A stretch of 42,562 bases of DNA, taken from an uncultured Ectothiorhodospiraceae bacterium (GTDB lineage Bacteria > Pseudomonadota > Gammaproteobacteria > Nevskiales > Oceanococcaceae). How positions within the stretch are numbered: the first letter of the stretch is position 1; every line of letters begins with the position of its first letter. The notes below the pieces were generated by a model, which saw only the letters and a program-made list of their open reading frames with translations, was not told the DNA's origin and made no database searches. Shown here one piece after another: positions 1-42,562 of this stretch. The position numbers and the translations under genes are program-made. The DNA is taken from the NCBI GenBank assembly GCA_937141935.1, contig CAKZQS010000028.1, positions 1 through 42,562 of the forward strand, given 5' to 3'.

Positions 1-269
1 GCCTGATCGGCTGTGGCAATGCCGCCGCAGTAAATCAGCGGCGTTTCGAGCCCGAGGCGACCCAGTCGCTCCAGCAGGTCGAGATCCGGTCCACGCTCGC
101 CGACGCTGCGATCGATCGCCTGCACCAGAATCTCGTCGACCCCCCAGCGGTCAAGGTTCTCCACCAGACATTCCACGCGGCCGAGGGGCAGGTATTTGCG
201 ATAGCCGAAGGACTGCACCGCCCAGCCGTTGCGTACGGTCACCACGCCAATCAGCCGCGTCTTAAGCAC
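1..269 (-). CDS. HisF/WbuZ-like TIM-barrel protein, partial (C-terminus off window)
   Basis: The N-terminal 89 residues of a (beta/alpha)8 protein of the HisA/HisF superfamily are present; the rest lies beyond the left edge. The opening (KTRLIGVVTVRNGWAVQS, then a Y-x2-LG segment) and the later CGGI motif resemble the HisF-like WbuZ proteins of surface-polysaccharide amidation loci more than housekeeping HisF. The catalytic Asp that HisF carries in its first strand (CLDV) is Thr here (VVTV), so ordinary imidazole-glycerol-phosphate cyclase activity is doubtful. A GTG start is chosen because it follows a GGAG box by 7 nt and overlaps the TAA of the upstream cyclase gene by 8 nt, which implies translational coupling. 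The fold is fairly certain; the substrate is unknown. Confidence 0.7.
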   Translation of the reverse strand, partial: MLKTRLIGVVTVRNGWAVQSFGYRKYLPLGRVECLVENLDRWGVDEILVQAIDRSVGERGPDLDLLERLGRLGLETPLIYCGGIATADQ

Positions 270-2697
270 GAGCGAGCTCCGCGATGAGGGAGTGCAGCAG
301 GCGCATGCCGGCGAGGCTCTGGCCGGAGCGGCCGGCCAGCTCGACGAACTGTCCGCCGTCGCTCGTCGGAGCCAGCAAGACCTCGTGGATCCGGAGCCCG
401 TCGGGGTCACAGCCGCCGCCGTCGTCGGCCACATCGGGCCAGCACTGGGCTACCGGCGTGCCGTCGAGCCATGCGGCAAGCCCGGCCGCCAGCGTCCACG
501 CGGGCGGCGGCGGCCCGGCCTGCGGGGGCAGGTTCTGACGCAGGCTGCGACCCTCGCCGCCGCGCGCCAGTTGCAGCAACAGCCGCTGGGCGCGCACCCG
601 CAGCGCCAGCGCCGCGTCCTCGGCCTGGCTGGCCAGGCCCTCCGCGCGTTGCAGGGCCTCGGCGCGGGCCTGCGGTGCGGGCCAACCCAGGGCCTCGGCG
701 TGTTCCAGGGCGAAGGCGGCCGCCGCGGGCCAGTCTTCGGCCGCCTCCAGGTGATCCAGAATCGCTGCCCGCGGCAGCGGCTCCTGTTCGCCCAGCGCGG
801 CCGCCACCGTCCGGTGCAGCGTCTGGCGCTGCTCGCGCAGCAGCCCCTGCAGGCAGACCTCGCGCAGGGCGGGCCGGCTGAAGCGCCAGACGGCCGCATC
901 CTGGCCGCGCGGGCGCAGCATCTGCGCCGCCTCCAGGTCGCCGAGCTGCCGCTCCAGCTCGCCGGGCGCCAGACCGCTGACCGCCTGCAACAGATCCCGG
1001 CGGACCTGACTGCCGATGACCGCCATGACCTGCAGCAGGCTTTTGCGCGTGGGCGGCAGCGCGTCGACCCGGGCGCTGAGCGCGGCGCGGATGCTGGCCG
1101 GCACGGGGATCGGCGGCACGGCTTCGCGCAGCACCCAGTAGCGGCGTCGCTTTTCGATCACGCCGCTGGCCTGCAGCTCGCGCGCGGACTCGCGGATGTG
1201 CAGCGGGTTGCCGGCGGCCGCGCGCAGGATCGCGCGCTTCACCGGCAGCAGGCTGCGGTGCGTGCCGAGCAACTGGTCCAGGTAGTCGCGCCCGGCCTGG
1301 GCCGGCAGCGGGCCGATCTCGATCTCGTGGCTGTCGACCCAGTCCAGCCAGGGCGGCTGCCAGCCACTGCGGTAGGTGGCGACGATCAGCCAGCGCGACT
1401 GCTGCAGGTGGCGCAGCATCGGCTCGAGCACCGTGCCGCCGACGACGGCGTCCAGGTCCTGCAGGTTGCTCAGCAGCACGACCGCCGGCTGCTGCGGGAA
1501 ATCGCTTCGCAACAGGGCCTCGACCACGCCCACCAGGGCCTCAAGCTCGGCCTCGCCCGGCGCCGGCGGTTCGCCCTGCTCCAGCCAGCGGCGCAGCCCC
1601 GCCACCGCCGCGGCGACCGCCGCATCCTCCGTGTCGGCCAGGCCCCAGCGCCGGCACAGGGCGTCGAAGGCCTGGGCCAGCGCCGCGCCCTCGGCGTCGT
1701 GCGGCTGTTGCATCACGACCGCCATCAGCCGCCGCCACAGCAGCGCGGGTTCGGCGCGATGGTGCGGTTCGGCCTGCAGGCGATAGACGGTTGGCGCGGG
1801 GTCCACGGTCTCCGGCAGCTGCCGCAGGAAGGTGCGCAGCACCGCCTCCTTGCCGACGCCGGTCTCGCCGTGCAGGCGCACGACCTGCCCCGGGCCCGCC
1901 AACGCGCTGCGGGCATATTCGTGCAGCTGGGCCAGCTCGGCCTCGCGGCCCAGCAGCGCGCGCGGCCCCTCCTCGGCGGGGTCGACCTCGCGCACACCAT
2001 GCAGTCGATAACTGCTGACCGGGTGCTCGATGCCCTTGACCAGCATCGGCCGCAGCGGCGAGAGCAGAAAGCGCGGGCTCAGCAGCGCCGCGGTGAAACC
2101 CGAGAGCAGGATGGTGTTGGGCGCGGCGTGCGATTCCAGCCGCGCCGCCAGCGCCGTGATCTGGCCCTTGGCGGTGTAGTCCATGCGCAGGTCGTCGCCG
2201 ATGGCCGCCACGACCACCTCGCCGGAGTTCAGCCCCTGGCGGATCCGCAGCCGCCGCCGATGCCGCTCCAGCGTGTCATCGGCCAGCGGGCGCAGCGATT
2301 CGAGGATGCGCAGCGCGGCGCGGGCGGCCATTTCGGCATGTCGCTCCAGCGCGATGGGCGCCCCGAACAAGGCCATGATGCCGTCGCCGGTGTACTGGTT
2401 CACGGTGCCGTCGAAGGCGTGCACCGCCTCGGTCAGGCGGCCGAAAAAGGTATCCAGCAGCTGGTGCCAATCGTCTTCGCCCAGCGTCGTCGACAGCTCG
2501 ACCGAATCGACGATGTCGACGAAGAGCACGGTCACCGGCTTGCGCTCGCCGGCCATGGCGCTGGCGTTTTCCAGGATGCGCCGCTGCAAGTGCCGCGGCG
2601 TGTAGTTGCGAATCGCGCGCGCCTGCAGCGACTGCCCGCACTGGTTGCAATAGCGGGCGTTGGGCGGGTTCTCGTGGTCGCAGTGGCCGCAGAGCAT
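262..2697 (-). CDS. Zinc-ribbon/class III nucleotidyl cyclase-AAA ATPase regulator, degenerate ATPase
   Basis: An 811-aa cytoplasmic signalling protein. A double CxxC zinc ribbon (C3, C6, C17, C20) leads into a class III cyclase domain (about 50-235) with both metal-binding Asp residues (D61 in FVDI, D105 in YTGDG). The substrate/transition-state segment reads GQITALAARLE, so the classical Asp is Gln179 and the classical Asn is Ala182; Arg186 is kept. An AAA/STAND-like ATPase region follows, but its P-loop is GETGVGKE (277-284, Ser/Thr replaced by Glu) and the Walker B region is VVLLSNLQDLD (acidic pair missing). A helical, TPR-like C-terminus follows. It lies 11 nt downstream of a paralogue at 2709-5822, with a GGGGG box before the ATG. 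The architecture is typical of AAA-coupled adenylate/guanylate cyclases; activity is uncertain. Confidence 0.85.
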   Translation of the reverse strand: MLCGHCDHENPPNARYCNQCGQSLQARAIRNYTPRHLQRRILENASAMAGERKPVTVLFVDIVDSVELSTTLGEDDWHQLLDTFFGRLTEAVHAFDGTVNQYTGDGIMALFGAPIALERHAEMAARAALRILESLRPLADDTLERHRRRLRIRQGLNSGEVVVAAIGDDLRMDYTAKGQITALAARLESHAAPNTILLSGFTAALLSPRFLLSPLRPMLVKGIEHPVSSYRLHGVREVDPAEEGPRALLGREAELAQLHEYARSALAGPGQVVRLHGETGVGKEAVLRTFLRQLPETVDPAPTVYRLQAEPHHRAEPALLWRRLMAVVMQQPHDAEGAALAQAFDALCRRWGLADTEDAAVAAAVAGLRRWLEQGEPPAPGEAELEALVGVVEALLRSDFPQQPAVVLLSNLQDLDAVVGGTVLEPMLRHLQQSRWLIVATYRSGWQPPWLDWVDSHEIEIGPLPAQAGRDYLDQLLGTHRSLLPVKRAILRAAAGNPLHIRESARELQASGVIEKRRRYWVLREAVPPIPVPASIRAALSARVDALPPTRKSLLQVMAVIGSQVRRDLLQAVSGLAPGELERQLGDLEAAQMLRPRGQDAAVWRFSRPALREVCLQGLLREQRQTLHRTVAAALGEQEPLPRAAILDHLEAAEDWPAAAAFALEHAEALGWPAPQARAEALQRAEGLASQAEDAALALRVRAQRLLLQLARGGEGRSLRQNLPPQAGPPPPAWTLAAGLAAWLDGTPVAQCWPDVADDGGGCDPDGLRIHEVLLAPTSDGGQFVELAGRSGQSLAGMRLLHSLIAELARA

Positions 2698-2708
2698 CGC
2701 GCCCCCGC

Positions 2709-5700
2709 TCAGGCCGCCGGCGCCGCCCGCAGGCGGGCCACCGCCGGCTCGAGCAGCCCGGCGCCGGTCGCCTTGAGCAGGCGTTCAACGCGACGTTGGT
2801 CGCGGGCGGCCAGCGCCGGGGGCAGCGGCAGCCGCAGGCGCTCCAGCCGGGCGCGGGCCTGCCAGTACAGCTGGCCGCGGGCGGTTGTGACGGCGACGGC
2901 ATGGTCGGCCCAGGCGCGAGCCTGCTCCAGCTCGCCGAGGTCCCGCGCCAGTTGCGCCAGCATCTCGTAGTGCGGGCCGCAAAAAATCTCGCCGGGCGCG
3001 CCGGGGGCCACCTGCGGCGTCCAGTGTTGCAGCAGCGCCAGCCCGGCCCGCGTATCCCCCTCGACGTGCAGCGCCAGCGCCATCGCCCGGTTGGCCACCT
3101 CGTCAAAGGCCGGGCTGCCGAAGTCGCGCGCGGCCCGGACCGCGTCTTCGGCCAGCGGCCGCAGGCCCTCGCGCTGGCCGGCATAAACGCGCATCTCGAC
3201 CAGGTTGCCGGAGATCCAGCTGACCGGCGTGCCCTGGGCGGCGGCGAAATCGACCACGGCCTGCAGCAGCTCGATGGCCTCCTGCAGCCGGCCGGTGGAC
3301 CCCAGCAGCAGGCCACGAAAAGCCCGCGACAGGTAGTTGTCGCGGTGCAGCGGGCCCTCGCGCCAGCCGGTGCCCGTGTGCTGGTCCAGCACATCCAGCC
3401 CGGCGCACAGCGCGCCGCGGGCGAAGTGGCTGAACAGCACCGGCACGCGAAAGCGGGCCAGCAGCTCCATGGCGCCCTGCTCCGCCGCGGTCAGGAAGGC
3501 GCGCCGGATCTGCAGGTGCGCCGTGCGGGCATTGCCATGGTTCAGCGCGTACACGCCGGTGGACATCCACAGCTCGACCTGCAGCTCGGGGTTGGGGCGG
3601 CGCAGCAGGAAGGCCTGGCCGTCGGCTTCCCACTGCGCGATTTCGCTGTCCTTGGCGCGGCCGAACACGCCGCCACGCAGCAGCGCCGTGCGCAGCCGAA
3701 ACTGCAGGATGTCCGCCGCCGCCTCGGGCGGCGCGGCGACGGCCTGGGCCAGCCCGCGGCGGTACAGGCGCATGGCCTCGGCCATGTCGCGGCGGCCATG
3801 CTCCAGCCCGGCCGCGTGGTAGGCATGGGCCGCCTCCAGCGCGGCACCGGCGGCCTCGGCCAGGGCGGCCACCTGCGCCCACAGCAAGGGGCTGGCGCTG
3901 CCGGCCTCGATCCGCGCGGCCAGGCGCTGCTGCAGCGTCTGCTGGCGGCGCCGGCGCACGCTGTCGAGCTGGCGCTGGACGGCCTCCTCCTGCAGCAGAC
4001 CATGGGCGAAGGCCCAATCGCCGCCGTCCTCCGGCGCACGCACGAAGCCGGCGTCGGCGAGGCGGTAGAGCGTCTCGCGCAAGGCCGCCGGCGATTGTTC
4101 CAGCGCGCTCGCCAGCCAGTCGGCCGAGAATTCGCGGCCGATCAGCGCGGCCAGCTCCAGCACGCCGCGATCCGCGGCGCCCAGGCTGTCCAGCCGGGCG
4201 GCCAGCAGCGCCTGCACGCTGGCCGGCAGGCGCAGCTCGGGCGCCTCCTCGCGCAGGCTGCGGCCGCCCCGCGGGCCTTCCAGCAGGCCCTCGTCCACCA
4301 GGTAGCTGACGGCCTCCTCGGCGAAATAGGGGTTGCCCTCGGCGTAGGCGACCAGCCGCTCGCCGAGCGGGTGGGCACCCACCCAGTCGCCGATCAGCTC
4401 GGCCAGCAAGGCGCGCATCTCGGCATCGCCCAGCGGCTCGAGGCGCAGCGGGCGCCCGGCCAGCCGCTGCAGCCATTCCGGCAGTTCCACCGGGCGTGTG
4501 GTGACCAGCAGCAGCACCGGCAGGCGGTCCAGGAACTCCGGCAGCCAGTCGGCCAGCAGCGCCGCCGAGGCCTCGTCCATCCAGTGCCAGTCGTCGACCC
4601 AGATCAGCGTGGGCCGCTCGCAGCCCTGGCACATCGAGGCCGCCAACAGCCGCTGGCGCCGCAGCCGGGCGTCCGCCGGCAGCAGGTCCTGGCCGGGCTC
4701 GGCGATGTCGAGCAGGTCGAACAGCGCCGGCAGGTTCTCGCGCAGGTGCGGGTGGTCGAGCATGACGGCACCGGCCACGGTGCGCCGGGCCTGCTCCGGG
4801 CGCGCCTCGGCGGGCACGCCGAGCCAGTCCAGGAACATGCGCCGCACCGGCTCCAGCGGCTGGCCCTGCCCTTGGGAGAGCGCCAGGCAGCGCATCAGAT
4901 CCAGGTGGCCGCCGGCGGCGCGCGCCTGCGCGCTCCAGCGCGTGATCAGCTCATGGCAGAGGCGGCTTTTGCCCAGGCCGGCTTCGCCGCTGAGCACGAT
5001 GGCCCCGCCGCGGCCGCCGGGATGCAGGATGCGCTCGCGGGCCTGCTCGAGCCGGGCCAGCACGCCCTCGCGCCCCACAAAGGGCGACAGCCCCTCGGCG
5101 CCGCGGCGCATCAGCCGCTCGCGGGTCTCGCCGCCCGCCTGCAGCTCCGCCACCTGGACCGGCGCCTCCAGGCCCTTGATGCGGGTGGGGCCGAGTTCGC
5201 GCAGGCGCAGGTAGCCGCGCACCAGCCGCGCGGTGGCGTCGGTCAGGTACACGCTGCCGGGCTGCGCCATCTGCTCCATGCGCGCGGCCAGGTGCACGGT
5301 GGCGCCCTGCGCGGTGTAGTCGCGGCGCCAGTCGTCGGCGATGGCGCCGACGACCACCGGGCCGCTGTGCAGGCCCATGCGCACGCCGAAGTTCAGGCCG
5401 TGCTCCAGGCGCACGCGGTCGGCCAGCGGGCCCAGGCGCTGCTGTGCCTGCAGCGCGGCGCGGCAGGCGGCCAGCGCGTGTTCCTCCAGCGCCACCGGCG
5501 CGCCGAACAGCGACATCAGCCCATCGCCGGTGTACTGGTTGACCGACCCACCCCAGCGCTCGATGGTGCCGCTGAGCAGCGCGAAGAACTCACTGAGCAG
5601 GTGGTGCCAGGGCTCGGGACCGAGCGCATTGGCCAGCTTGGTCGACGTGGCGATGTCGACAAAGAGCACGGTGACGATGCGGTTCTCGCCGCTGCGCTGG

Positions 5701-5822
5701 GCGTGACCGGCGGCGCCGGCCGTTGCCGCGGGCGCCTCGCCGCCGCTGACCAGCGGCTGGCCGCACTGCATGCAAAACCGCGCCTGCTGCGGGTTTGCCG
5801 TCCGGCAAGCCGTGCACTGCAT
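2709..5822 (-). CDS. Zinc-ribbon/class III nucleotidyl cyclase-AAA ATPase-TPR regulator
   Basis: A 1037-aa paralogue of the next gene downstream. It has an N-terminal double CxxC ribbon (C3, C6, C17, C20) and a cyclase domain (about 48-230) with metal ligands D56 and D100. The substrate segment GATVHLAARME has Ala174 for the usual Asp and His177 for the usual Asn; to my recollection His is common there in AAA-linked cyclases. A complete P-loop, GEAGLGKS (279-286), and a Walker B, LIWVDDWHWMDE (about 406-417), are present, then a long helical TPR-like region. The ATG at 5822 is preferred over in-frame ATGs further upstream because the ribbon starts there and GGGGA lies about 5 nt upstream. It probably senses a ligand through the C-terminal repeats and couples this to cyclic-nucleotide output. 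It is the first gene of a minus-strand operon. Confidence 0.87.
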   Translation of the reverse strand: MQCTACRTANPQQARFCMQCGQPLVSGGEAPAATAGAAGHAQRSGENRIVTVLFVDIATSTKLANALGPEPWHHLLSEFFALLSGTIERWGGSVNQYTGDGLMSLFGAPVALEEHALAACRAALQAQQRLGPLADRVRLEHGLNFGVRMGLHSGPVVVGAIADDWRRDYTAQGATVHLAARMEQMAQPGSVYLTDATARLVRGYLRLRELGPTRIKGLEAPVQVAELQAGGETRERLMRRGAEGLSPFVGREGVLARLEQARERILHPGGRGGAIVLSGEAGLGKSRLCHELITRWSAQARAAGGHLDLMRCLALSQGQGQPLEPVRRMFLDWLGVPAEARPEQARRTVAGAVMLDHPHLRENLPALFDLLDIAEPGQDLLPADARLRRQRLLAASMCQGCERPTLIWVDDWHWMDEASAALLADWLPEFLDRLPVLLLVTTRPVELPEWLQRLAGRPLRLEPLGDAEMRALLAELIGDWVGAHPLGERLVAYAEGNPYFAEEAVSYLVDEGLLEGPRGGRSLREEAPELRLPASVQALLAARLDSLGAADRGVLELAALIGREFSADWLASALEQSPAALRETLYRLADAGFVRAPEDGGDWAFAHGLLQEEAVQRQLDSVRRRRQQTLQQRLAARIEAGSASPLLWAQVAALAEAAGAALEAAHAYHAAGLEHGRRDMAEAMRLYRRGLAQAVAAPPEAAADILQFRLRTALLRGGVFGRAKDSEIAQWEADGQAFLLRRPNPELQVELWMSTGVYALNHGNARTAHLQIRRAFLTAAEQGAMELLARFRVPVLFSHFARGALCAGLDVLDQHTGTGWREGPLHRDNYLSRAFRGLLLGSTGRLQEAIELLQAVVDFAAAQGTPVSWISGNLVEMRVYAGQREGLRPLAEDAVRAARDFGSPAFDEVANRAMALALHVEGDTRAGLALLQHWTPQVAPGAPGEIFCGPHYEMLAQLARDLGELEQARAWADHAVAVTTARGQLYWQARARLERLRLPLPPALAARDQRRVERLLKATGAGLLEPAVARLRAAPAA

Positions 5823-5934
5823 GCGATTCCCCGCGTTACTGCCCGGCCCCATGATGCCGCAGCCGCGAGCGAAAAACTTGAGTGCGGCCCCTGTTGCTGC
5901 CATTCTGCGGCGTCCAAGGGGGATAGGGCCTGCC

Positions 5935-6291
5935 ATGCTCGAGACGGCATTTTGGCTGCTCGTCGGACACGCAGTTGGCGATTTCGCGCTGCAGTCGGAC
6001 TGGATGGTCAAGTACAAAAGCCAGAAGAACACCGACGTGCAGGTGCTCTCGAATCGGCCCGGCTTGATTTGGGTCCACGTCCTCGGCGCGCACTGCATGG
6101 TGCACGCGGGCGCCGTGGCGCTGGCCACCGGCAGCGTGCTGCTGGGGCTGTTCGAGCTGATCGCCCACTTCGCCACCGACTACGCCAAGAGCGCCGGCTG
6201 GTTCGGCTTTCATACCGACCAGTTCCTGCACCTGCTGGCCAAGGGCCTGTGGCTTATCCTGCTGTTCTACACGCCCATAGGCAGCCTCTAG
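5935..6291 (+). CDS. DUF3307 family membrane protein
   Basis: A 118-aa, largely hydrophobic protein with about three membrane segments. The N-terminal GHAVGDFALQSDWM and the central HFATDYAKS followed by HTDQFLHLL match the H-x2-GDF-x-LQ-D and DQ-x2-H signatures of DUF3307, whose function is unknown. The ATG at 5935 follows a purine-rich GGGGGATAGGG stretch and starts directly at the first membrane helix; the frame is open further upstream but that part would overlap the divergent cyclase gene. It is divergent from the cyclase operon across a 112-nt gap and lies 34 nt before the reductase gene, so it may be the first gene of a three-gene plus-strand unit. Confidence 0.75.
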   Translation: MLETAFWLLVGHAVGDFALQSDWMVKYKSQKNTDVQVLSNRPGLIWVHVLGAHCMVHAGAVALATGSVLLGLFELIAHFATDYAKSAGWFGFHTDQFLHLLAKGLWLILLFYTPIGSL

Positions 6292-6325
6292 GGCCGCCGC
6301 CACGCACAGACCACCGTCACCGCGC

Positions 6326-7330
6326 ATGAGCCACCCCCCTATCCACGTCGTCGGCGCCGGCGCCGTCGGCACCGTGCTTGCCGCCTACCTCGCCGAGGCC
6401 CGCCACCCCGCGCGGCTGATCGTCCGCCCGCGCGACCTGGACCGCATGGCCCAGGCCCAGGCGCTGTGCGTGGATCGCGTGGCCGGGCGCGGCATGCTGC
6501 AGCTGCCCAAACCCGAGATCACGGCGAACTACCGCCTGGCCGAGGGCGACATCGTGCTGCTGTGCGTCAAGCACCGCGACCTGGAGGACGTCATGGCGCA
6601 GATCGAGGCCGCCGGGCAGACGCGGCTGACGCTGGTGCCCTGCCTCAACGGCGTGGGCGCCGCCGCCACGCTGCGCCGGCGCTTCCCCGAGGCCGAGGTC
6701 GTGCCGCTGACCGTGATGTTCAACGCGCAGTTGCTGGAAGCCCTGCACGCGCGCATGACGACCAAGCCCCAGATCCTGCTGAACACCCGCGACAAGAGCC
6801 TGCTGGCGCTGTTCCGCGACAGCGACCTGCAGGTCCAGCAGGCCGAGGATGAATCGGTGGCCTGGGGCAAGCTGCTGATCAACCTGGCCAATGGCCTGGC
6901 GGCGCTGACCCATACGACATTCAAGGACCTGCTGACCAACCCGGACATGAAGCGCTGCTTCGTGCTGACGCTGGACGAGGCGACCACCGTGCTGGATCGC
7001 GCCGGCGTCGCCTATACGCTGCCCGTGCCGCTGTCCTACCGCGCCTACCGCGCGGTGCTGACGCATGGCGGGCCGCTGCCCTGGTGGTTCGCGCGGCTGC
7101 GCAACGGGCTGTCCGAGAGTTCCTACCCCTCGATGGTCGCCGACGTCGAAAGCGGCAAGGAGACCGAGGTCGCGCAGCTCAATGGCGAGATCGTCACGCT
7201 GGCGCAGGAGAACCAGCTGCCAGCGCCGATCAACGCGCTGATCGTGGACATGGTGCAGGCCCTGCACGGCCAGCCGCAGGACTACTTTCTGTCGCCCGCG
7301 GCGCTGCGCTCCCGCCTCGAAGCCGCTTGA
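6326..7330 (+). CDS. Ketopantoate reductase (PanE/ApbA) family oxidoreductase
   Basis: A 334-aa soluble NAD(P)H-dependent reductase. The N-terminal Rossmann motif GAGAVG (10-15), CVKHRDLED (80-88) and CLNGVG (106-111, standing for the usual QNGxG) belong to the 2-dehydropantoate 2-reductase family. The C-terminal helical domain carries the catalytic Lys in WGKLLINLANGLAAL (K182, with N186) and the conserved Glu in TEVAQLNG (E281). Length fits the family. Many PanE-like proteins act on other 2-oxo acids, and no pantothenate genes are nearby, so the substrate is left open. Its TGA overlaps the putative TTG start of the permease gene. Confidence 0.85.
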   Translation: MSHPPIHVVGAGAVGTVLAAYLAEARHPARLIVRPRDLDRMAQAQALCVDRVAGRGMLQLPKPEITANYRLAEGDIVLLCVKHRDLEDVMAQIEAAGQTRLTLVPCLNGVGAAATLRRRFPEAEVVPLTVMFNAQLLEALHARMTTKPQILLNTRDKSLLALFRDSDLQVQQAEDESVAWGKLLINLANGLAALTHTTFKDLLTNPDMKRCFVLTLDEATTVLDRAGVAYTLPVPLSYRAYRAVLTHGGPLPWWFARLRNGLSESSYPSMVADVESGKETEVAQLNGEIVTLAQENQLPAPINALIVDMVQALHGQPQDYFLSPAALRSRLEAA

Positions 7331-8169
7331 TCTTTTCGCTGGAACCCCTGGCCGGCCTGCCGCTGCCGGTCGCGGCCAGCGCCGTGCTGATCGCCCTGCT
7401 GGGTTTTGTGGTCGGCATGGTGTCGGCCGCCTTTGGCATCGGCGGCGGCTTTGTCATCACGCCCTTTTGCCACGCCGTGCTCGGGCTGCCGGCCCCGCTG
7501 GCCGTGGCCACCTCGATGGGCCAGATCCCGCTGCTGAGCGTGGCCGGCGTGCGCCGCTACCAGCGCGACCAGGTCATCGACTATGGGCTGGCCGGCGCGC
7601 TGCTGATCGGTGCGCTGCCGGCGGCGCAGCTGGTGGCCTGGTGGCTGGCGGCACGCCCGGCCAGCGCCTGGCCGGAGCTAATTGCCGGGCAGACCCTGCC
7701 GGACCTGCTGCTGCTGGGCGTGTTCACGCTGGCGATTGGGGGCCTGGGCCTGTACAACATGCGCCGCGCCGGCGAGGAGACCGACGCCGCGCCGCGCGAA
7801 CGCCGCCGGCCGCTGGGCAAGGTGGCGCTGCTGGGCATCGTCTTTGGCGCGCTGTCGGCGTTGCTGGGCATCGGCGGCGGCTTTTTCGCCGTGCCGATCT
7901 TCATCTACCTCTGCGGCCTGCGCCCGGTGGAGGCCGTGGCGACCTCGCTGTTCGCCGTGCTGATCACCAGCGCGGTGACCACGCTGCACTATCTGTGGCT
8001 GGGGCAGATCTATTTCGCCATCAGCCTGATCATTGCCAGCGGCTCCATGCTGGGCGCGCGGGTCGGCGCCGGCCTGGCGCTGCGCAGCCAGCCGGCGACG
8101 CTGCTGCGCAGCCTGGGCGCCGCCCAGGTGTTGATCTGCCTGGGCTATCTGGCGCTGAAGCTGAGCTAG
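7327..8169 (+). CDS. TauE/SafE family sulfite/anion permease
   Basis: A 280-aa inner-membrane protein with two homologous halves, each opening with a glycine-rich motif: VSAAFGIGGGFVITP in the first and LSALLGIGGGFFAVP in the second. These are the signatures of the TauE/SafE (DUF81) exporter family, which moves sulfite, sulfonates or other organic anions. About eight hydrophobic segments are visible. The TTG at 7327 is chosen because it lies immediately before the coding similarity and overlaps the stop of the reductase gene (TTGA); no strong ribosome-binding site is visible, and the frame extends further upstream inside the reductase gene, so the start is uncertain. Transport substrate unknown. 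Confidence 0.85.
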   Translation: MIFSLEPLAGLPLPVAASAVLIALLGFVVGMVSAAFGIGGGFVITPFCHAVLGLPAPLAVATSMGQIPLLSVAGVRRYQRDQVIDYGLAGALLIGALPAAQLVAWWLAARPASAWPELIAGQTLPDLLLLGVFTLAIGGLGLYNMRRAGEETDAAPRERRRPLGKVALLGIVFGALSALLGIGGGFFAVPIFIYLCGLRPVEAVATSLFAVLITSAVTTLHYLWLGQIYFAISLIIASGSMLGARVGAGLALRSQPATLLRSLGAAQVLICLGYLALKLS

Positions 8170-8225
8170 CGCCGCGCGCCCGCAGCGGCGCCGGCCCGGC
8201 ATCCCGCCACCACACGGGCACCCGC

Positions 8226-8241
8226 CATCCGCCGGCGGATG
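8226..8241. terminator. Possible weak bidirectional hairpin between convergent genes
   Basis: A perfect 16-bp palindrome (CATCCGCC/GGCGGATG) sits in the 81-nt gap between the convergent permease and crotonase genes. No T-tract follows on either strand, so intrinsic termination is only a guess from position. Confidence 0.3.
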
Positions 8242-8250
8242 CCTTGGCGG

Positions 8251-9045
8251 CTATTCGCCGCGGAACTTCGCCGGGCGCTTTTGCATGAAAGCCATCACGC
8301 CCTCCATGAAATCGGCGCCCTGCCCGCAGACCTTTTGCTGCGTGGCCTCCTGCTCCATCTGCGTGGACAGGTCGCTGCGCTCGGCCGCGTCGACCAGCGC
8401 CTTGATGCGGCCCAGCGCGGCCGTGGGCGCCTGCGCCAGTTCGCCGGCCAGCGCCTGCACAGCGGCCGGGAAATCGGCGTCGGCGTGCACATAGGTCACC
8501 AGCCCCCACTGCTCGGCCGTGCGGGCGTCGATGGCCTCGCCGGTCATCATCCAGCGCAGCGCACGCGCGCGGCCGATCAGGCGCGGAATCGACCAGGTTC
8601 CCCCGGCGTCCGGCACCAGGCCGATGCGGATGAAGGCCTGGATGAACTTAGCCGACTCGGCGGCCACGATGAAATCGCAGGCCAGCGCGATGTTGCAGCC
8701 GGCGCCGGCGGCGGTGCCGTTGACCGCCGCGACCACGGGCTTGGGCATCGCCCGGATCGTTTCGAGGATCGGGTGGTAGCGCTCGCGCAGCGCGATGCCC
8801 AGGTCCACCGGCTGGCCCGGCGCGATGCCCGCCCCGGGGTCGGCCAGATCGGCGCCGGAGGAAAAGCCGCGGCCGGCCCCCGTCAGCACCACGCAGCGCA
8901 CATTGGCGTCCTGCGCCGCTTCATCCAGCCGCTCGCGCAGCGTGGCCAGCAGCGCCGTCGACAGCGCATTGAGCTTGTCCGGGCGGTTCAGCGTCAGCGT
9001 GCGGACGCCGTCCTGGTCCTGGACCAGCACATCGGTATCAGTCAT
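8251..9045 (-). CDS. PaaG-like enoyl-CoA hydratase/isomerase (crotonase family)
   Basis: A 264-aa crotonase-fold enzyme acting on acyl-CoA thioesters. The oxyanion-hole segments GFSSGADL (60-67) and NGTAAGAG (109-116) and the loop IGLVPDAGGTW (141-151) are clear. The two Glu residues that drive hydration in classical enoyl-CoA hydratases are replaced (N118 and F138 by alignment), while the Asp of the VPDAGG loop (D146) is kept. This matches PaaG-type isomerases, which convert ring-epoxide CoA to oxepin-CoA and shift double bonds. ATG 9045 is preferred over ATG 9051 because AGAGG lies 6 nt before it. No other paa genes are in the window, so a double-bond isomerase role is equally possible. Confidence 0.85.
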   Translation of the reverse strand: MTDTDVLVQDQDGVRTLTLNRPDKLNALSTALLATLRERLDEAAQDANVRCVVLTGAGRGFSSGADLADPGAGIAPGQPVDLGIALRERYHPILETIRAMPKPVVAAVNGTAAGAGCNIALACDFIVAAESAKFIQAFIRIGLVPDAGGTWSIPRLIGRARALRWMMTGEAIDARTAEQWGLVTYVHADADFPAAVQALAGELAQAPTAALGRIKALVDAAERSDLSTQMEQEATQQKVCGQGADFMEGVMAFMQKRPAKFRGE

Positions 9046-9194
9046 CGTCATCCTCTGCGTCGGGCATGCGCGGGCATGCCGGGTCGGGCGGGGGCCGCGC
9101 GGGCTGAGCCGCCGCGGCGATGGGCCCGCGATACTACCGCAGCGCGCCCATCCCGGCCGGTGTTGTAATTCGCATGCCGCGCCGGACCGCCATT

Positions 9195-9210
9195 CGGGAC
9201 CAAGGTCCCG
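9195..9210. promoter_or_regulatory. Palindrome in divergent promoter region
   Basis: CGGGACC-AA-GGTCCCG, a perfect 7-bp inverted repeat, lies in the 260-nt gap between the divergent crotonase and cupredoxin-like genes. A locally AT-richer stretch with a TGTA-N9-TACA inverted repeat (9235-9251) lies 40 nt further right. Either could be an operator; no regulator gene is adjacent. Confidence 0.35.
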
Positions 9211-9305
9211 GTTCAGCGCCGCCTGCCACGGCGGTGTATATGTTTTGTACATGGCGCGTGCGCACAGTCGCGCCGCACAAGTGAAGCAGCAGGAGTTCAA
9301 CGACG

Positions 9306-9728
9306 ATGCGTGGAAAAACCGTACTGATTGCCGTGGCCACGGCGCTGGCGCTGGCCTTTTTGTGGCGCCTGCTGGCCCCGCCCGCCCCCGAGGTCGTGGC
9401 CGTGGGGGCCGATACCCGGGAGGCGGCGCCTGCCCAGGTCCTTGCGCTGGAATATCGTGATGGCGTGTTGCTCGGCGCCGAGTCCCTGCAGGTCGAGCAG
9501 GGCAGCACGCTGCGCCTGCGGGTACGCAGCGACAAGGCCGCCGAGCTGCACCTGCACGGTTACGACCGCACGCTGCAGCTGGACCCCGCGGCGCCAGTCG
9601 AGATGACGCTGCTGGCCGATCGCAGCGGCCGTTTTGAGCTTGAGGTGCACGGCGACGAGCACGGCGACGGCCACCACGGCGGCGCCAGCCTGGAGGTCTA
9701 CCCCCAGGGCAGCCTGCCCGCGCAGTAG
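9306..9728 (+). CDS. Small exported cupredoxin-like protein
   Basis: A 140-aa protein with an N-terminal signal or membrane anchor (residues 1-22, K4 then a hydrophobic stretch) and a beta-rich domain. The segment LHLHGYDRTLQL followed by a plastocyanin/EfeO-like RFELEVHG strand suggests a cupredoxin fold. A classical type I copper site (Cys between two His) is absent, because there is no Cys. A late His-rich patch (HGDEHGDGHHGG) could bind metal. AGGAG lies 10 nt before the ATG. It is monocistronic and divergent from the crotonase gene. A periplasmic metal-binding role is inference from composition. Confidence 0.6.
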   Translation: MRGKTVLIAVATALALAFLWRLLAPPAPEVVAVGADTREAAPAQVLALEYRDGVLLGAESLQVEQGSTLRLRVRSDKAAELHLHGYDRTLQLDPAAPVEMTLLADRSGRFELEVHGDEHGDGHHGGASLEVYPQGSLPAQ

Positions 9729-9749
9729 CCCCGCGGACGGTAAGGCCAT

Positions 9750-9783
9750 AAAAAAGCCGCGGCGCCCTGCAGGGCGCCGCGGC
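9750..9783 (-). terminator. Rho-independent terminator of the lipase-DUF1302 operon
   Basis: A 28-nt perfect palindrome (14-bp arms, 9756-9783) is preceded on the plus strand by six A residues, that is, followed by a U-tract in minus-strand transcripts. It lies 20 nt after the stop of the DUF1302 gene. It may also slow plus-strand transcripts from the cupredoxin-like gene, but there is no T-tract on that side. Confidence 0.8.
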
Positions 9784-9803
9784 CATGGCGTGGAGACCGT
9801 GGC

Positions 9804-11594
9804 CTAGAAGCTGTAGCTGACCGCCAGCGACACGTTGTCGCGATCGGCAAGCTGGTTGAACATGCCGCCGCCAAAGAAGGTGGTGTAGGCCAGCCGCATC
9901 TTCCAGTTGCCGAGATAGGTCGCATCGATCAGCGCGCGGATTTCCTTGCGATCCTCGATGAAGTTGGACACCGGCGTGGGCGCCACCCCCTCGACATCGT
10001 GCGCAAAGACCAGCGTGGGCTCGATGTTGAAGCGGTTGAAGGCGTTGGGATAGCTCAGCCGCGCCAGCGCTCGATAACCCCAAGAGAAATCGGTGGCATA
10101 GCCACCCGGCTGCACCGGCACACCCAGAGCGGCCGACACGAAGGGATCGCGCGGCTGCACGGTGTTCGGGCCCTCATAGGGCAGCTCATCCGCATCCGGG
10201 AAGTCGTGCACCTGCGTGGCACCGGCTTCGAAGAGCAGCAGCACCTGGCTGGTGCGCAGCCAGTCGATGGGGCTGGTGATCTTGGTGAAACCCAGCACCG
10301 CCTGGCTGACGTCATGCCGGCGCCAGGCCTGGATGTACTCGCCTGGTGCAAAGGGCCCCAGCCGCGAAGGCAGCGGCACCCGCAGGCCGGCCAGCAGCGC
10401 CTCGACCTCGTCCAGCTGCAGCGGCTGGTCCTGCTTCAGGCTGTACTCGCCCTGCATAGCGATGCCGCCGAAGGGCAGCTGCAGGTTGAAGGAGGCGCCG
10501 AAGAGCTTGATGTCTTCGGGGTATTCGATGAAGTACTGCGCCGTGCCCGCCACACCCTCAAAACCGGCCAGCGTTGCGCGGCCGCCGATCAGGGGCAGGC
10601 GGCTGTGGATGTTGGCCGCGTAGAGGGCCGTTTCGACCCCGCCGAGGGCATCGGTGTAGAAGCGCAGCGACACGCCGCCCTGCTCGTCGTCCTTGGCGTG
10701 CCGGTCCGGCCCGCGCGGGATGCTGGAGCCGCCCGGGGCCGCCGGGCACACGCCCGGCGCCGAGTGCTCGGGGCAGCGGCCAAAGCCGATCTCGGCGAAC
10801 TGGCCGCCCTCGGCCACGAAGTCATTGGTGCTGAAGTAGGTGCCCACCGGGTCGACGCGGGTGCGCTGCCAGTCGAACTGGTAGAAGGCCTCCAGCGACA
10901 CCGCGTTGCTCAGGTCGATGCTGGCCAGCACCATGCCGGCCGGGATGAGGACCTCCTCGAACTCGAAGCCGGGCACGCGCAGCTGGGCGGTCTCGGCCGC
11001 CACCAGCGCGTTCAGACCGTGCTGCACGAAGGTGGCCTCGCCCCAGTTCAGCACCTGCTTGCCGATGCGCAGGCTCAGGTAGCGATCGCCGACGTTGAAG
11101 CCCCCGTAGATGTAGGCGTCCAGCAGGTCGGCATCCAGGCCCACCTGCTCGCCGACGATATCGCGCTTGCGCTCCAGGTCATCGGGGCCGGCCACCCGCG
11201 TCGGCGCGCCGACATAGTCGGCCGCATCGAAATAGTCGTGGTCGTAGAGCACGGGGTCATACAGCGCGCTGCCGCGCACGAACACGCCCCACTCGCCCCA
11301 GTTCATGTCGAGCTGGGTCGACAGCTTGATCGCCGCGGCGATCAGGTCGCCCTGCTCGAAGGAGAGGTTGCCATCGTCGCTATTGGTCGAATACAGCGTG
11401 CCGGCCTCGCCGTCTTCGGTGACATTGGCGCGGCCGATCAGCTCGGCGTCCTGCGCCTCGACCCGCCAGGCGGCGCCGACGCTCAGTTCGTTGATCACGC
11501 TGCCGCGGGCGTCGCCGAGTTCAAACTCGAGGGCGCCGGCCGGCAGGCTCAGGGCGGCCAGGGCCGCCAGCAGTCCAGTGCGGGTATGCATCAT
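9804..11594 (-). CDS. DUF1302 family outer-membrane protein
   Basis: A 596-aa exported protein with a signal peptide (MMHTRT, hydrophobic stretch, predicted cut after PAGA). The mature part starts ALEFELGDARGSV and continues with alternating aromatic beta-strand segments, ending in a C-terminal SYSF typical of outer-membrane barrels. DUF1302 proteins are long-chain substrate-associated outer-membrane proteins, usually paired with DUF1329; none is seen here. Either of two adjacent ATGs (11594 or 11591) could start it, with AGGAG 4 or 7 nt upstream. The gene begins 7 nt after the stop of the lipase-like gene, so the two are almost certainly cotranscribed. Likely role: passage or capture of lipids or their hydrolysis products. 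Confidence 0.85.
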   Translation of the reverse strand: MMHTRTGLLAALAALSLPAGALEFELGDARGSVINELSVGAAWRVEAQDAELIGRANVTEDGEAGTLYSTNSDDGNLSFEQGDLIAAAIKLSTQLDMNWGEWGVFVRGSALYDPVLYDHDYFDAADYVGAPTRVAGPDDLERKRDIVGEQVGLDADLLDAYIYGGFNVGDRYLSLRIGKQVLNWGEATFVQHGLNALVAAETAQLRVPGFEFEEVLIPAGMVLASIDLSNAVSLEAFYQFDWQRTRVDPVGTYFSTNDFVAEGGQFAEIGFGRCPEHSAPGVCPAAPGGSSIPRGPDRHAKDDEQGGVSLRFYTDALGGVETALYAANIHSRLPLIGGRATLAGFEGVAGTAQYFIEYPEDIKLFGASFNLQLPFGGIAMQGEYSLKQDQPLQLDEVEALLAGLRVPLPSRLGPFAPGEYIQAWRRHDVSQAVLGFTKITSPIDWLRTSQVLLLFEAGATQVHDFPDADELPYEGPNTVQPRDPFVSAALGVPVQPGGYATDFSWGYRALARLSYPNAFNRFNIEPTLVFAHDVEGVAPTPVSNFIEDRKEIRALIDATYLGNWKMRLAYTTFFGGGMFNQLADRDNVSLAVSYSF

Positions 11595-11601
11595 GCGGCT
11601 C

Positions 11602-13770
11602 CTATTGCGCGGGTTGCGGGCAGTTCGTCCCGATGGGCAGGCAGGCGCCATTGCTGGCCAGGAACTGCGCCATCTGGTTCTGCATCTCGACGAAGACCGG
11701 GTCGGCGGTCGGGTCGGCCGTGGCCGGCCGCACGATGCTGGAGTGCGTGCCGGAGGCAAAGCGCACGCGCTGCGAGCCCGCAATCACGGTGGGGTTGGCC
11801 ACCGGCGGGTCCACCGCCGTCGTGTCCAGCCCCATGGTCGCCGCCAGGGGCGCCGTGCCCGACAGGAAGCCGTCGACGATGGCCTCGGGGTTGTTGACCA
11901 CGTCGTTGGGCACCACGCTGTCGCCCGCGACCTCGATCAGGTGGATCGGGTGCCGCTGCGCGGCCTGCGCGGCCCAGTTGATCGGGTCCCCGGGGTCGGC
12001 CACAAGCTGCGCGATGCGCAGGAAGTTCTCATAACCGTCGGTGCCCTCGATCACGTCATTGGCGGCCAGGCCGGCGGCGATCTGCGGGCCGAAGGTCTGG
12101 GAGCCGTCGAGCAGCTTGGCGATGCCGCCCCCGGGCATGGCCAGGGTGGCCGCGCCCACGGCCTGATCCAGCGCCAGCGTCGTGGTGCCAACGATGCCGC
12201 CGAGCGAATGCCCGACCAGGCGCAGCGCATCGGTGTTGATGGTCTCCGCGGCGGTGGGTCCCAGGCGCAGGTCGCCCAGCGAGCGCAACAGGTGGATTTG
12301 GTCGATGGCCGCCTGGCGCAGGTTGTCGCGCGAGGTCGCCAGGCTGGTCAGGTTGATGAAGTGGGTGCCGGAGGCATCGACTTCGCCATCGCCGTCGAGG
12401 TCGGCGTCGAAGGTGCGCTCGGTGGTGCCGGGCACACGCAGCGGGCTGCCGGGCTCGACGCCGTGCAGCGGCTGGTCGATGGCGACGACGACAAAGCCCG
12501 CCGCCGACAGCGCCGTGGCCACGCCCAGCATGTTGCTGCGGTCGCCGGTGATGCCGTGCACGAAGACCACCGCCGGCCAGCCGCCGGCCGGCATGTCACC
12601 CGCCGGCCGCGTCAGCAGCAGCGGCACCGACTGGGTGGAGCGCGGCACCGGCTGCGGGTAGCAGATCGTGGTCGAGACCGGCCGCTGCAGCGCCGCGCAG
12701 GGCGCGCCCAGCGCCGGGTGCGTGGCCTCGCTGGCCAGCGTGCCGTCGTTCACGAAGAAGGTCTGCAGGATGTCCTGCGGCGCATCGCTCAGGTAATAGG
12801 GCAGGTCCAGCGCGCCGACATAGACATCGGCATCGCGCGGCAGCGTGGCCGGTTGCGTGGGGTCGGGCCCCAACAGCTGCGACAGGTTCAGGCCGGAGTC
12901 GAAGGCGACGACGCTTTGCGCCTGGGCCTGCGCGGCCAGCCCTTCCAGCGTGGGCCGGATCGACTGCGTGGTGAAGGACCAGGCCAGCACCAGGTCCTCG
13001 CGGGCGATGGCGCCACGGCTGCTGGGCAGCTGTGTGGACAGGCCGCCCAGGCCCTCGATCACCGGCAGCACGGCCTGCTGCTGCAGCGCGCCCAGGGTGG
13101 CGACATCCGCCTCGCGGCCGCTGGCGGCCAGTGCCGCCAGGATGGTGCTGTCGGTGCGCTCGGCCACCGGGCGCGGGTCGCGCAGCAGTGCGAACAGCTC
13201 ATTCACCAGCGCCGGGCTGCCGTCGGGGCCGGCCAGGGCCGTGGTCAGACCCACCAGGTGGCGCGAGGACTCGGCCAGCGGCTGGGTGAAGTGCACGATC
13301 AAGCGCGTGCGCCCGACCACCACCGGCGACTGGCGCACGGTGAAGTCCACGCCGGGCTGCAGCTCGCGCAGGTTGCCGGCGTCAAAGATGCGGATGCCGG
13401 CGCTGGCGTTGGCCACGTCGACGGGCCCCACCAGGTCAAAGAACAGGTTCGCGGTCGTGGACCAGCCATCGACCAGGCCCGGGCCCACCAGCGAGGCGGG
13501 GCCAAGCAGCGGGAACAGGTTCAGCGTGCCGTCCAGGTTGTTGTCGCGCTCGGCCAAATCGGCCGGGTCGTCATCGCTGGGGTCGGCATCCAGCCCGAAC
13601 AGCCCGTCGTAGGGCAAGGGCACCACCGCCGATCCGGTGCTGCTGCTGGGCAGCACGATGGGGTCAAACAGCGGCTTGGGGCCAAAGTTGAGGCGGCCTT
13701 CGTCTTCGACGCTGCACGCCGTCAGCGCGGCCGCGGCCAGCAGGGCCGTGCCGATTCGTCTCCCGTTCAT
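11602..13770 (-). CDS. Pla-1/cef-type lipase-like lipoprotein (alpha/beta hydrolase)
   Basis: A 722-aa lipoprotein with a type II signal and lipobox LTAC (Cys19). The N-terminal part contains FDPIVLPSSS and LPYDGLFG, typical of bacterial virulence-factor lipases of the Pla-1/cef family. The alpha/beta-hydrolase domain has an oxyanion HG (FVHGITGDR), a nucleophile elbow GHSLGG (Ser522) and a late His in GTHSSI (His676). DADLDGDGEVD is a calcium-loop-like motif. The ATG at 13770 follows AAGG by about 6 nt and begins the signal peptide; the longer open frame upstream has no signal. It probably hydrolyses extracellular or periplasmic esters, with products handled by the downstream DUF1302 protein. 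Confidence 0.83.
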   Translation of the reverse strand: MNGRRIGTALLAAAALTACSVEDEGRLNFGPKPLFDPIVLPSSSTGSAVVPLPYDGLFGLDADPSDDDPADLAERDNNLDGTLNLFPLLGPASLVGPGLVDGWSTTANLFFDLVGPVDVANASAGIRIFDAGNLRELQPGVDFTVRQSPVVVGRTRLIVHFTQPLAESSRHLVGLTTALAGPDGSPALVNELFALLRDPRPVAERTDSTILAALAASGREADVATLGALQQQAVLPVIEGLGGLSTQLPSSRGAIAREDLVLAWSFTTQSIRPTLEGLAAQAQAQSVVAFDSGLNLSQLLGPDPTQPATLPRDADVYVGALDLPYYLSDAPQDILQTFFVNDGTLASEATHPALGAPCAALQRPVSTTICYPQPVPRSTQSVPLLLTRPAGDMPAGGWPAVVFVHGITGDRSNMLGVATALSAAGFVVVAIDQPLHGVEPGSPLRVPGTTERTFDADLDGDGEVDASGTHFINLTSLATSRDNLRQAAIDQIHLLRSLGDLRLGPTAAETINTDALRLVGHSLGGIVGTTTLALDQAVGAATLAMPGGGIAKLLDGSQTFGPQIAAGLAANDVIEGTDGYENFLRIAQLVADPGDPINWAAQAAQRHPIHLIEVAGDSVVPNDVVNNPEAIVDGFLSGTAPLAATMGLDTTAVDPPVANPTVIAGSQRVRFASGTHSSIVRPATADPTADPVFVEMQNQMAQFLASNGACLPIGTNCPQPAQ

Positions 13771-13906
13771 AGCGAGCCTTGTTGTTGTGCGCGGTATTAA
13801 CGCCAACATGCTCGCCCGGGCCATGTCAAGAATTTGTCACCGCTGTCTGACACGGCCGACAGGGCGGTCGCCAGACGGCGACAGCCGCGGCCGCGCCGGG
13901 TGGCCG

Positions 13907-16144
13907 CTACAGCGGCAGTCGCAGCTCGAAAGTCGAGCCCTGGCCGGGCCGGCTGTGCAGCGAGATGCCGCCCCCCATGCGCTGGATCAGCCCGCGGCTG
14001 ATGGCCAGCCCCAGGCCCGTGCCGCCATAGGTTTCGGAGATGCTCTCGTCGGCCTGGGCGAACTTGTCGAAGATGCGCTGCTGCTGCTCGGGCGGAATCC
14101 CGATGCCGGTGTCGCTGACCCGCAGTACCAGCCGCGGCGCCGCGCGCTCGGCATTGTCCAGCGCGGCCTCCAGGCGCACCCGCCCCTGCTCGGTGAACTT
14201 CATGGCATTGCCCACCAGGTTCACCAACACCTGCTGCATGCGCGCCGCGTCGCCGGTGATGTGTTCGGGCAGCCGCGGCGAGACCTTGACCTCCAGGGCC
14301 AGGCCCTTGTCCTCGGCGCGGCTGGCGTACATGCGCCGCACCTTTTCGAGCACGGCGCGCAAGTCGTAGGGCGCGCTTTGGATCTCGAACTGCGCGCTCT
14401 CGATCTTGGAAATATCGAGCACGTTATTGACGATCTCGATCAGGCTCTCGGAGCTGGCCGCCAGCACGTCCACGACGCGGCGTTGCGCGGGGCCCAGGCC
14501 CGAATCGCGCTGCATGACCTCGACGGCGGAAACGATCGCCGCCATCGGGTTACGCATCTCGTGGTTGATGTCGGCGAAGAACTGCGCCTGGCGCGACATG
14601 GCCTGCTCGGCGAACAAGCGCTCGTTCTCCATCAGCAGCAGCCCCACGGCGCGCCCGGCCTCCAGGTCGGCCTCGGTCCAGGGCGCACAGCGGTTGCGCA
14701 CCTCCTGCTTCCACAGCTCAAAGGAGCTGCGCGGCGTCAGCCGAAAGCCGCCGCGGGTGTCCTCCAGCGCCTTCTCCGGGGTCCCGGCCCAGTTGACGCT
14801 GCGCACGATGGGGTCGCGGAACCAGACGATGTATTGCTCGTCCACGGGGCTGTAGGGCACCGCCAGCAGCCCGCCGCTGATGCCCTGCAGCGCCGCCTCG
14901 CCCGCGAACTCCTCCTGGCAGTCCTCGGTGGCAAAGGGCACGCCCGGCGAATGCTCATCCAGCCAGGACAGCAGCGCGCGCAGCGCCGGCTCCTCGGGGG
15001 TGTGGCCGCTGCGCATCATGTCCGCCCGCGAACAGAAGGCCACGCCGTGGGCGCCGAAGGCCAGGCGCAGGTTCACATCCTGCTCGGCGAAAAAGCCGCG
15101 CAGCGAGTCGACATGGCCCAGCGCCTCGCGCAGCCGCTCGCTGAGCCAGGCGCCGCGCTGCCGTTCCGCCTGCTCCTGCTCCAGCAGCATCGTGTTCAGC
15201 TGCGACGCGAATAACATGCCGTAGAGCTCGGCCACCATGCGCATGCGGTAGTGCACATGCAGCGGCGTGCGGTGGTGGCAGGCCACCAGCCCCCAGAGCT
15301 GGCCATCGCGCAGGATCGACACCGACATCGAGGCCCGCACGTTCATGTTGGCCAGGTACTGCGTGTGGATCGGCGACACGCTGCGCAGCACGGCAAAGGA
15401 CAGGTCCACCGGCCGCTCGTCCGCCGCGGCCGCCGCCGGCAGCAGCGGCACCGGCGTGTAGTCCACATCGATGATGTGGCGTATGGGGTTCAGCGTATAC
15501 AGCCGCCGTGCCTGCGCGGGGATGTCCGAAGCCGGAAAGTGCAGGCCCTTGTAGCTGCTGATCTCGGGCGTGCGCGCCTCAGCCACCACCTCGCCGTTCC
15601 AGTCCTTGTCGAATTGGTAGAGCTTGACCCGGTCGTAACCGGTCAGCGCGCGGACCTCCTGCACCAGGTGGTCGAACAGCGCCGTCAGGCCCTGCGCCTC
15701 GCGCAGGCCGGCCAGGAAGTGGCGCAGCCGGGGCTCGATGGCATCCGGGTCCAGGCGATGGGCCGGCGGGATCTCTTCCAGCTCGACAATGATGGCCCCG
15801 CCGGACCAGTGCAGCACGACGTCGAGGTCGTGGCCGGCCACCCGCATGCGCTGCCCGGTGGGCTGGCTGCGCGGGCCGCGCTGGGCATACTCGAGCACGT
15901 AAGTCTGCAGCCCGGGGTCGGTGACCTCGTACAGCGCGCAGCCAATGGCCGCCTCGGCCGCGCAGTCGAAATAGGCGCGCAGGTTGGCGCTGGCATGCGT
16001 AATCACCAGCGCGGCCGGGTCGACCCGCAGCAGCGCGCCGCAGGGCTGAATCGCCCCGGGCATGTGAATCGGCTCGGCATCGCAGGTCTGCAGCGCCGCC
16101 CGCAGGTCGGTGTCGCTGTAGTCGTGGTGCGTGGGCAGGTTCAT
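13907..16144 (-). CDS. bphP: Bacteriophytochrome histidine kinase
   Basis: A 745-aa red/far-red photoreceptor kinase in the order PAS, GAF, PHY, HisKA, HATPase. Cys21, just before EPIHMPGAIQPCG, is the biliverdin attachment site of bacterial phytochromes. The GAF domain has the PASDIPAQAR signature and the PHY tongue has PRSSFELW. The phosphoacceptor is His528 (ADINHEMRNP) and the ATPase boxes are NLVGNAMKF, DTGIGIP and GGTGLGL. Its ATG overlaps the stop of the heme oxygenase gene by 4 nt, which supplies the chromophore. No response regulator, receiver domain or light-regulated pathway is next to it, so the output is unknown. Confidence 0.95.
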   Translation of the reverse strand: MNLPTHHDYSDTDLRAALQTCDAEPIHMPGAIQPCGALLRVDPAALVITHASANLRAYFDCAAEAAIGCALYEVTDPGLQTYVLEYAQRGPRSQPTGQRMRVAGHDLDVVLHWSGGAIIVELEEIPPAHRLDPDAIEPRLRHFLAGLREAQGLTALFDHLVQEVRALTGYDRVKLYQFDKDWNGEVVAEARTPEISSYKGLHFPASDIPAQARRLYTLNPIRHIIDVDYTPVPLLPAAAAADERPVDLSFAVLRSVSPIHTQYLANMNVRASMSVSILRDGQLWGLVACHHRTPLHVHYRMRMVAELYGMLFASQLNTMLLEQEQAERQRGAWLSERLREALGHVDSLRGFFAEQDVNLRLAFGAHGVAFCSRADMMRSGHTPEEPALRALLSWLDEHSPGVPFATEDCQEEFAGEAALQGISGGLLAVPYSPVDEQYIVWFRDPIVRSVNWAGTPEKALEDTRGGFRLTPRSSFELWKQEVRNRCAPWTEADLEAGRAVGLLLMENERLFAEQAMSRQAQFFADINHEMRNPMAAIVSAVEVMQRDSGLGPAQRRVVDVLAASSESLIEIVNNVLDISKIESAQFEIQSAPYDLRAVLEKVRRMYASRAEDKGLALEVKVSPRLPEHITGDAARMQQVLVNLVGNAMKFTEQGRVRLEAALDNAERAAPRLVLRVSDTGIGIPPEQQQRIFDKFAQADESISETYGGTGLGLAISRGLIQRMGGGISLHSRPGQGSTFELRLPL

Positions 16145-16716
16145 GCGCTCAGCGCCAGGGCCTCACGGCGGGCCACGCAGGCCTGCTCGAAACTGGCGAA
16201 GGCCGCCACGGCCGCGGCGCAGACCGCCTCGCTGTCCAGCCGCGGGGCCGCGCCGGCCAGCGCATCCAGAAAGCGGCGCCACTGCGCGCCGGTTTGCGCG
16301 CCATAGCCGCCAAGAAAGTGCTGGCCAACGCCAGCCTGCTGCAGGGCGCGGTGCATCACGCGGCCGCCCAGCGTGGAGCCCTGGCGGACATAGGCGTAGC
16401 CGACCTGCCATTCCAGCGTATCCAGCGGCAGCGGCGGCACGGCCGGCCCGCTGGGGTGGATGCCATCGGCCTGCAGCCAGGCGCAGACCGGTGCCTGCGG
16501 AAAGGCGGCGAGCTCGTCCGCCGCGGCGGCGGACAAGGCGGCCAGCCCGCGGCGAGCCCGGGGCTCTTGTACGGCATAGACGCTGGCGAAAACCCCCAGC
16601 GCACGCACGACGCCCGCGGCGTCCGCCTGGCCCGAGGCCAGCGGCGCAAGCAGCGGGTCGCGATGCAGGCTCGCGTGTTGCGCGGCGGTGGCGCTGCGCA
16701 GGGCGTTCAAGAGCAC
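16141..16716 (-). CDS. bphO: Biliverdin-producing heme oxygenase
   Basis: A 191-aa all-helical heme oxygenase that opens heme to biliverdin IXalpha, CO and iron for the adjacent phytochrome. The expected heme-ligand His lies in the N-terminal RSATAAQH segment (His14), and the distal-helix signature appears as YVRQGSTLGGRV. Length fits bacterial BphO/HO proteins. The start is GTG with no strong ribosome-binding site visible, so the exact N-terminus is uncertain. Its TGA overlaps the bphP ATG (ATGA), a strong sign of translational coupling. Confidence 0.92.
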   Translation of the reverse strand: MLLNALRSATAAQHASLHRDPLLAPLASGQADAAGVVRALGVFASVYAVQEPRARRGLAALSAAAADELAAFPQAPVCAWLQADGIHPSGPAVPPLPLDTLEWQVGYAYVRQGSTLGGRVMHRALQQAGVGQHFLGGYGAQTGAQWRRFLDALAGAAPRLDSEAVCAAAVAAFASFEQACVARREALALSA

Positions 16717-16839
16717 GTCGAGTGGAGGCAGCCGTAGGATCCTTGGCCGCAGGGTAGCGCGAAGCCAACGCGGTAGCCACGCCCGCGCGCGCCGCCGCGC
16801 CCGTGCCTGCGAGCGCCCTGCGGCCGCTGCCGGCCGGGC

Positions 16840-17733
16840 TCAGTCGGCCGCCGCCTCCAAGGGCAGGCAGGCATTGAGAAAATCGTCGATGACCGCGGCG
16901 AAGCCGGCCGGGTCCTCCAGCTCCGGAAAATGGCCACAGTGCTCCATCTCCAGCAGCTGCCCACTGGGTACGTGCGCACGTGTACACAATGTCTGGGTGC
17001 ATTGGTGCGAGCGATCCTGCAGGCCCCAGACGGCGATGGCCGGCGGGGTCAAAGGCCGATCGACCACGCCCTGGCCCCAGTCCTGGAGCATGGTTGCCAG
17101 CGGGTAGCCCCCGCCGCGGCGCAGCGCGGTCAGGCAGGCCTCACGCAGGTCGTCGATATCCGCATCCGGGGCGCTGGCATAGCGCAGCCAGAAGCGCGCC
17201 AGCCGGCGCGCGTTCGCCCGCACCAGCGCCTGGCCCAGCAGCGGCCGACGCAGCAGGCCGCGTGGATCCATGCGCTCGGTCCAGGCCTGCATCCCCGCGG
17301 CGTCGGGCGCCTGCATCAGTACGACGCCGGCCAGCGGAACCTGTTCGCGGGCGGCGACGGCGCCGGCCACGAAAGCGCAGATACAGGGGGCGCAGAGCAC
17401 CAGAGGGCCCGTGTCGAGCGCCAGCAGCGCCGCCTCGACCGCCGCGACGGCGCCCGCAAACTCCAGCGCCGCCGCGCTGTCGACGCGGCTGAAGCCAAAG
17501 CCCGGCAGCTCCAGCACCAGCACCCGCCGCGCCGGCGCGAACTGCGCAATCAGCGCGTCATAGGCCTCGACGCTGACCGGCGGGTCGCACAGAAACACCA
17601 GCACGGGCCCCGGCCCACCCGAATCGCGCAGCCGCAGCTGCGCCCCCGGCACCACGACGCGGCGCGTCTGCGGGTGGGCCGGCAAGCGGCGGGGGATCCG
17701 CCATAACCAGCGGTCCAGGTGCGAGGCGAGCAT
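16840..17733 (-). CDS. Alpha/beta hydrolase with Cys in the nucleophile position
   Basis: A 297-aa protein with the alpha/beta-hydrolase order: the LELPGFGFS strand-loop (74-82), a nucleophile elbow, an acid (WGLQDRSHQ, D240) and a C-terminal His (HCGHFPELEDP, H268). The elbow reads LCAPCICAF, so Cys117 stands where GxSxG enzymes have Ser. A Cys nucleophile is known in dienelactone hydrolases (GxCxGG), but the rest of this protein looks like an epoxide-hydrolase/haloalkane-dehalogenase-type member. ATG 17733 has GAGGG 5 nt upstream and is preferred over a GTG at 17778. It lies upstream of bphO with a 123-nt gap; cotranscription is possible. Substrate unknown; it could be inactive. Confidence 0.75.
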   Translation of the reverse strand: MLASHLDRWLWRIPRRLPAHPQTRRVVVPGAQLRLRDSGGPGPVLVFLCDPPVSVEAYDALIAQFAPARRVLVLELPGFGFSRVDSAAALEFAGAVAAVEAALLALDTGPLVLCAPCICAFVAGAVAAREQVPLAGVVLMQAPDAAGMQAWTERMDPRGLLRRPLLGQALVRANARRLARFWLRYASAPDADIDDLREACLTALRRGGGYPLATMLQDWGQGVVDRPLTPPAIAVWGLQDRSHQCTQTLCTRAHVPSGQLLEMEHCGHFPELEDPAGFAAVIDDFLNACLPLEAAAD

Positions 17734-17817
17734 GGCGTACCCTCGACGGTGAAACGCAAGCAAAGCACGAAGCCCCACCCCCGCGCTACCGCACCCCCGA
17801 AACGCGCGGCCGATCAG

Positions 17818-18137
17818 GCGCCCTTGGGCCAGGATGGCCCAACGCGAGCGTTAGCGAGCGAAGCCATTGGCCCACTTGATTGGCCAATGGCGTCGCCGGC
17901 GAGGCAGGAGCCGAGTCCGGCGCTATCAAATCGCCAGGATGGCCCAGCGCGAGCACCGCGAGCGGAGCCATCGGCCCACTTGTTGGCCGATGGCGTTGGC
18001 TGGCGAGGCAGGAGCCAAGTCCAACCCGCCCCGAAGGCGCCCTTGGGCCACGGATGGCCCAACGCGAGCGCAGCGAGCGGAGCCGCCCGGCCACTTGTTG
18101 GCGGGCGGCGTTGGCTGGCGAGGCAGGAGCCGAGTCC
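17818..18137 (-). repeat. Three tandem hairpin repeats downstream of tRNA-Arg
   Basis: Three units of 87-88 nt (17831-17918, 17936-18022, 18051-18137), spaced 17-28 nt apart, fill the stretch between the hydrolase and tRNA-Arg genes. Each contains a hairpin whose arms differ between units but stay complementary: GCCATTGGCC/GGCCAATGGC, GCCATCGGCC/GGCCGATGGC, and GCCGCCCG/CGGGCGGC. The loops keep ACTTG on the plus strand. Units 1 and 3 carry a second hairpin (TTGGGCC/GGCCCAA, 17824-17842 and 18043-18062). All share the direct words GCGAGC and GGCGAGGCAGGAGCC. On the minus strand they begin 12 nt after the tRNA CCA, so they may be cotranscribed. Strand is inferred from the tRNA. No ORF with coding character is present. 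Family not recognised. Confidence 0.85.
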
Positions 18138-18149
18138 AGCCTTGAACGA

Positions 18150-18226
18150 TGGTGGGACTAGTAGGAGTCGAACCTACGACCTGTCGCTTAGGAGGCGACT
18201 GCTCTATCCAGCTGAGCTATAGCCCC
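18150..18226 (-). tRNA. tRNA-Arg (anticodon CCU)
   Basis: A 77-nt cloverleaf. The acceptor stem GGGGCTA pairs with TAGTCCC (one G-U), the D arm is GCTC-GAGC, the anticodon stem GTCGC/GCGAC encloses loop CTCCTAA (anticodon CCT), the T arm is GTAGG-TTCGACT-CCTAC, and CCA is encoded. It reads the AGG codon. The tandem hairpin repeats start 12 nt beyond its 3' end. Confidence 0.97.
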
Positions 18227-18296
18227 AGGCTGGGCGCATGGTAGCGCGGCCGGTCACCCGGCGTGCCCAACAACGGCCCGACGCGGCGCTGCCGAA

Positions 18297-19202
18297 TCAG
18301 TCCGGCGGCGCGTTGCGATAGGCCCGAGGTGATTGCCCATAGCGGCGCACAAAGGCCTGGGTGAAGGCCGAACTGCTGGCGTAGCCGGCATCTTCGGCGA
18401 TGCGTGCCACCGGCGCCGAGGAATGGCGCAGCTGCCAGGCGGCCTGACGCAGCCGGTGGGCAGCCAGATAGCCCATCGGCGTTTGCCCCAGGCACTGCCG
18501 AAAGCGCTGGGCGAAGGCCGAGCGTGACAAGTTGGCCTGGCGTGCCAGTGCGGCGACATTCCAGGGCTGTGCCGGGTCGCGGTGCAGCGCCGCCAGTGCG
18601 CGGCTCAGTGCCGGGTCCAGCAAGGCACGCAACCAGGTCTGGGCATCGTCGGGGATGCCCTGCACATAGCGGCGCAAACACTCGATGAACAGGATGTCGG
18701 CCATGCGGTTGACCACCGTCTGCCGGGCCGGCAGCTCCGCCCGCAGCTCCTGGCGAATGAACTCCAGGCCGATGGCGATCCAGGGCGGCAGGGCCCCGCC
18801 CTCGCCCGGGATGTGCAGCAGCGCGGGCAGCGCGGTCATGAAGGGGCGGGCCAGCTCGGCGTCGAAGCGCGCCTGGCCGCTGAGCAACTGCAGCCGCGGG
18901 CCGGGTCCGGCGGGCCCCAACCGCAGCAGGCGCCCATCGGCCTCGCCAAAGGCCATCGTCTGCGTTGCCGGGCCGCGGCCCAGCGTATGGGCCGGCCCCG
19001 CCGGCAGCACCAGCACATCACCGCGCGACAGCGGCCGCGCCTGCGCCCCGACCCGCAGCAGCGTTTGCCCCTCGATGACGATATGGAACACGGCGCAGGC
19101 GCTGGCCGGTACTTCCAGCGTGCTTTCGGCCGCGAGATCCAGCTCGACCATCGTGGCGCCACGCAGGTGCATATCGTCGAGGAGCATGCTGAGCAGGTCC
19201 AT
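18297..19202 (-). CDS. AraC family transcriptional regulator
   Basis: A 301-aa regulator. Residues about 15-95 form a cupin-like sensor (IVIEGQTLLRVG, LVLPAGPAHTLG). The C-terminal 90 residues hold two helix-turn-helix units (VAALARQANLSRSAFAQRF and PVARIAEDAGYASSSAFTQ) ending in the AraC signature FVRRYGQSPRAYR. The layout matches the AraC-type cupin_6 regulators often found beside oxidation genes. It is divergent from the alkB fusion gene across 95 nt, which makes that gene its most likely target, with hydrocarbon or an oxidation product as a possible effector. The ATG at 19202 lacks a clear ribosome-binding site. Confidence 0.88.
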   Translation of the reverse strand: MDLLSMLLDDMHLRGATMVELDLAAESTLEVPASACAVFHIVIEGQTLLRVGAQARPLSRGDVLVLPAGPAHTLGRGPATQTMAFGEADGRLLRLGPAGPGPRLQLLSGQARFDAELARPFMTALPALLHIPGEGGALPPWIAIGLEFIRQELRAELPARQTVVNRMADILFIECLRRYVQGIPDDAQTWLRALLDPALSRALAALHRDPAQPWNVAALARQANLSRSAFAQRFRQCLGQTPMGYLAAHRLRQAAWQLRHSSAPVARIAEDAGYASSSAFTQAFVRRYGQSPRAYRNAPPD

Positions 19203-19207
19203 GGCTG

Positions 19208-19228
19208 GACTATAACTAATTTTTTACG
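19208..19228 (+). promoter_or_regulatory. AT-rich promoter/operator candidate of the araC-type/alkB divergent region
   Basis: The only AT-rich stretch (GACTATAACTAATTTTTTAC) in this GC-rich divergent gap. TATAAC could be a -10 hexamer for alkB, giving a leader of about 80 nt. No convincing -35 is seen. The AraC-type regulator probably binds nearby. Confidence 0.35.
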
Positions 19229-19297
19229 GAGCAATGCGCCTTGGAAGCGCCTGTTCCTGCCGGCAGCATGTATGCAAGCCCCATACATGGCCCTGCT

Positions 19298-20698
19298 ATG
19301 AGCACTGCAACGACGACCCTCGACACCCCCTGGCAGGACGGCAAACGCTGGCTGTGGCTGCTGAGCCCGGCCCTGCCGCTGCTCGCGCTGTCCAGCCTGC
19401 TCGGCTACCTGGCCACCGGCCTGCCGCTGCTGCTCTGGGGCGGCCCGGTGCTGCTGTACGGGCTGATCCCGCTGGCCGACTGGTGGCTGGGCACCGACAC
19501 CACGAACCCGCCCGAGGCCGCCGTGCCCGGGCTGGAAGACGATGCCTACTACCGCGCCATCGTCTACGCCTATATCCCGCTGCAATACGCCATGACCGCG
19601 CTGGCGGCGTGGATGCTGGCCACCCAGGCGCTGGCGGGCTGGGACATTGCCGGCCTGCTGTTGACCTGCGGCATCATCAATGGCGTGGGCATCAACACCG
19701 CCCATGAGCTGGGCCACAAGACCAACAGTTTCGAGCGCTGGCTGGCCAAACTGACGCTGGCGCCGGTGGCCTATGGCCATTTCTTCGTGGAGCACAACCG
19801 CGGCCACCACAAGCATGTGGCCACGCCGGAGGACCCAGCCAGCTCGCGCATGGGCGAAAGCTTCTGGGCCTTCCTGCCGCGCACCGTCATCGGCAGCCTG
19901 CGCAGCGCCTGGGGCATCGAGCGGGCGCGCCTGCAGCGCCTGGGCCATGGGCCTTGGCACTGGCGCAACGACATCCTGCAGGCCTACGCGCTGACCGGCC
20001 TGCTGTTCGGCGCGCTGACCGCCTGGCTGGGCTGGCTGGTGCTGCCCTTCTTGCTGCTGCAGGCCGCCTTTGGCGCCTCGCTGCTCGAGGTCGTGAACTA
20101 CCTGGAGCACTACGGCCTGCTGCGGCAGAAGAAGGCCGATGGCCGCTACGAACGCTGCCGGCCCGAGCACAGCTGGAACAGCAACCACACCGTGACCAAC
20201 CTGTTCCTGTACCAGCTGCAGCGGCACTCCGACCACCACGCGCACCCCACCCGCCGGTTCCAGGCCCTCCGCCATTTCGACGAAAGCCCGCAGCTGCCCG
20301 CCGGCTATGCCTCGATGATCCTGCTGGCCTACCTGCCGCCGCTGTGGTTCCGGGTCATGGACCCCAAGGTCGTCGCCCACTACGAGGGCGACCTGACGCG
20401 CGCCAACCTCGATCCGCGCAAGCGCACCAAGCTGCTGTCGCGCTACCCCGCCCGGCCCGCTCCGGCCGCGGCCGACCCCCGCGCACCCACGGCCACCGCC
20501 GCCGGCGATCCCCAGCAGGCCGCGGACTGGCAATGCCCGGATTGTCATTACGTCTACGCCCAGGCCCGGGGCTGCCCGGACGAAGGCTATGCGCCGGGCA
20601 CGCCTTTCGCCGCACTGCCCGATAGCTTCAGCTGCCCCGACTGCGCGGTGCGCGACAAGCCCGACTTCCAACCGCTGCCGGCCCGCGCGGCGGCCTGA
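19298..20698 (+). CDS. alkB: Alkane 1-monooxygenase fused to rubredoxin
   Basis: A 466-aa membrane diiron hydroxylase with its electron donor attached. Hydrophobic helices fill 18-62, 88-130 and 225-265. The His clusters are HELGHK (136-141), EHNRGHHKH (165-173), NYLEHYG (267-273) and LQRHSDHH (307-314), as in AlkB of Pseudomonas GPo1. A Pro/Ala linker (about 385-409) leads to a C-terminal rubredoxin with CPDC (413-416), PGTPF and CPDC (446-449). Where GPo1 has Trp55, which limits chain length, this protein has Leu53 before YG. It hydroxylates n-alkanes at the terminal carbon. ATG 19298 is chosen by fit to AlkB N-termini; ATG 19268 and TTG 19241 are in frame. The terminator at 20719 follows directly. 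Confidence 0.95.
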   Translation: MSTATTTLDTPWQDGKRWLWLLSPALPLLALSSLLGYLATGLPLLLWGGPVLLYGLIPLADWWLGTDTTNPPEAAVPGLEDDAYYRAIVYAYIPLQYAMTALAAWMLATQALAGWDIAGLLLTCGIINGVGINTAHELGHKTNSFERWLAKLTLAPVAYGHFFVEHNRGHHKHVATPEDPASSRMGESFWAFLPRTVIGSLRSAWGIERARLQRLGHGPWHWRNDILQAYALTGLLFGALTAWLGWLVLPFLLLQAAFGASLLEVVNYLEHYGLLRQKKADGRYERCRPEHSWNSNHTVTNLFLYQLQRHSDHHAHPTRRFQALRHFDESPQLPAGYASMILLAYLPPLWFRVMDPKVVAHYEGDLTRANLDPRKRTKLLSRYPARPAPAAADPRAPTATAAGDPQQAADWQCPDCHYVYAQARGCPDEGYAPGTPFAALPDSFSCPDCAVRDKPDFQPLPARAAA

Positions 20699-20718
20699 AC
20701 GCTCTCTCCCCCGCGTCT

Positions 20719-20744
20719 GCCCCGCTCCGGCGGGGCTTTTTTTT
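20719..20744 (+). terminator. Rho-independent terminator of alkB
   Basis: A 7-bp hairpin (GCCCCGC-TCCG-GCGGGGC) followed by eight T residues, 20 nt after the alkB stop. The same hairpin occurs as a mirror copy at 21186-21213. Confidence 0.93.
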
Positions 20745-21185
20745 GGGCTCTCCCCACGTCGCACGCGCATGCTGTTCGGACTAACAGTTCGCGAGCCGCG
20801 GCCTCGCCGACCGGCGGACTCAGGCGGCGGCCGAGGCAAGCCGACCGCGCCGCCAACCTTTGCCGGCACCGTGCGCTGACGAGGGGGCGGGGGCATGGGC
20901 CTGCGGACAGTCGGGCCTTGCGCCGGACAGGGCGGGGGCGACTGGGGACAATCCGCCCGGACGGCGGATTGAGGCCCGAGAGGACACGGACGTCCTCTTG
21001 GGCCGGCCCCACCAAGCGCCCGCCCTGGGAGGGAACCGCGCAGCGGCGCAAGAGCCGTCCGCAGGTCCATGCGCCCGGCCCCTTCGCGCCGGCGCTGACG
21101 CACACCCGCCTGAGTTCGCGCCGCCGCGGTGGCCCGCGTACCCCCGGTGCGGTCAGCCCCCCCTGACTCGAGTCGAGAGATCGGC
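20745..21185. other. Non-coding, hairpin-rich island between two opposed terminators
   Basis: About 440 nt without a convincing gene: open frames exist on both strands but show no domain, no good start and low-complexity Pro/Arg/Gly composition. Two adjacent hairpins stand out. One is AATCCGCC-N5-GGCGGATT (20950-20970). The other has a 12-bp stem with one G-U pair and a 6-nt loop (20974-21003; arms GCCCGAGAGGAC and GTCCTCTTGGGC). A longer GCCTCG/CGAGGC pairing lies near 20800-20845. It could hold a structured RNA or a decayed element. No known RNA family was recognised. Confidence 0.5.
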
Positions 21186-21213
21186 AAAAAAAGCCCCGCC
21201 GGAGCGGGGCTTT
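21186..21213 (-). terminator. Rho-independent terminator of the S/P-linker lipoprotein gene
   Basis: In minus-strand transcripts a GCCCCGC-TCCG-GCGGGGC hairpin is followed by seven U residues, about 30 nt after the stop at 21244. It has exactly the same stem and loop as the alkB terminator, inverted. Confidence 0.92.
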
Positions 21214-21243
21214 GCGCGGACCGTTTGGCCCGGTGTCTGTGCT

Positions 21244-22680
21244 CTAACGGATCGGCGTGCCGTTGATCGTGCCTTCGACCAGCTCGCTGGTGGTGTCGCC
21301 GCTGACCTGGCGCACCAGCAGGCCGGAGCCCGTATCGAACCAGTTGCTGGACTGCGAGGTGGAGCTTTGCCCCTGCGTGGTCTGCGTGACCGTATCGTCA
21401 AAGCGGCAGGTCTCGAAGGTACCGGCGGGGACGGTGACCGTTTCGCGCCCGACGTAGGTCGAGGTTTCATCGGTCTCCGTCGTCGTGGTCACGGTGCCGA
21501 AGCCCGGCACGTTGTTTTCCACCGTCGTTGTGTAGCTCTGCTGGAAGCTTTGCCCCGCCTCCAGGTCGTAGCGCGCCACGCGGCCCGGGTCGATACGGAT
21601 CGTGCTTTGCGTGCTACCGGCCTGCGTCGAGGTCGATGTCTCGGCCCCCAGGGAGGTCACCTGCGGTACCTGCGCATCCGACTGCGTGTAGGTCGAGGTC
21701 TGCGAGGTCGTGGTCGTCGAGCCTTGCTGGGTGGTGGTGGTCGAGGTCGTCGTGCCGTTGGTCTCGCGCGCCTGGTCGCCAAAGAAGCTGACGATGTCAC
21801 CGACGGTGCGGTCATCGGTGAAGTCCACCTCGCCGTCGGTGCTGCTGCTGTTGTAGGTCTGCACGATGCGCGTACCCGGCTCCAGCAGCGTGGCGTTGAA
21901 GCAGGCCGCGGCCGTGCTGCCATCCGGCGCCGCGGTCGGCGTCGGTGTGGGCTCCGGCGTGGCCGTCGGCGTCACGCTGGGGCTGGGCGAGGCCACCACC
22001 GTCGGGCTCGGCGACGGGCTGGGGCTGGGCGAAGGGCTCGGGCTCGGCGAGGGGCTCGGGCTGGGACTCGCCGTCGGCGCCGTGGTGGCCGAGGGGCTCG
22101 GCGAGGGCGGCTGCGTGGGCGCGGGCGTGCTGCTGGGCGCGGGCGCCACGGTGGGCGGCGGCGTCGAATCCGGGTCCAGCCCGGTGATGTTGAAGCAGAT
22201 CGGCGTATCCGACAGGCCGACGGCCGCGGCGGCCTGCGCGGCCAGGCGCAGACAGAAGTTGCCGGTGGCGAAGTTGGCCGGCACCAGGAAATTCAGCGTG
22301 AAGCTGGTGCTGGCCTTGCGGTTGCCCGCGTTCAGGTCGACCCGGAAGGTGTCATCGGCGCCGAGCACCTTGGCAAACAGCGCATCCACGGCGGTGTTGC
22401 TGTCCACCGCGAACTGCACCTGCACCACGTCGCCAGCCTTGGCGCCCACGGTGGTGGCGGGCAGCGTGATCGTCGGCCGGTCACCGCTGCTGGCCGCCGG
22501 CAGGTCGCCCTGCACGCGCGCCGCGGTCTGGCCACCGATCTTGACGTCGAGCGCCTCGGAAACCTTCTGCGGCTGCAGTGAGGGCTGGATGAAGCGGCTG
22601 GGAACCGACTTGGATTCCGAGCAGCCCGCAAGAAAGACCCCCGCGGCCATCGCTAAGGGCAAGGCAATACCTGAACGCAT
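21244..22680 (-). CDS. Lipoprotein with Ser/Pro-rich linker, function unknown
   Basis: A 478-aa predicted lipoprotein (signal MRSGIALPL..., lipobox LAGC, Cys20). An N-terminal beta-rich domain (about 40-190, ending CFNITGLDPDS) is joined to a C-terminal Thr/Ser-rich domain by a long linker of alternating Ser-Pro and Thr-Pro residues (about 190-275), encoded by near-tandem repeats at 21960-22120. The C-terminal domain has many T/S tracts and a VPAGTFETCRFDDTVT segment, resembling domains of uncharacterised surface proteins. ATG 22680 follows GGGAG by about 9 nt. No enzymatic motif is seen. It probably projects a domain from the outer membrane. Monocistronic, with its own terminator. Confidence 0.75.
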   Translation of the reverse strand: MRSGIALPLAMAAGVFLAGCSESKSVPSRFIQPSLQPQKVSEALDVKIGGQTAARVQGDLPAASSGDRPTITLPATTVGAKAGDVVQVQFAVDSNTAVDALFAKVLGADDTFRVDLNAGNRKASTSFTLNFLVPANFATGNFCLRLAAQAAAAVGLSDTPICFNITGLDPDSTPPPTVAPAPSSTPAPTQPPSPSPSATTAPTASPSPSPSPSPSPSPSPSPSPSPTVVASPSPSVTPTATPEPTPTPTAAPDGSTAAACFNATLLEPGTRIVQTYNSSSTDGEVDFTDDRTVGDIVSFFGDQARETNGTTTSTTTTQQGSTTTTSQTSTYTQSDAQVPQVTSLGAETSTSTQAGSTQSTIRIDPGRVARYDLEAGQSFQQSYTTTVENNVPGFGTVTTTTETDETSTYVGRETVTVPAGTFETCRFDDTVTQTTQGQSSTSQSSNWFDTGSGLLVRQVSGDTTSELVEGTINGTPIR

Positions 22681-22810
22681 TACTGACGTCTCCCATGTGT
22701 CCCTGAAACAACCACGACGCCGGGCGCCATGGCGGCTGCATGCAGCATACGACCGCCGTGGCGACAGCACTAGCCCCCCATCCGGTGTATATACGCGGCC
22801 GCGGCCCCGT

Positions 22811-22864
22811 GCTCGACCGAGAACTGGCGCTCGACCGGGAACCGGCGCTCAACCGAGAGCCGGC
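22811..22864. repeat. Three tandem 18-bp repeats
   Basis: Units GCTCGACCGAGAACTGGC, GCTCGACCGGGAACCGGC and GCTCAACCGAGAGCCGGC follow each other exactly in the 224-nt gap between the amidase stop and the lipoprotein start. They are not within a recognised gene; the rest of the gap shows nothing else. Confidence 0.85.
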
Positions 22865-22904
22865 GCCCTGGCGGCATGGCGCCCTGCGCCGCGGCGCTGC
22901 CGCC

Positions 22905-24350
22905 CTAGCGCGCCGCCGCGACGCCCTTGCGGGCGCCGCTGCCTGCGGCGGCCTGCAGCCGCGGCGGTGGCCGCCAGCCGCCAAAGAGCTGCTCCAGGCG
23001 CCGCGCCACCGCCAGGCAGAGGTGGTCGTTGCCGCGCCGCGCGGCCACCTGCAGGCCCAGCGGCAAGCCGCGCTGCGACAGGCCCAGCGGCACCTGGGTG
23101 GCCGGCATCTCCAGCACATTGAGCACGCCGCAATAGCTCCAGTGGAAGGTGCGCAGCATCGGGGTGTAGTGGCGCGGGGCCGGCACCGAATAGCTGGGGT
23201 ACAGCAGCACGCCGTCGTCGCCCAGCAGGTCGTCCATCGCCGCCTGCAAGGCCTCGCCACGGGCCAGGTTGCGCCCGTGCGGCAGCGGCAGCTTCTCCAC
23301 CGCCGCCAGCGCCAGGGCCGGCAGCGTGTGCGGGCTGCGCCGCACCGACCAGCGGCCCAGCTCGGCGGGCAGCGACAGCGGTGCGCCGTTGGCCAGTTGC
23401 TCGGCGAAGCTTTCGCCGCCGGCCATTTTCATGCGCGCCGACCAGACCTCAAACGAATACTTGAGCGCGGGCAGGCGCAGGCGCCGCGCGCTGGCGAACT
23501 CGCCGGCCAGGGCATCAAAGGCCTCCTGCTGGGCGTCACGCAGCTCCGGGTGCACGCGGTGGCGGCCATTGCCGGGGATGCTCAGCAGGCGCAGTCGGCC
23601 CAGGTCGACAGCGTCGATCGGCGGCAGCCCCGTGGCCGCATCACCGGCCAGCAGGCGCAGCAAGGGCTCCAGGTCCTCGGCGCGGCGTGCCAGCGGGCCG
23701 GTAACGCAATAGCGGTCGATGTCGCCGGTGGGCAGCGGCACCTGCCCATCGTTGGGAACCAGGCCGGGGCTGGGCTTGTGGCCGAACACGCCATTGAAGA
23801 AGGCCGGCATGCGGATCGAGCCGCCGACGTCCGCGCCCAGCCCGAAGGCCGACGCGCCGCTGCCGATGATGGCGCCCTCCCCGCCCGAGCTGCCGCCCAC
23901 GATGTGCCGCGGGTTGTAGGGGTTGTTGCTGCGGCCGTAGACCCGGTTGTTCGACTCCATCCACATGCACAGCTCGGAGGTATTGGTGGTGCCGATGGGA
24001 ATGGCGCCGGAGGCCTTGATGCGGGCGACCGTGGGCGCGTCGACTTCGCTGCGCAGCCCTTGCCGCGACACCAGCCCGGAGGCCTGCGGCATGCCGGCGA
24101 AGGCGAAGTTTTCCTTGATCGTGCAGGGCACGCCCAGGAAGGGCCGCGCCTTGGCGTCGCGCGCCTTGGGCGCAACGGCCTCGGCCTGCGCCGCCGCCTG
24201 CTCATAGAGCGGGTTGACGATGGCGTTGAGGGCGGGGTTCACCCGACGCGCGTGGTCGAGGTGCGCGGCGACGACGTCGCTTGCGCGCAGCTCGCCCGCG
24301 CGGATGCGTCGCGCCAGTTCCGTGGCGCTGGCCAGTAACAAAGTGTCCAT
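22905..24350 (-). CDS. Amidase (amidase-signature family)
   Basis: A 481-aa serine hydrolase with the Ser-cisSer-Lys triad: Lys79 in CTIKENF, the GGSSGGEGA signature (152-160, cis-Ser about 154) and Ser178 in ADVGGSIRMPA. The motifs resemble fatty-acid amide hydrolase-like members more than GatA, and no gatB or gatC is present. It cleaves an amide, releasing ammonia or an amine from an unknown substrate, probably in the cytoplasm. ATG 24350 is the start that gives a normal amidase N-terminus (LLLASATELARRIRAGE); no strong ribosome-binding site is visible, and the upstream open frame is repeat-derived. It lies 153 nt downstream of the 4.5S RNA gene on the same strand. Confidence 0.88.
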   Translation of the reverse strand: MDTLLLASATELARRIRAGELRASDVVAAHLDHARRVNPALNAIVNPLYEQAAAQAEAVAPKARDAKARPFLGVPCTIKENFAFAGMPQASGLVSRQGLRSEVDAPTVARIKASGAIPIGTTNTSELCMWMESNNRVYGRSNNPYNPRHIVGGSSGGEGAIIGSGASAFGLGADVGGSIRMPAFFNGVFGHKPSPGLVPNDGQVPLPTGDIDRYCVTGPLARRAEDLEPLLRLLAGDAATGLPPIDAVDLGRLRLLSIPGNGRHRVHPELRDAQQEAFDALAGEFASARRLRLPALKYSFEVWSARMKMAGGESFAEQLANGAPLSLPAELGRWSVRRSPHTLPALALAAVEKLPLPHGRNLARGEALQAAMDDLLGDDGVLLYPSYSVPAPRHYTPMLRTFHWSYCGVLNVLEMPATQVPLGLSQRGLPLGLQVAARRGNDHLCLAVARRLEQLFGGWRPPPRLQAAAGSGARKGVAAAR

Positions 24351-24436
24351 GGCGGGGCAGTATGCCCGGCGCAGATGACAGCGGGGCGCAGCCGCGATGA
24401 CGGCGGCGGGAAGCGCGGTCGGTGCGGGGGTAAGCT

Positions 24437-24484
24437 CCGGGCTCGATGCCGGGCCGGATTCCGGGCCTGATTCCGGACTCAGCG
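24437..24484. repeat. Four degenerate 12-bp tandem repeats
   Basis: Units CCGGGCTCGATG, CCGGGCCGGATT, CCGGGCCTGATT and CCGGACTCAGCG run head to tail in the gap between the amidase start and the 4.5S RNA gene. Non-coding by position. Confidence 0.7.
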
Positions 24485-24503
24485 CCGGGGCCATGGCCAA
24501 GGG

Positions 24504-24618
24504 AAAAAGCGCCGCGCCAGCCACATCCCGGCACCCGAACCCGTCGCTACCGTTGCTTCCTTCCGGACCTGGCGGGGTTTGCGGGGGTTCGTCGCGGGAG
24601 GACCGGCGCGACGCCCCC
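24504..24618 (-). ncRNA. ffs: 4.5S RNA (bacterial small SRP RNA)
   Basis: About 114 nt folding as one long hairpin: the 5' arm GGGGGCGTCGCGCC pairs with the 3' arm GGCGCGGCGC, and the apical domain holds the invariant SRP core CAGGTCCGGAAGGAAGCA. GTGCCGGGATGTGGCTGGC near the 3' end matches the same region of E. coli 4.5S RNA. A run of five U residues (A at 24504-24508) ends the transcript. It binds Ffh for cotranslational membrane targeting. The exact 3' end may vary by a few nt. Confidence 0.95.
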
Positions 24619-24719
24619 AGTTTAACAGCAGCGGGGCGGCGGAGACGGACCGGGCCAAGATGCGCCGACATGTGCCGGCGTGCGCCGGGTTGGGCGCATA
24701 TCCGCGCGTCGGCCCGGGT

Positions 24720-25637
24720 TTAACCGCCCGCGGCGGCCAGGGTCTGCGCGCGCAACCAGTCGATGCCGGCGTCGGCCCGCTCGGCGTGCCAATGCAGCGC
24801 CAGGCCCATCGGCGGCGCGGCGAAAGGCAGGCTGCGCAGCAAATTGCCCAGCGGGCGGCCAATCGCCCGCGCCAGCCGCGTGGGCAGGGTCAGCAGCGCA
24901 TCGCTCTGCGCCACATGCAGGCTGGCCGCGTAGTAGTTCTGGCAGCGCAATACGGTGTGCCGCTCGCCCAGCCCCAGCGTCGCCAGCGCGCCGTCTTCGA
25001 TTCCCGGCCCGCTGGGACGGCCGGAGACCAGCACATGCGGCATGCGCAGGTAGTCCTCGACGCGCATGCCGTCGCGCAGCGGGTGGCCGGCGCGCATCGT
25101 CACGCACAGCGCCTCCTGCAACAGTGCCGCGCTGCCGATCCCCGGCGCCGGCGGGCGGGCGACGTCGATCACCAGATCCAGCCGCCCCTCGCGCAGCTCG
25201 ATCTCGGTGCGCGCGCGATCCAGGCGCACGCTGGCCAGCTGCAGGCCGGGGGCGTGGCGCTGCAGGCGGGCGAACAGCTCGGGCAGCACCAGCGGCTCCA
25301 GGGCCTCGCGCAGGCCGAGCACGAAGCGGCGCTGCGTGGCCGCGGGGTCAAAGCGCTGCAGCGGCGCCAGCAGCGCGGCCAACTCCCCCAGGTGCGCCCG
25401 CACCGCGGGACCCAGCTGCTCGGCGCGCGGCGTGGGCCGCAGGCGCCGCCCCTCACGCAGGAACAGCGGGTCGCCAAGCTGCTCGCGCAACCGGCGCAGC
25501 GCGTGGCTGACGGCCGAAGGCGTCACATGCAGCGCCTGCGCGGCCTCGCCCAGGTGCTTGTGGCTCCAGATCGCCGCGAAGACCCGCAACAGGTTCAGGT
25601 CCAGGCGCTGCCAGGTGCTGTCATGAATATCACTCAT
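24720..25637 (-). CDS. LysR family transcriptional regulator
   Basis: A 305-aa LTTR. The N-terminal winged helix (LDLNLLRVFAAIW, then AAQALHVTPSAVSHALRRLRE and GDPLFLR) is clear, followed by a periplasmic-binding-type effector domain. ATG 25637 is preferred over ATG 25664 because the usual LTTR lead-in before LDLNLL is then of normal length and the longer version would run across the operator-like inverted repeat. It is divergent from the acyl-CoA dehydrogenase operon and is its likely regulator; the effector could be an acyl-CoA or hydroxyacid. It is followed downstream by the independent 4.5S RNA gene. Confidence 0.9.
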   Translation of the reverse strand: MSDIHDSTWQRLDLNLLRVFAAIWSHKHLGEAAQALHVTPSAVSHALRRLREQLGDPLFLREGRRLRPTPRAEQLGPAVRAHLGELAALLAPLQRFDPAATQRRFVLGLREALEPLVLPELFARLQRHAPGLQLASVRLDRARTEIELREGRLDLVIDVARPPAPGIGSAALLQEALCVTMRAGHPLRDGMRVEDYLRMPHVLVSGRPSGPGIEDGALATLGLGERHTVLRCQNYYAASLHVAQSDALLTLPTRLARAIGRPLGNLLRSLPFAAPPMGLALHWHAERADAGIDWLRAQTLAAAGG

Positions 25638-25645
25638 CGTAGGGC

Positions 25646-25663
25646 TGAATATAAATCGCTTCA
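25646..25663. promoter_or_regulatory. LysR-type operator candidate
   Basis: TGAA-N10-TTCA inverted repeat in an AT-richer stretch between the divergent LysR gene and the acyl-CoA dehydrogenase gene, placed where LTTR binding boxes usually lie. Confidence 0.45.
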
Positions 25664-25715
25664 TTCACCAGCGGGGGATGCCTACACTGCGCGGACCGCA
25701 AACCGGGAGACCCCA

Positions 25716-26954
25716 GTGGAATTCGAAGCCAGCGCGCGCAGCCGCGATTACCTCAAGCGCATCCAGGACTTCATGGCCGAACACATCGAGCCGATGGAGC
25801 ACCAGTACCACCAGACGCTGCTGGCCCAGAACCACGGCGCCGACCACAGCCGCTGGGTGGTGCCGCCGGAGCTGGAGGAGCTCAAGGCCAAGGCCCGCGA
25901 GGCCGGGCTGTGGAATCTGTTCCTGCCCGACGACGAGCTGGGCGCCGGACTGTCGAATGTTGAATATGCGCCGCTGGCCGAGCAGATGGGCCGCAGCTTC
26001 ATCGCCCCGGTGGTGTTCAATTGCAACGCCCCCGACACGGGCAACATGGAAGTGCTGTGGAAATACGGCACGGCCGAGCAGAAGGACACCTGGCTGACGC
26101 CGCTGCTGGAAGGCCGCATTCGCAGCGCCTTTTGCATGACCGAGCCCGAGGTCGCCTCCTCCGACGCCACCAACATGGCCGCCACGGCGGTGGTCGAGGG
26201 TGACGAGATCGTCATCAACGGCCGCGAGTGGTGGTCCACCGGCATCGGCCACCCGGAGTGCAAGCTGCTGATCTTCATGGGCGTGTCCAACCCGGACGGC
26301 CCGCGCCACGGCCGCCATTCGATGGTGCTGGTGCCCACCGATGCCCCCGGCGTCAAGATCGAGCGCATGCTGCCGGTCTTCGGCGAATACGACGAGCCCT
26401 TCGGCCACGGCGAGGTCAGCTTCGACAACGTGCGCGTGCCGGCCGGCAACATGATCCTGGGGCCGGGGCGCGGCTTCGAAATCGCCCAGGGCCGCCTGGG
26501 CCCGGGCCGCATCCACCACTGCATGCGCTGCCTGGGCGCCGCCGAGGTGGCGCTGGACCTGATGATCCGCCGCGGCTGCGAGCGCGTGGCCTTTGGCAAG
26601 CCGGTCATCAACCTGGGCGGCAACCGCGAGCGCGTGGCCGACCTGCGCATGGCCATCGACCAGGCCCGGCTGCTGACGCTGCACGCGGCCTGGAAGATCG
26701 ACAAATTCGGCGGCATGGGCGCCATCAAGGAGGTCTCGGCCATCAAGGTGGTCGTGCCCAACGTGCTGCAGCAGGTCATCGACGAGGCCATCCAGATGCA
26801 CGGCGGCGCTGGCGTCTCGCACGACACGCCGCTGGCGGCGATGTACGCCTATGCGCGCACGCTGCGCATCGCCGATGGCCCGGACGCGGTACACCGCGGC
26901 CTGGTGGCCAAGCTGGAACTGGCCGCCTACCGCCAGCTGATGGAACAGGGCTGA
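25716..26954 (+). CDS. Acyl-CoA dehydrogenase, ACAD10/11-like
   Basis: A 412-aa flavoprotein of the acyl-CoA dehydrogenase fold: an N-terminal helical domain, the FCMTEPEVASSD flavin-binding segment of the middle beta domain, and a C-terminal domain with QMHGGAGVSHDTPLA and RIADGPDAVH. The last motif replaces the Glu-Gly of short/medium-chain dehydrogenases, as in ACAD10/11-type and LvaC-type members. The GTG at 25716 has GGGAG 6-7 nt upstream. It is the first gene of an operon with an SDR (4 nt later), an APH-type kinase and a histidine-phosphatase-like protein. Likely roles: classical acyl-CoA oxidation, or the elimination step on a phosphorylated 4-hydroxyacyl-CoA. Confidence 0.9.
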   Translation: MEFEASARSRDYLKRIQDFMAEHIEPMEHQYHQTLLAQNHGADHSRWVVPPELEELKAKAREAGLWNLFLPDDELGAGLSNVEYAPLAEQMGRSFIAPVVFNCNAPDTGNMEVLWKYGTAEQKDTWLTPLLEGRIRSAFCMTEPEVASSDATNMAATAVVEGDEIVINGREWWSTGIGHPECKLLIFMGVSNPDGPRHGRHSMVLVPTDAPGVKIERMLPVFGEYDEPFGHGEVSFDNVRVPAGNMILGPGRGFEIAQGRLGPGRIHHCMRCLGAAEVALDLMIRRGCERVAFGKPVINLGGNRERVADLRMAIDQARLLTLHAAWKIDKFGGMGAIKEVSAIKVVVPNVLQQVIDEAIQMHGGAGVSHDTPLAAMYAYARTLRIADGPDAVHRGLVAKLELAAYRQLMEQG

Positions 26955-26958
26955 CGCC

Positions 26959-27765
26959 ATGACGCAGCGGGTACTGATCAGCGGCGGGGCCTCGGGCCTG
27001 GGCCGCGAGCTGGCGCGGGCCTATGCCGAGCGCGGCGCGAAGGTGGCCATCGCCGACATCCATGCCGAACGGCTGGCCGAGGTACAGGCCGAGCTGGGGG
27101 CGCCGCACCTGGCGCTGGAGCTTGACGTCACCGACCCGGCCCAGTGGCAGACGGCCGTGGCCCGGGTCTGCGCCGAGTTCGGCGGGCTGGACCTGCTGGT
27201 CAACAACGCCGGCATCGCTACCGGTGGGCCGGTCGAGCAGGAATCCGCGCAGGCCTGGCGGCGCATCCTGGACATCAACCTGCTGGGGGTCGTGTATGGC
27301 TGCCAGGCGGCGCTGGCGGCGCTGCGCGAAAGCCGCGGCGCGATTCTCAATGTCGCCTCGATGGCCGGCCTGATCCACCCGCCGATGATGGGCAGCTACA
27401 ACGCCGCCAAGGCAGCCGTGGTGGCCTATTCGGAAACGCTGCTCTTCGAGCTGGCCGACGACGGCATTGCGGTGCACGTGCTCTGCCCGGGCTTTTTTCG
27501 CACCAACCTGCATGAGTCGCTGCCGCCCGAGTCCGATGCGATGCGCGCCGTGCTGGAGCGCATCTTCGACCGCGCCAAGCTCAGCGCAACCGATGTGGCC
27601 CGCGCCGCGGTGGCCGGGGTCGACAGTGGCCAGCATCTGATCCTGTCGCACCCCGAGGGCCGCGCCGCGCACCGCATCAAGCGCCTGTTCCCCAGCACGC
27701 TGTACCGCAAGCTGATGCGCAAGCAGACCGCAGGTCTGGTGCGCGCCTGGAGCCGACCCGCATGA
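26959..27765 (+). CDS. Short-chain dehydrogenase/reductase
   Basis: A 268-aa classical SDR: SGGASGLG cofactor loop (8-15), Asp33 after the second strand (favouring NAD), NNAG (82-85), and catalytic Ser134, Tyr147 and Lys151. A C-terminal tail rich in basic residues (FPSTLYRKLMRKQ) extends past the core and could contact membranes. It starts 4 nt after the acyl-CoA dehydrogenase stop and overlaps the kinase gene by 4 nt (ATGA), so translation is coupled. It probably oxidises a hydroxyacyl intermediate of the same pathway. Confidence 0.88.
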   Translation: MTQRVLISGGASGLGRELARAYAERGAKVAIADIHAERLAEVQAELGAPHLALELDVTDPAQWQTAVARVCAEFGGLDLLVNNAGIATGGPVEQESAQAWRRILDINLLGVVYGCQAALAALRESRGAILNVASMAGLIHPPMMGSYNAAKAAVVAYSETLLFELADDGIAVHVLCPGFFRTNLHESLPPESDAMRAVLERIFDRAKLSATDVARAAVAGVDSGQHLILSHPEGRAAHRIKRLFPSTLYRKLMRKQTAGLVRAWSRPA

Positions 27766-28856
27766 GCCAGGATTCGCCAAACCCGCAAGCCGCGGATGTC
27801 ATCGACCGCGCCGGCGCCGTGCGCAGCGGCGAGGAGCTGCCCATCGACGCGCTGGATGGCTACCTCAAGGCGCAGATCCCCGAGCTGCGGGGCAGCCCGG
27901 AGGTCACGCAGTACTCCGGCGGGGCCTCGAACTGGACCTACCGCCTGGCTTACGACAGCCACGACCTGATCCTGCGCCGCCCGCCGGCCGGCACCAAGGC
28001 CCGCGGCGCGCATGACATGGGCCGCGAATACCGCCTGCAAACGGCCCTGGCGCCGCGCTTCCCCTACATCGCCACGCAGTATCTGCACTGCGAGGACGAG
28101 GCCGTGATCGGCGCCGAGTTCTATGTGATGGACCGCATCCAGGGCATCATCCCGCGCCGCCACCTGCCGCGCGGCGTGGACCTGGACCCGCTGCAGGCGC
28201 GCCAGCTCAACGACAACTTCCTCGACACGCTGGTCGCGCTGCATGGCGTGGACTACCGCGAGGCGGGGCTGGAATCGATGTACAAGGGCGCCGGCTATGC
28301 GCGCCGCCAGATCGAAGGCTGGAACGCCCGCTACGAGAAGGCCCGTACCTGGAACGTGCCGCGCGCCCGCGCCGTGCGCCGCTGGCTGGAGGCGCATATC
28401 CCCGAGGATGCCGGCGCCTGCGTGATCCACAACGACTACCGCCTGGACAACGTGGTGCTGGATGCGCAGGACCCCACCCGGCTGATCGGCGTGCTCGACT
28501 GGGAGCTGGCCACCATCGGCTGCCCGATGATGGACCTGGGCAACACCATGGCCTACTGGATCCAGGCGGACGACGACGGCTTTTTGCGCAAGATGAGCCG
28601 CCAGCCCAGCTACCTGCCCGGCATGCGCAGCCGCCGCGAGATGGTGGCCGCCTATTGCGAGCGCACCGGGCGCGACCTGAAGGCCTGGCCCATCTACGAG
28701 GTTTACGGCCTGTTCCGGCTGGCGGTGATCCTGCAGCAGATCTACTACCGCTACCACCACAAGCAGACCGACAACCCGGCCTTTAAAAACTTCTGGCTGA
28801 TGGTGCATTACCTGGTGTTTCGCGCGAAGCGGATCATTGCCCGGAGCGGCATCTGA
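27762..28856 (+). CDS. APH-type phosphotransferase (ACAD10/11 kinase-domain/LvaA-like)
   Basis: A 364-aa aminoglycoside-phosphotransferase-fold kinase. The nucleotide-binding segment QYSGGASNWTYRL (50-62) is followed by LRRPP, the catalytic loop VIHNDYRLDNVV (His223, Asp225) and the metal-binding LDWELATIG (Asp246). This variant is the one fused to acyl-CoA dehydrogenase in ACAD10/11 and found as LvaA in the levulinate pathway, where it phosphorylates the 4-hydroxyl of 4-hydroxyacyl-CoA. Placement in one operon with an ACAD supports the same role. Antibiotic resistance is unlikely. It overlaps the SDR stop by 4 nt and the next gene by 1 nt. Confidence 0.87.
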   Translation: MSQDSPNPQAADVIDRAGAVRSGEELPIDALDGYLKAQIPELRGSPEVTQYSGGASNWTYRLAYDSHDLILRRPPAGTKARGAHDMGREYRLQTALAPRFPYIATQYLHCEDEAVIGAEFYVMDRIQGIIPRRHLPRGVDLDPLQARQLNDNFLDTLVALHGVDYREAGLESMYKGAGYARRQIEGWNARYEKARTWNVPRARAVRRWLEAHIPEDAGACVIHNDYRLDNVVLDAQDPTRLIGVLDWELATIGCPMMDLGNTMAYWIQADDDGFLRKMSRQPSYLPGMRSRREMVAAYCERTGRDLKAWPIYEVYGLFRLAVILQQIYYRYHHKQTDNPAFKNFWLMVHYLVFRAKRIIARSGI

Positions 28857-29548
28857 TGGGGGCCATCGCTCTGATCCGCCACGGCCAGGCCAGCTTCGGC
28901 GCCGCCGATTACGACAAGCTCTCGCCCACCGGCGAGCAGCAGGCCCTGGTGCTGGGCCGCGCGCTGCGGCCGCGCCTGCGCGGCGTCGACCGGGTACAGA
29001 CCGGCGGCATGCGCCGGCATAAGCAAACCGCGGCTGGCGTGCTCGAGGGCCTGGCGCTGGACCGGCCCTGCGAGGAAAACCTGGGCTGGAACGAATACGA
29101 CCACGAGGAAGTCATCCACCGCTACAACCCGGCCTACAAGAGCCGCACGCGGATGATGGCCGACATGGCCCGGCACAAGAACCCGCGCCGCGCCTTTCAG
29201 GAGATGTTCGCCCAGGCCATCGAGCGCTGGATGGACGGCGCCCACGACGCCGATTACGCCGAATCCTGGCCGGTATTCCGCCAGCGCTGCCTGCAGGCGC
29301 TGCACGACCTGCGCGAGAGCCTGGGTCGCGGCGAAACGGCGCTGGTCTTCACCTCCGGCGGGCCGATCACGGCCATCATCCAGGAGCTGATGGGCATCCC
29401 GGCGGCCAACATCTTTCGCATCAACTGGACGCTGGCCAACTGCGGCATCACCAAGGTGATCTACTCCGAGCGCGGCCTGTTTCTGTCCAGCATTAATGAA
29501 CACGCCGCATTCGAAGGCGAGTATCAGAGCCTGATCACCTACCGCTAA
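28856..29548 (+). CDS. Histidine phosphatase-like protein lacking the second catalytic His
   Basis: A 230-aa member of the phosphoglycerate-mutase-like superfamily. The N-terminal motif is RHGQ (Arg8, His9 nucleophile) and a later Arg (GGMRRHKQTA, R53/R54) fits the phosphate pocket. The second His of the usual V-x-HGG motif is replaced by Ser167 (VFTSGGPI). The protein may have lost or altered phosphatase chemistry. It is the last gene of the ACAD-SDR-kinase unit, with a 1-nt overlap (TGATG). Possible roles: removing phosphate from a dead-end phosphoacyl-CoA, or a non-catalytic partner of the kinase. Confidence 0.83.
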   Translation: MGAIALIRHGQASFGAADYDKLSPTGEQQALVLGRALRPRLRGVDRVQTGGMRRHKQTAAGVLEGLALDRPCEENLGWNEYDHEEVIHRYNPAYKSRTRMMADMARHKNPRRAFQEMFAQAIERWMDGAHDADYAESWPVFRQRCLQALHDLRESLGRGETALVFTSGGPITAIIQELMGIPAANIFRINWTLANCGITKVIYSERGLFLSSINEHAAFEGEYQSLITYR

Positions 29549-29654
29549 CCCCGCCGCGGGCGGCAAAGCCGCACACTAGGCGACTTATCGCGCGTCGGCC
29601 CGCCCCGCCCGGGGCCGCGGCCCGCGCCCCACCGACCATGAGCAGCACCACACC

Positions 29655-30401
29655 ATGCGCAACACGATTCTGATTACCGGCGCCTCCTCCGGCCTGGGCC
29701 AGGAAATGGCCCGCCAGTTCGCCGCCCGCGGCCACGACCTGGCGCTGTGCGCCCGCCGCGTCGAGGCGCTCGAGGAGCTCAAGGCCGAGATCACCGGCCG
29801 CGACAGCAGCCGCCGCGTCGAGCTGGCGGCGCTGGACGTCAACGACCACGCCGCCGTTTTCGAGGTCTTTCGCGACTTCCAGCGCCGCTTTCGCACGCTG
29901 GACCGCGTCATCATCAACGCCGGCATCGGCGACGGCGTGGCCATTGGCCGCGGCGGCTTCCGCGCCAATTTGCGCACCGCGCAAACCAACTTCGTGGCCG
30001 CGCTGGCGCAGTGCGAGGCGGCCGTCGAGATCTTCCGCGAGCAGAACGCCGGCCACCTGGTCACCGTCAGTTCGGTCTCGGCCGTGCGCGGCTTTCGTGG
30101 CGCGCTGACCACCTACGCCGCCACCAAGGCCGGCCTGGCCAACCTCAGCGAGGGCATCCGCGTCGAGCTGCTGAAGACGCCGATCAAGGTCAGCACGATC
30201 TACCCCGGCTACATCCTCACCGACATCAACCGCGACATCGACAACGCCCCGTTCCGCGTGTCGCTGCAGGCCGGCGTCAAGGCCATGGTCAAGGCCATCG
30301 ACCGCGAGCCGCACGAGGCCTATGTGCCCGGCTGGCCCTGGGAGCTGATGGCGCGGCTGATGAAGACGATGCCGGTCGCGCAGCTGCGCAAGTTCTCCTA
30401 A
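29655..30401 (+). CDS. Short-chain dehydrogenase/reductase (NADP-type)
   Basis: A 248-aa SDR with GASSGLG (9-15), a basic Arg34-Arg35 pair after the second strand (favouring NADP), INAG (87-90), Ser140, Tyr154 and Lys158. The C-terminal VPGWPWELMARLMKTMP is hydrophobic and may associate with membranes. It lies 106 nt after the phosphatase-like gene, a gap without a visible terminator, and 9 nt before the acyltransferase gene, so it probably pairs with that gene in lipid metabolism. Confidence 0.87.
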   Translation: MRNTILITGASSGLGQEMARQFAARGHDLALCARRVEALEELKAEITGRDSSRRVELAALDVNDHAAVFEVFRDFQRRFRTLDRVIINAGIGDGVAIGRGGFRANLRTAQTNFVAALAQCEAAVEIFREQNAGHLVTVSSVSAVRGFRGALTTYAATKAGLANLSEGIRVELLKTPIKVSTIYPGYILTDINRDIDNAPFRVSLQAGVKAMVKAIDREPHEAYVPGWPWELMARLMKTMPVAQLRKFS

Positions 30402-30410
30402 GGCCGGCGC

Positions 30411-31073
30411 ATGCGTCGCTCCGCCCTGCCCCCGCTCAGCCCCAGCGCGCCGCGCTTTCGCACCGGCCCGCTGGGCCTGCTGGCGCGAGCGCTGCTCAAG
30501 CTGCACGGCTGGCGCATCGTCGGCCGCTTTCCCGACGAGCCCAAGCTGGTGCTGGTGGGCTTCCCGCACACCTCGAACTGGGACGGCTACTTCGGCGTGC
30601 TGTTCGTGCTGGGGCTGGGGCTCAAGGTCAAGCTGATGATCAAGCACACGGCGCTGGAGGGGCCCTTCGGCGGCTTCATGCGCTGGCTGGGTTTCGTGGC
30701 CGTGGACCGCACCCGGCCGGTCGGCGTCGTGGGCCAGATCGCCGAGAAGTTCGCCGGCCACGAGCGCTTCTGGCTGGGCATCACGCCCGAGGGCACCCGC
30801 AAGGGGGCCGCCGAGATCAAGACCGGCTTTCACCGCATCGCCCGGGCCGCCAACGTGCCGCTGCTGCCGGTGTGCATCGACTTTCGCAACCGCTGCATCC
30901 GCCTGCTGCCGGTCTTCGAGACCAGCGAGCACCCCGAGGAGGATGTCGACCGCCTGCTGCGCCGCTGCGTGGGGCTGGCCTGGCCGCGCCACGTCGAACG
31001 CCTGTCGGCGCCGATGCGCCGGGCGATGACCCGCGAGGGCGAACTGGTGGTCCCGCCCCCGGAAGACCGCTAG
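30411..31073 (+). CDS. PlsC-type acyltransferase
   Basis: A 220-aa glycerolipid-type acyltransferase: PHTSNWDG (His53-x4-Asp58, the HX4D motif), a hydrophobic segment FGVLFVLGLGL (61-71) and TPEGTRK (125-131). The protein is shorter than 1-acylglycerol-3-phosphate acyltransferases of housekeeping type and resembles the small PlsC-like set that acylates alternative acceptors. It is the last gene of the plus-strand run. A 6-bp hairpin lies just after it (31079-31097), without a T-tract, before the convergent transglutaminase gene. Confidence 0.86.
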   Translation: MRRSALPPLSPSAPRFRTGPLGLLARALLKLHGWRIVGRFPDEPKLVLVGFPHTSNWDGYFGVLFVLGLGLKVKLMIKHTALEGPFGGFMRWLGFVAVDRTRPVGVVGQIAEKFAGHERFWLGITPEGTRKGAAEIKTGFHRIARAANVPLLPVCIDFRNRCIRLLPVFETSEHPEEDVDRLLRRCVGLAWPRHVERLSAPMRRAMTREGELVVPPPEDR

Positions 31074-31111
31074 CACCGGCGCCCCTGTACCGGGCGCGGG
31101 CGCGGGCCGGA

Positions 31112-32053
31112 CTAGGGGGAGGCCTGCCCCGGCGCGGCGGCCGGCGGCTCGCCCGGCCCCGTGGCCGCTTCGACGCGGCGCAGGTCCACCCGCACCTGCA
31201 TGCGCGTCTCGCCCGCGCCGCCCGCGAGCACACCGTTCAGCGGAATCACGTCGTCGTAATCGCGGCCCCAGGCGGTGACCAGATGCTGGCCTTGCGGGCG
31301 CAATGCATTGGTGGGGTCCAGGTCCTGCCAGCCGGCCTCCGGGCCGCACCACAGCGACACCCAGGCGTGCGAGGCATCGGCCCCCACCAGCTTGGGCTGC
31401 CCCGGCGGCGGCAGCGTTTCGAGGTAGCCGCTGACATAGCGCGCGGCCAGCCCCAGGCTGCGCAGCGCCGCCACCATCAGGTGGGCAAAGTCCTGGCACA
31501 CGCCTGCGCGCGTGCGCAGCACCTCCAGCACCGGCGTCGCAATGCTGGTGGCCTTGGGGTTAAAGGCGAAGTCGCGGTGGATGGCCTGCATCAGCGCGAT
31601 GCCGGCCTCCAGCACCGGCCGGCCGGGCGCAAAATGCGGCCGCGCGAAGTCGGCCAGCGCCGGCGCGCAGGGCGCCAGGCGGCTGGGCAGGCGCAGCATG
31701 GCCAGCTGCGGGTCCTGCGCGTGGGCCGCGGCATTGAGCAGGCCGAGCACCGTCTCCCAGGAGGGTGTGGCCTGCGGCGCGCGCAGCGGCCGCGTCTGCA
31801 CCCGCACCCGGTGCTTGACGAAGATCTTCGAGACCCGGTGCGGGGTGCCCAACTGCATGGCCAGCACGCGATTGCCGAAATAATCGGTTTGCAGCCGGGT
31901 CCAGCTCGGCCGCGGCAGGATGTGCACGGCGCGCAGCATGCAGCGCTGGCCCGGCAGCTCGCGCAGGTGCATGCGCAGCTGGTTTTGCGCGGCCTCGACC
32001 GGCTCGCCGTAGCGGTACACGGTGTAGTGGCGCAGCTGGTAGAGCGCGCTCAT
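31112..32053 (-). CDS. Transglutaminase-like peptidase/transferase
   Basis: A 313-aa protein with an N-terminal beta domain of bacterial transglutaminases (YQLRHYTVYRYGEPV; RLQTDYFGNRV) and a papain-like core. The triad is Cys186 (RAGVCQDFAH), His229 (ASHAWVSLW) and Asp246 (GWQDLDPTN). It is the last gene of the ATP-grasp/alpha-E operon and starts inside the stop of the ATP-grasp/alpha-E fusion gene (ATGA). Family members are predicted to hydrolyse or transfer amide bonds. The substrate may be the peptide made by the ATP-grasp ligase. Confidence 0.88.
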   Translation of the reverse strand: MSALYQLRHYTVYRYGEPVEAAQNQLRMHLRELPGQRCMLRAVHILPRPSWTRLQTDYFGNRVLAMQLGTPHRVSKIFVKHRVRVQTRPLRAPQATPSWETVLGLLNAAAHAQDPQLAMLRLPSRLAPCAPALADFARPHFAPGRPVLEAGIALMQAIHRDFAFNPKATSIATPVLEVLRTRAGVCQDFAHLMVAALRSLGLAARYVSGYLETLPPPGQPKLVGADASHAWVSLWCGPEAGWQDLDPTNALRPQGQHLVTAWGRDYDDVIPLNGVLAGGAGETRMQVRVDLRRVEAATGPGEPPAAAPGQASP

Positions 32054-34509
32054 GCGGTTTGCACCAGCTGGCTGCTCTGCGCCCTTGGCGGCGGCACGAA
32101 GCGGGCCAGCACGCCATCGGCCAGGCCCCGCAGCCATTCGCTTTGCGCGGCCAGCTTGCGGTCGAGCTGCACCGCGGCATCGGCCGGGTCCAGCAGGTCC
32201 GGCAGCGCGGTGGCGCCCAGCTCGACCAGTTGCTCGGTGATCTGCGCCTCCAGCCGGCGGCCCTCCCGCGCCGCCGGCGGCAGCGAGCGCAACGCGCTTT
32301 CCATGCGCATCAGCTGGTAGCGCACGGCCGACGGCGCCTCGGCGGACAGCCAGGTGGCATGCAGCAGCGCCGCCTGGGTGCCGTGCTCGGCCTCCTCCAG
32401 GCGGTCCGGCGTGGCGTGCAACCACTCGAGCAGCAGCCCGGCCGTATCGACGGCCAGGCCCGGCTCCAGCGCCAGCGAGCGCAGCAGGCGCAGGTTGCCC
32501 AGCGCGCTTTCGAGCTGCAGCCCCAGCAACAGCAGCTGCCGCGCCCCGCTCTCCGGCAGGCTGCGCAGCAGCAGGCCGTGAATGGCGGCGAGCTGCAGCG
32601 CCTGCTGGCCGCAGGCGGCCGCGGCCTGGTCGAGGTCGGGCGCGTCGGCGGCGTTGACGCCCAGGCTATCCAGCAGGCGGCAGACCTCGGCGCCGAACAG
32701 GTGGCGCACCGACTGCGTGCTCTGGCGCAGGGCGCGCAGCACGCCGGCCAGGGCGTTGGCATCGTCGCCGCAGCACAGCGCCAGCAGCTCGGGCACCGGC
32801 GCCTGCAAGCTCGCGGCGCCCACCGGGCCGACAAAGCCGGGGTAGCGCGTGCTTTGCCAGGTCAGGGCCTCGCACAGCCGCCGGCTGAGGCGGTCCGGCG
32901 CGGCATCGCCGCGCTCGTGCAGCCGGCTGGCCACCGACTGCAGCATGCGCGCCAGCAGCTCGGCGCGGACCAGGTAGCGCCCCGTCCACAACAGGCTGTC
33001 GGCGGAGTGCGGCTCGTGCAGCACGCGCGCCTGGGCCGGCGGCAGCAGCAGCGGCAGCAGCGGCGCCTCGCGCACCGGCTCGGAGGACAGCACCCAGATG
33101 TCCTTGCACAGGCCACCGGCCTGGCCGGAGATGCGCCGGTTCTGCTCGCTGTGGCCGGCCCGTGCCAGCCCGCCGCTCATCACCCGGTAGCTGTCGCCCT
33201 CGGCGCAGGCGAAGGTGCGCAGTTCGACGCTGCGCGCCTCGACGCCCTGCCGGGTCAGCACGGGCGCCCCGCCCTGCACCGGCCGCGGGTGCGCGGCAAA
33301 GCACTGCGGGCGCTCGCGCAGCTCGGCCCACAGCGCGTCGCGGGCCTCCGGCTCCAGCATGTCCAGCGCAATCAGCCGTGGCGCGCGCACCTCGCGCAAA
33401 TCGCGCAGCAGCAGCTCGTCCACGTGGGCCAGCACATAGTCGCGATCCTCGGGCTCGCCGCACCACCAGGTCGGCGCGCTGCGCAGCTTGAGATCCTCGC
33501 CGAGCAGCGCGCGGCAGATCTGCGGCAGGTAGCGCATCAGCGCCGGGTTCTCGAGCACGCCACTGCCGAGCGTATTGGCCACCGCCAGGCTGCGGTTGCG
33601 CACGCATTGCAGCAGCCCCGGGGTGCCCAGCACGGACTGCCGGTTCAGCTCCAGCGGGTCGGCATAGCCATCGTCCATGCGCCGCAGCAGCGCGCGAATC
33701 GGCTGCCGGCCCTGCGCGACCCGCATCCAGCAGCGGCCATCCTCGACGAAAAGGTCGGCCCCCTCGACCAGCGGCACGCCCATGCCGCGGGCCAGGTAGG
33801 CCTGCTCGGAATAGGTTTCGTTGGCCCGGCCCGGGGTCAGCACCGCGACGGTGTCGACCTCCCCGCCCGCCAGATGCGTCAGGCTGCGCCGCAGCGCGCG
33901 CAGAAAAGGCAGCACCGGGTGGACATTGGCCTCGCGGAACACGCTGGGCAGCACCCGCGAGCTGATCATGCGCGCCTCGAGCGCATAGCCGATGCCCGAG
34001 GGCGCCTGGGTGCGATCGGCCGTCACCCAGAACTGACCATCCGGCCCGCGGCCCAGGTCGGCGGCGTAGACGGCCAGGCCGGCGTCGAGGCCCTGCAGCG
34101 AACCCCAGCAGGGCAGCAAAAAGCCGGGGTGGGCAAAGACCAGCCCCGCGGGCAGCAGGCCACGCTGGATCAGCGTCTGCGCGCCGTAGATGTCGGCCAG
34201 CAGCAGGCGCAGCAGCTCGGCACGCTGGGCGATGCCCACCTCCACCTCGCGCCATTCGCGGCTGCTGATGATGACCGGCAGCAGATCCATGGCCCAGGGG
34301 CTGGGGCCGCGCTCGCCGCGCTGGTAGATGTTGTAGGTGACGCCATGCTCGCGCAGCAGCCGGCGCTGCTCGATGCGCCGCTCGAACAGCGTGCGCGAAT
34401 CAAAGCCCTCCAGCGCCGCCGTCAGGTCGCGCCAGCGCGGCCGCACCCGGCCCTGGCCGTCGAGCAATTCGTCATAACGCCGCGGCAGCGGCTGGTAGCC
34501 TGCGAACAC
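32050..34509 (-). CDS. Circularly permuted ATP-grasp fused to alpha-E domain
   Basis: An 819-aa fusion. The N-terminal 480 or so residues are a circularly permuted type 2 ATP-grasp (DUF404/407), and the C-terminal part, from about residue 500, is an alpha-E (DUF403) helical domain (SADSLLWTGRYLVRAELLARM). Compared with the separate ATP-grasp at 35474-36964, key residues are changed: LEDNLRVPSG becomes TADRTQAPSG (163-172), and KPANESGGYG becomes RDLREVRAPR (369-378). I therefore expect weak or no ligase activity. The GTG at 34509 lies 11 nt after the alpha-E stop and gives a family-like N-terminus; the longer frame would overlap that gene. Confidence 0.85.
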   Translation of the reverse strand: MFAGYQPLPRRYDELLDGQGRVRPRWRDLTAALEGFDSRTLFERRIEQRRLLREHGVTYNIYQRGERGPSPWAMDLLPVIISSREWREVEVGIAQRAELLRLLLADIYGAQTLIQRGLLPAGLVFAHPGFLLPCWGSLQGLDAGLAVYAADLGRGPDGQFWVTADRTQAPSGIGYALEARMISSRVLPSVFREANVHPVLPFLRALRRSLTHLAGGEVDTVAVLTPGRANETYSEQAYLARGMGVPLVEGADLFVEDGRCWMRVAQGRQPIRALLRRMDDGYADPLELNRQSVLGTPGLLQCVRNRSLAVANTLGSGVLENPALMRYLPQICRALLGEDLKLRSAPTWWCGEPEDRDYVLAHVDELLLRDLREVRAPRLIALDMLEPEARDALWAELRERPQCFAAHPRPVQGGAPVLTRQGVEARSVELRTFACAEGDSYRVMSGGLARAGHSEQNRRISGQAGGLCKDIWVLSSEPVREAPLLPLLLPPAQARVLHEPHSADSLLWTGRYLVRAELLARMLQSVASRLHERGDAAPDRLSRRLCEALTWQSTRYPGFVGPVGAASLQAPVPELLALCCGDDANALAGVLRALRQSTQSVRHLFGAEVCRLLDSLGVNAADAPDLDQAAAACGQQALQLAAIHGLLLRSLPESGARQLLLLGLQLESALGNLRLLRSLALEPGLAVDTAGLLLEWLHATPDRLEEAEHGTQAALLHATWLSAEAPSAVRYQLMRMESALRSLPPAAREGRRLEAQITEQLVELGATALPDLLDPADAAVQLDRKLAAQSEWLRGLADGVLARFVPPPRAQSSQLVQTA

Positions 34510-34520
34510 GGGGCTGGGAC

Positions 34521-35477
34521 TCAGGCGGGCTCGGTCAGCGGCAGGAAATAGGTGCGCTCGATGACGCCGTGCACCCCATTCAGCGCGCGCTGCAATTCGT
34601 CGATCGCGGCGCGCAGCGCCTCGGCATCGCTGGACAGCACCGCGCCGCGCAGGCCGGCGACCTGCCCGCCCAGGGCGCTGACCGTGGCCACGGCCTGCTC
34701 GCTGCGCGGCAGCGTCGACAGCCCGCTGCGCAGCTTGGTCAGGCAGTAGGACACCGAGCGCGGGAAGTCCTCCTGCAGCAGCAGAAAATCGATGACGCTG
34801 CGCGCGCGCACGGCGCCGTGGCTCTGCCGCCGGTACATCTGATAGGCCGACAGCGAGCGCAGCACGGCCATCCATTGCAGCGCATCGAAGGCCGGCGGCA
34901 GCTCGGCGCCGGCGGGCAGCAGGTCATCCAGCCGCACGTCCATGATCCGCGTGGTCATGTCGGCGCGTTCGAGCATGCGGCCGGTGCGAATGAACTGATA
35001 GCCCAGGCCGTGGGTCATGGTGCCGCCGATGTAGCCGCGCACCAGCTGGCAGCGGTCGACGACGCCGCGCAGCACCTCGTAGCGCTCGGCGGTGCGCCGG
35101 ATCGCCGTGTCGCTGCGGTCGTGCACGAAGCCATAGAGCAGGTTCATCGATTCGCTGACCTCGCGCGGCACGCGGTCGCGGGTGCTGCGCAGGTTCTCGC
35201 GGGCAAAGCGCAGCGAGCTGACGATGGAGCCCGGGTTCTCGCGGTCCTCGATCAAGAAACGCATCACGCCCAGCTCGGTCGGCTTGTGGGCGGCCTTGTG
35301 GAAGGCGGCATCGGAGCCGGTGGTTTCGACCAGCGAATACCACTCCAGCCGCGAGCTGCGCGGCAGGTCCAGCGCCAGGTTGGCATAGGCGATGATCAAA
35401 CGGGCCGTGTTCTCGGCCCGCTCGACATAGCGGCCAAACCAATAGAAGTGGTTGGCCACGCGCGACAGCAGGCTCAT
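34521..35477 (-). CDS. Alpha-E (DUF403) domain protein
   Basis: A 318-aa all-helical protein. The N-terminal motif LLSRVANHFYWFGRYVERAENTAR is split over residues 3-26 and is the hallmark of the family; a second GRMLERADMTTR motif lies mid-protein. The family is predicted to work with circularly permuted ATP-grasp and transglutaminase proteins. It overlaps the ATP-grasp gene by 4 nt upstream and precedes the fusion gene by 11 nt, so the operon encodes alpha-E twice, once free and once fused. Biochemical role unknown. Confidence 0.9.
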   Translation of the reverse strand: MSLLSRVANHFYWFGRYVERAENTARLIIAYANLALDLPRSSRLEWYSLVETTGSDAAFHKAAHKPTELGVMRFLIEDRENPGSIVSSLRFARENLRSTRDRVPREVSESMNLLYGFVHDRSDTAIRRTAERYEVLRGVVDRCQLVRGYIGGTMTHGLGYQFIRTGRMLERADMTTRIMDVRLDDLLPAGAELPPAFDALQWMAVLRSLSAYQMYRRQSHGAVRARSVIDFLLLQEDFPRSVSYCLTKLRSGLSTLPRSEQAVATVSALGGQVAGLRGAVLSSDAEALRAAIDELQRALNGVHGVIERTYFLPLTEPA

Positions 35478-36964
35478 GGGTGCTCTCCCCCGCCGGCGCC
35501 GCTGGCGTCGACGATCCAGGTGTCCTTGCTGCCGCCGCCCTGCGAGGAGTTCACGACCAGCGAACCCTCACGCAGCGCCACGCGGGTCAGCCCGCCGGTG
35601 GTGACGTACTGGGTGTCGGCGCTCAGGATGAAGGGCCGCAGGTCCACATGCCGCGGTTCGAGCTTGCAGTCGCTGGCGCTGCGGCTGACCAGCGTGGGCG
35701 TGGTGGACAGGTTCAGGCAGGGCTGCGCGATCCAGTTGCGCGGGTCCTGGCGGATGCTGGCCGCGGTGGCCTTGCGCGCCGACTCCGAGGCGTGCGGGCC
35801 GATCAACAGCCCATAGCCGCCGGACTCGTTGGCCGGCTTGACCACCACCTCGTCCAGGTGACTCAGCACGTAGTCGCACTGCTCCGGGTCCGCGCACTGC
35901 CAGGTGGGCACGTTGGGGATGATGGGCTCCTCATCCAGGTAATAGCGCAGGATTTCCGGCACGAAGGCGTAGACCACCTTGTCGTCGGCCACGCCGGAGC
36001 CGGGCGCGTTGGCCAGCGCCACCTTGCCCGCGCGCCAGGCCCGCATCAGGCCGGGCACGCCCAGCGTCGAGTCGGGGCGGAAGGCCTCGGGGTCCAGGAA
36101 CAGATCGTCGATGCGGCGGTAGATCACGTCGACGCGCTGGCGGCCGTGCACCGTGTTCATGTAGACGAAGTCCTGCTCGTCGACATAGAGGTCGGCGCCC
36201 TCGACCAGCTCCACGCCCATCTGCTGGGCCAGGTAGCTGTGCTCGAAATAGGCCGAGTTGTAGATGCCCGGCGTCAGCACGACGATGTTGGGCTCGCTCA
36301 AGCCGCTGGGGCTCAGCGCCGCCAGGGTTTCGTAGAGCTGGGTGGGGTATTCGTCCACCGGCTGGATGTCCTGGTGCTCGAAGAGCTCGGGGAAGGTGCG
36401 CTTCATCACCGCGCGGTTTTCCAGCATGTAGGACACGCCGGAGGGCACCCGCAGGTTGTCCTCCAGCACGTACATCGTGCCGTCCTCCCCGCGCACCAGA
36501 TCGGAGCCGCAGATGTGCGCCCAGACCCCGTAGGGCGGCTGCATGCCCACGCATTCGGGGCGGAAGTTCACCGACTTCTCCAGCACCCAGGCGGGAAACA
36601 CGCCGTCCTTCAGGATCTGCTGCTCGCCGTAGATGTCGTCGATGAAGTGGTTCAGCGCGCGCACGCGCTGCTTCAGGCCCTGCTCGATGCGCCGCCACTC
36701 GGCCAGCTCGATGATGCGCGGCACGATATCGAAGGGCCACATGCGGTCGATGGCCCCGGCCTCGCTGTACACGGTGAAGGTGATGCCCATCGTGCGGATG
36801 GCGACATCGGCGGCATCCCGGCGGGCCGCCAGGTCGGCCGGAGACATCTTCAGCAGAAAATCGAGGATGGCGCGGGCCACGGGGTCGCCCTGCCGGGCAG
36901 GGCTGGCCAGGTCGTCGAAGTAACCCGGCTTGATCAGGGCGGCGTAAGGGGAACGCGGCGGCAT
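35474..36964 (-). CDS. Circularly permuted type 2 ATP-grasp ligase
   Basis: A 496-aa protein with apparently complete catalytic elements: VWAHICGSDLVRGEDG (148-162), LEDNLRVPSG (167-176, metal ligands), and VVKPANESGGYG (374-385, ATP-binding Lys376 and Gly loop). ATP-grasp enzymes of this class (DUF404/407) are predicted carboxylate-amine ligases. The ATG overlaps the transglutaminase-DUF2126 stop by 1 nt, and the stop overlaps alpha-E by 4 nt. It is the likely active ligase of the operon, joining amino acids or tagging a protein; product unknown. Confidence 0.9.
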   Translation of the reverse strand: MPPRSPYAALIKPGYFDDLASPARQGDPVARAILDFLLKMSPADLAARRDAADVAIRTMGITFTVYSEAGAIDRMWPFDIVPRIIELAEWRRIEQGLKQRVRALNHFIDDIYGEQQILKDGVFPAWVLEKSVNFRPECVGMQPPYGVWAHICGSDLVRGEDGTMYVLEDNLRVPSGVSYMLENRAVMKRTFPELFEHQDIQPVDEYPTQLYETLAALSPSGLSEPNIVVLTPGIYNSAYFEHSYLAQQMGVELVEGADLYVDEQDFVYMNTVHGRQRVDVIYRRIDDLFLDPEAFRPDSTLGVPGLMRAWRAGKVALANAPGSGVADDKVVYAFVPEILRYYLDEEPIIPNVPTWQCADPEQCDYVLSHLDEVVVKPANESGGYGLLIGPHASESARKATAASIRQDPRNWIAQPCLNLSTTPTLVSRSASDCKLEPRHVDLRPFILSADTQYVTTGGLTRVALREGSLVVNSSQGGGSKDTWIVDASGAGGGEHP

Positions 36965-39900
36965 CAGGAACTCCGGCGGGCAGGCGGCTGGCGCAGATCC
37001 AGCGTTGCACGATAGCGCGTGGAATGCTCGGCCGGGGGCGGCGCCGTGGTCGGCATGCGCTGGCCAAAGCTGAAGAAGCGGGAAAGCCGGCGGCTTTCGG
37101 CGGCGTTGGCGTTGACCGGCGGGTCCTCATAGCTGCGGCCGCCCGGGTGGTGCACGTGGTAGCCGCAACCGCCCACGCCGCGCCCGGCCCAGCGGTCGTA
37201 GAACTCGAAGTTCAGCGGCCCGTGCGCGGGGATGGTGGGGTGCAGCGCCGACCAGGGCTGCCAGGCGCGAAAGCGCACGCCGGCCACATGGCTGCCGCCG
37301 CCCACATCCTCCAGCGGCACGCGGCGGCCGTTGCACAGCAGCAGGTAGCGCTCGGGCTGGAAGTCGCGCAGCTCGACCTGCAGGCGCTCGACCGAGGAGT
37401 CGACATAGCGCGCCGTGCCGCCGCCGCCGGGCTCCTCGCCCATCGTCGGCCAGGGCTCCAGCGCGGTGCGCAGGCGCAGCTCCTGGCCGGCCACCTGGAC
37501 GCGGCCGATTTCCGGGCAACGGAACTCGGCATGCGGCGCGAACCACTCGGGCGCGAAAGCAAAGCCGCCCTCGCGCAGCGCGGCCAGCAACTCGGCCAGG
37601 TTCTGCTCCAGGTGCCAGGGCAGCAGCATCTGGTCGTGCAGCCGGTCGCCAAAGCGACGCAGCGGCCGGGTGTAGGGCTGCTGCCAGAACCAGGCCAGCA
37701 GCGCGCGCACCAGCAGCTGCTGCACCAGGCCCATCTGCGGGTGCGGCGGCATCTCGAAGGCGCGCAGCTCCACCAGGCCCAGCCGGCCGGTGGCCGAGTC
37801 GGGCGAATAGAGCTTGTCGATGCAGATCTCGGCGCGGTGGGTGTTGCCGGCCAGGTCCGTCAGCAGGTTGCGAAAGATGCGATCCACCAGCCAGGGCGGC
37901 GTGGCGGTATCGGCCGGCGGCACCTGCGCCAGCGCCAGCTCCATCTCGTATAGCCCGTCATCGCGCGCCTCGTCGATGCGCGGCGACTGGCTGGTGGGGC
38001 CGATAAACAGCCCGGCAAAGAGGTAGGACAGCGCCGGGTGGTTCTGCCAGCAGCGCACCATCGAGCCCAGCAGGTCGGGCCGCCGCAGCAGCGGGCTGTC
38101 GGCCGGCGTCGGCCCACCGACCACCACGTGATTGCCGCCGCCGGTGCCGTTGTGCTTGCCGTCGACCAGAAACTTCTCGGTCCCCAGGCGGCATTGCCGC
38201 GCGTCGGCGTAGAGCCCGTCCATGATCGCGCACAGCTCGGGCCAGTCGCGGGCCGGCGGGATGTTGACCTCGATCACGCCGGGGTCCGGCGTGAGCTTCA
38301 GCGTGCGCAGCCGCGCATCCGGCGGGGCCGGGTAGCCCTCGATGCGCACCGGCAGGTCCAGCGCCGCGGCGGCATCCTCGACCGCGGCCACCAGCTCCAG
38401 ATAATCCTCGGCGTTTTCGGTCGGCGGCAGAAATACGCCGAGCAGCCCGGCCCGGGGCTCGACCGCCAGCGCCGAGCGCACGCCCTCGGCCAGCCCGCCG
38501 GGCCGCGGCTCGGCCTGTGGGCCGCCGCCGCGGGCCTCGGCCTGTGGCTGCTGCGCGCTGAGCCAGGGCTGCTGGGCGACAAAGCGCGGCGGCAGCGGGT
38601 CGCGGCGATCGAAGGGGTCCTGCATCAGCACCGGGCTGCGCGCGGCCGCGCCGCCGGGCAGGCTGTCCAGCGGCATGCGCAGGCCCACCGGCGAATCGCC
38701 CGGAATCAGGAACAAGCGGCCGCGGCGAAAGCGCCAGACTTCGCTGATCCAGCTCGGCCCGGCGCGCGACTGCCAACGCTGCACCGGCAGCACGAACCCG
38801 CGCGGCTCGTCCAGGGGCCGGCTGAAGGCGCGCTGCAGCTGCGCGCGCCGCTCCGGGTCGTCGAAGCCGCCCTCCTCCACGCTGCGGTCTTCGGGCAGCG
38901 CGGCTTCCTCGGCCAAGAAGTGCCAGGGGTCCTCAAAGGCCGGCTGCACGCAGCCCTCGGGCAGCCCCAGGCGTTCGCGAATGCCTTGCACCAGTTTCTC
39001 AGCCGCAGCCACCGGCAGGCGCTCGCCGGCCTCGGTCAATGCCCAGGGGCGCTGCGCCTGGCGCAGCGGCGCGCCGTCGTCACGCCACATCAGCGTGTAG
39101 GCCCAGCGCGGCAGCGACTCGCCCGGGTACCACTTGCCCTGGCCGTAGCTGATCAGGCCCTGCGGGGCGAAGCGCTGCTGCAGCCGCTGGGCCAGTTCGG
39201 CGGCCAGGCGCTGCTTGTTGGGCCCCACGGCCGCCGTGTTCCATTCCGCATCTTCCGGGTAGTCGATGGCGACGAAGGTGGGCTCCCCGCCCATCGTCAG
39301 CCGCATGTCGTTGCGGGCGATGGCGGCGTCGACCTCATCGCCCAGCGCATCAATCGCCTGCCACTGCTCCGGCGCATAGGGCTTGGTGACACGCGGCGTT
39401 TCGCGCACCCGCTCGACGCGCATCAGGTGGTGAAAATCGACCTCGCAGGCCTCCAGGCTGCCGCTGATCGGCGCCGCGCTGACCGGCTCGGGGGTCGCCG
39501 CCAGCGGGATGTGACCCTCGCCGGCGAAGAGCCCCGAGGTCGGGTCCAGCCCGAGCCAGCCAGCGCCCGGCGCATAGACCTCGCACCAGGCGTGCAGGTC
39601 GGTGAAGTCCTCGGCCGTGCCGCTGGGGCCGTCCAGGGCCGCCTGATCCGCCTTGAGCTGAATCAGATAGCCGGAGACAAAGCGCGCGGCGTAACCCAGG
39701 TGGCGCAGTAGCTGTACCAGCAGCCAGCCGCTGTCGCGGCAGGAGCCGCTGGCCAGCTTCAGCGTCTCCTCTGGGCTCTGCACCCCCGGCTCCATGCGGA
39801 TGCGGTAGGCGATGCGCTGCTGCAGCGTCTGGTTCAGCGCCACCAGAAAATCAATCGTCGGCCCCTCGTGGCGGACCTCGTCGATCAGGGCCTGCAGGCG

Positions 39901-40275
39901 CGGACCCGCCCGGGAGGTCTTGCGGAAAGGCGCCAGCTCGGCCGCCATGTCCTCCGGGTAGCCGAAGGGCACCTGCTGACAGTCTTCGTCGAGGAAGAAG
40001 TCGAAGGGGTTGAAGACCTCCATGCGCGCGACCAGATCGACCTGCACGCGGAAGTGATCGATCTTCTCCGGGAATACCACCCGGGCCAGCCAGTTGCCCT
40101 GTGGGTCCTGCAGCCAGTTCAGAAAATGCGGCTGCGGCGACACCGCCAGGGCATAGGCCGTAATCGGCGTGCGCGCGTGCGGCGCCGGGCGCAGGCGAAT
40201 AACCTGCGGCGACACCGAAATCGGCCGCTCGTAGCGATATTCGGTGACGTGGGTCAGGCCGGCATGAATCGACAT
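36964..40275 (-). CDS. Transglutaminase-DUF2126 protein
   Basis: A 1103-aa first gene of the ATP-grasp operon. The N-terminal beta domain (LTHVTEYRYERPISVSPQ) leads to a transglutaminase-like core with Cys179 (ASGSCRDSGW), His228 (DLHAWCEVY) and Asp244 (GWLGLDPTSG). From about residue 310 to the end lies DUF2126, with MGGEPTFVAID and a segment containing HNGTGGGNHVVVGG, which has the look of a glutamine-synthetase/COOH-NH2 ligase-type fold as proposed for this family. It could both cut and form amide bonds. ATG 40275 has only a weak ribosome-binding site. Upstream gap 40276-40431 holds the previous gene's terminator. Confidence 0.9.
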   Translation of the reverse strand: MSIHAGLTHVTEYRYERPISVSPQVIRLRPAPHARTPITAYALAVSPQPHFLNWLQDPQGNWLARVVFPEKIDHFRVQVDLVARMEVFNPFDFFLDEDCQQVPFGYPEDMAAELAPFRKTSRAGPRLQALIDEVRHEGPTIDFLVALNQTLQQRIAYRIRMEPGVQSPEETLKLASGSCRDSGWLLVQLLRHLGYAARFVSGYLIQLKADQAALDGPSGTAEDFTDLHAWCEVYAPGAGWLGLDPTSGLFAGEGHIPLAATPEPVSAAPISGSLEACEVDFHHLMRVERVRETPRVTKPYAPEQWQAIDALGDEVDAAIARNDMRLTMGGEPTFVAIDYPEDAEWNTAAVGPNKQRLAAELAQRLQQRFAPQGLISYGQGKWYPGESLPRWAYTLMWRDDGAPLRQAQRPWALTEAGERLPVAAAEKLVQGIRERLGLPEGCVQPAFEDPWHFLAEEAALPEDRSVEEGGFDDPERRAQLQRAFSRPLDEPRGFVLPVQRWQSRAGPSWISEVWRFRRGRLFLIPGDSPVGLRMPLDSLPGGAAARSPVLMQDPFDRRDPLPPRFVAQQPWLSAQQPQAEARGGGPQAEPRPGGLAEGVRSALAVEPRAGLLGVFLPPTENAEDYLELVAAVEDAAAALDLPVRIEGYPAPPDARLRTLKLTPDPGVIEVNIPPARDWPELCAIMDGLYADARQCRLGTEKFLVDGKHNGTGGGNHVVVGGPTPADSPLLRRPDLLGSMVRCWQNHPALSYLFAGLFIGPTSQSPRIDEARDDGLYEMELALAQVPPADTATPPWLVDRIFRNLLTDLAGNTHRAEICIDKLYSPDSATGRLGLVELRAFEMPPHPQMGLVQQLLVRALLAWFWQQPYTRPLRRFGDRLHDQMLLPWHLEQNLAELLAALREGGFAFAPEWFAPHAEFRCPEIGRVQVAGQELRLRTALEPWPTMGEEPGGGGTARYVDSSVERLQVELRDFQPERYLLLCNGRRVPLEDVGGGSHVAGVRFRAWQPWSALHPTIPAHGPLNFEFYDRWAGRGVGGCGYHVHHPGGRSYEDPPVNANAAESRRLSRFFSFGQRMPTTAPPPAEHSTRYRATLDLRQPPARRSS

Positions 40276-40382
40276 CGCGGGCAGTCCAGTCCGGCCAGGC
40301 CGGGTGGGTCAAGGGAGGGACAAAACGCTAGCACGGCGCCGCGCTGCGCGGCCCCGTGCATGACTAGCAATCCGCGCGCCAG

Positions 40383-40414
40383 AAAAAAAAAGCCGGCCCT
40401 GGGGCCGGCTTTTT
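40383..40414 (-). terminator. Bidirectional-type Rho-independent terminator
   Basis: An 8-bp GC hairpin (GCCGGCCC/GGGCCGGC, 40392-40409) flanked by nine A residues on the left and five T residues on the right. It ends the cytochrome gene transcript 17 nt after its stop and insulates the ATP-grasp operon, which reads in the same direction. Confidence 0.9.
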
Positions 40415-40431
40415 CAGCGTACTCGCGGGCT

Positions 40432-42562
40432 CTACATGAGCTTCAAAAATTCCGTCAGTGCCGCCTTGTCCTGGGCCGGCAGGTCCACGCCGAACTGGTG
40501 GCCCTTGTTCTCGACCAGATCATCACACTTCATGTACAGCGGCTTGTGCGGGTCGGAGGAGGCGAAGTAGGCCACCGGCGTGCCCTTTTTGACCGGCAGC
40601 TTGATGAAGCCCTGGCCGTCCTCGCGCGGCGCCAGGCCGAAATCGACGGTGGTGGTCATCGTCTTCTGCGGGCGGTGCACGTCGGCGCTGGGGTCGTCGC
40701 TCATCAGCAGCCGTTCCATCGCCAGCTCGTACTGGGCGATGCGGCCGGCCACGGTGTGATCCACGCCGCCGTCGTCCAGGTAGGTCAGCTCGCCCACGCT
40801 GTTGTTATGCAGGAAGGGCGCGTGCGACCACACCGACAGCAGCGAGATGTTGCGGTAGTAGCCCGGTCCACCGGGGCCGATGTCCTGGGTGCCAAACTCG
40901 CGGCCGCCCAGCAGCGGCACCATGCGGTTGAAGCGCCGCGGCACGCTGCCCACGGCCTCGCGCTGCTGGTAGGTCTCGGAGGCGAATTCCTCCCAGATCT
41001 GCCCCTTGTTGTGGTTGTCGTGGCGGGCGCGGCAGGAGTTTGTACCGATCTCGCCGAAGGGGATGGGTTCGTCGTTGCCCAGCCAGTCCTGCCCGAACAT
41101 GCCGTCCTGGGCGAACTGTTTGGGCCGCAGCGCGCCCTGCTCGTCGCGGGCGAGGTATTTGGCCTGGAAGCGTTCGCTGTTGCGCACCTCCGGCGCGAAC
41201 TCGTACTCCCAGAACTCCTCGGCGCCGAAGACGTGGCCCTCGTAGAAGTCGGCCAGCGCGTCCTTGTCGCCGACGATGGCCTCGGGCGGCACGCGGGTGG
41301 AATGGCAGCGGGCGCATTCGCGGGCGAAGACTTCACGGCCGGCCGGCACCTGCTCCAGGTCGATGAATTCGGCGCCGGGGCGGCCGTCGACATCGGTGGC
41401 GTTGAGTAGATAGAAGGGGCCACCCGCCAGCAGGTAAAAGGCCAGGTCGGTCATCTTAGCGTCGGCGTGGTTCCAGGCCTCGCAGTCCTGGTAGCACTGC
41501 TCGATGCGCATCGGCTTTTGCGCCGCGTCCTCGCCAAAGAAGGTGCCGGGCACGGGGAAGTTGGGCACCCAGCATTCCTCGGTGCACATGCCGATGTTGA
41601 TGTACACGCGCAGCAGCGCCAGGCGCTCGCCCACCGAATCCTCGGCCCCCTTGAGCACGTGCAGCGTCGGCGCCGTTTCCAGCTCGCCGGTGATCGGGTG
41701 GCGCATCACGTGCTCGAACACCCGCTTGTTCATGAAGTCCGTGATGTTGTTCTGCGTGCCGGGGTTGTGCATGAAGTCGTTGGGGTTCAACGAGGTATCC
41801 ACGGTGCCCACGCGCACGCCCATCAGCGCCTGTTTCGCGAAATGGTCTTCCGGCACGGCCGACAAAAAGGCCGCCAGCGGCTGGTTCACATATTGGTTGC
41901 CGATGTGGCCGGTCAGGTTCTCCCACTCCGGCTCATTGGGGTCGGCCGGCGGGTTGGTGGGGTCGAAGGCCACATGGCACTGCACGCAGGGGTGGCCGAT
42001 GGCGAAGCGGCGCTGCGCCTGCATCTCGCCTTCGGTGTAGGGCGCGCTGCGCGGGTCGTACACCACTTGCCCGCTGTCGGCGTCGACTTCGGGGTCCTTG
42101 AAGTATTTGCGGTAGCCGAGCACGCCGGTGGACTTGTCGTCCTCGCAGCGATCCAGCCAGTAGGTGCTCTCGTCGCCCTGCTCGCAATCGGGGTCGTTGA
42201 TCAGGCCCCACTTGGTGTAGCGGTAGGGGCGGTGCTTGGTGTGCATCCACTCGGCGTAGTGCATGTTCTCCTTGCCGATGGTGCGCGCCAGGTGGATTTC
42301 GTTGAGGTCCTGGTTGCCGAAGGTGCCCTTGAACCACACGTCCCGGCCGCGGCGTACCGATTCGCGCAGTCGCTGGGCCTTGGCAGGGTCCTCGGCTTCC
42401 ACTTCCTTGAACAGCGCGCCGGCAATCCGGCAGCCCTCGGCGTCATAGCGGGTGGGCTGGGGTTGGTCGCAGGGGGGCGGGGGCGCCTGGGGTATCGGCG
42501 CAATGTCCCAGGTGATGGGGCCGTTACGTTCGTGGGTGTCAGGGCCCGTGCCTTCGTGCCAG
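40432..42562 (-). CDS. Large di-heme c-type cytochrome, MauG/RoxA-like, partial (N-terminus off window)
   Basis: The C-terminal 710 residues of a protein whose frame stays open to the right edge. Two covalent heme sites are seen: CVQCH (41974-41988) and CARCH (41302-41316). Near the end, LLSVWSHAPFLHNNSV matches the W-x2-APFLHNxSV motif of di-heme peroxidase/MauG-type and RoxA-type (rubber oxygenase) cytochromes. It is probably periplasmic or extracellular; the signal peptide would lie outside. It could oxidise a polymer or act as electron carrier. The GTG at 42402 is internal and not a start, because coding sequence (GCRIAGALFKEVEAEDP) runs through it. Confidence 0.8.
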   Translation of the reverse strand, partial: WHEGTGPDTHERNGPITWDIAPIPQAPPPPCDQPQPTRYDAEGCRIAGALFKEVEAEDPAKAQRLRESVRRGRDVWFKGTFGNQDLNEIHLARTIGKENMHYAEWMHTKHRPYRYTKWGLINDPDCEQGDESTYWLDRCEDDKSTGVLGYRKYFKDPEVDADSGQVVYDPRSAPYTEGEMQAQRRFAIGHPCVQCHVAFDPTNPPADPNEPEWENLTGHIGNQYVNQPLAAFLSAVPEDHFAKQALMGVRVGTVDTSLNPNDFMHNPGTQNNITDFMNKRVFEHVMRHPITGELETAPTLHVLKGAEDSVGERLALLRVYINIGMCTEECWVPNFPVPGTFFGEDAAQKPMRIEQCYQDCEAWNHADAKMTDLAFYLLAGGPFYLLNATDVDGRPGAEFIDLEQVPAGREVFARECARCHSTRVPPEAIVGDKDALADFYEGHVFGAEEFWEYEFAPEVRNSERFQAKYLARDEQGALRPKQFAQDGMFGQDWLGNDEPIPFGEIGTNSCRARHDNHNKGQIWEEFASETYQQREAVGSVPRRFNRMVPLLGGREFGTQDIGPGGPGYYRNISLLSVWSHAPFLHNNSVGELTYLDDGGVDHTVAGRIAQYELAMERLLMSDDPSADVHRPQKTMTTTVDFGLAPREDGQGFIKLPVKKGTPVAYFASSDPHKPLYMKCDDLVENKGHQFGVDLPAQDKAALTEFLKLM

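Follow-up and report, generated by a model that had tools for sequence, protein, structure and literature searches.

Tandem four-hairpin repeats behind tRNA-Arg genes of an uncultured gammaproteobacterium, a possible branch of a dispersed REP-like family

The window, by which we mean the whole 42,562-nt stretch of DNA analysed, carries on its minus strand a tRNA-Arg gene with anticodon CCU and an encoded CCA end (18150..18226; ARAGORN; Rfam RF00005, 69.9 bits). Behind its 3' end, on the same strand, lie an 8-nt spacer (18142..18149) and three tandem repeat units: unit 1 (18040..18141), unit 2 (17926..18026), in which the alignment shows the hairpin H3 broken on one side, and unit 3 (17821..17922). 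A covariance model built from these three units and six sister units (R1) scores them at 116.9, 104.8 and 103.9 bits, and the next-best score in the window is 17.4 bits. Tandem Repeats Finder reports a period of 115 with 2.8 copies at 17828-18137. The sequence-only reading of this locus had described three 87-88-nt units starting 12 nt after the tRNA; the number three is right, the length is about 101 nt, and 8 nt separate the CCA from the first paired base.

Downstream, on the strand of the tRNA, is an alpha/beta hydrolase gene (ORF 16840..17778, minus strand; Pfam PF12697/PF00561), whose true start is probably inside that ORF. Upstream is a gene for a cupin/AraC-family regulator (ORF 18297..19202, minus strand; Pfam PF12852/PF12833). 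At gathering level, an Rfam scan of the window matched only the tRNA and a bacterial small SRP RNA gene (24512-24608, minus strand). At E<=10, the 332-nt stretch holding the array matched the tRNA, an antisense Plastid-ycf2 and two weak MIR2600 models, the non-tRNA matches being implausible. A scan of 17600-18400 found neither an intrinsic terminator nor a sigma-70 promoter. A looser script found one stem with a T-rich stretch 363-385 nt past the tRNA, beyond the array.

Read in the sense of the tRNA, a unit is a row of four hairpins: H1, H2, Hc and H3. H1 has the form GGCTGG-AC-TC-GGC-TCCT-GCC-TC-G-CCAGCC and is followed by a short linker, ACG; H2 is GCCxxxxG-CC-AACAAGT-GG-xxxxGGC; Hc is short and often imperfect; H3 is TTGGGCC-ATCC-TGGCCCAA. 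Across the family the loops are UCCU or AUCCAU-type in H1, AACAAGU-type in H2 and UCC in H3, and the H1 side is oriented to the gene boundary. The predicted folding energy of the 332-nt stretch is -184.8 kcal/mol, compared with a shuffle mean of -158.55 (sd 4.93; z -5.3), and 0/100 shuffles were as stable.

The stems change jointly from copy to copy while the loops and flanks are conserved. The arms GCCCG/CGGGC, ATCGG/CCGAT and ATTGG/CCAAT, already picked out in the sequence-only reading, are the H2 arms of units 1, 2 and 3, and H1 and H3 covary as well. Among nine units from four loci of the source genome, aligned without fitting to the model, both sides changed in 12 of 34 pairs while 94.6% of cells stayed paired; the covariation score was 0.269 versus 0.117 for shuffled alignments (0/500) and 0.097 for the best slid control. 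For 19 units (10 from the genome's own tRNA-Arg loci, three from its protein loci and six from three other genomes), 25/29 pairs changed on both sides and the score was 0.701 (shuffled 0.167, best slid 0.155). For 57 units (56 distinct) these values were 28/29 and 0.756 (shuffled 0.187, best slid 0.150). Model fitting was used for the two larger alignments and biases them towards the structure. Compensatory change is thus far above controls, bearing out both the tandem covarying hairpins and the selection on structure that had been proposed from the letters. We consider selection on structure well supported, although hairpin-templated mutation could also keep the arms complementary.

Whether the selected molecule is RNA was assessed by strand: an RNA acting from the tRNA strand would be expected to show more G.U than A.C cells on it. 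The ratio is 16 to 3 in the 19 units (11 to 3 minus one loop-closing pair) and 11 to 1 in the tRNA-Arg units of the source genome. It is 55 to 35 in the 57 units (p 0.045) and 6 to 9 in a MITE-like group described below. The alignments behind these counts had been model-fitted in the sense of that strand. A tRNA control gave 53 G.U and 0 A.C, which is not a fair comparison because ARAGORN brackets hold no mismatched cells. Since the excess is clear in the tRNA-Arg units, weak in the 57 and absent in the MITE-like group, selection on RNA is only moderately supported, and mainly for the tRNA-Arg branch. An RNA function of the array is possible but unproven.

The source genome (G000; 3.57 Mb in 52 contigs, with 41 tRNAs counted by Rfam) has matches to a second model, R2, in at least 20 places at E<=0.01, with 150 of 10198 candidates scored. 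Ten units stand behind its four tRNA-Arg genes (CCU 3, UCU 2, CCG 3, ACG 2), with 7 nt between the CCA and H1 at the three loci other than CCU. The fetched flanks of the 37 non-Arg tRNAs, searched with filters off, held no unit and nothing above 15.7 bits; a few end at a contig edge (e.g. 119 nt 3' of tRNA-Thr(GGU)). Drawn at random, four tRNA genes would prove to be exactly the tRNA-Arg ones with a probability of 1 in 101,270, which is no test of function because spread by homology or recombination among tRNA-Arg genes gives the same pattern. A link to tRNAs, as first suggested, is real at tRNA-Arg; it is not exclusive, since relatives of the units follow protein genes here and elsewhere. In G000 at least 10 weaker units, in the orientation of the gene, lie 5-26 nt past the stop codons of at least seven protein genes. 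Among the matches listed are genes for isocitrate lyase, an FeS-assembly protein, Rho, a LysE-type translocator, a GNAT enzyme and a histidine kinase, and a PAPS reductase gene with four tandem units at its 3' end.

Identity between units is 0.861 within and 0.783 between tRNA-Arg loci (permutation p 0.008; 9 of 10 units). The most central unit is UCU1, whose identity is 0.91 with each CCU unit and 0.84 with both CCG1 and ACG1. These likenesses point to duplication within loci and make UCU the likely source. A T-tract terminator lies within 150 nt of 0/4 tRNA-Arg genes versus 16/37 other tRNAs, a difference that is not significant.

Among 85 genomes of the order, R1 matched in 4 and R2 in 8. 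The four tRNA-Arg genes were fetched from G001, a member of the same genus, where a unit follows UCU and is absent from ACG, CCG and CCU; its unit-free tRNA-Arg(CCU) has a T-tract terminator, and T runs follow its tRNA-Arg(ACG). No clean empty site emerged from comparing G000 with G001 at the four loci. Searching nine chosen genomes more sensitively gave 29 matches in seven, of which 15 adjoin stable-RNA genes or share an array that does (G001 1/1, G002 1/1, G004 4/4, G006 1/2, G067 5/7, G068 1/3, G101 2/11). The sequence-only reading had named many tRNA-adjacent, covarying hits as what would support it; the matches outside these 15 include some at the 3' ends of rpsU and ahcY.

Spacing is similar in these genomes, with units 7-9 nt after tRNA-Gly, tRNA-Asp, rpsU and ahcY. 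G067 has units behind tRNA-Gly and tRNA-Asp and one that follows a tRNA-Arg(UCU) 3' half and neighbours a phage-integrase gene; this split tRNA and the gene names at locus L064 were read by eye. G004 has a unit behind its SRP RNA, 18 nt past the Rfam end. Units in reverse orientation place H1 6-9 nt before the 5' end of tRNA-Lys, Gly, Asp, Met and Gln. G101, outside the order, has tandem arrays that are mostly behind protein genes. The nine matches in G019 are MITE-like, with 0 at a tRNA, and form with L037, L038 and L040 of G000 a sub-group bearing outer inverted repeats like CTAAGGAATCTCTGA..TCAGAGCTTCCCTAA, which may resemble IS5-type ends. The outer repeats overlap flanking stop codons in L037, L038, L040 and the G019 copies L046, L050, L054, L057, L059, L061 and L063.

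At class level, at least 5 of 370 genomes had a match, a search that says little on absence because only 10 candidates per genome were scored. A 21-base H1 pattern gave four matches in named genomes (Streptomyces, Nocardia, Micromonospora, Acetobacter), which we attribute to chance as their 8-kb loci are without a tRNA. Distant blastn against phages and plasmids gave no match, and an 18-base pattern gave 0 in viral contigs. Our literature search, mostly of open-access papers and no proof of absence, returned no description of this hairpin-repeat family.

The array resembles in arrangement the tRNA-linked repeats (TLRs) of E. coli, including rtT/rttR of the tyrT-tyrV operon and rrA/rrB/rrF, which likewise follow a tRNA gene closely on its 3' side as tandem repeats rich in hairpins. 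TLRs have been known in E. coli since 1978. By the definition in PMC8144298 the repeat ends in 18-19 bp copied from the 3' end of the tRNA, and the paper, of 2021, gives TLRs no known function beyond its own three rRNA-operon cases. The likeness to the tyrT repeats in arrangement and not in sequence, noted at the outset, is upheld: the E. coli tyrV/rttR region (NC_000913 1286000-1287600) gives R2 no more than 3.0 bits, the window stretch has no Rfam match to rtT even at E<=10, and the units, which also occur behind protein genes, show no sequence or model similarity to TLRs.

Copies of tRNA 3' ends do occur in G000. We counted copies with <=3 mismatches to the last 22 tRNA nt within 520 nt, some flanks being shorter, and found nine at 7/41 tRNAs: Ala(CGC) (L099), Met (L086), Gly(CCC) (L093), Val(GAC) (L094), Leu(CAA) (L103), Leu(UAA) (L084) and Arg(ACG) (L009). 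Upstream controls gave 0/41 and cross pairs 3/1618. TLR-type growth is thus common in G000, and at ACG it carried the unit along. All nine copies, and two in relatives, lie directly behind a 9-10-bp hairpin, whose loop in G000 usually holds UCC, unlike two E. coli tyrV copies examined, which have no strong hairpin directly before them.

Could the array itself be a TLR in the E. coli sense, a duplication of the tRNA 3' end and trailer, possibly a scar of T-loop recombination, with the hairpins as passengers? The ACG array, in which a perfect 22-nt copy (TCGAATC..CCA) lies between the two units, and the one-mismatch copy before the unit of tRNA-Arg(UCU) in G001 speak for this, as do the frequency of such copies in G000 and the hairpin that precedes each. 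The window array shares the position directly downstream of a tRNA gene, but its best stretch has 8 mismatches of 22, the UCU and CCG arrays of G000 have no copy either (best 6 and 8 of 22), and the unit is missing at 6/7 tRNAs with copies. We regard this explanation as unlikely. Still less probable is that the units are an ordinary REP/REPIN family whose mover is a RAYT transposase, or a MITE of an insertion sequence. REPs are single 20-40-bp palindromes tagged at the foot of the stem with GTAG (or CGTC), and REP, REPIN and BIME elements are linked to RAYTs, whereas our units are four-hairpin strings of about 100 nt. GTAG is absent from both strands of the 332-nt stretch and all three units; CGTC occurs once, in unit 3 on the plus strand, opposite to that of the tRNA. 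Of the 57 units, 28 contain CGTC anywhere and one GTAG, location relative to stem feet not being scored. Dispersed, intergenic placement near gene 3' ends is a trait the units share with REPs, as PMC3733652 describes them, and the possibly IS5-like outer repeats of the sub-group would fit a MITE. The sequence-only reading had held that scattered copies beside a RAYT gene would make the units ordinary REP-like elements. Copies away from tRNAs do exist, at protein genes. The transposase half fails: Y1_Tnp (PF01797)/RAYT has 0 matches in G000, with a control search positive in 5/14 genomes. It has no match in G002, G003, G006 and G067 either, and G000 and G067 are unit-rich nonetheless. Across 12 carrier and neighbour genomes, seven had 17 matches in total, and 10 of these loci, when inspected, showed no credible adjoining unit (one marginal, 19.5 bits).

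A role specific to arginine tRNAs, exerted by a structured small RNA or a dedicated trailer cut from the tRNA precursor, would account for units at 4/4 tRNA-Arg and 0/37 other genes, for loops and flanks conserved under joint stem change, and for the G.U excess of 11 to 1. Against it, the family also follows rho, aceA, rpsU, ahcY and SRP RNA genes, the same genus has in G001 a unit at 1/4 fetched tRNA-Arg genes, and recombination among similar tRNA-Arg genes would yield the same pattern; we consider it improbable. Read on the opposite strand, the H1 and H3 loops are AGGA and AUGGAU, presumably comparable to the TwoAYGGAY motif and CsrA-binding sponges, but beyond the tRNA the array has no gathering-level Rfam match and only implausible ones at E<=10, and the G.U bias does not favour that strand.

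The fold, compensatory change, position and copy distribution of the units are shown directly; beyond these, our best reading is that the array is an untagged REP-like multi-hairpin repeat without an Rfam match that colonised tRNA-Arg trailers and multiplied there. We put at about one in two the probability that it represents a branch, linked to tRNA-Arg, of a dispersed REP-like family and acts as a 3' boundary of the tRNA precursor. The family would spread at the DNA level, by moving or being copied, through some means other than a resident RAYT. It would probably have arrived first at tRNA-Arg(UCU), since a unit follows that gene also in G001 and G067 (the latter tRNA half read by eye) and UCU1 is central, and then reached the other three genes, with the array growing in place through tandem duplication. 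The tRNA precursor would carry the array as its transcribed 3' trailer, the hairpin 7-8 nt behind the CCA serving as a boundary that stops or slows polymerase and exonucleases and leaves a short single-stranded stretch for 3' processing; in its working the array may be likened to E. coli TLRs. This hairpin may stand in place of a T-tract terminator, a view favoured by the lack of T-tracts at the four tRNA-Arg genes and the presence of one at the unit-free tRNA-Arg(CCU) of G001. The trailer role is weakened by the reverse-orientation copies before tRNAs, which do not fit it. Most likely the array has a 3'-boundary role and owes its presence to the family's own spread.

A bolder version of the boundary reading, which we hold to be doubtful, has an element that attaches without RAYT to the ends of tRNAs, stable RNAs and ORFs with fixed polarity (H1 gene-ward, 5-10 nt) and has become in this lineage a standing part of the tRNA-Arg set. 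Having passed from UCU to all four genes, it would serve them all as a shared precursor trailer, controlling how tRNA-Arg 3' ends mature or how much tRNA-Arg is supplied. The feature is real and unusual and is not proof of a new RNA, since the units are part of a larger family of hairpin repeats at gene ends that apparently has no name. G000 is a genome outside the enterobacteria whose tRNA trailers carry structured repeats in two forms, the four-hairpin unit at four tRNA-Arg genes and the TLR-type copies at 7/41 tRNAs, each behind a hairpin. With much covariation, fixed polarity and no visible mover, the question of parasite, trailer or RNA becomes testable here.

Some minor structures were seen at tRNA genes. 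H1 matches the stretch from T arm to CCA of tRNA-Arg(UCU) at 16/22 positions, a likeness that is probably chance and serves as a lead only. Upstream of the intact tRNA-Arg(UCU) gene (L007, 5500-5780) lies a degenerate copy of its promoter and 5' part, interrupted by hairpins. At tRNA-Glu, Ser(GGA) and Ser(CGA) (L101, L104, L105) there are weaker tandem partial 3'-end copies, with 4-6/22 mismatches, and GGCAGGAC-type hairpins in opposite orientation behind a T-tract terminator. In G004, tRNA-Lys (L026, 1606-1850) is accompanied by an exact 22-nt copy of its 3' end and then a second copy of the terminator region. In G006 (L051), between tRNA-Gly and tRNA-Thr, a stretch like the start of tRNA-Thr appears once more, on the opposite side of the unit.
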